From positions 673 to 52,795 of the forward strand of contig NZ_BLJO01000014.1 of the NCBI RefSeq assembly GCF_009932555.1: a stretch of DNA of 52,123 nucleotides, read 5' to 3'. Below the pieces are notes generated by a model. That model worked only from the letters and a program-made list of their open reading frames with translations, was not told the DNA's origin and made no database searches. A program made the translations under genes and the position numbers. Shown piece by piece: positions 1-52,123 of the stretch. How positions within the stretch are numbered: position 1 is the stretch's first letter; each line of letters begins with the position of its first letter. The stretch is from Steroidobacter agaridevorans (GTDB lineage Bacteria > Pseudomonadota > Gammaproteobacteria > Steroidobacterales > Steroidobacteraceae).

Positions 1-762
1 CGAAGCGGTCGTGTTCTGGATCATGTTGCCCAAGTTGTTGTACACGTGATCGAGACGGTTCGAAGCAGCACCGAGCTGCGCGCGCACCGTGCCGACCGCC
101 GCGATGGCGTCGTTGATGTCCGTGATGACGGTGTTGGCACCCGACAACTCCGTGCCGGCGGTGGTCGGCGCCGTCGTCGCGTAGAAGGAGCTGACGGCCG
201 CAAGAGCGTCGCCCAGATCGGCCAGGCCGGTTTCAGCATCGACCACCATCGTCTCGTTCTCGCTGGCGCCGATCTGGAACGTGATACCGCCCGCCGTGCC
301 CAGCAGGCCCGCAGCCGCAGCCGCACCCGGCAACGTCACGCCGTCGTCGGTGAACAGCGTCGCGCCGCCGAACGAGGTGCTCTTGAAGATGTTCGCAACT
401 TCAGCGCCGAGCGCGTCATATTCAGCCTGCAGCGCTTCCACGTCGTCGGTCGTCGAAGAGGCGTTGAAGGCTTCGGTCGCAAGGTCCTTCATACGCAGCA
501 GCACGTTGGTCAATTCCGAGAACGCGCCTTCGGCCGTCTGCATCATGGAGATGCCGTTCTGCGTGTTGCGCTGAGCGACCGACATGCCCCGGGCCTGCGC
601 ATCGAGACGGGTCGCGATCTGCAAGCCGGCAGCGTCGTCCATCGCGCTGTTCACGCGGAAGCCGGTGCCGAGGCGGGTCAGCGAGGTGGTCAGGGCCTTC
701 TGCGTGTTGCCGACCGAATTCTGCGACGACAGCGCCGCAGCGTTAGTGTGAAGAGAAAGCAT
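1..762 (-). CDS. fliC: Flagellin, 5' part (gene runs off the left edge)
   Basis: Structural subunit of the flagellar filament, exported through the flagellar type III apparatus. The 254 visible residues begin MLSLHTNAAALSSQNSVG and continue through the conserved N-terminal D0/D1 helices, with the hallmark segments LGTGFRVNSAMDDAAGLQIA and AQRNTQNGISMMQTAEGA. A short variable middle follows, then the start of the C-terminal D1 helix (VRAQLGAASNRLDHVYNNLG). Only about 40-50 residues of the C-terminal D0 helix should be missing, so the whole protein is near 300 residues, a short flagellin. The start at 762 has a CAGGAG ribosome site. A CRP-like palindrome lies about 110 bases upstream; I could not see a convincing sigma-28 promoter. 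Confident as a flagellin; the exact symbol (fliC/flaA/lafA) is a convention. Confidence 0.95.
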   Translation of the reverse strand, partial: MLSLHTNAAALSSQNSVGNTQKALTTSLTRLGTGFRVNSAMDDAAGLQIATRLDAQARGMSVAQRNTQNGISMMQTAEGAFSELTNVLLRMKDLATEAFNASSTTDDVEALQAEYDALGAEVANIFKSTSFGGATLFTDDGVTLPGAAAAAGLLGTAGGITFQIGASENETMVVDAETGLADLGDALAAVSSFYATTAPTTAGTELSGANTVITDINDAIAAVGTVRAQLGAASNRLDHVYNNLGNMIQNTTAS

Positions 763-871
763 GTCTGAAACTCCTGGTGGTTGTCGTCTTGAGCGCGACA
801 CCATCGGTTCCGCGCGCCCTCAGTCGTTGAAGGCGGCGGCCCGTTCGGAGTTCTTAAACAGCGAAGAGTTT

Positions 872-887
872 TGTGACGACCGTCACA
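872..887. promoter_or_regulatory. CRP/Vfr/Clp-type binding site upstream of flagellin
   Basis: TGTGA-N6-TCACA, a perfect match to the core CRP-family half-sites, flanked by T-rich sequence. It overlaps the 3' end of prpF and lies about 110 bases upstream of the flagellin start. Binding is inferred from the motif only. Confidence 0.45.
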
Positions 888-2070
888 TTTGTGCGGGCAC
901 CCGGACCCAACCTTCCATGAGTACGCGCGCGCTGCGGCTCATGATGGCCTTCGTGACCGTCCACTCGCCATCGACCTTGCCGGCTTCGGCGCCCACGCGC
1001 AGCGTGCCCGACGGATGGCCGAAGCGAACGGTATTCCGCTCTCCTCCGCCCGCCGCCAGATTCACCAGCGTTCCGGGGATCGCAGCCGCCGTGCCGATCG
1101 CAACAGCCGCCGTGCCCATCATCGCGTGATGCAGCTTGCCCATCGAGAGCGCGCGCACGAGCAGATCGATCTCGCTGGCCTGCACGTGCTTGCCGCTGGA
1201 AGAAACATAGCTCTTCGGCGGTGCAACGAACGCAACCTTCGGCGTGTGCTGACGCTTCGCCGCTTCTTCGAGCGTCTTGATCAGCCCCATGCGAATGGCG
1301 CCGTGCGCGCGGATGTTTTCAAACATCGCGAGCGCCTTGCCGTCGCCGTTGATGGCTTCCTGCAGTTCCATGCCGGTGTAGCCGATGGCATCGGCGTTCA
1401 CGAAGATGGTCGGAATGCCGGCGTTGATCATGGTCGCCCTCAAGGTGCCGACGCCCGGCACCTCGAGATCGTCGACCAGGTTGCCGGTCGGAAACATCGA
1501 GCCGCCCGCGCCTTCTTCGTCCGCGGCCGGGTTGAGAAATTCGAGCTGCACTTCGGCGGCCGGGAACGTCACGCCGTCCAGCTCGAAATCGCCCGTCTCC
1601 TGCACGACGCCATCGGTGATCGGCACGTGCGCGACGATGGTCTTGCCGATGTTCGCCTGCCAGACGCGCACCACGACCGTGCCATTCCTGGGAATCCGGC
1701 TGGGATCGATCAACCCATTGCTGATCGCGAACGGCCCGACCGCGGCCGACAGGTTGCCGCAGTTGCCGCTCCAATCGACGAACGGTTTGTCGATGGACAC
1801 CTGGCCGAACAAATAATCGATGTCGTGATCCGCCTTTGTGCTCTTCGACAGGATCACGGTCTTGCTGGTGCTCGAGGTCGCACCCCCCATGCCATCGATC
1901 TGCTTGCCGTACGGATCGGGGCTGCCAATGACACGCTGAAGGAGTGCATCACGGGCCGGGCCAGGCGCCTGAGCCGCCGCAGGCAGATCCTGCAGGCGGA
2001 AGAACACTCCCTTGCTCGTGCCGCCACGCATGTAGGTGGCGGGGATTTTGATTTGCGGTGCGTGGGCCAT
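883..2070 (-). CDS. prpF: 2-methylaconitate isomerase PrpF
   Basis: PrpF isomerises the trans/cis forms of 2-methylaconitate, so that AcnD and PrpF together replace PrpD in the methylcitrate cycle for propionate. The 395-residue protein is full length for the family. It begins MAHAPQIKIPATYMRGGTSK; the RGGTSKGVFF motif is the family's N-terminal signature, and a second diaminopimelate-epimerase-like half follows (VDWSGNCGNLSAAVG around residue 100). The start lies 3 bases after the acnD stop, so the two are translated as one operon. It is the last gene of prpB-prpC-acnD-prpF. The stop codon falls inside a CRP-like palindrome. No anomaly seen. Confidence 0.95.
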   Translation of the reverse strand: MAHAPQIKIPATYMRGGTSKGVFFRLQDLPAAAQAPGPARDALLQRVIGSPDPYGKQIDGMGGATSSTSKTVILSKSTKADHDIDYLFGQVSIDKPFVDWSGNCGNLSAAVGPFAISNGLIDPSRIPRNGTVVVRVWQANIGKTIVAHVPITDGVVQETGDFELDGVTFPAAEVQLEFLNPAADEEGAGGSMFPTGNLVDDLEVPGVGTLRATMINAGIPTIFVNADAIGYTGMELQEAINGDGKALAMFENIRAHGAIRMGLIKTLEEAAKRQHTPKVAFVAPPKSYVSSSGKHVQASEIDLLVRALSMGKLHHAMMGTAAVAIGTAAAIPGTLVNLAAGGGERNTVRFGHPSGTLRVGAEAGKVDGEWTVTKAIMSRSARVLMEGWVRVPAQM

Positions 2071-2073
2071 GCG

Positions 2074-4668
2074 CTATGCCACCTTCGAGGACTCGAGGAA
2101 GTCTTGAGCGAACCGTTGCAGCACACCGCCAGCCTCGTAGATGGAGACTTCTTCGGCGGTGTCCAGCCGGCAGGTGACCGGCACTTCGACACGTTCGCCG
2201 TTGCGGCGATGAATGACCAGCGTCAGATCCGCACGCGGCTTGCGCTCGCCAACGACGTCATAAGTTTCGGTGCCGTCGATGTTGAAGGTCTTGCGATTCA
2301 CGCCCGGCTTGAACTCCAACGGCAGCACGCCCATGCCGATCAGGTTCGTGCGATGGATGCGCTCGAAGCCTTCGGCGACGATGGCTTCCACGCCCGCGAG
2401 ACGCACGCCCTTGGCCGCCCAGTCGCGCGATGAGCCCTGACCGTAGTCCGCGCCGGCGATGATGATGAGCGGCTGCTTGCGCTCCATGTAGGTCTCGATC
2501 GCTTCCCACATACGCGTGACTTTGCCTTCCGGCTCAATGCGCGCGAGCGAGCCCTTCTTGACCTGGCCATCGACGACGGCCATTTCATTGACCAGCTGCG
2601 GATTGGCAAACGTCGCACGCTGCGCGGTCAAGTGATCGCCACGATGCGTCGCATAGGAATTGAAGTCTTCCTCGGGCAAGCCCATCTTCGCGAGATACTC
2701 ACCGGCGGCGCTGTCGAGCAGGATCGCATTCGACGGCGACAGATGATCCGTCGTGATGTTATCGGGCAGCACCGCCAGCGGACGCATGCCCTTCAATGTG
2801 CGCTCACCCGCAAGCGCGCCTTCCCAATACGGCGGACGGCGGATGTACGTGCTCTGCGGCCGCCAGTTGTACAGCGGGCTGATCTTCACAGCGCTCGCGC
2901 CGCTGGCCTTGAACATCGGCTCGTAGACAGCGCGGAAGTGCTCGGGTTTGACGCTCTTGGCGACGATGGCGTCGATCTCCGCGTCGCTCGGCCAGAGGTC
3001 TTTCAGATAGACCGGCTTGCCACTCTTATCGTGGCCCAGCACGTCCTTCTCGATATCGAACCGGATGGTGCCGGCGATGGCGTAAGCCACCACCAGCGGC
3101 GGCGATGCAAGGAACGCCTGTTTCGCATACGGATGAATGCGGCCGTCGAAATTGCGATTGCCGGAGAGCACCGCCGTCGCATACAGATCGCGGTCGATGA
3201 TCTCCTGCTGGATCTTCGGATCGAGCGCACCCGACATGCCGTTACACGTCGTGCAGGCAAACGCGACGATGCCGAAGCCCAGGCTTTCCAGATCGGGCAG
3301 CAGCTGCGCCTCTTCCAGATACAACTGCACCGCCTTCGATCCGGGCGCGAGCGAAGACTTCACCCACGGTTTGCGAGTGAGACCACGAGCATTGGCGTTG
3401 CGAGCGAGCAGGCCCGCAGCGATGACGTTGCGCGGGTTGCTGGTATTCGTGCAGCTCGTGATCGCTGCGATGATCACCGCGCCATCCGGCATCTGACCGG
3501 GGACTTCCTCCCACTTGCCTGCGATGCCACGCTTCGCGAGCTCCGTGACCGGCAGGCGCTTGTGCGGATTCGACGGGCCGGCCATGTTACGAACGACGGA
3601 CGACAGATCGAACTTGAGCGTGCGCTCGTATTCGGCGGTCTTCAGGCTGTCGGCCCACAGGCCGGCCTCCTTCGCATAGATCTCCACCAGCTTCACCTGT
3701 TCGTCGGTGCGGCCGGTGAGCTTCAGATAGTCGATGGTCTGCTGGTCGATGAAGAACATCGCCGCCGTGGCGCCGAACTCCGGCGTCATGTTGGAAATGG
3801 TGGCGCGATCGCCCAGCGTCAGCGCCGAAGCGCCTTCGCCGAAGAACTCGATGTAGGCGCCGACGACCTTCTCTTTACGCAGATATTCAGTCAGAGCGAG
3901 CACCACGTCGGTGGCCGTGATGCCCGGCGCCGGCTTGCCCGTCAGCTCGACGCCGACGATGTCCGGCAACCGCATCCAGGAAGCGCGGCCGAGCATCACG
4001 CTCTCCGCTTCCAGACCGCCGACGCCGATGGCGATGACGCCAAGAGCGTCGACGTGCGGAGTGTGACTGTCCGTGCCGACCAGGGTGTCCGGGAACGCAA
4101 CGCCGTCCACCGCATGAATCACCGGCGACATCCGCTCCAGATTGATCTGGTGCATGATGCCGTTGCCCGGCGGAATCACGTCCACGTTCTGGAACGCCAG
4201 CTTGGTCCAGTTGATGAAATGGAAGCGATCGTCGTTGCGACGATCTTCCACCGCCCGGTTCTTCGCGAACGCATCCTTGTCGTAGCCGCCGTACTCGACC
4301 GCCAGCGAGTGATCGACGATCAGCTGCGTCGGCACGACCGGATTGATCTGCGAAGGATCGCCACCCTTGTCCGCAATGGCATCGCGCAGGCCCGCGAGGT
4401 CCACCAACGCCGTCTGCCCCAGGATGTCGTGACACACCACGCGAGCCGGAAACCACGGGAAATCGAGATCCCGCTTGCGCTCGATGAGCTGCTTCAACGA
4501 CGCGGTAAGCGTCGCTGGATCGCAGCGACGCACCAGGTTCTCGGCATGCACACGCGAGGTGTACGGCAACTTGGCATAGGCGCCCGGCTGGATCGCATCG
4601 ACCGCGGCGCGCGTGTCGAAATAATCCAGCTGGGTTCCGGGAAGACGTTTGCGATAGGCGGTATTCAT
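2074..4668 (-). CDS. acnD: Fe/S-dependent 2-methylcitrate dehydratase AcnD
   Basis: Aconitase-family enzyme that dehydrates 2-methylcitrate to 2-methylaconitate in the cytoplasm. It has 864 residues, matching AcnD. The three cluster-ligand cysteines are visible in ITSCTNTSNPRNV and FACTTCNGMSGAL (aconitase CTNTSNP and CxxCNG signatures). The C-terminal swivel domain contains GADYGQGSSRDWAAKG and GMGVLPLEF. The N-terminus, MNTAYRKRLPGTQLDYFDTR, is typical of AcnD rather than of housekeeping AcnA/AcnB. The start has AAGG five bases upstream. It sits 44 bases after prpC and 3 bases before prpF. AcnD always works with PrpF, which is present; no prpD is seen. Confidence 0.96.
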   Translation of the reverse strand: MNTAYRKRLPGTQLDYFDTRAAVDAIQPGAYAKLPYTSRVHAENLVRRCDPATLTASLKQLIERKRDLDFPWFPARVVCHDILGQTALVDLAGLRDAIADKGGDPSQINPVVPTQLIVDHSLAVEYGGYDKDAFAKNRAVEDRRNDDRFHFINWTKLAFQNVDVIPPGNGIMHQINLERMSPVIHAVDGVAFPDTLVGTDSHTPHVDALGVIAIGVGGLEAESVMLGRASWMRLPDIVGVELTGKPAPGITATDVVLALTEYLRKEKVVGAYIEFFGEGASALTLGDRATISNMTPEFGATAAMFFIDQQTIDYLKLTGRTDEQVKLVEIYAKEAGLWADSLKTAEYERTLKFDLSSVVRNMAGPSNPHKRLPVTELAKRGIAGKWEEVPGQMPDGAVIIAAITSCTNTSNPRNVIAAGLLARNANARGLTRKPWVKSSLAPGSKAVQLYLEEAQLLPDLESLGFGIVAFACTTCNGMSGALDPKIQQEIIDRDLYATAVLSGNRNFDGRIHPYAKQAFLASPPLVVAYAIAGTIRFDIEKDVLGHDKSGKPVYLKDLWPSDAEIDAIVAKSVKPEHFRAVYEPMFKASGASAVKISPLYNWRPQSTYIRRPPYWEGALAGERTLKGMRPLAVLPDNITTDHLSPSNAILLDSAAGEYLAKMGLPEEDFNSYATHRGDHLTAQRATFANPQLVNEMAVVDGQVKKGSLARIEPEGKVTRMWEAIETYMERKQPLIIIAGADYGQGSSRDWAAKGVRLAGVEAIVAEGFERIHRTNLIGMGVLPLEFKPGVNRKTFNIDGTETYDVVGERKPRADLTLVIHRRNGERVEVPVTCRLDTAEEVSIYEAGGVLQRFAQDFLESSKVA

Positions 4669-4712
4669 GGGGCCTTGGCGTTGAGCTTGGGCGTTGCTTA
4701 CTTGCGCCGGTC

Positions 4713-5870
4713 TTACTTACGATCAGAGATCGGCAGGAACTTCTGGTCCTCTGGACCGGTGTAGTTGGCGCTCGGACGGATGATCTTACCGTCAATGCGC
4801 TGCTCGATGATGTGGGCGCTCCAGCCCGACGTGCGAGAGATCACGAACAGCGGCGTGAACATGGCGGTGGGCACGCCCATCACGTGGTAGCTGACGGCGC
4901 TGAACCAGTCCAGGTTCGGGAACATCTTCTTGATCTCCCACATCACCGTCTCCAGGCGCTCGGCGATGTCGTACATCTTGGTGTTGCCGGCTTCCTTCGA
5001 CAGATCCAGCGCCACCTGCTTGATCACCTTGTTGCGCGGATCGGAGATCGTGTAGACGGGATGGCCGAAGCCGATCACGACTTCCTTGCGCTCGACGCGG
5101 GCGCGGATGTCCGCCTCCGCTTCGGCCGGCGTGTCGTAGCGCTTCTGGATCTCGAACGCGACTTCGTTGGCGCCGCCGTGCTTCGGACCGCGCAGCGCGC
5201 CGATGCCGCCGCAGATCGCCGAATACATGTCGGAGCCGGTGCCGGCAACGACGCGAGACGTGAAGGTCGAGGCGTTGAACTCGTGCTCGGCGTACAGGAT
5301 CAGCGACGTGTGCATCGCCTTCACCCACGAGCGCGGCGGCTTCTGCTGATGCAACAGGTGCAGGAAATGACCGCCGATGGAGTCTTCATCCGACTCCGTC
5401 TCGATGCGCTTGCCGTTGTGAGCGTAGTGATACCAGTACAGCAGCATCGAGCCGAGCGACGCCATCAGCTTGTCGGCGATGTCGCGCGCGCCCGCATGAT
5501 TGTGATCGTCCTTCTCGGGATTCACGCAGCCGAGCACCGAAACGCCCGTGCGCATCACGTCCATCGGATGCGCCGACGGCGGCAGCTGTTCGAGCGCCGT
5601 CTTCACCGCAGCCGGCAGGCCGCGCAGCGACTTCAGCTTGGTCTTGTACGCCTTCAGCTCGGCGCCCGTGGGCAGCTTGCCGTGCACCAGCAAATGAGCG
5701 ATTTCTTCGAACTCGGACTGAGCCGCCAGATCGAGAATGTCATAGCCGCGATAGTGCAGATCGTTGCCGCTGCGACCGACCGTGCAAAGCGCGGTGTTGC
5801 CGGCGACAGTGCCGGACAGTGCAACTGACTTTTTCGGTTTGAACCCGGGCTGAGTGGGAGCGTCGGTCAT
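4713..5870 (-). CDS. prpC: 2-methylcitrate synthase PrpC
   Basis: Condenses propionyl-CoA with oxaloacetate to 2-methylcitrate, the entry step of the methylcitrate cycle. It has 385 residues, the usual length of this short citrate-synthase type. Active-site regions are visible: [20 protein letters not shown], the [13 protein letters not shown] loop and [15 protein letters not shown] with the second histidine. I chose the ATG at 5870, which has AGGAG seven bases upstream, over an in-frame TTG two codons earlier. The preceding gene is prpB (about 40 bases away). An ordinary citrate synthase is less likely, given the operon and length. Confidence 0.95.
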
Positions 5871-5909
5871 CTTCAATCTCCTGGTCGTTTGTTACTTACG
5901 GCGTCGCGG

Positions 5910-6788
5910 TTATTTCTTGGCCTTGAAGAGCGCATCGAGATGCTGCTCATAGGCGTGATAACCGATGCGCTCATACAGTTCTTCGCGCGTCTGCATCGAG
6001 TCGACGACATTGCGCTGATGGCCATCGCGGCGGATGGCTTCATAAACGTTCTCGGCGGCCTTGTTCATGGCGCGGAAGGCGCTCAGCGGATACAGCACCA
6101 TCGCCACGCCGGCGCTCTTCAGCTCGGGCACGGAGAATAGCGGCGTCTTGCCGAACTCGGTGATATTCGCGAGCACCGGCACCTTCACCGCATCGACGAA
6201 CTTCTGATACGTCGGCAGGTCGTAGGCCGCTTCGGCGAAGATCGCGTCGGCGCCCGCCTCCACGCACTTCACCGAGCGCTCGATCGCGGCATCGATGCCG
6301 AACGAGGCGATCGCGTCGGTGCGCGCGATCAGATAGAAATCGGGATCGGTCTTGGCATCGACCGCGGCCTTGACCCGATCCACCATCTCTTCGGTGGACA
6401 CGAGCTCTTTGCCGGGACGGTGGCCGCAACGCTTCGCGCCGACCTGGTCTTCGATGTGACAGCCGGCAGCGCCGAACTTGATCAGGCTCTTCACGGTGCG
6501 GGCGATGTTGAACGCGCTCGGGCCGAAGCCGGTGTCGATGTCGACGATCAGCGGCAGATCGCACACATCGGTGATGCGACGGATGTCGGTGAGCACGTCA
6601 TCGAGATTGTTGATGCCGAGGTCGGGCATGCCCAGCGAGCCGGCCGCGACACCGCCGCCGGACAGGTAAATCGCGCGATAGCCGGCGCGCTTGGCGAGCA
6701 GCGCATGGTTCGCGTTGATCGTGCCCACGATCTGCAGCGGTTGCTCGGCGGCCAGGGCCGAGCGGAAGTTGGATCCGGCGGATGCCAT
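5910..6788 (-). CDS. prpB: 2-methylisocitrate lyase PrpB
   Basis: Cleaves 2-methylisocitrate to pyruvate and succinate, the last step of propionate oxidation. It has 292 residues, the family's normal size. The isocitrate-lyase/PEP-mutase barrel is clear: [18 protein letters not shown] near the N-terminus, DIDTGFG for the metal site, and [10 protein letters not shown], the K-R/K-C-G-H motif carrying the catalytic cysteine. The ATG at 6788 has a GAGGAG ribosome site. It is the first gene of the operon; its sigma-54 promoter lies about 46-61 bases upstream and is expected to be driven by PrpR. Confidence 0.96.
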
Positions 6789-6833
6789 GGAAGTCTCCTC
6801 GAAAATGCGGTTGCAGCGGGGTTGCCGAGGGAG

Positions 6834-6849
6834 AGCAAGAGTTATGCCA
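6834..6849 (-). promoter_or_regulatory. Sigma-54 promoter of prpB-prpC-acnD-prpF
   Basis: Read on the minus strand this is TGGCAT-N5-TTGCT, against the consensus TGGCAC-N5-TTGCW, with GG and GC in the required 10-base spacing. Transcription should start near 6824, giving a leader of about 35 bases before prpB. The neighbouring regulator PrpR is a sigma-54 activator, which fits. Confidence 0.8.
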
Positions 6850-6874
6850 CGGACCTCTCGTCAACAAGTGCATC

Positions 6875-6887
6875 TAAGTTATTGATT
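6875..6887 (-). promoter_or_regulatory. IHF site between prp promoter and activator sites
   Basis: On the minus strand the site reads AATCAATAACTTA, a full match to the IHF consensus WATCAANNNNTTR. It lies between the -24/-12 promoter and the GTTTC/GAAAC cluster, where IHF bends DNA at many sigma-54 promoters. Confidence 0.55.
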
Positions 6888-6932
6888 AACTTGGGTCACT
6901 TCATAGGTGTGCCCCGGCGCAGCCGGCTGGCG

Positions 6933-6980
6933 GTTTCACTCTCGAAACAGTACAGTTTCAGGCTGCAACATTGATGAAAC
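6933..6980. promoter_or_regulatory. Phased GTTTC/GAAAC activator sites (putative PrpR UAS)
   Basis: GTTTC at 6933, GAAAC at 6944, GTTTC at 6955 and GAAAC at 6976. The starts are spaced 11, 11 and 21 bases, so all four lie on one face of the helix and form inverted-repeat pairs. They sit about 85-145 bases upstream of the sigma-54 promoter and end just before the prpR start, so PrpR may also control its own gene. Confidence 0.55.
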
Positions 6981-6987
6981 TGTTGTC

Positions 6988-8919
6988 ATGAACGCCCAGG
7001 TCGCCCGCTCCAATGACCCGCTCCGCATCGTCGCCGTCGGCCTGCATCGGCTGAAGGACCTGTTCCGCGACCTTGCCCCCACCTACGCGCAGGTCGCCCG
7101 CGTCGAGGTGCTCGACAGCGGCTTCGAGACCGCGGTCGACACTATTAATGAGCTGAGCCGCCAGCAGCCCATCGACGTGCTCGTGGCCGCGGGCTCCAAC
7201 GGCGCCTACCTTCGACAGCACATCGAGCTGCCAGTGGTGCTGGTTCGCGTCGGCGGCTTCGACATCCTGAGTGCGCTCGGTCGGGCTCGCAGCATCTCGT
7301 CGCGGATCGCGCTCGTGACGCACGGCGCCCTGCCTGTCGAGCTGGAACGGTTCAATGAGTTGTTCGGCTTGGGCATCGAGCAGCGGAGCTATCGAACCAC
7401 GGACGACGCGAGAAACTGTGTGCTCGAGCTGCGGGCGCGTGGCATCGAAGTCGTGGTCGCGCCTGGCTTGATCGCGGATCTCGCCGAAGCGGCCGGCATG
7501 GCCAGCGTCTTTCTCTACTCCGAAGACGCTGTCCGTGAGGCGCTCGACGATGCGGTCGAAATGGCTCGCTTGTCGCACATGGAAGGCGCCAAACGCGAAC
7601 GTTTGAATACGATTCTCGGCCAGCTGCGCGACGGCGTGGTCGCGGTCGATATGGACGAGCGGATCGAGATTTTGAATCCCGCCATGGCGCGGCTGTTGGA
7701 GCGGCCCGCTCCAGAGCTCATCGGGCTCAAGCTCAGCGATATCGCGCCGGAGCTTTCGCTCACACGCACCCTGCGTGAGCCACGTGCGGAGATCGACGAA
7801 TTGCAGAAGATTGGCGCGCGCGCGGTGCTCACGAGTCGGCTGCCGATCACAGAACAAGGCACGCAGACCGGCGCAGTGCTCACCTGCCAGGATCCCGAAT
7901 CGATTCAACGCGTCGATCGCGACCTGCGCGCCCGGCGTCACAAGCCGGCGGCGAATGTTCGCTATCGGCTGACGGATCTGGTCGGCACGACTCCAGGCAT
8001 CGTGCACACTCGATCGCTGGCGGCTCAGTACGCTCGCAGCGATGCGACCGTGCTGATCTTCGGCGAAAGCGGCACTGGCAAAGAACTGCTCGCTCAAGGC
8101 ATCCATGTCGCAAGCAAGCGGGCGAATCAGCCTTTCATCGCCATCAACTGCGGCGCCTTTCCGGAGTCGCTGCTGGAGAGCGAGCTGTTCGGTTACGAGG
8201 AAGGTGCTTTTACCGGCGCGCGCCGCGGCGGCAAGCTCGGCTTGTTCGAAGCCGCCCACACCGGCACGATCTTTCTGGACGAGATCGGCGAGATGCCGGT
8301 GTCTCTGCAAACCCGCCTGCTACGCGTGCTGCAGGAGAAAGAAATATTGCGAGTCGGCGCGATCGAACCGACTCGCGTCGACGTTCGCGTCATTGCCGCC
8401 ACCCATCGCGATCTGACGGAGCGCATCGTCACCGGCGACTTCCGACGGGACCTCTACTATCGGCTCAATATCCTGCGTTTGGAATTGCCTGGCCTGCGCG
8501 ATCGTCGGCAGGATCTGCCCGAGCTCGTGGCTCACCTGGGGCGCAAGATCGCCCTGCGAACAAGCATCGATATTACGAACGACCCGCGAGTACAGAAGCT
8601 GCTGGATGCGGCGTGGAACTACGAATGGCCCGGCAACGTGCGCGAGCTGGAGAACTTGCTGGAGCGAGTGGCGATGCTCGCGAGCCCGAACGACGCGACG
8701 CTCAGTGACGTGCAACTGCGGGAATTGATGCCCGAGATCTCAGCGCCGACACCGAGCAAAGTCGTCGCATCCATCGCCGCGCATCGCGCCGAATCCGAGA
8801 CCGAGTTGATTCGGCGCGTGCTCGAGGAGAGCGACGGCTCTTACGCCAAAGCGAGCGTGCGACTGGGGATCAGTCGCACGACGCTGTGGCGCAAGCTCAA
8901 AAAGCAATCCCCGTCCTAG
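6988..8919 (+). CDS. prpR: Propionate catabolism sigma-54 activator PrpR
   Basis: Transcription activator that senses 2-methylcitrate and drives the divergent prp operon with sigma-54 RNA polymerase. The 643-residue protein has an N-terminal PrpR sensor domain (LRIVAVGLHRLKDLFRDLAP onward, to about residue 195), a PAS-like linker (VVAVDMDERIEILNPAMARL), an AAA+ domain and a C-terminal Fis-type helix-turn-helix (SYAKASVRLGISRTTLWRKL). Walker A GESGTGKE begins at residue 359, and the sigma-54 contact loop GAFTGA is at 406, so it should be a true sigma-54 activator. I took the ATG at 6988; the frame is open upstream but runs through the activator-site cluster. Its last 23 bases overlap the convergent peptidase gene. 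Confidence 0.94.
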   Translation: MNAQVARSNDPLRIVAVGLHRLKDLFRDLAPTYAQVARVEVLDSGFETAVDTINELSRQQPIDVLVAAGSNGAYLRQHIELPVVLVRVGGFDILSALGRARSISSRIALVTHGALPVELERFNELFGLGIEQRSYRTTDDARNCVLELRARGIEVVVAPGLIADLAEAAGMASVFLYSEDAVREALDDAVEMARLSHMEGAKRERLNTILGQLRDGVVAVDMDERIEILNPAMARLLERPAPELIGLKLSDIAPELSLTRTLREPRAEIDELQKIGARAVLTSRLPITEQGTQTGAVLTCQDPESIQRVDRDLRARRHKPAANVRYRLTDLVGTTPGIVHTRSLAAQYARSDATVLIFGESGTGKELLAQGIHVASKRANQPFIAINCGAFPESLLESELFGYEEGAFTGARRGGKLGLFEAAHTGTIFLDEIGEMPVSLQTRLLRVLQEKEILRVGAIEPTRVDVRVIAATHRDLTERIVTGDFRRDLYYRLNILRLELPGLRDRRQDLPELVAHLGRKIALRTSIDITNDPRVQKLLDAAWNYEWPGNVRELENLLERVAMLASPNDATLSDVQLRELMPEISAPTPSKVVASIAAHRAESETELIRRVLEESDGSYAKASVRLGISRTTLWRKLKKQSPS

Positions 8920-10450
8920 GCCGCTCCACGATCCGATTCTCGCGAGCTGGCGACTTGATCATCTTGCCCTCGCCCCCGCCTGCCAGCGCGGGTTTCGAGC
9001 TGCTGCCGTTGGGCGCCGCGCTCACCACCGTTGGACAAGTTTGATTGTTGCTGGCCCGGAAGCCGAGGGCTGTCTGCAGACGCGCCTCGAGCGGATCGCC
9101 GAGCTCATTCGTGAAATCGTCCGCGACCCGACAGCCTTTGATCGTGCTGCCCGAGTCCGCGCTGCCCGGCACGAATCCATCGGAATAGTCGCCGAAGCCC
9201 GCGGCGTTGACTCCCTGGAACTGAATCGAGAAATACGTGGTGTCGCAGTTGTCCTCCGGATAGAAACCGTAAGGCTTGCCGCAAGTGGTCTCACCGATCT
9301 GGTAGACCTGCACGCCGATACCGCGCAGGCCGTTGATGATGGATTCGCTGGCCGAACAGGTATTGTTGCCAGTAATCACATAGACGCTCTCGAGATTCAG
9401 CGACGGCAGCGGCGTACCGCTGGTCACCGAAAATCCCTTCGCGGTGGAGTAAAACGGCGTAGGCGTGATCGGTTGACCGGCGGGATCGATGGTCGTGTAT
9501 CTGTCGTTGAACGCGAGTCGTTCGAACGTGCGGCCCGCGGTTCGCGTCGTGTTGGCGATCATGTAGGCCAACTCGTTCGCGATAGCGAGATAGCCGCCAC
9601 CGTTGTAGCGCAGATCGAGCACCAGGTCCTTCACGCCCGCGACACTCAGCTGGTTGATCGCCTCGACCAACTCTCGTTCCGCAGTCCCGACATGATCGTT
9701 GAACAGCAAATATCCGACCGGGCCATCGGGCTGATTGATGACGCCCCAGGCGGGCACGGGGTTATAGGTCACCGAGCTGCTGGTCATCGTGATCTGCCGC
9801 GTGCCGTTCGCGTCGCGCACCGTGAAGGTGTGCTGCTCGTTGGCCCTCTCCGGGAACAGAGCCGCGTACAGCAGGTCGACCTCCGCATCCGTGCGAATGT
9901 TTGCAACAACGATGTTGTCGGCCGCCAATATCTCGGTGCCACGCGCCACACTTTGCTGATCCGCCGCGGAGCCAGATTCGACGAACGCAGTCATGATCTG
10001 CGCGTTCGCATTGGCCCGCGGGAGCAGGACCCACTGCGCGCCATAGCCCATTTCGGCGCCCTGCTGGGACAACGCCTCCCATTCCGCGGTCGAATACGTG
10101 AAATGGAAACGATCCTTGTCGGTGCCGGTGGCAGTCTTCAGCGGGGTCTTCAATTTCTCGAAATAATCGGCGGTCGTGAAGCCGGTCGGATTGGTATCCG
10201 GCACCTCGGAGTACCAGAGATACGTCTCGTTCGTCCACGAGCGCAGAAACATGTTCTGCGCCATCGGGGTGGAACACTGGTTGGCCAGGGACGCGGAAGG
10301 CGAGTAGACGCCCGGGGTGTAACCGCCTGGCGCGTTCGATCCGCCGCCCGACGGTCCGCCGAGGGCCGGGTTACCCCCGCCGCCTCCGCCACAGCCCGCG
10401 ACTCCCCACAACGCGACTGCCAGCACTGCGCCACGCGACATCCATTCCAT
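8897..10450 (-). CDS. S41-family peptidase, predicted lipoprotein
   Basis: Predicted exported serine protease of the C-terminal-processing (S41) family. The 517-residue product has a lipoprotein signal (GVAGC, Cys20) followed by a glycine-rich linker. The first globular part (YLWYSEVPDTNPTGFTTADY) is typical of S41 proteins. A PDZ-like stretch follows (GSAADQQSVARGTEILAADN), then the protease core with LVLDLRYNGGGYLAIANELA and NNTCSASESIINGLR, whose serine in CSASE is the expected nucleophile. The chosen ATG at 10450 has GGAG 11 bases upstream; a longer reading to 10522 would bury the signal peptide. The substrate is unknown. It overlaps the 3' end of prpR by 23 bases, tail to tail. An 8-base inverted repeat lies just upstream of the start. 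Confidence 0.88.
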   Translation of the reverse strand: MEWMSRGAVLAVALWGVAGCGGGGGGNPALGGPSGGGSNAPGGYTPGVYSPSASLANQCSTPMAQNMFLRSWTNETYLWYSEVPDTNPTGFTTADYFEKLKTPLKTATGTDKDRFHFTYSTAEWEALSQQGAEMGYGAQWVLLPRANANAQIMTAFVESGSAADQQSVARGTEILAADNIVVANIRTDAEVDLLYAALFPERANEQHTFTVRDANGTRQITMTSSSVTYNPVPAWGVINQPDGPVGYLLFNDHVGTAERELVEAINQLSVAGVKDLVLDLRYNGGGYLAIANELAYMIANTTRTAGRTFERLAFNDRYTTIDPAGQPITPTPFYSTAKGFSVTSGTPLPSLNLESVYVITGNNTCSASESIINGLRGIGVQVYQIGETTCGKPYGFYPEDNCDTTYFSIQFQGVNAAGFGDYSDGFVPGSADSGSTIKGCRVADDFTNELGDPLEARLQTALGFRASNNQTCPTVVSAAPNGSSSKPALAGGGEGKMIKSPARENRIVERPRTGIAF

Positions 10451-10484
10451 GTAGAGGCCACTCCCGCTGTTTTGATAGTGCGGT

Positions 10485-10516
10485 TGTACTACATACGTCA
10501 CATCGCGAGTAGTACA
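10485..10516. repeat. 8-base inverted repeat upstream of the S41 peptidase gene
   Basis: TGTACTAC (10485-10492) and its exact complement GTAGTACA (10509-10516), separated by 16 bases and lying 35-66 bases upstream of the peptidase start. It could be an operator; no regulator gene adjoins it. Confidence 0.4.
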
Positions 10517-10549
10517 CACCACACATCCGGGGGCTTTCCGCGTCTTCGT

Positions 10550-11896
10550 TCAGCGACGACGTGGCAACAATGGCTGTGGCCCGCCTTCGATGCCGGCCAA
10601 CGCCAGGGTGGTCAGCAACAATCCTTGCGGACCGAGCCAGGCATTGACGGGCTCATACCATTCATTCAGCGAATGGGCCTTGTCGCCGATGCCGCCGCCC
10701 GAGGCGGTAATGGCCGGAATGCCCAGGCCCAGAGGCACGTTCGAATCGGTGCTGCCCGCGACCGGCATCGGGGGCTTTTGACCCAAAGCCACCATGGCGC
10801 CGATCCAGGTGGAAGCCATCAGGCTGTCGCTGCTGCCCGCTCCGGCGGGCCGGTCGCCGAGCAATGTTCGCTCGACTTTCACGGGCGCCGCTCCCCAGCG
10901 CTTGCCCTCTTCCGCGCCGGCTCGTTCAGCGGCGGCGAGAATCTGTTCTTCCAGGGCCGCCAGCGCGCTCGCGGATTCTGAACGGATATCGAGCTGCAGC
11001 TGAGCCTCCTCGGCAATCGCATTGATCGCCGTGCCGCCCGACACGATCGAAACAGTGAACGTAGTCTTCGGCTCGGTCGGCGCTTGCAGATCGGAGATCG
11101 CGCTGATCGCCCGGCCCATCGCATGCACGGCGCTGGGGGTCCCGAAATTCTCATAGCTGTGGCCGCCCGGCCCGGTGAACGTGATCTGCCAGCGATGGCT
11201 GCCGACGGCGCGCGCCACGACTTCAGACTCACCGGCCGGCAGGCGCGGCGAATCGGTGCCGTCGACGGAAATGAAGCCATCGATATCCTTCCGATCGCGG
11301 AACAATGCTTTCACGCCGCGCAGGTTGCCCAAGCCCTCCTCGCCCACGGTGGCGACGAATAAAACATCGCCTTGAGTGCGCAGTTTGTTCTCCTGCATCG
11401 AGCGCAACACAGTCAGCAGAACGGTCAAGCCGCGAGCGTCATCGCTGATACCCGCGCCATGGTAGCGATTGCCTTCCTTGCGAACCTTTACATCGGTGTC
11501 CGGGCTGAACACGGTATCGAGGTGCGCCGCCAGCACCAACGTCGCGCCATTACGGCTCGTGCCCGGTCGGCGCGCAATGACGTTGCCTTCGGAATCGGTG
11601 GCGATCTCGGTCAGGCCGAGCTCATGCAGGCGTCGCAGGTAGTCTTTGGCACGCACCTCTTCCTTGCGAGAAGGCGCCGGGATCTCGGAGATCTCGATCT
11701 GCTCCCGCAGCGTCCGTTCGTCTTCACGACGGATCTGTTCCAGCGCTGCCTTCACCGCGGGCTTGCTGCTGAGAGTCTTGAAGACAGCCTGATGCTTCGA
11801 GGCTGCGTCGGCGGCGTGCGCCTCGAACGCGAACACAGCGCTGAGCAGACACACCACACTGGCGAACTTCACGCTGCACGATGTAACAACTGCCAT
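10550..11896 (-). CDS. M20-family metallopeptidase, exported
   Basis: Predicted secreted zinc dipeptidase/aminopeptidase of the M20 (PepT/CPG2-like) clan. It has 448 residues. Metal and catalytic motifs are in order: AAHLDTVF (first metal His and catalytic Asp), GAGISDDARG (bridging Asp), VGEEGLGN (catalytic Glu pair), SVDGTD, the dimerisation domain with GPGGHSYENFG, and AHSLNEWYEP (last metal His). The N-terminus has a signal peptide ending near FAFEAHA. An in-frame GTG eight codons after the first ATG would give a shorter, more typical signal (MKFASVVCLLSAVFA), so the start is uncertain. It is followed 99 bases later by the S41 peptidase gene on the same strand. The substrate cannot be told from sequence. 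Confidence 0.88.
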   Translation of the reverse strand: MAVVTSCSVKFASVVCLLSAVFAFEAHAADAASKHQAVFKTLSSKPAVKAALEQIRREDERTLREQIEISEIPAPSRKEEVRAKDYLRRLHELGLTEIATDSEGNVIARRPGTSRNGATLVLAAHLDTVFSPDTDVKVRKEGNRYHGAGISDDARGLTVLLTVLRSMQENKLRTQGDVLFVATVGEEGLGNLRGVKALFRDRKDIDGFISVDGTDSPRLPAGESEVVARAVGSHRWQITFTGPGGHSYENFGTPSAVHAMGRAISAISDLQAPTEPKTTFTVSIVSGGTAINAIAEEAQLQLDIRSESASALAALEEQILAAAERAGAEEGKRWGAAPVKVERTLLGDRPAGAGSSDSLMASTWIGAMVALGQKPPMPVAGSTDSNVPLGLGIPAITASGGGIGDKAHSLNEWYEPVNAWLGPQGLLLTTLALAGIEGGPQPLLPRRR

Positions 11897-11941
11897 GAGC
11901 TTCGATTCCGTCTGGGCGCCTGGCGGCGGATCGCGGAATCA

Positions 11942-11973
11942 TAGCCCGCGCCATGCACCGATGGCGCGGGCTA
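11942..11973 (-). terminator. Hairpin terminator after the flotillin operon
   Basis: A perfect 13-base-pair stem (TAGCCCGCGCCAT and its complement) around the 6-base loop GCACCG, starting 16 bases after the flotillin stop. No clear T-run follows on the minus strand, so termination strength is uncertain. Confidence 0.6.
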
Positions 11974-11988
11974 GTCATCAGCCCGACA

Positions 11989-13662
11989 TTACGATGGCAG
12001 CGGCACCGGCGGAGCCGCAGGTTGGGCAATGGCCGACGTGGCCTTCACCAGTCCATCCAAGCCGTTGCCGGACAGCCCCACTTCCTTGATCAGCTGATCG
12101 ACCACCGGTGCATAAGCGCGATATTTCAGAGCCGCGCCCACCGCTTGCTCGGCGAGGTTGCCCGAGCCATTGCCGAGCGTCGGCTCGCCCGCCTGCGCAC
12201 CGGCGGCGCCGGTGTTGAGACCGTCGACCTGCATGATCCGGATCGAGTCGATGTTCTGCATCGGCCGCACCGCCTCTTCGATGATCTTCGGCAGCGCCTG
12301 GATCAACGCCAGCTTTTCCTGCAGCGAGACCTGCGCATTCGAGAGCGTGTTGATGGCCTCGTTCAAAGCGCGCTTGCCGGCCGCTTCCGCTTCGTAATTT
12401 TCGCGGTTCGCCTTGGCGAGCGTACGGATCGCATCGGCCTTCGCCTCCGACGCTTCTTTTTCCGCGAGCGCCGACACCTTCACGCTGATCGCCTGACGCT
12501 CCGCTTCCTGCGACGCCAGCACCAGCGTCACTTGCTTCTCACGTTCGGCCTTGGCGACTTCCTCGGCCGTCTTCACGGCCTGTTCGGACTTCACCGCTTC
12601 GGCCAAAGCCAGGTTGGCGCTGGCCTGAGCCTTGGATTGTTCCTCCGACTTCTGCGCAATCGAGATCGCTTTGTTCTGATCGGCGATCTCCGTGGCGCGC
12701 AGCTGTTCGATGGTCGCGATCTTGACCTCGCGCTCGGCTTCGACGACGCGCTGGCGCACGGCCTGTTCCTTGGCGACTTCGGCCTCACGAATCTGGCGTG
12801 CGGCGGCGATCTTCGCCTCTTCGGCTTCCCGAGAGCGCTCGGCTTGCACCTTGGCGACGATAGACTGCTGCTCGGCCTCGCGAGCCGACACTTCCTGCGA
12901 CTGCGCCAGCTCGGCGAAACGCTTCTGTCGATCGATCTCCAGCTGCAATTGCTTGGCTTCGAAGTTCTTGCGCGAGATTGCCACGGTCGTGTCCTGCTCG
13001 ATCTCGTTGCGCTCGCGGCTGCGACGCTGCGTTTGTTCGGTGAGCCGCGTCAGACCTTCGGCGTCGAACGCATTGTTGGGATCGAAAAATTGCATCGCCG
13101 TCTGGTCGATGCGGGTCAACGACACGCTCTCCAGCTCCAGACCGTTCTTCAACAGATCCTCGCTCACGGCGTTCTGCACGCCCTGGATGAAGTCCTGACG
13201 TTTGTCGAGCAGCTCCTGCATGGTCATCGACACCGCGGCGGCGCGCAGCGCGTCGACGAACTTATCCTCGACCAGCTGCGACAACTGCTCGGGATCGATC
13301 GTGCGCTGGCCCAAGGTCTGGGCGGCATTCGCAATACCTTCCTTGGTCGGCACGACCCGCACGAAGAACGCGACGACCACGTCCACGCGCATGCGGTCCT
13401 TGGTGAACAGCGAGTCCTTGCCGAAACGCGTCACTTCGAGCTTGAGCGTGTTCATGTTCACCAGGATGGTCTCGTGGAACACCGGAAAGACGATGGCGCC
13501 GCCATCCATCACCACCTTCTGCCCGCCCAGTCCGGTGCGCACGAAGGATCGCTCTTTCGAGGAGCGGCGATACAGCCGCGAGAAAATGATTCCTATGACC
13601 AGCAGCGCGAAGAACGCGATGCCCGCCAGAATCAGGTTGTCCAGGATCAGGTAGTCCGACAT
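11989..13662 (-). CDS. yqiK: Flotillin-like SPFH protein (YqiK type)
   Basis: Membrane scaffold protein of bacterial flotillin microdomains. The 557 residues comprise an N-terminal membrane segment (about residues 8-26, LILAGIAFFALLVIGIIF), an SPFH/band 7 domain (about 45-220) and a very long alanine- and glutamate-rich coiled coil (about 225-430). The C-terminus ends in a proline-rich tail. The ATG at 13662 has GGGGAG seven bases upstream; an in-frame TTG six codons earlier lies upstream of that site and is rejected. The gene follows 44 bases after a YqiJ-like OB-fold membrane protein, the same order as yqiJ-yqiK in E. coli. A strong hairpin follows its stop. Confidence 0.9.
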   Translation of the reverse strand: MSDYLILDNLILAGIAFFALLVIGIIFSRLYRRSSKERSFVRTGLGGQKVVMDGGAIVFPVFHETILVNMNTLKLEVTRFGKDSLFTKDRMRVDVVVAFFVRVVPTKEGIANAAQTLGQRTIDPEQLSQLVEDKFVDALRAAAVSMTMQELLDKRQDFIQGVQNAVSEDLLKNGLELESVSLTRIDQTAMQFFDPNNAFDAEGLTRLTEQTQRRSRERNEIEQDTTVAISRKNFEAKQLQLEIDRQKRFAELAQSQEVSAREAEQQSIVAKVQAERSREAEEAKIAAARQIREAEVAKEQAVRQRVVEAEREVKIATIEQLRATEIADQNKAISIAQKSEEQSKAQASANLALAEAVKSEQAVKTAEEVAKAEREKQVTLVLASQEAERQAISVKVSALAEKEASEAKADAIRTLAKANRENYEAEAAGKRALNEAINTLSNAQVSLQEKLALIQALPKIIEEAVRPMQNIDSIRIMQVDGLNTGAAGAQAGEPTLGNGSGNLAEQAVGAALKYRAYAPVVDQLIKEVGLSGNGLDGLVKATSAIAQPAAPPVPLPS

Positions 13663-13705
13663 TTGCTCACTCCCCAGCAATGTTGCCCATCGAAACCCGC
13701 TCGAG

Positions 13706-14335
13706 TCAGATCAGATCGGGCCAGGGATTCACGGCCCCAGCAAACCGATTTCCGGCAATGCGCTTGTTGAGCAGCACGCGTTCCCCGCTTTGAAACGTCA
13801 TGCCCTCGGCCTCCGGCTCGACCATCACATACAACATCTGTCCATGCTCGTTCGCCACCTTCGCCTGCGCCGGATAACCGGGCCGCGCGGTGCCGGTCAC
13901 GATGGTCGCGACCCGGCCGACCAGCGAATCGAACGAGACTGCATAGGTCTGATCTTGTGGAATCACGCGCGCCAGTCCCGCTCCGGCGAAGCGCACGACA
14001 GGCAACGTAATGAGGAATGCCGCAAGCGCCGAGATCGACGGCGGAGCCCAGAAACCAAACATCTGCTTTACGACCAAATTGAGCGCGAAGCCCGTCAGCG
14101 CAAAGCTCGCGAGGAACAGCACCAACAGCACGAGCGCCGGCACACGGCCGAACGAGAGCCAGCCGAGCAACTTGTCGAACACGCCCACGTGGACATCGCC
14201 AGGCTCGGGAAGCAAGTGCTGCAGCGATTGGGAGAGACTCGACCCCAGCAGCATCGCAATCCCTTCCACGATCGCGATCAGCAGGAGCAGGAACGTCGCC
14301 ACGGTGAATGGCCAGGTCTCTGGAGCGAACAGCAC
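13706..14335 (-). CDS. yqiJ: YqiJ-like inner-membrane OB-fold protein
   Basis: NfeD-like partner of the flotillin encoded downstream. The 209 residues hold an N-terminal membrane helix (TVATFLLLLIAIVEGIAMLL), a second membrane region (VPALVLLVLFLASFALTGFAL), a third (ISALAAFLITLPVVRFAGAG) and a C-terminal OB-fold (DSLVGRVATIVTGTARPGYP, QMLYVMVEPEAEG, GERVLL). The start is a judgement. The frame opens with two TTG codons, but the GTG at 14335 follows an AGGG and gives VLFAPETWPF, which aligns with the known YqiJ N-terminus. Its role is probably to stabilise or localise the flotillin. Confidence 0.82.
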   Translation of the reverse strand: MLFAPETWPFTVATFLLLLIAIVEGIAMLLGSSLSQSLQHLLPEPGDVHVGVFDKLLGWLSFGRVPALVLLVLFLASFALTGFALNLVVKQMFGFWAPPSISALAAFLITLPVVRFAGAGLARVIPQDQTYAVSFDSLVGRVATIVTGTARPGYPAQAKVANEHGQMLYVMVEPEAEGMTFQSGERVLLNKRIAGNRFAGAVNPWPDLI

Positions 14336-14347
14336 GTGTTGTTTATC

Positions 14348-14371
14348 CCTCAACAATAGAAGCCGTTGAGG
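14348..14371. repeat. Inverted repeat at the yqiJ transcription start
   Basis: CCTCAAC (14348-14354) and GTTGAGG (14365-14371), exact complements with a 10-base spacer. They lie between the predicted yqiJ -10 box and its GTG start, where an operator or leader hairpin would act. Confidence 0.35.
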
Positions 14372-14373
14372 TC

Positions 14374-14402
14374 AGTATCCGGACGGCAAGCCACCAATGC
14401 AA
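14374..14402 (-). promoter_or_regulatory. Putative sigma-70 promoter for yqiJ-yqiK
   Basis: On the minus strand: TTGCAT, 17 bases, GATACT (4 of 6 matches in each box, ideal spacing). The predicted transcription start is near 14367, about 32 bases before the GTG. Confidence 0.4.
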
Positions 14403-14467
14403 CGCACTGCCGGTGAATGGCCACACGCTACCGGCGAAATCGAGCTTGTGTCTTCAGCGGTTGTTAT

Positions 14468-14483
14468 TTTAGTATTTGCTAAA
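14468..14483. promoter_or_regulatory. Operator-like dyad upstream of arsR-type gene
   Basis: TTTAG-N6-CTAAA in an AT-rich island that ends 20 bases before the ArsR-family start. ArsR repressors commonly bind AT-rich 5-6-base dyads at their own promoters. Confidence 0.45.
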
Positions 14484-14503
14484 TTAAGCATTGGCTACAT
14501 TCC

Positions 14504-14824
14504 ATGAGCATTTTCGCGGCCCTGGCAGATCCGACCCGGCGCGGCATCGTCGAGTCATTGGCTCGCGGCGCTCTATCTTCCGGTGAAATCGCCGACCAGT
14601 TCGATATCAGCGCCTCCGCGATCTCACAGCATTTGAAAGTGCTGCGCGAGGCGCAGATGGTTCGGGTCCGCGCCGAGGCCCAGCGCCGCATTTATGAGCT
14701 CGATCCACAAGGAGTGAACGAGCTGGCAGGCTGGGTGGATGAGCTGCGGAGCTATTGGGCAACCCGATTCGATGCTCTGGAAGCCGAGCTGCGCAAACCC
14801 GCGGGCAAGTCACGCAAACGTTGA
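14504..14824 (+). CDS. ArsR-family transcriptional regulator
   Basis: Small winged-helix repressor of 106 residues. The family start MSIFAALADPTRRGIVESLA is followed by a helix-turn-helix (SSGEIADQFDISASAISQHL) and the wing (VRAEAQRRIYELDP). It lacks the CxC metal motif of arsenic sensors, so it belongs to the non-metal group usually paired with an AHSA1/SRPBCC gene, which is exactly what follows 13 bases downstream. The regulator probably controls the pair through the TTTAG-N6-CTAAA dyad just upstream. The effector is unknown. Confidence 0.9.
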   Translation: MSIFAALADPTRRGIVESLARGALSSGEIADQFDISASAISQHLKVLREAQMVRVRAEAQRRIYELDPQGVNELAGWVDELRSYWATRFDALEAELRKPAGKSRKR

Positions 14825-14837
14825 AGAGGGTGATGCG

Positions 14838-15362
14838 ATGGTTACCACGGAACTGCACGAACGCGGCGAGATGTCTAACGTTCCCTGCGTCACGTTCACT
14901 CGCCTGCTGCCGGGGCCGATCGAGCGAGTGTGGGCTTATCTCACCGATCCGACGAAGATGCCGACCTGGTACGGCAACGTGGCGCTGATCGAGCCGCGCC
15001 AAGGCGGCAAAGTTCGTCTCGTCGACGGTCACATTCGCGGCATCGTCACGCAGTGGCAACCGCCGCGAAAGCTCGTGTACACCTGGAATGTGTTCGATGG
15101 CGGCGCAGCCGAAGATGCCGTGTCTGCCTATCCCGAGTCGTATCCCACCTTCGAGCTGGAGCCGCGCGGCGAAGACGTGCTGCTGACCTTCAAGCACTTC
15201 CCCATCCTCGAGCGCTTCGTCCCTCAGAATGCGATGGGCTGGCACACCATGCTCGACATGCTGACCGCCGCACTGAACGATCAACCCATCAAGGACCGCA
15301 TCGAATATGTCACCAGGAATGCGGCGCTCTACGGCGTCGATCTGAAGAACCTGGCGCGCTGA
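14838..15362 (+). CDS. SRPBCC/AHSA1-domain protein
   Basis: Ligand-binding START-like protein of 174 residues. The beta-strand/alpha-helix pattern typical of AHSA1 proteins is visible: TFTRLLPGPIERVWAYLTDP, then the strand GKVRLVDGHIRGIVTQWQPP, then KLVYTWNVF, and the C-terminal helix NAMGWHTMLDMLTAALND. The ATG at 14838 follows GAGGG; the frame is open upstream, but only inside the arsR-type gene. Paired with that regulator. No enzymatic activity can be assigned; these proteins are thought to bind small hydrophobic ligands. Confidence 0.85.
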   Translation: MVTTELHERGEMSNVPCVTFTRLLPGPIERVWAYLTDPTKMPTWYGNVALIEPRQGGKVRLVDGHIRGIVTQWQPPRKLVYTWNVFDGGAAEDAVSAYPESYPTFELEPRGEDVLLTFKHFPILERFVPQNAMGWHTMLDMLTAALNDQPIKDRIEYVTRNAALYGVDLKNLAR

Positions 15363-15373
15363 CCTCACTGCGA

Positions 15374-15402
15374 TTGCGCTCAATTTCTGAACGACGTACA
15401 AT
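15374..15402 (+). promoter_or_regulatory. Putative sigma-70 promoter for the tetR-type operon
   Basis: TTGCGC, 17 bases, TACAAT (good -10 box). The -10 box overlaps the long inverted repeat at 15388-15417, so a bound repressor would block it. Predicted start near 15409. Confidence 0.5.
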
Positions 15403-15417
15403 TCTGCACGTCGTTCA
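15388..15417. promoter_or_regulatory. Perfect 10-base inverted repeat, likely TetR operator
   Basis: TGAACGACGT (15388-15397) and its exact complement ACGTCGTTCA (15408-15417) with a 10-base spacer, covering the -10 box and start point of the promoter and ending 15 bases before the TetR-family ATG. A terminator for the upstream gene is possible, but there is no proper T-run. Confidence 0.65.
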
Positions 15418-15432
15418 AGTTTTGTGGTTGCC

Positions 15433-16068
15433 ATGACCGAACCGGGTCGCCGCGAGCGCAAGCGTCAGGAAAAGCTGGATCACATCGCGCAGACCGCTCA
15501 TCGTCTGTTCGAGTCGCACGGCTATGACGCCGTCACCATGGAGCAGCTCGCCGTCGCTGCCGACGTGGCCAAGGGCACGCTCTACAGCCACTTCCCCGTC
15601 AAGGAAGCCGTGCTCGCGCACTGGCTCCATATGCAACTGGAGCAGGATCTCGAACAGCTCCTGCCGATCTGTCTTGCCGAGGGCAATTTCAAGCGAGGCA
15701 TGCGCAAGTTGCTCGATGCGTCGGCTGCGGGGCTCGAGCAGCATCGCGACTATATGCTTCCTTATTTGCGCTACCGGTTCGTCAATGTCGGCCAACCGCA
15801 GGCTGAGGCGAATGACGCGCGCTCCGATCTCGTGCGGGCATTCCTGGCGTTGATCACGGCCGGTCAGAAGTCCGGTGAGTTACGAGATACGCAGCCGGCG
15901 GCGCGGCTCGCCCTCTTCTTTCATTTTCTATATCTCGCCGCGCTGATGCGCTGGCTGCTCGATCCGAAGTCCGATCTGCATGAAGAGCTCGCGGGCGTGC
16001 TGGATCTGTTCTTGAAAGGCTCGCTCAAAGCGAGCGCCGCGACTGGCAAGCGCCCCTCCAAATCATGA
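15433..16068 (+). CDS. TetR-family transcriptional regulator
   Basis: Repressor of 211 residues. The N-terminal DNA-binding domain is clear (AQTAHRLFESHGYDAVTMEQ, then LAVAADVAKGTLYSHFPVKE), followed by an all-helical ligand-binding domain with an AEFR-like C-terminal part. I chose the ATG at 15433; a GTG three codons earlier is also possible. Its stop overlaps the glycosyltransferase start (ATGA), so the two are one operon. It presumably represses itself and that enzyme through the 30-base inverted repeat immediately upstream. Ligand unknown. Confidence 0.88.
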   Translation: MTEPGRRERKRQEKLDHIAQTAHRLFESHGYDAVTMEQLAVAADVAKGTLYSHFPVKEAVLAHWLHMQLEQDLEQLLPICLAEGNFKRGMRKLLDASAAGLEQHRDYMLPYLRYRFVNVGQPQAEANDARSDLVRAFLALITAGQKSGELRDTQPAARLALFFHFLYLAALMRWLLDPKSDLHEELAGVLDLFLKGSLKASAATGKRPSKS

Positions 16069-17291
16069 AATTTCTCGTTCTGACCTACGGCACGGACGGC
16101 GACACTCGACCGCTCGCGGCCTTGAGCCGCGCATTGATGGACGCCGGCCACGAAGCGCATCTGCTCGCAGATGGAGCATCGCTCGGCACAGCGACCGCGC
16201 TCGGTGTTCCCGCCACAGCAATTGCTGGCGATATCCGGCAGTCGTTGCGACACGACGGCGCGTCTGCAGGCTTGTTCGAGAAGAACAGCGTCAACAACAC
16301 GGCAAAGGAGCTGGCGCGAATCGCGAATGATAACGCCGAGCCTTGGCTCCGCTCAGCCGTGCAGTATGGTAAGGGCTGCGACGCCATCATCCTCTCGGGG
16401 CTCGCGGGTTTCGTTGGCCTGTCCGCCGCCGAGCATCTGGGTGTGAAACCGATTGGAACGGGAATGTTTCCTCTGACGCCCACCAGGGCGTTCCCCTCTC
16501 CTTTCCTGCCGCCGGGCAAACTGCCGCGCATGTTCAACCGGCTGAGTCAGAGCCTGATCAACAACCTGCTCTGGAAAGCCTTTCGCAAAGCCACGAACGA
16601 AGCTCGCGCACGCGTATGCGGATTGCCGCCACGAAAGTCGCTCTGGGTCGGGCATCCCATGTTGTATGGTGTGTCGCCCAGTTTGCTGCCTCGACCTCAC
16701 GATTGGCCGGATAACGCACTGGTCTGCGGTCAATGGCTGGTCCCCGCCAGACAATGGACTCCGCCCGACTCCCTGAATGAATTCCTCGCTGCCGGCGAGC
16801 CGCCGATCTATATCGGCTTCGGCAGCATGGGCGGCTTCGAGCCGCGGCATATGCTCGAAACCCTCGTCGATGGATTGGCCGGTCGCCGGGCGTTGTTTTA
16901 TCCGGGCTGGAGCGGCGTGGAAGTGTCGCAACTTCCAAAGAACATCTTCGTCGTCGGGGAGACACCGCACGACTGGCTGTTGCCGCGAACCTCGCTCGCC
17001 GTCCATCACGGCGGCTCCGGCACCACGCACTCGGCCGCGCGGGCCGGCATTCCTTCAGTCGTCGTGCCGTTCGCCGGCGATCAGGCGTTCTGGGCCGAAC
17101 GGCTTTATCAAGCGGGCGTCGCGGCCAAGCTGTCCAGCTGGAAAGCGTTGAATGCCGCCTCTCTCGCCGAGAGCATCCGCTTCGCGGAGCAAGCGGAAGT
17201 ACGAGCGCGCGCCCGCACGCTGGGCGAAAGGATGCGTGCGGAAGACGGCTTGACGACGGCGGTCAAAGCGATCGAAGCGCTAGTGTCCTGA
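16065..17291 (+). CDS. GT1-family glycosyltransferase (UGT/sterol glucosyltransferase-like)
   Basis: Cytoplasmic nucleotide-sugar glycosyltransferase with a GT-B fold, 408 residues. The N-terminal acceptor domain starts [20 protein letters not shown]. The C-terminal donor-binding domain has [10 protein letters not shown], the [11 protein letters not shown] segment and the donor signature [20 protein letters not shown] followed by [13 protein letters not shown]. This is the pattern of bacterial homologues of sterol 3-beta-glucosyltransferases and macrolide glycosyltransferases; lipid, rhamnolipid-like or xenobiotic acceptors are all possible. Control by the adjacent TetR gene suggests a detoxification or induced role. 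The last 12 bases overlap the convergent napC 3' end. Confidence 0.87.
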
Positions 17292-17933
17292 CGAGCCTTC
17301 GGACTCGTTCGAGGAAATCTGCTCGAGCGGCGCGCCGTACAGCATCTCGATGCCTTCCATGTTCGGCAGACGATGCGCGATGCCCTTGTGGCAATCGATG
17401 CAGGTGTGCTCGTTGCCCGCCAGCGCCGTCGAGTGGACATACACTGCACGCTGGCTCTGACGTGTCCAGTCCATATATTTGTACGCGTGACAGTTGCGGC
17501 ACTCGAGCGAATCGTTCGCTTTCAGGCGCGCCCACTCGTGCTTGGCAAGATTCAAGCGCTCCTCCAGGAACTTCTCCCGCGTGTTGATCGTGCCGAAGAT
17601 CTTGCCCCACACCTCTTTCGAGGCCTGCATCTTGCGGGCAATCTTGTCCGTCCATTCGTGCGGCACGTGACAGTCCGGGCAGGTGGCGCGCACGCCGGAG
17701 CGGTTGCTGTAATGGATCGTGCTCTTCAGCTCGGCGAACACGTTATCCCGCATCTCGTGGCAACTCGTGCAGAACTGCTCGGTGTTGGTCGCTTCCAATG
17801 CGGTGTTGAACCCGCCCCAGAAGAGGATGCCGCCGATGAAGCCGCCGATCACCAGGAAACCGAGGCTGAAGTAACGGCTCGGAGAGCTGAGCACCCGCCA
17901 CCAGCGCACCGCCCTGTCGATGAGCGCCTTCAC
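17280..17933 (-). CDS. napC: Tetraheme cytochrome c NapC (quinol dehydrogenase)
   Basis: Membrane-anchored tetraheme cytochrome that takes electrons from quinol and passes them to periplasmic NapAB. The 217 residues have an N-terminal membrane anchor ([21 protein letters not shown]) and four CxxCH heme motifs: CTSCH, CPDCH, CRNCH and CIDCH, the NapC/NirT pattern. The start is GTG at 17933, overlapping the napB stop by four bases (GTGA), so the two are translationally coupled. Last gene of napEDABC. The 3' end overlaps the convergent glycosyltransferase gene by 12 bases. Confidence 0.94.
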
Positions 17934-18424
17934 TCTTTCTTTTCCTTGGCTGCCGGCGCCGGCGGATCCGCCACTTGCTGCTCCTGTTCGACCAGGTCGT
18001 AGACATCGATGAAGCGATTGTCCACGGGCGGCCGCGCATCGGTCTGGACCACGTGGCACTGCGTGCAGAAGTAGCGTCGCGGCGAAATCTCGGCGAGGAA
18101 GTTCGCGTCGCGATCCATATAGTGAGTCGCACTCACCATCGGAGCTCCGAACTCTTCGTTACGCACGCGCGAATGGCAGTACATGCAGAAGTTCACATTG
18201 CGCGTGAGCTCGTAGCGGTCGATGGCATGCGGAATGGTGGGCGGCTGGCTCGTATACGCGCGGCCCCGTCGCACATCGAAGTTCTCGACCGTCGCCATGC
18301 GCGGGGCCTTCGGCTCTTGATTGAGCGGCGTCGGGCCGCGCAGTCCTTCGAGATTGTCGGCCGCCAGCGCCGCGCTGAAGCACAGCACGCCGATGATCGC
18401 GACTCGTCGTACGCGAGGTGTCAT
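17930..18424 (-). CDS. napB: Diheme cytochrome c NapB
   Basis: Small periplasmic electron-transfer subunit of nitrate reductase, 164 residues. A signal peptide ([17 protein letters not shown]) is followed by two heme motifs, CMYCH and CTQCH. The region between them has the family's histidine ligands ([26 protein letters not shown]). The ATG shares its A with the napA stop codon (TGATG), marking tight coupling. The C-terminal end is a lysine/glutamate-rich tail. Confidence 0.94.
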
Positions 18425-20922
18425 CACACCGCTCCCATCGGCACGATCTTCACCGCGCACTTCTTGAAATCGGTTTGTTTCGAAATCGGATCGGTCGCGT
18501 CCAGCGTGCACTTGTTGATGAGCTGCGACGCGTCGAACCAAGGCACGAACACGACACCTCGCGGCGGCTTGTTCCGTCCACGCGTTTCGACACGCGACCG
18601 CATCTCACCCCGCCGCGAGACTACTTTCACTTCGACGCCCCGACGCACACCGAGCGCTTCGGCATCGTCGGGATGCATGAACACCACGGCATTCGGAAAC
18701 GCCTTGTACAACTCGGGCACGCGACCTGTCATCGAGCCGGAATGCCAGTGCTCGAGCACGCGACCGGTCACCAGCCAATAGGTGTACTCGGTATCCGGCG
18801 CTTCGGCCGCCGGCTCGTAGGGAAACGCGAAGATGTTCGCTTTGCCGTCAGGATTGCCATAGAAATTGAAGCCCTCGCCCGCCTTGACGTACGGATCCGA
18901 GCCTTCGCGATAACGCCAGCGGGTTTCCTTGCCGTTCACGACCGGCCAGCGCAGTCCGGGGACTTCGTGATATTTGTCGAACGGCGCGAGATCGTGGCCG
19001 TGACCGCGGCCGAACGAGGCGTACTCTTCCCAGAGGCCCTTCTGCACATAGAAGCCGAATGCCTTCGACTCGTGGTTCTCGTAATCCTTGTTGAGATCGC
19101 TCAAGGGATAACGATTGACCTGTCCGTTGGCGAACAGCACGTCGAACAGCGTCTTGCCCCGATAGCTTGGATTCGCGTTCAGCAACTCGGCGGGCCACAC
19201 TTCGTCGGTCTTGAATCGTTTCGAGAACTCCATCAGCTGCCACAAGTCCGAGCGCGCCTGACCCGGCGCATTGACGAGCTGGTGCCAGAACTGCGAGCGC
19301 CGCTCGGCGTTGCCGAATGCGCCCTCCTTCTCCACCCACATCGCGGCCGGCAGGATCAAATCCGCGGCCTGCGTCGTCACCGTCGGATAAGCATCCGAGA
19401 CGACGATGAAGTTCTTGGGATTGCGATAGCCGGGCAGCACTTCTTGATTGAAGTTGGGCGCGGCCTGCACGTTGTTGTTGACCTGCACCCAATAGGCATT
19501 GAGCTTGCCATCGGTCAGCATGCGACTCTGCTCGACGGCGTGATAACCGACCTTCGGGCTGATCGTGCCGTGAGGCAGCTTCCACAACTCCTCGGCGTGC
19601 TTGCGATGCTCGGGATTGGTCACCACCATGTCCGCGGGCAATCGATGCGAGAACGTTCCAACCTCACGCGCCGTGCCGCAAGCGGACGGCTGACCGGTGA
19701 GCGAGAACGGGCTGTTGCCCGGCGTGGCGATCTTGCCGGTCAGCAAGTGCAGGTTGTAACAAAGATGATTCGCCCACACGCCGCGTGTGTGTTGATTGAA
19801 GCCCATCGTCCAGAATGAAACGACGCGCACCTTCGGATCCGCGTAGAGCTCGGCGAGCTGCTTCAGCCAGGATTCGGGACAACCAGAGACCTTGGCCGCG
19901 TGCGCCAAGGTGTACGGTTTCACGAAGCGCGCGTACTCCTCGAACGACATCGGCGAAGAATCGCCGGCGCGCGACGCGTTCTTCGCCTTCTTTTCGAGCG
20001 GATGCTCCGGACGCAATCCATAGCCGATGTCATCGACGCCGCGCTTGAAGTTCACGTGCTTGCCGATGAAGTCGCGATTCACCCGGCCGGTCTCGATGAT
20101 GTGATTGGCGATGTAGTTCATGATCGCCAGATCCGACTGCGGCCGCATGACCAGCGGAATGTCGGCGAGATCGAACGACCGGTGCTCGAACGTCGAGAGC
20201 ACCGCGACTTTGACCTTGGGCTCAGACAAGCGGCGGTCGGCGACGCGCGACCAGAGGATCGGATGCATCTCCGCCATGTTCGAGCCCCACAGCACGAATG
20301 CATCGGCGGATTCGAAGTCGTCGTAACACCCCATCGGCTCGTCCATGCCGAAGGTCCGCATGAAGGCGTAAGCCGCCGACGCCATGCAATGCCGGGCGTT
20401 CGGATCGAGGTTGTTGCTGCGGAAGCCGCCCTTCATCAACTTGTTGGCGGCGTAACCTTCCCAGATGGTCCATTGGCCCGAGCCGAATATGCCGATGGAC
20501 TCCGGCCCGTTCGCCTTCAGCGCCTCCTTGAACTTCTGCGCCATGATGTCGAACGCAGCGTCCCAGCTGACGGGCGTGAACTCGCCGTTCTTGTCATAGA
20601 CGCCATCCGTCATACGCAGCAACGGCTGCGTGAGCCGATCCGCGCCATACATGATCTTCGACAGGAAATATCCCTTGACGCAGTTGAGCCCGCGGTTGAC
20701 CTCGGCGTTCGCGTCGGCGTGGGTCGCGACGACCCGATTGCCCTTTACCGCTACGCGCACGCCGCAGCCCGTGCCGCAGAACCGGCAAGGCGCCTTCGAC
20801 CATTTCAGCTTGGTGAACTGCGATTCGGTAATGATGTTCTGGGCCGGCGCATTCGAGCTCGCCGCGGCGATGGCCGATGCCGCCGCACTACGCCGCAGGA
20901 ACTGTCGTCGATTCATCGTCAT
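18424..20922 (-). CDS. napA: Periplasmic nitrate reductase catalytic subunit NapA
   Basis: Molybdenum bis-MGD enzyme reducing nitrate to nitrite in the periplasm. It has 832 residues, normal for NapA. A Tat signal ([14 protein letters not shown]) leads; the [4Fe-4S] cysteines are C46, C49, C53 (CRFCGTGC) and C81. The molybdenum-ligand cysteine is in [15 protein letters not shown]. The C-terminal domain ([20 protein letters not shown]) completes the fold. I chose the ATG at 20922, which follows GGAAG, over ATGs at 20946 and 20916; all overlap the end of napD. It follows the chaperone gene napD and precedes napB. Confidence 0.96.
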
Positions 20923-21247
20923 GTTGTTCTTCCAGGGCCGAAGCACTTTCCATCAAGTGCGCCACGATCGAAACGGTGAGCACGCCGGAGAGCTGCTGTA
21001 ATTCGGTGGTGGCGTCGGCGAGCGCGCGGCTGTCCGTCGATTCGAGAACGATCGCGACTTTGCCGGAATGTCCGGTTTCGTGCAGTTCGGCGCCCGGCAT
21101 CGAGTCGATCAGCGCGCGCACGGCCTCGCAACCTGCCGGAGTGGCTTGCACCAGCAGGCTTGCGATGTGCACGAGTGGCTCGTCGGCATCGCTTGCAGTG
21201 GGCCCGAATTTCAGAAAATCACGACGTGAAAGCCAGCGCATGGCCAC
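20888..21247 (-). CDS. napD: NapA assembly chaperone NapD with N-terminal twin-arginine-like extension
   Basis: Cytoplasmic chaperone that binds the NapA Tat signal peptide. The core (about residues 25-110) matches Nap[40 protein letters not shown] and [14 protein letters not shown]. At 119 residues it is longer than E. coli NapD (about 87), because of a 24-residue N-terminal extension containing SRRDFLKFG (residues 7-15), which resembles a Tat motif but is followed by no hydrophobic stretch. ATGs at 21247 and 21241 both include it; an AAGGG lies just upstream. The napE stop is two bases before the first ATG. The 3' end overlaps napA. Confidence 0.9.
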
Positions 21248-21249
21248 CC

Positions 21250-21393
21250 TTACACCGACGGCGGCCCGGCGATGAGTTGATACATCCAGACCGCGAAGCC
21301 GTAGCCGGCGACGATGAGCACCGCCAGGATGGGCGCCAGAATGAATGTAAGAAAGAAAAACACGGCGAACTCGCGCCGCTTCTCGGCTTGCAT
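21250..21393 (-). CDS. napE: NapE, small membrane protein of the nitrate reductase operon
   Basis: A 47-residue single-pass membrane protein, too short for many gene finders. Its sequence runs MQAEKRREFAVFFFLTFILA, followed by a hydrophobic core and the conserved ending GYGFAVWMYQLIAGPPSV. The REFxVFxFL start and VWMYQxIxGPP end are the NapE signature. Its molecular role is not established; it is found as the first gene of nap operons. The ATG at 21393 has no good ribosome site; a GTG at 21414 in the same frame is an alternative. napD starts two bases after its stop. Confidence 0.88.
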   Translation of the reverse strand: MQAEKRREFAVFFFLTFILAPILAVLIVAGYGFAVWMYQLIAGPPSV

Positions 21394-21502
21394 GCCGACG
21401 TTGTATGCGGGCACTGCTTAGGGAGGAATCACGGATTACCGAGAGCAGTTCCGCAGAGTTCCGGAGCCCATTTCATCGCAGTCGGGCCGAAAGGGGCCGC
21501 GT

Positions 21503-21531
21503 TTGCGAGCCCTGCCATGCAGGCATAGACT
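21503..21531 (+). promoter_or_regulatory. Putative sigma-70 promoter of the formate dehydrogenase operon
   Basis: TTGCGA, 17 bases, TAGACT (4 of 6 in each box), with start near 21538 and a leader of about 32 bases to fdnG. The spacer contains the small dyad CCTGC-CAT-GCAGG. I found no FNR- or NarL-type site in the nap-fdn gap. Weak support. Confidence 0.35.
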
Positions 21532-21569
21532 GCCCTGACCCATGTCATGGCCGCACGGGAGTTCCTTCC

Positions 21570-24500
21570 ATGAGCGATATGACTAGGCGCCAGTTCCTGG
21601 CGATCACCGGCAGCGGGCTGGCAGGTTCCAGCCTGGCGCTGCTGGGATTCTCGCCGGGGCCAGCGCTGGCCGAGGTGCGCGAGTTCAAGCTCTCGCGCGC
21701 CACCGAGACTCGCAACACCTGCCCCTACTGTTCGGTGTCCTGCGGCTTGCTGATGTATTCGCACGGCGATAGGTCGAAGAATGCGACGGCAAGCATCTTT
21801 CACATCGAGGGCGATCCCGACCATCCGGTGAATCGCGGCACCTTGTGTCCCAAGGGCGCGGCGCTGATCGACTTCATCCACAGCCCGAGCCGGCTCACGC
21901 ATCCGGAATATCGAGCGCCGGGCTCGGATCGCTGGCAGCGCATTTCCTGGGACGAAGCGCTGGAGCGCGTCGCCCGGCTGATGAAACAGGATCGCGACGC
22001 CAATTTCATTGCCAGGAACGCCGCTGGTCAGACGGTCAACCGGTGGCTCACCACAGGCATGCTGGCGGCCTCGGCGAGCAGCAATGAAGCCGGATACATC
22101 ACGCACAAGGTGATCCGCAGTCTCGGCGTACTGGCGTTCGACAATCAGGCGCGTGTGTGACACGGCCCGACGGTGGCAGGTCTTGCCCCGACGTTTGGCC
22201 GTGGAGCGATGACGAATCACTGGGTCGACATCAAAAATGCCGACCTGGTCCTCATCATGGGTGGCAACGCCGCCGAGGCGCATCCGTGCGGTTTCAAATG
22301 GGTCACGGAAGCGAAAGCGCATAACAAAGCGCGGCTGATCGTCGTCGATCCTCGTTTCAATCGCTCGGCTTCGGTCGCCGATGTCTATGCGCCGATTCGC
22401 GCCGGCACCGACATCGCGTTCCTCGGGGGCGTGATCAATTACCTGCTGGCGAACGACAAGATCCAGCGCGACTACGTCATTCATTACACCGACGCGAGTT
22501 TCATCGTGAGGGAGGACTTCGCGTTCAACGAGGGGCTGTATTCGGGCTACGACCCGGACAATCGCAGCTACGACAAGACCAGCTGGGAATACGAAATCGG
22601 CGGCGATGGCTTTGCGCACGTGGATCCGACGCTTGCGCATCCTCGCTGCGTCCTGAATCTGATGAAACAACACTATTCGCGCTACACGCCCGAAATGGTC
22701 GAGCGCGTGTGCGGCACACCGAAAGAAAAGTTCCAGCAGATCTGCGAGATGATCGGCTCCACAGCGACACCCACGCGCGCCATGACGATCATGTACGCCC
22801 TCGGCTGGACCCAGCATTCGGTCGGATCGCAAATGATCCGCTGCGGAGCCATGGTCCAGTTGCTATTAGGAAATATCGGCGTCTCCGGCGGCGGCATGAA
22901 CGCGCTGCGCGGCCATTCCAATATTCAGGGCCTCACCGATCTGGGGCTGCTCTCCAATACGCTGCCAGGCTACATCTCCTTGCCCTTCGACAGAGAGCAG
23001 GACTATGACAAGTACGTAGCCATGCGCGCGTACCGGCCGTTGCGCCCGAATCAGATGAGTTATTGGCAGAACTTCTCGAAGTTCTTCGTCAGCTTGCAGA
23101 AAGCCTGGTGGGGTGACGCGGCGACCGCCGAGAATCACTGGGCCTACGACTATCTGCCCAAGTTCGACAAGCTCTACGACATGCTGCAGGTCTTTGACAT
23201 GATGGAGCACGGCGAGATGAACGGCTATCTCGCGCAGGGCTTCAATCCGCTCGCCGCCGCGCCTAACAAAGCGAAGATGACGGCGGCGCTGTCGAAGCTG
23301 AAGTTCCTGGTGATCATGGATCCGCTGGTCACGGAGACGTCGGAGTTCTGGCGCAACTACGGCGTCCACAACGACGTCGACTCGAGCAAGATCCAGACTG
23401 AAGTCATTCGTCTGCCAGTGACGTGCTTCGCCGAAGAGGACGGCGCACTGGTCAACTCCGGGCGCTGGCTGCAATGGCATTGGAAAGGCGGCGAGCCTCC
23501 CGGCGAAGCGCGCACCGATATCGAGATCATGGCCGAACTGTTCAACCGGCTGCGCAAGCTCTATCAAACCGAGGGCGGCGCATTTCCGGATCCCATCGTG
23601 AATCTGTCGTGGCCCTACATCCGACCCAACAAGCCGACACCCGAAGAGCTCGCCAAGGAATACTCCGGCCGGGCGCTCACGGAACTCGTCGATCCAAAGA
23701 ATCCGACCAATGTAGTTCGCAAGCGTGGCGAACAATTGGCGGGCTTCGGCGAGCTGCGCGATGACGGCTCCACTGCGAGTGGCTGCTGGATTTTCTGCGG
23801 CGCCTGGGGACCGGCCGGCAATCTCATGGCGCGACGGGATAACTCGGATCCCACCGGCATCGGCCAGACATTGAACTGGGCCTGGTCGTGGCCGGCGAAT
23901 CGACGTGTGCTCTACAACCGCGCCTCCTGCGATGCCAACGGCAAGCCGTTCAATCCGGAGCGCATGCTGATCGCCTGGAACGGTAAACAATGGATCGGCG
24001 CCGACACGCCGGATTTCAAAGTCGATGACGATCCGACCGCCGGCGTTGGACCGTTCATCATGAACCAGGAGGGCGTCGCCCGCTTCTTCGCTCGCGGCCA
24101 CATGACTGAGGGTCCGTTCCCGGAACACTACGAGCCGTTCGAATCCCCGCTCGGTTACAACCCGCTCAGTCGCAACGAGCCACGAGCCGTCAGCAATCCT
24201 GCCGCACGCATCTTCAAAGCCGACCGGGAAGCCCTTGGCAACGTCGCTCAGTTCCCGCACGTGGCGACGACCTATCGATTGACGGAGCATTTCCACTACT
24301 GGACGAAACACGTCCGCCTGAATGCCATCACGCAGCCGGAACAGTTCGTCGAGATCGGTGCGGCGTTGGCCGATGAGCTCGGAATCGCCGCGGGCGATCG
24401 GGTCCGGGTCAGCTCGAACCGGGGACACATCGAGGCCGTCGCGGTGGTCACCAAACGCATCCGAGCACTGAACATCGACGGCAAGACCGTGCACACCGTG

Positions 24501-24671
24501 GGCATTCCGATTCACTGGGGATTCACCGGCCTCGCCCGCCCAGGATATCTGGCCAACACGCTCACGCCCTTCGTCGGCGACGGCAATTCGCAGACGCCGG
24601 AGTTCAAGGCGTTCCTGGTCAAAGTCGAGAAGATCGCAGATGCCTCGCCCGCCTCGGGCCAGAAGACGTGA
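21570..24671 (+). CDS. fdnG: Formate dehydrogenase-N/O alpha subunit, selenoprotein (TGA at 22158-22160 = Sec197)
   Basis: Catalytic subunit of the periplasm-facing respiratory formate dehydrogenase: formate to CO2 at a Mo(W)-bis-MGD-selenocysteine centre. The gene is read through the in-frame TGA at 22158, giving 1033 residues. A Tat signal ([13 protein letters not shown]) is followed by the [4Fe-4S] cysteines C51, C54, C58 and C93. The stretch NQARV[16 protein letters not shown] matches E. coli FdnG, whose Sec is residue 196; here it is 197. The reading frame is uninterrupted on both sides of the TGA and a SECIS hairpin lies just after it. The ATG at 21570 follows GGGAG. fdnH starts 10 bases after the stop. 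Naive gene finding splits this into two genes. Confidence 0.95.
22158..22190 (+). promoter_or_regulatory. Sec codon and bacterial SECIS hairpin in fdnG
   Basis: TGA (22158-22160), ten bases, then a hairpin at 22171-22190: CGG, bulged T, GGCA, apical loop GGTCT, TGCC, CCG. The bulged U and GGUCU loop are the features recognised by SelB in E. coli SECIS elements, and the distance from the UGA is right. A selB gene lies in the same operon. Confidence 0.92.
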
Positions 24672-24681
24672 GGAACCGGCC

Positions 24682-25596
24682 ATGGCGCTTCAATCGCTCG
24701 ATATCGTCCGGCGCTCCGCAACCACGACCTCTTCGCCGAACGTGCGACAGGCGCAAACCGGCACGGTTGCGAAGCTGATCGATACGACCAAATGCATCGG
24801 CTGCAAAGCGTGCCAGGTCGCGTGCATGGAATGGAACGATCTGCGCGACGAGATCGGCACGAACATCGGCGCCTATCAGAATCCGCACGATCTCACCGAT
24901 CAGTCCTGGACGCTGATGCGTTTCGCCGAGTACGAGAATCCCGACAAGGGCAACGATCTGGAATGGCTCATTCGCAAGGACGGCTGCATGCATTGCGCGG
25001 ATCCCGGCTGCCTCAAAGCCTGCCCCGCGCCGGGCGCAATCGTGCAGTACGCCAACGGCATCGTCGACTTTCACGAGGAGAACTGCATCGGCTGCGGTTA
25101 TTGCATCGCCGGCTGCCCGTTCGACATTCCGCGCATCTCGAAGCGAGATCACAAGGCTTACAAGTGCACGTTGTGCTCGGATCGCGTTGCCGTCGGTCTC
25201 GAGCCCGCCTGTATCAAGGCCTGCCCGACCGGCGCGCTCGTCTGGGGCACGAAAGAAGACATGCAACAGCACGCCGCCGAGCGAGTCGAAGATCTGAAGT
25301 CACGCGGCTTCGATAACGCGGGTCTGTACGATCCGCCGGGCGTGGGCGGCACGCATGTGATGTATGTGCTTCATCACGCCGACCAGCCCCAGCTCTATAA
25401 CGATCTACCCGCGGACCCGCACATCAGCCCGGCAGTGAGCCTGTGGAAAGGCGCGACCAAGCCACTCGCACTCGCCGGCATCGTGCTGACGGCCCTCGCC
25501 GGCTTCTTCCATTACATTCGCGTCGGCCGCAACGAGGTTCACGAAAGCGATGAGCAAGCCGCCGCGCGGGAAACGGAGCGCGCTCGCCATGAGTGA
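24682..25596 (+). CDS. fdnH: Formate dehydrogenase beta subunit (four [4Fe-4S] clusters)
   Basis: Electron-transfer subunit linking FdnG to the cytochrome b subunit. The 304 residues carry four ferredoxin-type cysteine groups: [35 protein letters not shown] and CTLCSDR...CIKAC. A single membrane helix near the C-terminus ([19 protein letters not shown]) anchors it on the periplasmic side. The ATG at 24682 has AGGA eight bases upstream. It overlaps fdnI by eight bases. Family length and order match FdnH/FdoH. Confidence 0.95.
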
Positions 25597-26254
25597 TCCT
25601 ACAACCGATCCATCACGCCGCACGATCCAGCGCTACACGCCCAATGAGCGCACCAATCATTGGGTCGTGGCCATCGTCTTCGTCTTGACCGCGATCTCCG
25701 GGCTGGCGTTGTTTCATCCGGCGCTCTATTGGCTGAGTGTGTTTCTGGGCGGCGGCACCTGGACACGAATACTGCATCCGTTCCTCGGGCTGATCATGAC
25801 CCTCGCCTTCGCGGTGTTGGCGGCCGCGATGTGGAGGTTCAACAAGATGGAACCGCGCGACTGGCAATGGCTGCGCCAGGGGCGCGACGTGGTCAACAAC
25901 CGAGAGGATCGCCTGCCCGAGGTCGGCCGTTTCAATGCCGGGCAGAAGCTGGTGTTCTTCGTATTCGTCGTCTGCATGCTCGCGCTGCTGCTGTCCGGCA
26001 TCGTCATCTGGCGTGAGTATTTCTCCCTGTACTTTCCGGTAGGCGTGATTCGCGCCGCGGCCGTGGTCCATGGGCTCAGCGCCTTCATCCTGATCTGCGC
26101 CATCGTCGCGCACATCTATGCCGGCATCTGGGTGAAAGGCTCGATTGGCGCGATGACGCGTGGTACCGTCACGCCTGGCTGGGCCTGGAAACATCACCGC
26201 GCCTGGTTCCGGGAAAAGCTCCATGCAACGCATCCTCGACCCCGGTCAGATTGA
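25589..26254 (+). CDS. fdnI: Formate dehydrogenase gamma subunit (cytochrome b556)
   Basis: Integral membrane diheme cytochrome b that passes electrons from FdnH to quinone. The 221 residues have four membrane helices: [57 protein letters not shown] and [20 protein letters not shown]. Candidate heme histidines occur in NERTNHW, ILHPF, VVHG and VAHIYAG. The start (ATGAGTGA) overlaps the end of fdnH, and its own 3' end overlaps fdhE by 32 bases. At 221 residues it matches FdnI/FdoI. Confidence 0.94.
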
Positions 26255-27152
26255 AGCGTTCGCGCAACGAAATATTCAGCGCTTGCGCCTTCCGGATCGT
26301 GCGCGCGTATTTTCCACTCGCGCCGCGCGATTGCGCCAGCAAAGCGAGCGTGGCGCGGTCGGCCATTCCATTGGCGACTACCTGCAACTGATGGCGCATC
26401 TTGCCGATGCGCAGCAGGCCGCCCTGGCCACCATCGAGCCCGCTTTACCGACTGCCGAGCAGATTGCACACGCTCGGACCTTTCATATGCCAGTTGTTCC
26501 GGTGGGCAGTTGGCAGCGCGAAGAGCAGTGGCGTGAGTCGCTGCGCTCGATCTGCGATGCTCTCGCGGCTCTGCCAGACATTCCCATACCGGTGCGCTCG
26601 GTCTGCGATCGATTGCGAGCTCTGGAGCCAGAACAGCTCGAAGCGCAAGCAGAAACTTTATTAGCGACGCAGACCTCGCCCGTCGATGCCGCCTCGGCTC
26701 CGTTCGTGATGGCGGCATTGCAGGTGTATTGGGTGGCGCTCGCCAGCCGCATGAGCATCGATGCGATCGGGGAACTCGATGTTCCGGGCGTATGCCCGAC
26801 CTGTGGCTCGTTGCCGGTGGCGAGCGTCGTGCGTGCAGATTCTCGGTCGCAAGGACTTCGCTATCTGCATTGCGCTCTGTGTGCCACCGAGTGGCACATG
26901 GTGCGCGTGAAGTGCAGTCATTGTCAGAGCACGAAGGGCATCAGCTATCAATCGATCGAGAACGGACCGCGCGGCCTGCGCGCCGAATGCTGTGACACGT
27001 GCCATACGTACCGCAAGATTTTGTATCAGGAGGAAGACGTCGCCGTCGAACCCGTCGCGGACGATCTCGCCAGTCTGGCGCTCGATCTGCTGCTCGGCGA
27101 GGCCGGCTATCGCCGAGCCAACCCGAATCCTTTGCTGTGGAACCCGTCATGA
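26223..27152 (+). CDS. fdhE: Formate dehydrogenase accessory protein FdhE
   Basis: Cytoplasmic maturation factor required for activity of the Fdn/Fdo enzymes, thought to bind the catalytic subunit and iron. The 309 residues match the family. Four CxxC pairs in the C-terminal half form the rubredoxin-like metal sites: CPTC, CALC, CSHC and CDTC. The C-terminus has the typical LASLALDLLLGEAGYRRANPNP ending region. The ATG at 26223 lies inside the end of fdnI (32-base overlap), and the stop overlaps the selB start (ATGA). FdhD, the sulfurtransferase partner, is not in this window. Confidence 0.92.
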   Translation: MQRILDPGQIEAFAQRNIQRLRLPDRARVFSTRAARLRQQSERGAVGHSIGDYLQLMAHLADAQQAALATIEPALPTAEQIAHARTFHMPVVPVGSWQREEQWRESLRSICDALAALPDIPIPVRSVCDRLRALEPEQLEAQAETLLATQTSPVDAASAPFVMAALQVYWVALASRMSIDAIGELDVPGVCPTCGSLPVASVVRADSRSQGLRYLHCALCATEWHMVRVKCSHCQSTKGISYQSIENGPRGLRAECCDTCHTYRKILYQEEDVAVEPVADDLASLALDLLLGEAGYRRANPNPLLWNPS

Positions 27153-29062
27153 TCATCGGCACCGCCGGCCACATCGATCATGGCAAGACTTCGCTGGTCC
27201 GGGCGCTGACCGGTGTCGATACCGACCGGCTGAAAGAAGAAAAGGAACGTGGCATCTCGATCGAGCTCGGCTACGCCTATACGCCGCTGCCGAACGGCGG
27301 CGTGCTCGGATTCGTCGATGTGCCAGGCCATGAGCGCCTGATTCACACGATGGTCGCGGGCGCATGTGGCATCGACTTCGCGCTGCTGGTCGTCGCCGCT
27401 GACGATGGGGTGATGCCGCAGACTCGCGAACATCTGGCCATTCTGGAACTGCTCGGCGTCGGCCGGGGCGCAGTGGCGCTGACCAAAGTGGATCGAGTGC
27501 GCCCCGAACGTGTGCGCGAAGCGGAAGCTCAAGTAAGGGCTCTCCTGCATCACACTGCATTAGCGAGCGCACCGATCTTCCCGGTAAATGCCGTCGCTCC
27601 CGACGATCCGGGCGCAGCCGCTCTTCGCAAGCATCTTCACGAAGCGGCCGCAGCCCTGCCGGCGCGTAGCAACGCCGGTCTGTTCCGGCTGGCAGTGGAT
27701 CGAGTCTTCACCCTGCCCGGCCACGGCACGATTGTCGCGGGTACGGTGTTTTCAGGACGCGTCCACGTTGGTGACAATCTTATCGTGATGCCAGGCAGCG
27801 CTCCCGCGCGGGTACGTAGCATTCATGCGGAGAATCGCGCGAGTGATGACGGCGTGGCCGGTCAGCGCTGCGCACTGAATCTCGCTGGCATCGAGAAGAG
27901 CGCCATCTCGCGTGGCGACTGGCTTGGCGATCCGCGTGTGCTCGTTGCGACCAAACGCGTCGACGCGCGAGTTCATTTGTTAGCTCACAGTGAGCGGAAG
28001 CTTTCGCCAGGAACATCCGTTCACGTACACATCGGAGCCGCGCACGCTCTCGCTCATTTGATGCTACTCGAGTCGGAGCATCTCACGGCTGGCGAATCGG
28101 CACGAGCACAACTCGTGTTCGAAACCGCGATCTGCGCGCTGCCGGGCGATCGATTCATCGTTCGCGATGCGCAAGCCGCCCACACGATTGGCGGCGGCGT
28201 GGTGCTCGACTCGTCAGCTCCATCGCGCAAACGCCGGTCAGAGCAGCGCCTGCGCTACCTCGATGCTGTCGAGAAAATGCTCGCTGGACACGGCCTGTCG
28301 CAGTTGTTGGCCGATGCGCCGAACGGCGTAGCCCTGGCGGATCTCGAGCGATTGACCGGCCACAACGCGGCGAGCGTGATACTTCCGGTCGGCACGCTCC
28401 TCAGAGGCACGAAGCAGGAGCAGTTCGCAATACTAGAAGCCGCGTGGGAAACGCTGCGTGACGATGCACTCCGTGCCTTGCGAGAATTTCACACGGAATC
28501 TCCGGACGATCCCGGTCCCGATAGCGGCAGACTGCGACGAATTACCCGACCCGACTTGCCCGCACCGCTCTGGGCTGCGCTCGTGGACGAGCTCACCCAC
28601 GACGGCTCGATGACTCGTCACGGTCCATGGCTGCAACTTCCCGATCACGCCGCATCGCTGTCGGAGAGCGATCGAGAGCTCGCTCGTCAGTTGCAATCTC
28701 TCATAGCGCAGGCGCGACCCGAGCCTCCTTGGGTGAGAGATCTGGCCAGTGCCGTTCGACAGCCCGAAGAACGAGTCCGCCAGGTTCTACGCCGGCAGGT
28801 GGCCTGTGGAACGGTCTGCCAGATCGTGCATGACCTGTTCTACGACAGCGATCGCGTCGACACCCTGGCCGGCGTGGTCGCCTCGCTGGCTCGGGAGCAA
28901 GGGAGTGTCGATGCCGCGAGCTATCGAGATGCGATCGGGCTGGGCCGCAAACGATCCATCCAGATTCTGGAATTCTTCGACCGCGTCGGCTACACGCGGC
29001 GCGTTCACGATGTCCACGTGCTGCGCAAGGACAGCGGCTGGAACGTGCAATATCCCCATTGA
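27149..29062 (+). CDS. selB: Selenocysteine-specific elongation factor SelB
   Basis: GTPase that brings Sec-tRNA(Sec) to UGA codons followed by a SECIS hairpin. The 637 residues are near the usual length. The G-domain motifs are visible: G1 AGHIDHGKTS (residues 6-15), the effector region ERGISIELGYAY, G3 DVPGHERLI and G4 TKVDR. Domains 2 and 3 follow, and the C-terminal third holds the winged-helix repeats that bind SECIS RNA, ending in GRKRSIQILEFFDRVGYTRR. The start overlaps the fdhE stop (ATGA), so the recoding factor is co-translated with its client enzyme. selA, selC and selD are not in the window. Confidence 0.95.
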   Translation: MIIGTAGHIDHGKTSLVRALTGVDTDRLKEEKERGISIELGYAYTPLPNGGVLGFVDVPGHERLIHTMVAGACGIDFALLVVAADDGVMPQTREHLAILELLGVGRGAVALTKVDRVRPERVREAEAQVRALLHHTALASAPIFPVNAVAPDDPGAAALRKHLHEAAAALPARSNAGLFRLAVDRVFTLPGHGTIVAGTVFSGRVHVGDNLIVMPGSAPARVRSIHAENRASDDGVAGQRCALNLAGIEKSAISRGDWLGDPRVLVATKRVDARVHLLAHSERKLSPGTSVHVHIGAAHALAHLMLLESEHLTAGESARAQLVFETAICALPGDRFIVRDAQAAHTIGGGVVLDSSAPSRKRRSEQRLRYLDAVEKMLAGHGLSQLLADAPNGVALADLERLTGHNAASVILPVGTLLRGTKQEQFAILEAAWETLRDDALRALREFHTESPDDPGPDSGRLRRITRPDLPAPLWAALVDELTHDGSMTRHGPWLQLPDHAASLSESDRELARQLQSLIAQARPEPPWVRDLASAVRQPEERVRQVLRRQVACGTVCQIVHDLFYDSDRVDTLAGVVASLAREQGSVDAASYRDAIGLGRKRSIQILEFFDRVGYTRRVHDVHVLRKDSGWNVQYPH

Positions 29063-29066
29063 TGAA

Positions 29067-29091
29067 GGCAGGGCCCGTCATGAGCCCTGCC
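29067..29091. terminator. Hairpin between the convergent selB and lipoprotein genes
   Basis: A perfect 8-base-pair stem, GGCAGGGC and GCCCTGCC, with the 9-base loop CCGTCATGA, in the 43-base gap between two converging genes. There is no T-run, so it may be a bidirectional but weak terminator. Confidence 0.55.
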
Positions 29092-29105
29092 CTCACGATC
29101 TCAGA

Positions 29106-30755
29106 TCACATCTGGCCGAAGCGCTCGAGCAACGACGCTTTGCACGTCGCATCGCTCGTCGGCACCGAGCCTGCCGAGAAGCCGGCCGGCGCCAGGCCGC
29201 TCCAGTTCTCCAGGTCGTCGCCGAAGTCGAAGCGATAGTCGAGGCCGGTGGCGTTGGTGCCGACCGCCTTGAGCAGCATCGAGCGCGCACCGCCGGCAAT
29301 GTTCAGACTCAGCGTCAACGTGTGATCGTCCAGCAGGCTCCAGTGACCGCCGACCAGCAGCGCACCGTTCGGATCGCTGCTGCTCGTCGTGTCGAAATCG
29401 CCGTCGTCGCCGCGATAGCGCACGCAGACTTTGATCTCGCCCGAGCGAGCGCCGTTGGCGCCGGTGACGAACAACAGCGCGTCGCCCTGCTCATCCGGCT
29501 TGTCGAGGCTGACCGAGAACGCAGTATTCACGAGGGCTGCGAATGCGGTCGCGGCTTCCGCCGGGATCGTCGCGCTGGCGCTGATCGAATTGGAGATCGG
29601 ATCGAAATCGAACTGCCTGTCGACCAGCTTGGCAACGTCAATGTCGCTCATACCCAGCCCGGTGAGATCCGTGCCCAGTCCGCCCGGCGTAATCTGCGCG
29701 CGAGCCCAATCGTAGAGATCGGGCAACTCGGGATCGTTCGGATTCTGCAACGCACGCTCGGCGGCGATTCGCTGCAGTCGCAGGATGGCGGCCAGTTCTT
29801 CCGGCGTCGCCGAGCCGTTCAACGCGGCGAGCAGCTCCTCGTTCAACGCGATGATGTCCGCCGTGTTCTGTAACAGCGGCTGGATCAAGGCTGGATTGGG
29901 GAGTTGGTAGCTGCCGGGCATGATTTCGCCGGGATTCACCGCAGTGAAGATTGCGCGGCGCGCGAGCTCTTCCAGCGCTTCGGCGGAACCGAAGGTGGAC
30001 TGGAAAATTCCCGAGCCGGTGTCGATACCCTCGATGAGCTGCGCCGACATGGCAATGTAGCTGTTGGCCCAGACACTGCTTTCAATGTCCTCGAAAGTCG
30101 CGGCCGGCAGGCTCAGTTCGGCAACTGTGCCAAACACCTGCGAAATGATCACTGCCGCCTGCGCGCGAGTCATCTGCCCGGCGTTGTCGAACGGATCGCT
30201 ATTCAAGCCCGTTGAATCCAGGATACCTGCCTTGATGAGCGCATCGAGCTTGGCCTGCGTGGCGCTCCCAGCATCCGCGACCATGCTGGTCTGCGGCGTC
30301 ACCAATCGCAAATCGTCGCGATCCAGATCGCTCGAGCGCAGGCTCAGCATGCCCTCGAACGGCAGCTGGGTGATCGTGTCGTAGCCGCCGGTCACGCGAA
30401 TGACCACTTCGGCGTCCGCAGCAATCCCGCCGCGCAGACAGAACTGAGTCAAGCCGCCAGCAGCACAATAGTCCGTGCCGGTACGATGGTTGTAAGAGAA
30501 ATAGCCGTCGCTGTCGGTCAGCGCCCGCGGCTCGAACGCATCGAGCTTGCCGTTCGCGTTCTGATCGACATACACCGTCGCGCCGGCCAGATAGCCGTCG
30601 ATCGCACGGGCATGAAACACTCGGCTGCTGGCGCCGCCGTCGCCGCTCGGACCGGTGCCGACGTCCTGCGTGCCTTTGCTGCCGCCACCGCACGCCGCCA
30701 GTCCGATCATGCTGCTGGCGACCGCACCCGCCAGAATCTGTTTGCGAATTTTCAT
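29106..30755 (-). CDS. Predicted surface lipoprotein of unknown function
   Basis: I do not recognise a specific family. The 549 residues begin with a lipoprotein signal (MKIRKQILAGAVASS, lipobox GLAAC, Cys22) and a glycine/serine linker. Residues about 45-90 contain an acidic calcium-type repeat in a carbohydrate-binding or prealbumin-like fold (VYVDQNANGKLDAFEPRALT, DSDGYF), as seen in many secreted proteins. The middle is mostly helical. The C-terminal part is beta-rich (GEIKVCVRYRGDDGDFDTTS, DDHTLTLSLNIAGGARS). The ATG at 30755 has GGAG eight bases upstream. It starts 22 bases after the end of an outer-membrane barrel gene on the same strand, suggesting the two work together. Confidence 0.75.
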   Translation of the reverse strand: MKIRKQILAGAVASSMIGLAACGGGSKGTQDVGTGPSGDGGASSRVFHARAIDGYLAGATVYVDQNANGKLDAFEPRALTDSDGYFSYNHRTGTDYCAAGGLTQFCLRGGIAADAEVVIRVTGGYDTITQLPFEGMLSLRSSDLDRDDLRLVTPQTSMVADAGSATQAKLDALIKAGILDSTGLNSDPFDNAGQMTRAQAAVIISQVFGTVAELSLPAATFEDIESSVWANSYIAMSAQLIEGIDTGSGIFQSTFGSAEALEELARRAIFTAVNPGEIMPGSYQLPNPALIQPLLQNTADIIALNEELLAALNGSATPEELAAILRLQRIAAERALQNPNDPELPDLYDWARAQITPGGLGTDLTGLGMSDIDVAKLVDRQFDFDPISNSISASATIPAEAATAFAALVNTAFSVSLDKPDEQGDALLFVTGANGARSGEIKVCVRYRGDDGDFDTTSSSDPNGALLVGGHWSLLDDHTLTLSLNIAGGARSMLLKAVGTNATGLDYRFDFGDDLENWSGLAPAGFSAGSVPTSDATCKASLLERFGQM

Positions 30756-30777
30756 TCTGATTATCTCCATGCCTTGA

Positions 30778-32073
30778 TCAATAGCTCATTTCGAAGCCGA
30801 GGTTGAACGCTGCCGTTCTCGGCACGGAGCTACCGTCGATATCCGTCGATTCGAGGCTGCACGACACGTCGAAGTGCACGGCGCCGAAGAAAGTGAAGCC
30901 CAGCGATGCGCTGCTCAGCTCGCTGCCGGCCAGGTTCTTGCGATAGCCGACGCGCAGGTCGGGCAGCCAGTTGGTCTGCGTCTTGTAGCCGAGCGCGACC
31001 TTCGCGTTCTGGTTGAGATCGCCGACCGGATCGTGCACGTCGTTGAGATCGACGCTGGCCGCGAGCGAGCCCCTGCCGGAGGCGAAGAACAATGCGCCTT
31101 CCACCGTCGCCAGGCGCTCCAGCGTCCAGGTCTCGTTCAGAGCGATGCGATTGCTGAAGTACGCAGCGCTGAAACAGTTGTACTGCGCGCTGCCGCTGAG
31201 CAGTTCGCAATTGGCGCCGATCGCGCCGTACTCGAAGTCCGGCTCGGTGAGATTCGCGAGCGTCACACCGACGCGGTAGTTGTCGGCGTCGTAGATCGCG
31301 CCGATATCCACCGTCACGTTGCTCGACTTGCGCTCGTTGGCGTCGTAGCTGTCTTCGAGCACGTCCTGGACGTCCTCGTCATCCTCGATGGATTCCAGCG
31401 CGACCACTTGCTTGCTGAGCTTGGCCTGCAGATAGCGCAGGCTGCCGCCGACGATCACGCGCCGTCCGGGCTGCTGCCAGACCGGCCGGCTGTAGCCGAG
31501 CGCGATCTCGTTCACCTGACCTGCTTTGACGTACGCCGCCGAAGCCGTCTCCACCTCTTCCGACACCGAGTTATAGGTCAGCGGAGCATCCAGCAATCCC
31601 AATCGCGCCTGCGCGCTGAGGTTGGCGTCGAGCGTGAACACGCCCAGGCTGCTGCGATAGAGCATCGGGAACAGCGGCACCTGCACGCCGCCGTGCACCT
31701 TCACGTAACCGTCGCGGCTCAAAGGATCGAGGATGGCGTTGAAGCGCTCGACCAGCGCATTGCCTTCGGACAGCGTCAGATCGTCCCGGTCCAGCGCGTC
31801 GGTGAGATCGTCGATCTCATCGGAGAAGTTGTCGACCGGCCCCACCTCCATGCCGATGCCGATCGAGCTCAGAATACCCATGCGGAACGACGCGTCCGGC
31901 GCAATGGCGAATTCGGAGCCGGCCGGATTGCGTGTCGCGTACAGCGAAGTCCACGCGCCAGAAGCGCCGTTGTCCGAAAGATTGGGCCCCGCATCGACAA
32001 ATCCCGGCGCCGCGAGGGACGCGCACGAGAACAGAGCCGCGCCAACTGCGGCTGCAATACCGACACTCTTCAC
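30778..32073 (-). CDS. Outer-membrane beta-barrel protein (TraF_2-like)
   Basis: Exported protein of 431 residues with a signal peptide (MKSVGIAAAVGAALFSCASLAA) and alternating strands that end in FNLGFEMSY, a terminal aromatic typical of outer-membrane barrels. The segment SLYATRNPAGSEFAIAPDAS and the strand-rich second half resemble proteins annotated as conjugal transfer TraF-like (PF13729) in environmental Proteobacteria, though no conjugation genes are near. The start is GTG at 32073 with GGAGG seven bases upstream. The lipoprotein gene follows within 25 bases. The function is unknown; a transport or surface-display role is a guess. Confidence 0.65.
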   Translation of the reverse strand: MKSVGIAAAVGAALFSCASLAAPGFVDAGPNLSDNGASGAWTSLYATRNPAGSEFAIAPDASFRMGILSSIGIGMEVGPVDNFSDEIDDLTDALDRDDLTLSEGNALVERFNAILDPLSRDGYVKVHGGVQVPLFPMLYRSSLGVFTLDANLSAQARLGLLDAPLTYNSVSEEVETASAAYVKAGQVNEIALGYSRPVWQQPGRRVIVGGSLRYLQAKLSKQVVALESIEDDEDVQDVLEDSYDANERKSSNVTVDIGAIYDADNYRVGVTLANLTEPDFEYGAIGANCELLSGSAQYNCFSAAYFSNRIALNETWTLERLATVEGALFFASGRGSLAASVDLNDVHDPVGDLNQNAKVALGYKTQTNWLPDLRVGYRKNLAGSELSSASLGFTFFGAVHFDVSCSLESTDIDGSSVPRTAAFNLGFEMSY

Positions 32074-32171
32074 TGAAAGACCTCCGCTGCAATCGTTCTG
32101 ATTTTCGTCGCCTTACAAACGGCAGCGACTGCACCGAACTGAAGCGAAGGGCAGGTCCTTTACTGGATTTT

Positions 32172-33479
32172 CTAGACGCCAGTCACGCTGTCCCGGCGCG
32201 CTTGCGGAAACTCCATCGATTGCGACTCAGGGAATTCCGTAACGCGCCTTCCGATGACGAGCAGCAGCACCGCGGCCAGCCCCGCTACGCCACTCATCAG
32301 CACGAAGAACCCGCTCGCGCCCATCGAGGTCCAGAGCGAACCAAGCACACCCGCCAGCAGGTTTCCACCAAACGAGCCGAGAAACCACAGCGCCATCACC
32401 GTCGCCGCAAAACGTCGCGGCGCCAGCTGGCCGAACAATGCGAGGCCCGTCGGCAGGATGAATAGCTCGCCCGCTGTCAGCAGAAGCACAAACAGCGCTG
32501 CCCACAGCCAGCTCACTGCACTGGCCTGCACGCTGAGCACGAGCGCCAACATGAGATAGGCCGAAGCCACGAGCGCCGCGCCTATCGCCATCTTGACGAG
32601 TGGCGATGGATCGCGCCCGCGCCGGGCAGCTCGAGTCCACGCGATCACCAATACTGGCGTCAGCAAGAATACAAACATCGGGTTGAGCGATTGAAACCAG
32701 GTCATCGGAATCGTCAACTCCGCCGAGATGCGTCGATCCACGCCCTGGTCAGCCCAGATCGCAAAGGTGTTGCCGATCTGTTCGTACGCACCTCGAAACA
32801 CCACGACGACCAAAGCAATGCTCACGAGCAGAACGATCTGGCGCGTCACGTCACCCGATCGCTCTGAGACGCTCTGGGCGGCCGCGCGTGGCGTATCCGG
32901 AGGCAGATAACGAGCACCGCCCACATAGATGAGCAAACCAAGCAGCATGCCTATGCCCGCCGCACCGAATCCGTAGTGCCAGCCGTAGAGCTCGCCCAAG
33001 GTGCCGCAGATCAGTGGCGCGAAGAACGCGCCAAGATTGACGCCTGCGTAATAAAGGTTGTACGCCGGTCCGCGGCGCGGATCCTGCGCCGAGTACAGGC
33101 CATGAATCTGACTGGGCAGATTGGGCAGGAACAATCCATTGCCGAGTGCGATCGTGGCCAGCGCCGGCAGAAACAATGCCTCCGAGGCCATCATGAAGTG
33201 CCCCACCGACATGATCGCGCCACCGGCGATCACAGCGCGCCGAGTGCCCAGCCACCGATCAGCGATGTATCCGCCGGCGATCGGAGTGAGATACGCGCAT
33301 GCCGCGTACAGCCCATAAATCAGCGACGCATTCTCCTGCCCGATCAACAGCTGTTTGGTCATGTAGTAGACCAGCAGCGTGCGCATGCCGAAGAAGGAGA
33401 ACTTCTCCCACATCTCGGTCAGAAACAGGATCGCGAGTCCTCGCGGCTGACCGAACCATGTGGCCTGAGGCGTGCTCAT
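32172..33479 (-). CDS. POT/PTR2-family peptide:H+ symporter
   Basis: Inner-membrane proton-coupled di/tripeptide transporter of the major facilitator superfamily, 435 residues with about 12-14 membrane helices. The POT motif ExxERF appears as EMWEKF (E22, E25, K26), with lysine in place of arginine. The second signature is around GGYIADRWLGTRRAVIAGG, and YNLYYAGVNLGAFFAPLICG matches the PTR2 motif. The ATG at 33479 overlaps the epimerase stop (ATGA). It is the last gene of the receptor-hydrolase-epimerase-transporter operon and would bring peptides from the periplasm into the cell. Confidence 0.9.
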   Translation of the reverse strand: MSTPQATWFGQPRGLAILFLTEMWEKFSFFGMRTLLVYYMTKQLLIGQENASLIYGLYAACAYLTPIAGGYIADRWLGTRRAVIAGGAIMSVGHFMMASEALFLPALATIALGNGLFLPNLPSQIHGLYSAQDPRRGPAYNLYYAGVNLGAFFAPLICGTLGELYGWHYGFGAAGIGMLLGLLIYVGGARYLPPDTPRAAAQSVSERSGDVTRQIVLLVSIALVVVVFRGAYEQIGNTFAIWADQGVDRRISAELTIPMTWFQSLNPMFVFLLTPVLVIAWTRAARRGRDPSPLVKMAIGAALVASAYLMLALVLSVQASAVSWLWAALFVLLLTAGELFILPTGLALFGQLAPRRFAATVMALWFLGSFGGNLLAGVLGSLWTSMGASGFFVLMSGVAGLAAVLLLVIGRRVTEFPESQSMEFPQARRDSVTGV

Positions 33480-34474
33480 GCGCGCGTCACAACCGGGTTG
33501 CCCCATAGCGATTCCGGACACGAGATGTGTCCATCTTCATAGCTCACGCCGGGCGAGCGATCGTTGGCCAGCACCAGCGGGCCATCGAGATCGACCAGAT
33601 CGCACAACTGCGCCAGCAGGAACCCCGGCGCCATGGCGAGCGAGCTGCCGCCCATGTTGCCCACCATGACTTTGAAGCCCAGCACCTTCGCGACGCGCGC
33701 CATCGCCAGCGCTTCGGTCAGGCCGCCGCATTTGTCGAGCTTGATGTTGATCGCATCGAAGCGGCCCACACAGCGCGGCAGATCCGCCAGGCACAACACA
33801 CTCTCGTCGGCGGCGATGGGAATCGGCGATTGCAGACCGGGCAAGCCGTCATCCAAGGCCGGCGGCACCGGCTGTTCGATCAAACGAACGTCGGCCGCGA
33901 TGAATGCCGGCATCACCTGCCGCAGCGAGTCCATGCCGAAGCCCTGGTTGGCATCGACTCCCAACCACACATCGGGCCGCACCGCGCGAACCGCCCTCAC
34001 CCGCTCGGCATCGATCGGCTCACCGGTCAATTTGAGTTTCAGAGCACGCGCCTGCGGATAGGTGCGCGCGAGTTGCGCCATTGCATCGGGATCATCCGCT
34101 CCCAGCGTATACGTTGTGATTTTGGGGACCGGCGCCTGCAGCCCGGCGAGCTGCCACGCAGGCTTGCCTGTGCGCTTCGCCTCGAGATCCCAGAACGCAC
34201 AATCGAGCGCGTTCCGAGCACCGCCCGGCAACAGCAGATGAGCGAGCATGCTTCGGTCCGCGCCCGCGGACAGCACCGGCCGGATCGCGTCGATCTGAGC
34301 GATCATCCGCTGCGGCGATTCGGCTCGATAGTAGATGCCCGCCGCTTCGCCTCGGCCCACATGCTCTCCCTCCCGCAGCTCGACCACGATCACCGGCACT
34401 TCGATGAAGGTGTAGCCCGTGATGCGAACCGGCGCCCGCAGCGGCAGGCGCTCCACTCGAACATCGATTTCCAT
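33476..34474 (-). CDS. Dipeptide epimerase (enolase superfamily, L-Ala-D/L-Glu epimerase type)
   Basis: Racemises the C-terminal residue of a dipeptide in the cytoplasm. The 332 residues show the muconate-lactonising-enzyme subgroup layout: capping domain (LPLRAPVRITGYTFIEVPVI), then the barrel with KxK catalytic lysines K146/K148 (ALKLKLTG), metal ligands D174 (GVDANQG), E200 (LIEQPV) and D223 (AADES), and the second-face lysine in INIKLDKCGG. The family includes YcjG of E. coli, which recycles murein peptide L-Ala-D-Glu, but specificity for other dipeptides is common. It lies 12 bases after a beta-lactamase-fold hydrolase gene and overlaps the POT transporter gene. Confidence 0.92.
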   Translation of the reverse strand: MEIDVRVERLPLRAPVRITGYTFIEVPVIVVELREGEHVGRGEAAGIYYRAESPQRMIAQIDAIRPVLSAGADRSMLAHLLLPGGARNALDCAFWDLEAKRTGKPAWQLAGLQAPVPKITTYTLGADDPDAMAQLARTYPQARALKLKLTGEPIDAERVRAVRAVRPDVWLGVDANQGFGMDSLRQVMPAFIAADVRLIEQPVPPALDDGLPGLQSPIPIAADESVLCLADLPRCVGRFDAINIKLDKCGGLTEALAMARVAKVLGFKVMVGNMGGSSLAMAPGFLLAQLCDLVDLDGPLVLANDRSPGVSYEDGHISCPESLWGNPVVTRA

Positions 34475-34486
34475 GCAGACTCTCGA

Positions 34487-36415
34487 CTAATAGTTCACGC
34501 CGGAAGCGATCACGTTGTAGGCGACGGCCATCCACAGGCTCACATTCATCGCCAACACCATCGCGAGCGCCCATACCTTCGCGTACCAGCGCCGCTCACC
34601 GCGAAGCACACGTTTCGCGTGCCAGAGAGCGGCGATCACTCCGCCCAGCAGCGTGACAATGGAAAGAACGCGCAGCGTCCACAGCCAGGTATCGAACTTC
34701 TCCGACAGATTCGACAGGTCGGACATCATCGTGCCGATGGTCGCGATCCACGCCAGCCACATAGCGACAGTTGTAATGGCAGCGATTCGCAACCACCGAT
34801 AGGCCTTCGCGTCTGCTGCGGAGCGCGTGTCCACCATGCCGTAGCGTCGACGCATGAGTGCACCGAGGGGCCATGCGACGGCTGTGGCAACCATCGCGAT
34901 CAGTGAAGCGAGAAATGCAGGCGTCAACCAGCTCGCTCTCGACGGCGCAGGCCGCTCGAACATCATGAACGGCGAGACTTCGTCGAACGAAAATCGTGCG
35001 ACCGCTCCATCTCGCACTTCCGCCGACAGCAATCGCGGGCTGCCGTCGAGCTGCCACACGAACGGCTGCACTTCACGCCAGCGTCGTGGCTGGCCCGAGC
35101 CATTGCGAACCATCGACACGCCGATCGTGCCGTCGCGATAGTCGATCACGTCGATAGCGCCGACCAGATTGAGCAGGCTCATGAAACTGGACTCGGAGCG
35201 CCGCGAGTTGACGTAGTGTCCGGCCATGAGTTGCGCATGCTCCCCCGCCGTCTGCTCATCGACCCCGGGGCCGGCGCTCCACTCCGGGACCGGCAGATAT
35301 CGATTCGCAAACTCCTCGAACAGCTCGATACGCATGTCGATCGCGGCCATGCCCTTGCCCATGCTGTTGCACGCGACGAACATGCCGACGCCGTCATCGA
35401 TGTAGAGCCGCAAATCGCTGTGGAACCACTGCGTGTCGCCGCCGTGTGCGATCACGCGCCGGCCTTTGTAATTCGCCTCCCAGAAGCCGAGGAGCATGCG
35501 ATCCACGCGAGGCAGAATGGTCAGCGGCGTTCCGTGCATCAGCTGAGCCGTTTCCGCTCGCAGAATCTCGGCCTCGCCCAGCCTTCCTTGATTCAGATGC
35601 GCCAGCATGAATTTCGCGATGTCGGTCGCAGGCGCCGACAGAGCGCCCGCGGGCGCGAGGCCGATGATCTCGAACGGACGCGCAGGCCCGGACGCCGCGG
35701 CATATCCTTTCGCCATCCTCGGTTGCAATTCACTCGGCAGCGGCTGACGAAATGTCGAGCTCGTCATGCCGAGCGGACCGAGCACATGCGTGTCCATGTA
35801 ATCTTCCAACGGCACGCCGGAGATTCGTTGCACGATGTAGCCGGCCAGCGCCGTCGCGTAGTTTGAATACGCCGGCGTCGTCCCAGGCGCGAAGATCCGC
35901 TCTGGCGTCCAGCGCTTCAGCAGCGTTTCAAACTTCGGCGCCGTCGCGGGATCGTATGCCACCGCGTTCTTCAACTGCTCTTCAAATCCCGGCGTGTGCG
36001 TCATCAGGTTGCGCACAGTGATGGGCTGGCCATCGAGCGGCGGGATCCGGAAATCGAGATACGAGTTCACGTCGGCATCGAGGGATACCTGGCCACGCTC
36101 GACCAGCTGCATCAGTGCCGTCCACGTGAACAACTTCGAGATCGAGCCCACGCGCATCAATGTACGCTCGGGGTCCATGGGCTCGTGTGCCGCGAGGTCG
36201 GCATAGCCGAAGCCCCGCTGCGTCAGGATGCTGCCATCTTTAACCACGACGACGACCGCACCCGCGATGTCTCCTTGCTGAAGCGCATACGGCACGAACC
36301 CATCGAGCCAGGCATCGACGTCGGGTTTCGTCAGCTCGGGCGCCGGATCGGCGAGTACCGTAGACGCGCATAGCAGGGCCGCCGCGAGGGCGGCCCTCTT
36401 CAACCGTGCGAGCAC
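34487..36415 (-). CDS. Beta-lactamase-fold serine hydrolase with C-terminal membrane domain
   Basis: Predicted periplasmic penicillin-binding-protein-like hydrolase (class C beta-lactamase/D-aminopeptidase/esterase group). The 642 residues begin with a signal peptide (LKRAALAAALLCASTVLA). The active site has SxxK at S91-I-S-K94, YxN at Y183-S-N185 and HGGDT in the position of KTG. The last 150 residues carry about four membrane helices (FLASLIAMVATAVAWPLGAL, IAAITTVAMWLAWIATIG, WTLRVLSIVTLLGGVIAALW, WALAMVLAMNVSLWMAVAY). The GTG start at 36415 is two bases after the TonB receptor stop. Context (receptor, epimerase, peptide transporter) suggests a peptide or D-amino-acid peptide substrate; an antibiotic-degrading role is less likely. 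Confidence 0.85.
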   Translation of the reverse strand: MLARLKRAALAAALLCASTVLADPAPELTKPDVDAWLDGFVPYALQQGDIAGAVVVVVKDGSILTQRGFGYADLAAHEPMDPERTLMRVGSISKLFTWTALMQLVERGQVSLDADVNSYLDFRIPPLDGQPITVRNLMTHTPGFEEQLKNAVAYDPATAPKFETLLKRWTPERIFAPGTTPAYSNYATALAGYIVQRISGVPLEDYMDTHVLGPLGMTSSTFRQPLPSELQPRMAKGYAAASGPARPFEIIGLAPAGALSAPATDIAKFMLAHLNQGRLGEAEILRAETAQLMHGTPLTILPRVDRMLLGFWEANYKGRRVIAHGGDTQWFHSDLRLYIDDGVGMFVACNSMGKGMAAIDMRIELFEEFANRYLPVPEWSAGPGVDEQTAGEHAQLMAGHYVNSRRSESSFMSLLNLVGAIDVIDYRDGTIGVSMVRNGSGQPRRWREVQPFVWQLDGSPRLLSAEVRDGAVARFSFDEVSPFMMFERPAPSRASWLTPAFLASLIAMVATAVAWPLGALMRRRYGMVDTRSAADAKAYRWLRIAAITTVAMWLAWIATIGTMMSDLSNLSEKFDTWLWTLRVLSIVTLLGGVIAALWHAKRVLRGERRWYAKVWALAMVLAMNVSLWMAVAYNVIASGVNY

Positions 36416-36417
36416 GA

Positions 36418-38988
36418 TCAGAAGCTCACATCGACGCCGAGACCGTAAGTCCTTGGCTGCAGGATGCTGACGTTCGCGGGACCGCCAAACAAGGACGTGC
36501 CCGTGATCGCCGACAGCTGACCGCGCTCGTTAGTGACGTTCTTGCAGTAGAGCTGGAAGCGCGTGCCGCCCAACGTGAGGCCGGTGCGAAGATCGACCAC
36601 CGTGTAGTCCGGCAGCTCGTACTGTGGCATGCCGGTGCTCAGATCGAAGTTGGCGTGTCTATCGTCGACGTACCGTACGGTGCCGCCGGCGAACGCGTCG
36701 TAGCTGGCCAGGCCAAAGCGATACTCAGCCGACAGCGCCGCCGTCACTTCCGGTGTGTCCGGCAACGACTCGCCTTTCACACCACCAAGATCCGGGGCGT
36801 CCGCCGCGAGCTCCGCATTCGTATAGCCAAACGTACCCATCACGGTCAGATCAGGCACCGGCAGCGCCGTCAGCGTCATCTCCACGCCTTCGCTTTGCGC
36901 TTTCGCGGCGTTGGCAATCACGCCCAGACCGTTGCGGATCGCGGTGATCTGCATGTCTTTCCAATCGACGTGATACACGGCGATGTCCGCGTTGAAGCGG
37001 CGGTCGGCACTGCCGAACTTGACGCCTGCCTCGTAGCTGGTGAGCCGGTCGTCATCGAACGTCGGATCGGCCATGGGCTCGCCGTTCAGATTGTTCACCA
37101 CCGCGTTCGGGCCGCCGGGGCGATAACCCGTGGCGAAGCGCAGATACGGCATGAAGTTGTCGTTCACGCGATAACGAACGTTCGCAAGATAGGTCGGCAC
37201 GCTGTCGCTGTCCCGACGCACCGGCACCACACCCACCAACAATCCCGAACCGAGCTGTGCTTGCTGCTGCTCGTTATGGGCATAGCGAACGCCGCCTGTC
37301 ACATCGAGCTTGTCCGTGACATGGAAAGTGATGTTGCCGAACGCAGCGTATTCCTCATACTTGCTCGGGATCGTCAGGGTGAGGAAGTTCACGGGCGACG
37401 GCGCGCCGGTCGGGTCGAACGGCAGCAGTTGCTGGAACTGCTCGCTGTCCTCCTTGGTGTAGAAGCCGCCAATCAACCAGTCGACGACCGGGCCGGTAGC
37501 AGACAAGCGCAGCTCCTGTGTGAACTTGTCCGTATCGGCATTGCGAGCCAGGCCGATGGCGCTGAAGGCGCTGGGGCCGCCGAACGCCGGAACGTACAAC
37601 GCCGAGAAGTCGGTGATGGCATCGCTGCGCACCGTCTGATAGCTGCTGATCGAGGTCAGGGTGGCGAAGTCGAACGAGTACTTCACCGTGGCGCTGGCCA
37701 GACGGAAGCTCTGCTCGAAGGTTTCTACCATTGCGCGCCGCTGATCGAGCTCGCCGTCGATGGCGACACCGGTGGTGCGATTGAAGTCGGCTGCGATCGA
37801 GCCGTCGCGGTCGATATCTTGCGCAAATGCCGTGACCCGCACCGACAAACGATCGGTCGGCGCAAACAGGAAATCGACGCGACCGCCGTACATGTCCGCC
37901 GCATCCACGTCTTCGTCATTGAGCGCGACATTGTCGACGTAGCCGCCGTTGTGGGTATAGAAGCCGCTGGCACGCAGCGCTGCCTTGTCATCGGCAAGCG
38001 GAATGTTGACCGCGCTCGCTGCGTCGTAACCCACACCGCCATCCTGCGTGCTCGAAATATTGGCTCGCACGGTGCCGCTGTACGCCGTGGTGTTCGGAAC
38101 ATTCGTCACGTACTTCACCAGGCCGCCCATCGTGCTGGCTCCGTACAAGGTTCCTTGCGGGCCGCGCAGAATCTCGACACGGCTCATGTCGAACAAGCCG
38201 ACATCCAGCGCCAGCTGCGCACTCGATGTGAACGCGGTGCTCGAACCGTAAGGCACGTCATCCACATAGATACCGACGGTCGGCGAGACGTTGTAGCCGC
38301 TTGTGATGCCGCGCAGATTGACTTGGGTCTGACCCACGCCGCTGCTGGTGAAATTCAAGCTCGGTACCGTGTTGGCAAAGTCGACGAACTGCGTGGCGCC
38401 GAGCGCCTGCAGGTCGCGGCTCGTCATCGCCGTGATCGACATGGGAATGTCCCGCAGACGTTCCTCGACCTTCTGCGCCGTGACGATGATTTCTTCGAGC
38501 GCCGCCGCTTCGTTCGACGGAGCCTTGCCCGGCGGGCTGTTTTCAGCCGGTATGCCGCCACTCACGACGGGCGGTTCCGCCTGCGCGAGCTGCAACGACT
38601 GGGGTGAGACGTCGGGCGGCAGCGCCAGGCTCTCTCGCGCCGTGGTCACAGCACCCGACTTCTGTGTCAGCTCTTGCGTCGTGACGACAATATATGCGCG
38701 ATCGTTGAGCGGCCGATACGTCAGGCCCGTGGGAGCAAGCAACTCTCGCAGCGCCTGCTCGGCGGAGTAGTTGCCGTTGAGCGGGCCCACCATCGCGTCG
38801 CCCTTCACGGCATCGCTGAAGCGAACGATCTGCAAGCCGGTTTGTTGGGCGAGATCCTTGAGGGCCACATCCAACGTTTGTCGGGGAATGTGCAGGTTAT
38901 GCCGCAAAATGGCGGCGTTGGACTCCGCCGCCAGAGAAACACTCACGATCCCGACACAAGCAAGCGCCGATGCCACGCCGATCCGCAT
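36418..38988 (-). CDS. TonB-dependent outer-membrane receptor with STN signalling domain
   Basis: Ligand-gated outer-membrane transporter of the FecA signalling type, 856 residues. After a signal peptide (IGVASALACVGIVSVSLAAE) comes an STN domain (about residues 25-105: RQTLDVALKDLAQQTGLQIV to LTYRPLNDRAYIVVTT), which in FecA contacts the anti-sigma factor. The plug domain follows (EEIIVTAQKVEERLRDIPMS, then ILRGPQGTLYGASTMGGLVK), then a 22-strand barrel ending in RTYGLGVDVSF with terminal phenylalanine. The ATG at 38988 follows GGGGAG. Its promoter region has the same 31-base element as the sigma gene. Downstream genes suggest a peptide-like ligand rather than iron. First gene of a four-gene operon. 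Confidence 0.92.
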   Translation of the reverse strand: MRIGVASALACVGIVSVSLAAESNAAILRHNLHIPRQTLDVALKDLAQQTGLQIVRFSDAVKGDAMVGPLNGNYSAEQALRELLAPTGLTYRPLNDRAYIVVTTQELTQKSGAVTTARESLALPPDVSPQSLQLAQAEPPVVSGGIPAENSPPGKAPSNEAAALEEIIVTAQKVEERLRDIPMSITAMTSRDLQALGATQFVDFANTVPSLNFTSSGVGQTQVNLRGITSGYNVSPTVGIYVDDVPYGSSTAFTSSAQLALDVGLFDMSRVEILRGPQGTLYGASTMGGLVKYVTNVPNTTAYSGTVRANISSTQDGGVGYDAASAVNIPLADDKAALRASGFYTHNGGYVDNVALNDEDVDAADMYGGRVDFLFAPTDRLSVRVTAFAQDIDRDGSIAADFNRTTGVAIDGELDQRRAMVETFEQSFRLASATVKYSFDFATLTSISSYQTVRSDAITDFSALYVPAFGGPSAFSAIGLARNADTDKFTQELRLSATGPVVDWLIGGFYTKEDSEQFQQLLPFDPTGAPSPVNFLTLTIPSKYEEYAAFGNITFHVTDKLDVTGGVRYAHNEQQQAQLGSGLLVGVVPVRRDSDSVPTYLANVRYRVNDNFMPYLRFATGYRPGGPNAVVNNLNGEPMADPTFDDDRLTSYEAGVKFGSADRRFNADIAVYHVDWKDMQITAIRNGLGVIANAAKAQSEGVEMTLTALPVPDLTVMGTFGYTNAELAADAPDLGGVKGESLPDTPEVTAALSAEYRFGLASYDAFAGGTVRYVDDRHANFDLSTGMPQYELPDYTVVDLRTGLTLGGTRFQLYCKNVTNERGQLSAITGTSLFGGPANVSILQPRTYGLGVDVSF

Positions 38989-39034
38989 GATTTTTCTCCC
39001 CGCCCCTGTTAAGCATGAATGTATGGGCAGGCAG

Positions 39035-39065
39035 AAGACTGGCCGAGGGTTCGATTCCTCCCCCC
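39035..39065 (-). promoter_or_regulatory. Putative ECF-sigma promoter of the TonB receptor operon
   Basis: On the minus strand: GGGGGGAGGA, 14 bases, CAGTCTT. Both blocks and the spacing are identical in front of the sigma gene (40685-40715), while only part of the bases between them is conserved. It starts 18 bases after the fecR-type stop; predicted transcription start near 39028. Confidence 0.65.
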
Positions 39066-39083
39066 GTCGTGCGCACGGAAATT

Positions 39084-40124
39084 TCATCGAGCGTGCGTGC
39101 CGATGACGATCCCTGCATCGGTCCGAGTGATGCTGATCTCGGCGCCGCTCTCACGGATGAACGCCAGCAAGGTCTCCGAATCGGTGGCCTCGAACACGCC
39201 GCTGACCTTGCGAGCGGCAAGCTGCGCATCGTCGATGCTCAGCTGCACACGATTGTAGCGATTGAACTCCTGGATCACGTCGGCCAGCGTGTCGTTTTCG
39301 AACACGAGCTGACCTTGCGCCCAGGCGAGCGCGCGCGTGGTGTCGACGACTCGCACCGGAGCCACGGCGCCGGAATCCTGCACCGTCACTTGCTGTCCGG
39401 CCGTTAGATAGATCTCAGCGCCATCGGCTTGCGCCTTGGGAGAATCGGTCACCGCCACCTTCCCTTCGGCGACAGTCACAACCACGCCTCGCGCTCCGCT
39501 CTCCACCCCGAAGGCGGTGCCGACTGCGCGCACCGATGTTTGATCGGCGCTGACCAGGAATGGCCGCTGCGGATTCTTGGCCACGCGAAACAGCGCGCGC
39601 CCGTGTTCGAGCTCGACTCGACGCAGCTTGTCCTCGAACTTCACTCGCAATCGGGTCTCGGGCTCCAGCTGTACGACCGTGCCGTCTTCGAGCATGACCT
39701 GCCGTCGCTCGGCCAGCTTCGACTCGAGCACATCGCCGCGAAGGCTCAACGCGAACCACGCACCGAGGATTGCGATCAGGCAGCTGCTTGCGGCGATTGC
39801 CCAGGTGCGGACTCGCGAGCGAGCTTCGCGATCGACGTTCGATTCCTCGGGCGCACGCTCGTCGACATCGCAAAGGTGCACGATATTGTCGGGCGCCTCG
39901 GCGCCACCGACCTCCACCTCATTCCAGAGCTTGAATCGCTCCAGCGAATCGTGAACATGCGCGACGCGCAGAAATTCCGCGACATGCAGCGGCGACTCAC
40001 GCAACCACTCGGTGAACAGCTCACGCTCGGACTGCGAGACTTCCGTCGGCTTCTGGATGCTGAGCCGATTCCACCACTGGGTTGCCTCGTGGGTGGCGCG
40101 GGCGCGCCGGTCATTCGTGTCCAT
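39084..40124 (-). CDS. FecR-family anti-sigma factor
   Basis: Inner-membrane regulator that holds the ECF sigma factor and receives the signal from the TonB receptor. The 346 residues have an N-terminal cytoplasmic domain (ATHEATQWWNRLSIQKPTEV, typical DUF4880), one membrane helix (WAIAASSCLIAILGAWFALS, about residues 90-108), a periplasmic FecR domain (VMLEDGTVVQLEPETRLRV to VTVAEGKVAVTD) and a C-terminal STN-like domain (FENDTLADVIQEFNRYNRVQ). The start overlaps the sigma gene's 3' end by 14 bases, so the two are co-translated. The receptor promoter element begins right after its stop. Confidence 0.92.
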   Translation of the reverse strand: MDTNDRRARATHEATQWWNRLSIQKPTEVSQSERELFTEWLRESPLHVAEFLRVAHVHDSLERFKLWNEVEVGGAEAPDNIVHLCDVDERAPEESNVDREARSRVRTWAIAASSCLIAILGAWFALSLRGDVLESKLAERRQVMLEDGTVVQLEPETRLRVKFEDKLRRVELEHGRALFRVAKNPQRPFLVSADQTSVRAVGTAFGVESGARGVVVTVAEGKVAVTDSPKAQADGAEIYLTAGQQVTVQDSGAVAPVRVVDTTRALAWAQGQLVFENDTLADVIQEFNRYNRVQLSIDDAQLAARKVSGVFEATDSETLLAFIRESGAEISITRTDAGIVIGTHAR

Positions 40125-40647
40125 ACTGGAGCGCTCTGATCAATTCGTCGTTGAGCTCGCGTCGCAATTTGCCGTAGCTCTTTTCGAAGTCACGCCGCAC
40201 GATCCGAAAAGAAACATTGAGCCGGATTGCGATCTCCGCCTGGCTCAGGCCCTCCTCGAAATACAGCTTCAATATGGCGCGCTCGCGCGGTGACAACGTG
40301 TTGAGCGCGCGCAGGATCTCCCGCTGCGCGGCCTCGGAATCCAACGCCTGCTCCGGACTGTCTTCGGCCGCCAGCGATGCGAGCCAATGGGGCTCGTGGA
40401 GCAGCCGGTTGCTGGAGCGGATGCTCCACTCCGCAGCGACGTTCGACGCCATCTTGAACAGGTACGCCTGCGGGTGTTCGACGATCTGAGCCGCGTCATA
40501 ACGCAGCAGGCGCAGGAACACCTCCTGCGCCACATCGTCGAAATCGGCGGGACGCACGGCGTTGCGGCTCGCCAGGAATCGACGCAAGGGGGTCCGCCAG
40601 CGGCGAAACCACTCCACCAGTCGATTCTGTGGGTCAAGGTTGGACAT
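40111..40647 (-). CDS. ECF sigma factor, FecI type
   Basis: Alternative sigma factor of 178 residues with regions 2 and 4 only. Region 2 includes DFDDVAQEVFLRLLRYDAAQ and AYLFKMASNVAAEWSIRSSN; region 4 includes LNTLSPRERAILKLYFEEGL and the helix-turn-helix SQAEIAIRLNVSFRIVRRDF. The partner anti-sigma and receptor genes follow on the same strand in the usual fecIRA order. The 31-base GGGGGGAGGA/CAGTCTT element upstream suggests it transcribes its own gene. The signal is presumably the ligand of the STN receptor. Confidence 0.93.
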   Translation of the reverse strand: MSNLDPQNRLVEWFRRWRTPLRRFLASRNAVRPADFDDVAQEVFLRLLRYDAAQIVEHPQAYLFKMASNVAAEWSIRSSNRLLHEPHWLASLAAEDSPEQALDSEAAQREILRALNTLSPRERAILKLYFEEGLSQAEIAIRLNVSFRIVRRDFEKSYGKLRRELNDELIRALQYGHE

Positions 40648-40684
40648 AACTCGTGCGCGCCCGGGGCACAGTTCCGGTGCGTTT

Positions 40685-40715
40685 AAGACTGGGCGACAGT
40701 CTAAATCCTCCCCCC
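40685..40715 (-). promoter_or_regulatory. Putative autoregulated ECF-sigma promoter of the sigma/anti-sigma genes
   Basis: Second copy of GGGGGGAGGA, 14 bases, CAGTCTT. It ends 38 bases upstream of the sigma factor's ATG, placing the start point near 40678. See the copy at 39035-39065. Confidence 0.65.
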
Positions 40716-40792
40716 TCCCGCCGCCGAAATCGGCACGCTTTCAATCCCCTTGCACGGATGGATCGGCCGGGGCTCGCGCTTATAACGGGCCG

Positions 40793-41479
40793 ATGAAGCC
40801 ACTCCATCCCTCCCTGGCCCTGCTGCTCTCGGCGACCGCTGTTTGCGGACTCGTCGCCTGCCAGACCACGAAGCAGTCTCCCATCGATGAGCTGTCAACC
40901 CAGGAAGGGCTGCAGCGTGCCGAGGTCAAAGGCGTGGATGCGGTCTATCGGCGGCCCGGCGCGAACCTGACTCCGTACAACAAGCTGCTGGTGCGGCCGG
41001 TCTACGTCGAGTTCAGCAAGAACTGGAAGCCGGATCAGAATTCGGATCTGTACCGGATGAACGAGCCGGATCGCGAAAAAATCCGCCAGGAGCTGGCGCA
41101 ACTGTTCGCCGAGGTCATGGTCAAGGAGCTGCAGACCGAGGGCGGTTATCAGCTCGTCACCGAGCCGGCGGCCGACGTTCTCGAAGTGCGGCCCGCCATC
41201 GTCAATCTCTATATCACCGCGCCCGACGTCTCCATGCAGACCGCCGGACGCGTGCGCACTTTTACTGCCGACTCCGGCGAGATGACGTTGATCGCGGAGC
41301 TGCGCGACTCAGTCACCGGCACATTGCTGGCCAGAGCCTTCGATCGACGCGAAGATGACGGCATGATGTGGCAATGGACCACTTCGGTGACCAACAGCGC
41401 CGACGCACGACGCATCATTGCCAGCTGGGCCGACACGCTGAGGAACGCGCTCGACACAGCGCGTGGTAAACAAACCTGA
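40793..41479 (+). CDS. DUF3313-like lipoprotein
   Basis: Exported lipoprotein of 228 residues, function unknown. The signal peptide ends in the lipobox GLVAC (Cys23). The body matches the DUF3313 pattern: PYNKLLVRPVYVEFSKNW, a helix with REKIRQELAQLFAEVMVKEL, a strand DVLEVRPAIVNLYITAPDV, and EMTLIAELRDSVTGTLLARA followed by a last helix ending in SWADTLRNALDTA. No ribosome site precedes the ATG, but a TATAAC box lies 7-12 bases upstream, so the transcript could be leaderless. Converges with the phospholipase D gene with one base between the stops. Confidence 0.75.
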   Translation: MKPLHPSLALLLSATAVCGLVACQTTKQSPIDELSTQEGLQRAEVKGVDAVYRRPGANLTPYNKLLVRPVYVEFSKNWKPDQNSDLYRMNEPDREKIRQELAQLFAEVMVKELQTEGGYQLVTEPAADVLEVRPAIVNLYITAPDVSMQTAGRVRTFTADSGEMTLIAELRDSVTGTLLARAFDRREDDGMMWQWTTSVTNSADARRIIASWADTLRNALDTARGKQT

Positions 41480-41480
41480 T

Positions 41481-43043
41481 TTACAACTGCGCGTCGAGAT
41501 GGAACGCGCGGGCGAACCAGGCCTGAAAGCGCCGGCCGAGCGACGCGTCCGGTTCTTTGTCGAGCCGCTCCCTGCCATCGCTCCACGACATCTTCCCCTC
41601 CTCCAGCGCCACATGCCACGCATGCTCGCCATCGGTTTGTTTCTGGAAGATCTGTTCGAGCTGCTGCGCCAGTACGTCGTTCTCGACGAGCACGCCTTGC
41701 TCGCAGTTCAACCAAGCGGAGCGCGGGTCGAGGTTGTAGCTGCCGACAAAGAGCGTCCGGCCATCCACGGCAAGCGCTTTGGTGTGCAAGCTCGCGCCGG
41801 ACGATCCGAAGAAGCTGGAGTCGGCCTTGCTGGCCGCCAGGGGCTTCAACTCCCAAATCTGCACTCCCGCTTCGAGCAATGGCTCGCGATAACGCGAGTA
41901 ACCGCCGTGCACGGCTGCCACGTCGTTTGCAATGAGGGAATTGGTCAGCACGCGCACGTTGCGTTCGCTGCGAGCAGCGCTGGTCAGCAATGCTGTGCCG
42001 TTGTCGCCGGGGACAAAATAGGGAGAGATGATCGATAAGCGCGTCTGTGCCGCCTGCGCTACGGGCACGAGCGCGGCTGAAACCTGCGCGCGCTTCGCGT
42101 CGCGTTCTTTCATCGTGACTTTATCGGGGTCGTCCGCCACGAATTGATATTTGCGCGCCCACTGCATCGGCCAATCGCCCTCGACCATGCGGTTGATCGC
42201 ATCGTTGGCTCGCAACGCCCGGGCATACGGGCTGTCTTCCGCCCGTGCTGCCTGCGCGGCCAATTTCGGCCGCAAGCGGTCCAACGCCTCGATGCTGACC
42301 TTGTCGGGATCCAGCGCTTGCATCGGATACGCGGAAGGCGAATTCCAATATTCGTCGAACGACGCCGACGCCTGGCGCACGACCGGGCCAATCATCGCGA
42401 AATCGAGATCGACGAAGTTCACCTCGTCGCTGGCGCTGAAGTATTCGTCACCGATGTTGCGGCCGCCGACGACCGCGAGCCGGTTATCCGCGATCCAGCT
42501 CTTGTTGTGCATGCGTCGATTGACGCGCGAGAAGCTGCGCAGACCCTCTGCGATCAAGCTGAGCGTTCCTCGCCTCGATGCGAACGGATTGAACGTGCGG
42601 ACCTCGATATTTGGATGCGCCGAGAGCGCGGCAATCGCATCGTTGTTCCGGCGCGCGTCGACATCGTCCAGCAGCACCCGCACCTTCACTCCACGGTCCG
42701 CGGCCAGGAGCAGTTCGTTCGCGAAGAACATGCCCGTGAGATCGGCATGCCAGATATAGCTTTGAACATCGAGGCTGCGCTTGGCCATGCGCGCGGTTTG
42801 AACTCGAACGACAAACGCTTCGGTGCCTTCGACGACCAATCGAAATGCCGATTCCTCCGGATGGCTCGCCTCGACGGCCGCGGTCGCCCGATCCAGTGGC
42901 GCGTCGTCAGCGACCGCCAAGGCGATTTCTTCGGCGATGTGCGGGCGCGGATCGAGCTGAGCGCAGGCAGCAAAGTACGCCAGCACGGCTGCTGCCACTA
43001 AGACTGCCAGGAAGCGTTTGATTGGAGGTGCGGTACGGCTCAT
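41481..43043 (-). CDS. Phospholipase D-family protein (cardiolipin synthase C-like)
   Basis: Predicted membrane-attached phosphatidyltransferase of 520 residues. Two complete HKD motifs are present: HNKSWIADNRLAVVGGRN in the first half and HTKALAVDGRTLFVGSYN in the second. Flanking signatures (DVQSYIWHADLTG, ISPYFVPGD, NSLIANDVAAVHGGYSRYRE) match ClsC/YmdC-type proteins. The N-terminus has a hydrophobic segment ending FAAC, a likely lipobox (Cys27). ClsC of E. coli makes cardiolipin together with YmdB; no ymdB is adjacent here, so the exact substrate is inferred. Monocistronic, convergent with the DUF3313 gene. Confidence 0.87.
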   Translation of the reverse strand: MSRTAPPIKRFLAVLVAAAVLAYFAACAQLDPRPHIAEEIALAVADDAPLDRATAAVEASHPEESAFRLVVEGTEAFVVRVQTARMAKRSLDVQSYIWHADLTGMFFANELLLAADRGVKVRVLLDDVDARRNNDAIAALSAHPNIEVRTFNPFASRRGTLSLIAEGLRSFSRVNRRMHNKSWIADNRLAVVGGRNIGDEYFSASDEVNFVDLDFAMIGPVVRQASASFDEYWNSPSAYPMQALDPDKVSIEALDRLRPKLAAQAARAEDSPYARALRANDAINRMVEGDWPMQWARKYQFVADDPDKVTMKERDAKRAQVSAALVPVAQAAQTRLSIISPYFVPGDNGTALLTSAARSERNVRVLTNSLIANDVAAVHGGYSRYREPLLEAGVQIWELKPLAASKADSSFFGSSGASLHTKALAVDGRTLFVGSYNLDPRSAWLNCEQGVLVENDVLAQQLEQIFQKQTDGEHAWHVALEEGKMSWSDGRERLDKEPDASLGRRFQAWFARAFHLDAQL

Positions 43044-43079
43044 CGCTCAGCCGTAGGATAGGGGGACACGCGGCCGAGA

Positions 43080-44246
43080 TCAAAAGCTCAGCACGAACAT
43101 CGCCCCTCTTTCCAGCGGCCGGACGTGGCGCACGCGGCCGCCCATCCCGAACATCAGCTGCCGGACCACCGTCAGCCCGATGCCCTGACCGCCCTCGCGA
43201 GTGCTGAAGAAAGGCAGAAAGATCTGCCGCTCCAATCCGGCCGGTACGCCCGAGCCGTTGTCGCGAACGCTGATCTGCAACCGCCCGCCACGGCTCTGGC
43301 GCGCCAGCACCCACACCTGCGGCTTGAACTGCTCAGCCGTCGCCTGCTCCGCGTTATTGATGAGCGCCAGCAGCACCTGCTCGAGCTGCCCTTCGTCCGC
43401 CATCAAGCGCAACCCCGGCGAACTCACTTCGAATGAAATCTCTCCACCGCGCGCCGCCCATGTTTGCGCCACTGCCTGTTGCAGCCGTTTGAACAGCGCG
43501 GCCAGGTCGACGGGCGCCAGCGTCGGCTGCGGCCATTGGCTGACCTTGCGATAGTTGTTCACGAAGCTCGATAAGCTGTCGGCACGACGCGCGATCGCAT
43601 CGAGTGCAGTCCGCAAGTCGGCCTTGCCGTCCGGCTCGCTCAACAAGCCGCCAGCCGTTTCGCTGAGACTCTTGATGGGCGTGAGCGAGTTCATGATCTC
43701 GTGCGTCAATACTCGCAAGAGCTGCTGCCACGCATGCAGCGATTCTGACTCCAGTTCCTGCTCCAGCGGCGTCAGCGCAATCAACGTCTGCGCCTTGCCT
43801 TCGACCGCCAGCACCTGACGCTGCAGTTGCCAGCGCTCGCTGCCTCTCTCGGTGTCCAAAGTCACGGGACCGTTGCGCTCGCTGCTACGTAATAGTTGAT
43901 TCACAACGTCGCGATCACGCACACCGCCCGGCGCCGACAGGCGGCGAGCGCGACTGGTCAAAGGCTCGAGCGCCTGCTCTGTTTGAATCCAGGCGGCGAC
44001 CGGCAAATGTTCCAGCTGAACCTGCAACGTCGACAATCGCCGTGCATCCGGATGCGGCGGCGGTTCGGGCGCGGGCGATGCCGATAAACGTGATCGCGTG
44101 AGTGGCCAGAGGCCCGCGAAAGCCGCAAGCACCAGCACCGAAGCGGTGATCCACGTGCGTGTCGAAGCATCCGCTGAAGCGGCGATGGCTCCGGCAGCAA
44201 ACAGCAGTGCTGCGCCGATCAGAAGTCGCGACTTCTCAAAGGCCAT
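43080..44246 (-). CDS. Sensor histidine kinase with no periplasmic domain
   Basis: Membrane histidine kinase of 388 residues. Two membrane helices (LLIGAALLFAAGAIAASA and TWITASVLVLAAFAGLWPLT) are joined by only about six residues (DASTRT), so there is no periplasmic sensor. A PAS-like domain follows (LEHLPVAAWIQTEQALEPLT). The phosphoacceptor is in the H-box VLTHEIMNSLTPIKSLSE, and the ATPase has NNAEQA (N), DNGSGVP (G1) and GGQGIGLTVV (G2), an NtrY/NtrB-like pattern. The ATG at 44246 lies within the end of the response-regulator gene (11-base overlap). Its likely partner is that regulator and its likely target the divergent exporter operon. Confidence 0.9.
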   Translation of the reverse strand: MAFEKSRLLIGAALLFAAGAIAASADASTRTWITASVLVLAAFAGLWPLTRSRLSASPAPEPPPHPDARRLSTLQVQLEHLPVAAWIQTEQALEPLTSRARRLSAPGGVRDRDVVNQLLRSSERNGPVTLDTERGSERWQLQRQVLAVEGKAQTLIALTPLEQELESESLHAWQQLLRVLTHEIMNSLTPIKSLSETAGGLLSEPDGKADLRTALDAIARRADSLSSFVNNYRKVSQWPQPTLAPVDLAALFKRLQQAVAQTWAARGGEISFEVSSPGLRLMADEGQLEQVLLALINNAEQATAEQFKPQVWVLARQSRGGRLQISVRDNGSGVPAGLERQIFLPFFSTREGGQGIGLTVVRQLMFGMGGRVRHVRPLERGAMFVLSF

Positions 44247-44826
44247 ACCTTTCCAGGCGTCGATATAGCGCCGCGCGTGACAAGCCGAGCGCTCGAGCGG
44301 CGGCGCTGAGATTTCCCTGCGCCTCTGCCATGGCGGCGACCACGGCGGCTCGCTCTTGCTCGGCCAGTGGCCGCAGCGGCTCGGTTGGTTTGGGGGGTGG
44401 CGCCGGCTGCCCATCGCGCGTGGCCTGCGATCTCTGCAACGCCTCCGTGCAAGTGGCGATCAGACGCACGTTGTCCCACGGCTTGGTGATGAAATCGAAA
44501 GCCCCGCGCTTGATGGCTTGTACCGCCAGATCGATATCGGCGTACGCGGTCAGCACCACCACCACCGGCGGCGTGGTCCGGCCACAGACATCCGCCAGTA
44601 AACGCAGGCCCTGCGCGCCATCGGTGCGGCCGGGACCGAAGTTGAGATCGAGCAGCAGCACCGCCGGCTGCAGCCGATCGAGCGCCGCAAACAACTCCGC
44701 TGGCCGGCGCAAGCACACGACGGGCGCGACTCGTCGCTGCAATAGCAGCTGAGCGGCGATCCCCACATCGGGATCGTCGTCGAGCAGCAGGATCGATGGC
44801 GACGGCGTATCGGACACGACGCGCAT
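44236..44826 (-). CDS. Response regulator with receiver and Fis-type HTH (no AAA+ domain)
   Basis: Compact DNA-binding response regulator of 196 residues, like PrrA/RegA. The receiver has the acidic pair (ILLLDDDPDVG), the phosphoacceptor in LLLDLNFG, LTAYAD and the lysine in TKPWDN. A short proline-rich linker leads to a Fis-like helix-turn-helix (GNLSAAARALGLSRAALYRR). The frame is open to 45390, but the first 188 codons are antisense to the adaptor gene and look like a shadow, so I start at the ATG at 44826; a GTG at 44817 is also possible. It is followed by the kinase gene and is divergent from the exporter genes it probably controls. Confidence 0.88.
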   Translation of the reverse strand: MRVVSDTPSPSILLLDDDPDVGIAAQLLLQRRVAPVVCLRRPAELFAALDRLQPAVLLLDLNFGPGRTDGAQGLRLLADVCGRTTPPVVVVLTAYADIDLAVQAIKRGAFDFITKPWDNVRLIATCTEALQRSQATRDGQPAPPPKPTEPLRPLAEQERAAVVAAMAEAQGNLSAAARALGLSRAALYRRLERYGL

Positions 44827-44979
44827 CTTCGCAGCCCGAGTCGGCCGCGCGCCAGCGCAGTGTTCGAAACCGGACAGGGGGCTTGGCTCGAGCGAGCCTC
44901 CGGTCGCAGGCTGCGCCCGATGCCCCTGAAATCGCCCCTGCATGCCGTCGATCCGAGCGCCCTCCACAGCGGCGCTTCG

Positions 44980-46194
44980 ATGGACCGTCCGCTGCCGATG
45001 ACGCCTCCCTGGCAGCGGAATCTGCGACATCTCGCGATCGCCGTGGTCGCGGCGATTGTCATTGCCGTCCTGTTCTGGCAGCGGCCTTCGCAGCTCCAAG
45101 TGGTCGACGTTCCGCAGCTGGCGAAGGTGGTTGCGGGCGAATTCCGGGACGAGCTGGCGATACGCGCCCGTGTCGAGCCGATCCGGTCGGTGCTGCTGGA
45201 TGCGGCCGAGGCCGGTCGTGTGGAGGCCGTCTTCGCACGGGAAGGTGAATGGGTGGAGGCCGGCGTACCGCTCTATCAGTTGCATAGCCCCGAGCAGGAG
45301 CAGCTCTTGTTGGAACGAAGCGCGGAGGTCGCGCAGCAGATCGCCAATGTCTCGGTACAGCGGAGCGAGCAAGCGGCGAGTCTGGCGCAAAGTCGACGCG
45401 AGCTTGCGCAGTTACGAGCGTCACAGCAGCAGGCGGAGTCGGAATATCGACGCATAGCCAAGTTGACGCATGACGGATTCATGTCGGTGGCGGCGCTGGA
45501 GCAGGCGGAACGTCAGCACGCGCTGGCGACGCAATTGCTGGAACAGGCCCGGGAAGACCAGCGCTTCGAAGCCGAAATCCGCCAACGCTCGCTGGATGAG
45601 ATGGCGCGCGCTGTGGAAGGTCTGCAACGCGGACTGCAACTGCTCGAGCGTGCACGCGATCGTTTGACTCAGCGCGCACCGACGGCAGGAAGGTTGAGCG
45701 GCTTTCGTTTGCAGGTGGGCGCGAGCGTCCGGCCCGGCGATCGCCTCGGTCGGATCGATGACGTGAGCGGCGGGATGCAGCTGGAGGCCGATATCGATGA
45801 GTATTATCTGCCGAGATTGGAACCGGGCCTGCAAGCCAACAGCACCATGGGCGTGCTGAAACTGATGCAGACGCTGCCCCAAGTTCAGGATGGCAAAGTG
45901 CGCGTGCTGCTGCAGTGGCCGGACGATGCTTCGCCGCCTCCGAATCTGCGTCCCGGACAAACATTGGAAACACGCTTGCAACTCAGCCTGCCCTCGACCG
46001 CACTGATTCTGCCCGACGGCCCAGGCGTGCAAAGCCAAGTCTATGTTCGCGACGGCGAGCAACTCGTCCGTCGCAATGTTCGTCTGGGTCGGCGTGCCGC
46101 CGGCCAGGTCGAAGTGCTGGCGGGCTTGCAGCCAGGCGATGAAGTCCTGATCTCCCAACCTCCAGCCGATGCCGCGAGGCTCGCATTGCCATGA
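44980..46194 (+). CDS. Membrane-fusion (HlyD/MacA-like) adaptor of an ABC exporter
   Basis: Periplasmic adaptor protein anchored by an N-terminal membrane helix (HLAIAVVAAIVIAVLFWQ). The 404 residues contain a first half-lipoyl region (VLLDAAEAGRVEAVFAREGE, GVPLYQLHS), a long coiled-coil hairpin rich in Q/E/R (about residues 100-230), a second half-lipoyl and beta-barrel domain (APTAGRLSGFRLQVGASVRP) and a C-terminal barrel (VEVLAGLQPGDEVLISQP). I start at MDRPLPMTPPWQRN (44980); an ATG at 44920 is possible and neither has a clear ribosome site. Its stop overlaps the ATPase start (ATGA). Works with the ATPase and permease downstream. Confidence 0.85.
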   Translation: MDRPLPMTPPWQRNLRHLAIAVVAAIVIAVLFWQRPSQLQVVDVPQLAKVVAGEFRDELAIRARVEPIRSVLLDAAEAGRVEAVFAREGEWVEAGVPLYQLHSPEQEQLLLERSAEVAQQIANVSVQRSEQAASLAQSRRELAQLRASQQQAESEYRRIAKLTHDGFMSVAALEQAERQHALATQLLEQAREDQRFEAEIRQRSLDEMARAVEGLQRGLQLLERARDRLTQRAPTAGRLSGFRLQVGASVRPGDRLGRIDDVSGGMQLEADIDEYYLPRLEPGLQANSTMGVLKLMQTLPQVQDGKVRVLLQWPDDASPPPNLRPGQTLETRLQLSLPSTALILPDGPGVQSQVYVRDGEQLVRRNVRLGRRAAGQVEVLAGLQPGDEVLISQPPADAARLALP

Positions 46195-46874
46195 TCGAAT
46201 TGACGCAAGTCACCAAACGTTATCGAACCGGACAGGTCGAGACCACGGCGCTGGACCGGATCGATTTGCAGATCGAAGCCGGCGAATACGTCGCGATCAC
46301 GGGCCCTTCGGGCTGCGGCAAATCGACGTTGCTCGGCCTGCTCGGCTTGCTGGATGTGCCCACGAGCGGCAGCTACCGGCTGCAAGGCGAAGAGGTCGCC
46401 GCCCGCTCCTCACGCGAGCTCGCGGCAATCCGTCGCGGCCGGATCAGTTTCGTCTTTCAGAGTTTCAATCTGGTCGATGAAATGACCGTGCATGACAACG
46501 TGCAGCTGGCGCTGCGCTATGGCGAGCTGTCGGGGAAAGCGCAGCGTCAGCGCGTCGCCGAAGTGCTCGAACGTCTGGGACTGAGTCATCGCGCCGATCA
46601 TCATCCGAGTCAGTTGAGCGGTGGCCAGCAGCAGCGCGTAGCGATCGCTCGCGCCATTGCCTCGCGCCCCGCCCTGCTGCTGGCAGACGAGCCCACAGGC
46701 AACCTCGACAGCGCTCATGGCCAGGAGGTGATGCGGCTGCTACGCGAACTGAACGACGAAGGCACGACGCTGGTGATGGTGACACACAGTGCCGAGCATG
46801 CAGCGCTCGCCTCACGCGGAGTGCGATTGCTCGACGGCAGAGTGTTAGTGGACACGTACGCGGACCAGCTCTGA
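46191..46874 (+). CDS. ABC transporter ATPase (MacB/LolD type)
   Basis: Cytoplasmic ATPase of 227 residues powering the FtsX-type permease encoded next. Walker [10 protein letters not shown] (residues 38-46), the Q-loop region [20 protein letters not shown], the ABC signature [15 protein letters not shown], Walker [14 protein letters not shown] and the switch histidine in MVTHSAEHA are all present. This subfamily drives lipoprotein release and peptide or antibiotic export rather than import. The start overlaps the adaptor gene by four bases, and the stop overlaps the permease start by one base (TGATG). Confidence 0.94.
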
Positions 46875-49309
46875 TGAAAGCACTGTTGCTGGATGCCTGG
46901 CGCGGCGCCCGGAGTCGAAGCGCATCGACGTTCGCAGCAGTCAGCGGCCTGATGGTTGCGATGGCTGCGTGTTCGATCGTGGCGCTGCTTGCCGTCGCGC
47001 TCGCCGAACCGGATCCGACCATTGCCGATCCCGAACGCATTGTGCTGCTCGATATGAAAGGCAATCCCCCGGGCCAACCGAGCCCGTGGTTCACCGGTTC
47101 GCCCCTGTCGTTCGGCACGATGTTGAAGGAACGCCGCGTGCCGCTGGATCTCATCAGTCGCACCAGCGCCAATGGCCTGGACATCGATATCGAGGGCCGG
47201 AAGCAATCGGCGTTGCTGTTGATCGCCGATTCGGATGTGGTGCCGTTGCTGAGCCTCACTTCATTGCGGGGCGATTTGCAGAGCACGCTGACTCGACGAG
47301 ACGCGATCGCGATCACTCTCGATCTCATGCGCAAGCTGTGGGGAGATATTTCACCGGAGCAGGCCATCGGCCGGCGCATCGATGCACGTGGCGGCGTCTA
47401 CACCGTTACCGCAGTCATCCCGGATCCCGATCCGCGAACGCCGCTTGGCAGAGCGAATCCGATGGTCGGCAATGCCTGGGCCATGGTTGGTTTCGACTCG
47501 CCGGCGAATCCGATGAGTGAGCAAGAGCTCGCGGCGATCTTCGCAATCAACGGTCGCGTGTTTGCACGCTTGCGCCCGGAAAGCTCGGTCGATCAAGTGG
47601 CCGGCTGGATGCGCGAGGCGTTCAAGGCCAATCCGCTGTATGCGCAATTGCCTGCGGACTGGAAAGCTGGCCGCGAGGCCGCCTATTTTCGCGGCATCAC
47701 GCTCGCTCAGTTACCTTTCGAAGGCGCCGGCAATGAGCAGCGCTGGCGATTGCTCGGGACCGTCGCAGCCGCCAGCGCGCTCCTGCTGCTGATGGCCGCG
47801 TTCAATTGTATGAATCTGCAGACCGCCACCTTGCTGCAGCGACAACGAGAAACAGCATTGCGTCGAAGTCTCGGCGCAGACGGTCCGCAGCTGGTGCGAC
47901 TGTGGAGTCTCGAAGTTCTGATATCGCTGCTGCTGGCCGCTACGGGTGCTTTGTTGATCGCGTGGTGGGCGACGCCTGCTGTCGCAACTTGGGTGGGCCT
48001 GCCACCGGAGCAATCCGTTGCCGATCCACTGCCATTGCGCGTCGTGCTGGGGTTGGCCATCGGTGTGCTCGTGTTGCTCGCACTCACAATTGCGTTGCCT
48101 GCATCGATGGCTCTGCGCCAGCCGCCTGCCCCGGCTCTGCAAGGTCGCACCGCCAGCGAAGGCCCGTGGGGACGTCGCGTTCGTCAGGCTCTGTTGACGG
48201 TTCAGCTTAGCGGCGTCGTGCTGCTGCTCTCACTCGCCGGCGTGCTGACTCAACAGCAGCGATATCTGCTGAGCCTGGACCGCGGCTTCGACACTCACAA
48301 CCGCTTGTGGCTGGGCGTGATGGTGGATCCGGAGGCCATTCCCAGCATGAGCGCCTTCACCGCCGCGCTCGATCGTCATCCGGCGATCAAGAGTTGGGCA
48401 TTCAGCAATGCTCGACCCGCCGGGGACACCGAGGGACCGAACGAGTTGCACGTCAGCCGCTCGCAGCACAGGCAGGTGTTGCGCGTGACGACTGTTTCGC
48501 CGGGTTTCTTCTCGACCTACGGCATGACGCTGCTGGCCGGCACACCGACGCTGGGCACAGGAGAAGCTCACGTCGCGATCGATGAGAAAGCCGCGCGTTT
48601 GCTCGGTTTTTCCAATCCACAGTCCGCGATCGGCGAATTGATTCGCGGTGGCGGCGGCTTCCTGCAAGAAGGCTCCGATGTAAGACGCGTCGTCGCTGTG
48701 GTGAAGAGCGTGAAGCTCGAATCCGCACGCGATCCGGCACTACCGCAAGCGTTCCTGCTTAGTGACAAGCCTCAGTGGGACGTGACGGTCCACGGCAATG
48801 ACCTGACGACACTGCGCCAGACACTGGACGATCTATGGAAGGCCCACGGCCCGCGATTGTTATATGACATCCAATCCGTCGACGATCAGCTCGCTTCAGT
48901 CTACGAACAGGAGCAACAACTGACCACGATGCTGACTGCCGTCGCACTGCTATCGGTCGGTGTCGCGATGCTCGGTGCTTACGCACTGATTGCCGATACG
49001 GTGCGACGACGACGTACGGAGCTCGTCCTACGACGACTGCACGGCGCCGACGACGTCGCGATCATCCGCCAGCTAGGCCTGGAATTCGTACCGCCGCTGC
49101 TCGTTGCCGCCGTGATCGGCTTGCCTCTCGCAACGTGGCTCGGCGGGCGATACCTGGCCGGCTTCGTCGACCGCGTCGATATGGGCGTCGGCTTGGTCAT
49201 GCCGTTGGCGATTGCCGGCGCGGCGACGTTGTTTGTTACAACGCTAGCGACGCTTAGACATGTGCGGCAGGCGCTGGCGATTCAGCCGATCGAGGCGTTG
49301 CAGCCCTGA
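46874..49309 (+). CDS. FtsX-type ABC permease (MacB-like, duplicated)
   Basis: Large inner-membrane permease of 811 residues with two FtsX/MacB halves. The first membrane helix is near residues 20-45 (AAVSGLMVAMAACSIVALLAVALAE split by the entry), followed by a periplasmic MacB_PCD domain with IGRRIDARGGVYTVTAVIPD. Then come helices around LLGTVAAASALLLLMAAFNC, ISLLLAATGALLIAWWATPA and VVLGLAIGVLVLLALTIALP. A second copy follows (LLTVQLSGVVLLLSLAGVL, a second periplasmic domain, and three C-terminal helices). The arrangement resembles peptide/antimicrobial exporters and the duplicated orphan permeases, but here the ATPase is present. Last gene of the exporter operon. Confidence 0.88.
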   Translation: MKALLLDAWRGARSRSASTFAAVSGLMVAMAACSIVALLAVALAEPDPTIADPERIVLLDMKGNPPGQPSPWFTGSPLSFGTMLKERRVPLDLISRTSANGLDIDIEGRKQSALLLIADSDVVPLLSLTSLRGDLQSTLTRRDAIAITLDLMRKLWGDISPEQAIGRRIDARGGVYTVTAVIPDPDPRTPLGRANPMVGNAWAMVGFDSPANPMSEQELAAIFAINGRVFARLRPESSVDQVAGWMREAFKANPLYAQLPADWKAGREAAYFRGITLAQLPFEGAGNEQRWRLLGTVAAASALLLLMAAFNCMNLQTATLLQRQRETALRRSLGADGPQLVRLWSLEVLISLLLAATGALLIAWWATPAVATWVGLPPEQSVADPLPLRVVLGLAIGVLVLLALTIALPASMALRQPPAPALQGRTASEGPWGRRVRQALLTVQLSGVVLLLSLAGVLTQQQRYLLSLDRGFDTHNRLWLGVMVDPEAIPSMSAFTAALDRHPAIKSWAFSNARPAGDTEGPNELHVSRSQHRQVLRVTTVSPGFFSTYGMTLLAGTPTLGTGEAHVAIDEKAARLLGFSNPQSAIGELIRGGGGFLQEGSDVRRVVAVVKSVKLESARDPALPQAFLLSDKPQWDVTVHGNDLTTLRQTLDDLWKAHGPRLLYDIQSVDDQLASVYEQEQQLTTMLTAVALLSVGVAMLGAYALIADTVRRRRTELVLRRLHGADDVAIIRQLGLEFVPPLLVAAVIGLPLATWLGGRYLAGFVDRVDMGVGLVMPLAIAGAATLFVTTLATLRHVRQALAIQPIEALQP

Positions 49310-49415
49310 GTTAGCTGCCATGCACCAGCAACTTTCGATGCACTGAAACGTTTCCAGGGCGTAGGCCGCGTCGGACATCCATGGTCGTCCCGGGCGGCAA
49401 ACCGAGGAGCTTTCT

Positions 49416-49900
49416 ATGAGTACGCGCATCACTGTGGCCGGGCACCCCACCATGCCATGCTCGTGACCGTCCCGATCGGGTTGTGGGTCTTTTCGTTGGT
49501 TTGTGATTTCGTGTTCGTCTACACCGGCGACACCCGCTGGGCGGTCACGGCCTATTTCACGTTGGCCGGAGGAATCGTCGGCGCCTTGCTCGCCGCCCTG
49601 CCCGGCCTGATCGACTTCCTGGGCCTGCACGATGAGCGAGCACACCGAGTCGGCACGTATCACTTGGTGCTGAACCTCGCCATCGTCGCCGCGCAGGCCG
49701 TGAATTTCTGGCTGCGCCTGCAAGCCGATGGCGACGCCGCCGTGCTACCGCGAGCGATCTCCATGGTCGCCGTCGCGGCGCTGATCGTCTCTGGCTGGCT
49801 CGGCGGTCATCTGGTTCATGTCCTCGGCGTGACACAACCGCAGGCTCACGCAGCAGGTGAGGTCGCAGGACGTCACGATCGATTGCATCCGCGAATGTGA
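49416..49900 (+). pseudogene. DUF2231 membrane protein gene with an apparent one-base deletion near its 5' end
   Basis: The reading frame from the ATG at 49416, which has GAGGAG seven bases upstream, gives MSTRITVAGHP and then leaves frame, stopping at 49464. The second frame, open from 49457, gives MLVTVPIGLWVFSLVCDFVF and continues to 49900 as a four-helix DUF2231 protein. Restoring one base around 49446-49450 joins them as GHPIHAMLVTVPIGLW, the usual start of this family (GHPxHPMLVxxPIGLW). So either the gene has a one-base deletion, the sequence has an error, or translation restarts at 49457, which lacks a ribosome site. Function of the family is unknown. Confidence 0.75.
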
Positions 49901-49992
49901 CTTAATTGGCGCCTCGCTGAAATAGCAAACCCGCCGCCGACTCCGTCATAATGCCCGCCGCCGAGTACAACAACAGCGGCGGGAGCGGCGGC

Positions 49993-51408
49993 ATGGATAT
50001 TCGCAAGGCGTTCGAGATCATTCGCAATTCCATCCTGCGAATGGCCGGCAAGGATCCAGTGAGCCCAACGCCCTCGCTGGAGAGTCTGGCCAGACGCTTG
50101 TCCACCCCACTCGTGCCGCCGGCGCCCCCGGCCGAGCCGGCGGATGTCCCGAAATTTCTCGAACCGCGAATGCGTCCCGCGGTGATCCTCAGACGCTCGG
50201 GGCTGCCGGTGCGCGGCAATCATCCGGCCCGTTCTTTTTTCGGCGGCCTGCCACGACTGCCGCCGGAACTCTCGTGGCCGGTAATCGATGTTCACGAAGG
50301 CACTGCCAGCCCGATGTTCATCGCGCAGATCGATCTGGCCGAGGCGCCATTGCCGCCGGACACGCCGATGCCCCGCTCGGGCACGCTGTTCATTTTCTAC
50401 GATGCCAGCAACGACGCACCGAATGACGATGAGGCGGTGGTGCTGTATCACCCGTGCGCCGGCAACGAGTTTCCCGAGCGACCGCCCACGCATAGCGTGC
50501 AGTTCTGGCTCGATGGCGGCTGGCAATGGCTGGAGCCCAGCGACGATCCACCGCGCGGCATCGGCTTCAAGTATCCGATCGAGTTCGTCGCGTTCACTTC
50601 GTACTGCGACTACGTCGGCGCCGAAAATTACAACCCCCTCGACCCGATCGAGACGCCGGATGCGCGCGAGCTGCTGTTGAACGAGCTCGAGGAAAAGCTC
50701 GCGCACGAGCGCGTGGAACCGTGGCCTGGCTACTTCCACGAGGCCGTGAAAGCAGCGGGATCGCAGTGGCTGTTCGTTTGGGGAGTGATTCTGCACAGCG
50801 CGCGCGGCGTCTATCACGAAATCGATACGATTTACGACTTCAAACTGCGCAACCAACCTCCTGAAGTCCTCGCCGAGCTCGCTCGCCTCAAGGAGATCGC
50901 GGCATCGTGGGTTCAACGCGCTCGCGAGCACGCGATCTCCGAGCCTTGCGACTTACAGACGCAGAAAGAGTATGACCAGGTCTGGAAATCTCTCGAAGCC
51001 GCGGCGCAGGCGCTCCAACGCAAGAAGTTCTACCTCGACATCCGAAAGTATCCGGCCTCTGCCACCCATCTCGTGTGCAATCTGTGCGCCACCGAGTCCG
51101 AGGACGCGCTGGCAAGAATTCCTGAGAGTTTCCGCAAATGCCTCGAAGCCGAAGCGCGCTGGGACTTTCAAAAGGACCCGCGCAGGCTGACCCGGCCCCG
51201 TGCGATTCATCAGATGCTGGGCTACGGCGAGTCCGTGCAGAGTGGCCCCCTGGAGCACGACAGCGACGTGCTGCTGTTTCAAATGAAAGGCGATGTCGGC
51301 CTCGAGTGGTTCCAGAACATTGGCTGCGTACTGCAGCTGTGGATCACGCCGGAGGCGCTGGCCAAGCGCGAGTTCGGGAAGGTGCGCATGGGGTTGGAGT
51401 GCGACTGA
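49993..51408 (+). CDS. DUF1963-domain protein
   Basis: Cytoplasmic protein of 471 residues with a DUF1963 (YwqG-like) fold; function unknown. Recognisable parts are SFFGGLPRLPPELSWPVIDV, MFIAQIDLAEAPLPPDTPMP, GTLFIFYDA and, near the C-terminus, MLGYGESVQ, DVLLFQMKGD and CVLQLWITPEALAKREFGKV. An inserted helical segment (about residues 260-340, RLKEIAASWVQRAREHAISE) divides the domain. The ATG at 49993 has GGGAG upstream; an earlier ATG at 49951 has no ribosome site. It stands alone, with no operon partner. Confidence 0.8.
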   Translation: MDIRKAFEIIRNSILRMAGKDPVSPTPSLESLARRLSTPLVPPAPPAEPADVPKFLEPRMRPAVILRRSGLPVRGNHPARSFFGGLPRLPPELSWPVIDVHEGTASPMFIAQIDLAEAPLPPDTPMPRSGTLFIFYDASNDAPNDDEAVVLYHPCAGNEFPERPPTHSVQFWLDGGWQWLEPSDDPPRGIGFKYPIEFVAFTSYCDYVGAENYNPLDPIETPDARELLLNELEEKLAHERVEPWPGYFHEAVKAAGSQWLFVWGVILHSARGVYHEIDTIYDFKLRNQPPEVLAELARLKEIAASWVQRAREHAISEPCDLQTQKEYDQVWKSLEAAAQALQRKKFYLDIRKYPASATHLVCNLCATESEDALARIPESFRKCLEAEARWDFQKDPRRLTRPRAIHQMLGYGESVQSGPLEHDSDVLLFQMKGDVGLEWFQNIGCVLQLWITPEALAKREFGKVRMGLECD

Positions 51409-51674
51409 GGAACGAAAGCGGTGCTTGTGATATCGCGCGCTCGTTGCGGTTGAATCGGAAAGGCGGTCTTTCTACTCAATCGCGAACATCCCAACGCCGA
51501 GCATCGACAAACGATAAGACTACTCGGCCGGCAAAGCGCCCAGCCCGAAATAACAAACTCGCTGCCAGCATCGCCGACAGCGGGATTGTGTTTTGAAGGT
51601 TGGTAGCGGGAGCGGAATTTGGACCGTTCCGCCGTTGGCGCAGTCGGTGCGGCTAAGTAGCAGCGATGCCCTAG
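51409..51674. other. Intergenic stretch without a recognisable gene
   Basis: 266 bases between the DUF1963 gene and the small minus-strand gene. The only structure I see is a 6-base-pair hairpin (GCGGAA and TTCCGC, 51612-51632). Reading frames here do not resemble known proteins. Confidence 0.4.
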
Positions 51675-51914
51675 CTACCTGGTCGATGGGTTCTTTCGTC
51701 GCCGCTCAATCTCGTCCACAAGCTCATCAACTGTAGGGCTTCCGAGAATGTCATCCCGCTCCGCCGTGTAGTCACCCCGGCCCGGATCGAACTGCTGAAG
51801 GAAGCGCGCCATGCCCACAGGTCCGAGAGCTTTTACAAGCGCCTCGATGCCCGCTTGTCGCAACTCCGGCAGAGTCGCTTTGCCGCCATCAATAACTTCT
51901 ACTACGGCGTTCAT
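51675..51914 (-). CDS. Small antitoxin-like protein
   Basis: A 79-residue, highly charged, probably helical protein: MNAVVEVIDGG then LPELRQAGIEALVKALGPVG, MARFLQQFDPGRGDYTAERD and TVDELVDEIERRRKN. I recall similar short proteins (GPVGxxRFLQQFDxGxGDYTxER) near PIN-domain genes, but cannot name a family with certainty. The ATG at 51914 has GGAGG ten bases upstream, and overlaps the upstream gene's stop by four bases (ATGA). It lies downstream of the PIN-domain gene, the reverse of the usual antitoxin-toxin order. Confidence 0.7.
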   Translation of the reverse strand: MNAVVEVIDGGKATLPELRQAGIEALVKALGPVGMARFLQQFDPGRGDYTAERDDILGSPTVDELVDEIERRRKNPSTR

Positions 51915-52123
51915 GGTGCGATAACCTCCGAATACCACTTTGCGGGATTCTCAACCCGCAACGCAATTTTGTCTTGGTGCCGGACCGCTCGATTGCGTAA
52001 GCGATCGTCGGTCGTCAACAGCGCCTCAGCTCCCCCACTCTTCAGCGGATTGCGTCCCGGGACGTGGTGTACGAGTGAGGCGTGACCGCTGAAGCGGCGG
52101 TCACCGTGAGTCTTGATAGAGTT
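51911..52123 (-). CDS. PIN-domain protein, C-terminal part (gene runs off the right edge)
   Basis: The last 70 residues of a gene whose start lies beyond the window. The segment EALLTTDDRLRNRAVRH followed by ALRVENPAKWYSEV matches the end of VapC-type PIN ribonucleases, where the TTDD pair provides metal ligands and the N-P-xx-W motif ends the fold. Its stop overlaps the small gene's ATG. If the missing part holds the other acidic residues it would be an RNA-cleaving toxin; that cannot be checked here. Confidence 0.65.
   Translation of the reverse strand, partial: NSIKTHGDRRFSGHASLVHHVPGRNPLKSGGAEALLTTDDRLRNRAVRHQDKIALRVENPAKWYSEVIAP

Follow-up and report, generated by a model that had tools for sequence, protein, structure and literature searches.

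A putative paired, system-specific promoter element before a FecI-like sigma gene and its TonB-dependent receptor gene: a candidate lineage-specific, self-activating and insulated variant of FecI signalling in Steroidobacteraceae

The gene of a FecI-like ECF sigma factor in Steroidobacter agaridevorans and that of the TonB-dependent receptor encoded next to it are each preceded by a copy of one 31-base element, GGGGGGAGGA-N14-CAGTCTT. In the window, by which we mean the whole 52,123-nt stretch of DNA analysed, exact search finds this motif twice and no more, at 40685-40715 before the sigma-fecR operon and at 39035-39065 before the receptor operon, both on the minus strand and with 0 mismatches; the earlier note had placed two copies at exactly these coordinates and had seen no third. 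We consider it likely (probability about 0.85) that the product of the sigma gene (40647-40111) recognizes both elements as -35/-10 promoters and from them drives its own operon and that of the receptor, the -35 box being specific to this system. Transcription starts at the two elements, their dependence on the sigma factor and autoregulation in the cell are what we infer from the sequence comparisons laid out below, which predict that the sigma factor of the window is autoregulated. Taken as a whole, the system looks like a lineage-specific, self-activating and insulated variant of FecI signalling.

The gene assignments of the earlier note hold up. The sigma gene (40111..40647, minus strand) encodes a 178-aa protein with the Pfam domains Sigma70_r2 and Sigma70_r4, both over cut-off. 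Its domain content, limited to regions 2 and 4, places the protein among the ECF (group IV) sigma factors, as does the NCBIfam model sigma70-ECF (79.7 bits, cut-off 42.9); it falls far below the cut-offs of the E. coli FecI equivalog models NF041727 (40.8 bits, cut-off 260) and NF007232 (39.7 bits, cut-off 185). Directly after the sigma gene and overlapping its end lies the gene of a 346-aa FecR-type sigma regulator (39084..40124, minus strand; Pfam FecR 75.4 bits, cut-off 24), and next comes that of the TonB-dependent receptor, which has an N-terminal STN signalling domain (36418..38988, minus strand; Pfam STN 41.5 bits with a cut-off of 28.4, Plug 66.3 bits and barrel 134 bits, all over cut-off). 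The receptor operon probably includes the gene of a serine hydrolase of the beta-lactamase/AmpH fold (34487..36415, minus strand; Pfam Beta-lactamase 207.9 bits), a gene that follows the receptor in Peristeroidobacter agariperforans too. Possible further members are the genes of an enolase-superfamily epimerase/racemase (33476..34474, minus strand; Pfam MR_MLE; DgcA model 368.3 bits, below the cut-off of 400) and of a POT-family peptide:proton symporter (32172..33521, minus strand; Pfam PTR2; TIGR00924 293.2 bits, cut-off 130.2). In P. agariperforans the genes flanking this segment (32172-34474) lie next to each other, and neither the epimerase nor the symporter gene has a counterpart between them; an insertion in the window lineage or a loss in P. 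agariperforans may be the cause, and the absence of both genes there weakens the murein-peptide function that the pair might otherwise suggest. Further along the minus strand (29106-32073) are the genes of an outer-membrane-type protein (Pfam TraF_2 170.5 bits) and then of a 554-aa protein without Pfam match, both of which P. agariperforans retains (98% and 84%, respectively). On the other flank, a gene for a DUF3313 protein (40793-41479, plus strand; Pfam 72.8 bits) is oriented divergently to the sigma gene, with 77 bases between it and the sigma copy of the element, and P. agariperforans has this gene in the corresponding position (95%).

Between the element and the start codon that follows it there are 37 bases for the sigma gene and 46 for the receptor gene. 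As the earlier note had described, identical end blocks enclose a variable middle, whose 14 bases agree at 7/14 positions between the copies; the edges it gave to these blocks are inexact, the first G differing in both P. agariperforans copies. A two-copy identity profile over 20 systems (see below) delimits the boxes, in window terms, as GGGGAGG and GTCTT. This puts the putative -35 box of the sigma copy at about 40707-40713 (GGGGAGG) and its -10 box at about 40684-40689 (GTCTTA), and those of the receptor copy at about 39057-39063 (GGGGAGG) and 39034-39039 (GTCTTC), all on the minus strand; the spacing of the two boxes is ECF-like. Read on the plus strand, the receptor copy is GGTTCGATTCC and resembles a T-loop; a tRNA-related origin was rejected, there being no tRNA gene in the window.

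Shuffling the window 100 times gave a mean of 0.00 copies of GGGGGGAGGA-N14-CAGTCTT. The genome to which the window belongs (G000; 8.0 Mb in 26 contigs, 97% complete, with the window on contig 14) holds the two window copies and no other exact match, and a reversed control pattern has 0, so the motif is not scattered over the genome. Relaxing the search to at most 3 mismatches brings the number of sites in G000 to 8: besides the pair in the window there are 6, each of which departs from the motif at exactly 3 positions. The control pattern yields 4, and these numbers provide no evidence of a third target.

Sigma factors resembling that of the window at E 1e-20 were present in 18/200 genomes of the family and in 1/369 genomes of the class, the latter being the window's own. 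The nearest named relatives are those of P. agariperforans (98%; genome G011, orthologue L067), a Steroidobacter MAG (about 83-84%; G008, L070) and Steroidobacter gossypii (56%; G010, L068), and a further orthologue, with a 65% identical sigma factor, is found in G007 (L063). Both copies of the element are kept at L067 and L063. In P. agariperforans the blocks are the same except for the first G, with five changes across the two spacers, and in G007 both copies read GGGGGAAG...CCCGGTCTTA, altered together. The other two genomes retain the sigma copy: at L070 the receptor copy is absent, and at L068 no receptor gene could be identified immediately downstream of fecR. The reading of the elements as ECF promoters, put forward in the earlier note, gains support from this retention, and its expectation of conservation before orthologous genes holds for the sigma genes and, with changes common to both copies, for the receptor genes of two genomes, the exceptions being the receptor side in the MAG and in S. 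gossypii. A second system of G008 (L044, sigma 53%) carries GGGGGAAA...CCGTCTT twice, and a paralogue within G000 (L043, 57%; G000:C1:42000-51500, with sigma near 7600, fecR at 7095-6040 and receptor at 6034-3542, minus strand) has a pair of its own, GTCCCG...ACGGTCTTA twice, with a different -35 box. Comparison of L067, L063, L044 and L043 thus indicates that the copies within one system agree and that the first block mostly differs between systems. One of the 3-mismatch sites, C1:46439, was considered as the promoter of the L043 paralogue and rejected, as it falls inside that paralogue's receptor gene.

Pairing was then scored across the family with no motif assumed, as the best two blocks (8 and 9 bases, at an equal spacing of 11-15) common to the region upstream of a sigma gene and to that following its fecR gene, all mismatched combinations of such regions serving as control. 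Of 121 FecI-like systems chosen by similarity to the window sigma factor, 104 from 14 genomes had enough sequence after fecR to be tested and 17 were dropped; more than half of those tested (54/104) come from a single genome, G023, and 18/104 from G000. A score of at least 15/17 was reached by 26/104 systems, compared to 2.24% of mismatched pairs. The paired systems make up 26/57 of those with a receptor gene directly downstream and 0/47 of those without an adjacent receptor, both this threshold and the control by receptor presence having been fixed before any output. With limits on position, chosen after the first result had been seen, the counts are 21/57 and 0/47, against 27/3192 mismatched receptor-bearing pairs. 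Among the 5/26 pairs outside these limits, four are chance-like (L180, L196, L210, L212) and one looks real (L216); 31/57 receptor-bearing systems are below the pair threshold. The in-position pairs are spread over G023 (14/28), G000 (3/12), G008 (1/4), G011 (1/2), G007 (1/1) and G026 (1/1), with none among the receptor-bearing systems tested in G002 (0/3), G005 (0/2), G010 (0/2), G426 (0/1) and G525 (0/1). Near-relatives are included (the window and L067; L136 and L138), so that the pairs are not all independent.

An earlier pair test on 44 systems had returned 12 with p<=0.05 and a promoter-like pair and one, L052, with p<=0.05 but a pair unlike a promoter, and had found no pair for L070, L068 and L057. 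The pattern GGGG-N20..22-GTC[TC][TA], which was drawn from loci already seen, matches 15/55 sigma upstream regions (0.46 expected) and 10/44 after-fecR regions (0.36 expected); on 17 loci fetched once an earlier form of the pattern was in use, the counts are 5/17 and 3/16, respectively. The outgroup consisted of 30 loci drawn from many FecR matches in 274 class genomes, found with models built from Steroidobacteraceae. Sixteen of the 30 were scorable, 15 from outside the window's genome and one (L229) from within it; those from outside include 11 receptor-bearing systems, a single one of which reached 15, with A-rich blocks that are not promoter-like, and 0.8% of mismatched pairs scored at least 15.

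When 20 in-position pairs are anchored on the -10 box, identity between copies is concentrated in two islands, at -25 to -19 and at -1 to +3 relative to the -10 TC. The search procedure is itself responsible for part of this concentration, but not for the low identity seen in spacers and flanks. Over 21 pairs the copies agree at 57/172 positions of the spacer interior (0.33) and at 98/315 and 100/315 positions of the two flanks (0.31 and 0.32), values that argue against recent duplication. It is true that short two-copy repeats are often due to chance and that the spacers of the window still agree at half of their positions, as might be expected of functionless DNA that had recently been duplicated. 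Set against this are the zero expectation in shuffles, the low spacer and flank identity over 21 systems, the fact that none of the 47 systems lacking an adjacent receptor has a pair, and the preservation of all but the first G of the blocks in P. agariperforans; we regard an origin of the repeat in chance or duplication as extremely improbable. The -10 box varies little, being usually GTCTT(A) or CTCTA (exceptions include L140, L207 and L216). The -35 box mostly begins with GG and differs between most systems, so that this half of the element is mostly private to each system, a feature absent from the earlier note.

The boxes of 24 hand-picked pairs, three of them scoring 14 and L067 being omitted as a near-duplicate, were compared with the sigma factors encoded beside them; the receptor copies of L044, L062 and L207 are anchored a few bases off, and the correlations use sigma copies only. 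For 21 pairs, similarity of the -35 box correlates with identity of the region 4 helix (r 0.39, 0/5000 permutations), also when region 2 is taken into account (partial r 0.27, 3/5000), and the reverse relationship, region 2 given the helix, is weak (partial 0.10, 633/5000). Upon addition of the three weaker pairs (n=24) the partial r is 0.15 for the helix (113/5000) and 0.22 for region 2 (39/5000), region 2 then explaining as much of the -35 similarity as the helix does. Between the -10 box and region 2, no significant correlation beyond the helix was found (616/5000). Individual cases include L136 and L138, both of G023, with GGGGCCACC in common and helices that are almost identical; likewise, L179 (G000) and L216 (G023) carry GGCGGGTT or a close variant together with STVEKH/STIEKH helices. 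In the counter-case of L144 and L199, nearly one helix goes with different -35 boxes. The helix correlation is thus suggestive, not proof, of region 4 reading the -35 box.

A two-box site of fixed spacing before two genes could be bound by a separate transcription factor, and this alternative draws some support from the weakening of the helix correlation with 24 pairs. We nevertheless hold it to be unlikely, given that the element sits at a promoter position, that its second box (GTCTTA/CTCTA) and its spacing resemble those of ECF promoters, and that its variation follows the neighbouring sigma factor across many systems. The elements might also be promoters of another sigma factor of the cell, such as a paralogous ECF sigma, in which case there would be no autoregulation: G000 has 27 sequences matching the window sigma factor at E <=0.001, and the sequences are compatible with cross-recognition. 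Yet the paralogues have different -35 boxes and G000 contains no further instance of the motif, which makes this second possibility very unlikely.

If the elements are indeed promoters of the adjacent sigma factor, the system may work as follows. In the E. coli Fec system, the signal passes from the STN domain of the receptor to FecR and from there to the sigma factor. By analogy, FecR would keep the window sigma factor inactive or poised without ligand, and the substrate-bound receptor would signal through its STN domain and FecR to render the sigma factor active. The active sigma factor would then start transcription at both copies, that is, of the sigma-fecR operon, in a positive feedback, and of the receptor operon, the outcome being a response that amplifies itself and stays limited to one receptor. 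The recognition helix of region 4 probably reads the system-specific -35 box, and the -10 box would vary little among related sigma factors. We propose that a -35 box specific to each system, and read by region 4, allows paralogous systems to function in one genome without cross-talk; such insulation is what we infer from the divergence of the boxes. By extension, we lean somewhat toward the view that the FecI-type systems of Steroidobacteraceae form a large set of self-activating and mutually insulated channels, each with a private -35 box, read by region 4, before its sigma and receptor genes.

The components of the window system are ordinary; what is surprising is the predicted self-activation and the private -35 boxes. 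With E. coli FecI-FecR-FecA it has in common the gene set of sigma factor, FecR and STN-bearing TonB receptor and, by prediction, a sigma-dependent receptor promoter. According to the sections consulted of one review, neither fecIR of E. coli nor hasI is autoregulated, and both fec promoters are under the control of Fur (PMC9249621). In the window, by contrast, the sigma and receptor genes have one common promoter element, and a crude scan with a consensus sequence revealed no Fur box above chance upstream of either gene, the best match (10/19) being equalled in 100/200 shuffles for the sigma gene and in 127/200 for the receptor gene. Another FecIRA-like system in a gammaproteobacterium, HemI-HemR-HemAD of Stenotrophomonas maltophilia, is, according to the available portion of the report on it, a single Fur-repressed operon that was tested and is not autoregulated (PMC12772443). 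In the same portion its authors present the system as atypical and offer the truncated receptor as the reason for the lack of autoregulation (PMC12772443); since they treat non-autoregulation as atypical, opinion in print on the autoregulation of FecI-like sigma factors is not uniform. Autoregulated ECF sigma factors of the RpoE type are similar in having a sigma-read promoter before the sigma operon and before the targets, as predicted in the window, and differ in that the regulator of the window system is a FecR acting together with receptor signalling.

Excerpts of a second review give AAC in the -35 box as a hallmark of ECF promoters, add that later work no longer uses this promoter hallmark to define ECFs, and name FecI-like sigma factors as an exception to ECF autoregulation (PMC8103513). 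Measured against this partial description, the window boxes GGGGAGG and AGTCTT have the GTC of the -10 box and are without AAC and without CGT. The gene neighbourhood fits ECF243, the FecI-like group, in which the old groups ECF05-ECF09 have been placed according to the sections consulted of the first review (PMC9249621), the comparison being with the review's description. Titles and abstract openings searched contained no description of paired private promoters; single autoregulated FecI-like sigma factors may be in print. The excerpts of the second review also note that ECF target promoters are predicted largely with the help of autoregulated sigma factors (PMC8103513), and FecI-like sigma factors are the largest ECF group by the account in the first (PMC9249621). 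In a lineage where each FecI-like sigma factor has one private element before both its own gene and that of its receptor, target promoters would be recognizable by inspection; the sigma-DNA code of the group would become directly testable, and naturally orthogonal parts would be on offer.

The genome that contributes most systems, G023, is from the same family and measures 4.0 Mb. Its 150 matches to the window sigma factor at E <=0.001 (150/179 candidates scored) amount to a very large expansion, considering how small the genome is; its loci include L062, L136-L138 and L183-L228, and the 54 tested systems have a FecR gene after the sigma gene. If the proposal is true, dozens of naturally orthogonal pairs of sigma factor and promoter would be available in G023, and the recognition code could be deduced from them.

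Within G000, a larger regulon was sought with two looser patterns, and neither rose above its control: GGGGA-N15..20-GTCTTA has 5 matches against 7 and GGGG-N19-CVGTCTW 10 against 12. The gene context of 8 loci, taken from the 3-mismatch sites and the matches to GGGGA-N15..20-GTCTTA, offered no convincing target. Position 1501-1531 of L088 (G000:C9:203385-203415) has a site in the same register, GGGGATGGATTCAGCGAATGAGCCGGTCTTA, which could be due to chance; a short-chain dehydrogenase-like gene starts about 170 bases further on, a divergent receptor-like gene adjoins the site, and another FecI-like sigma factor is encoded 5 kb away.
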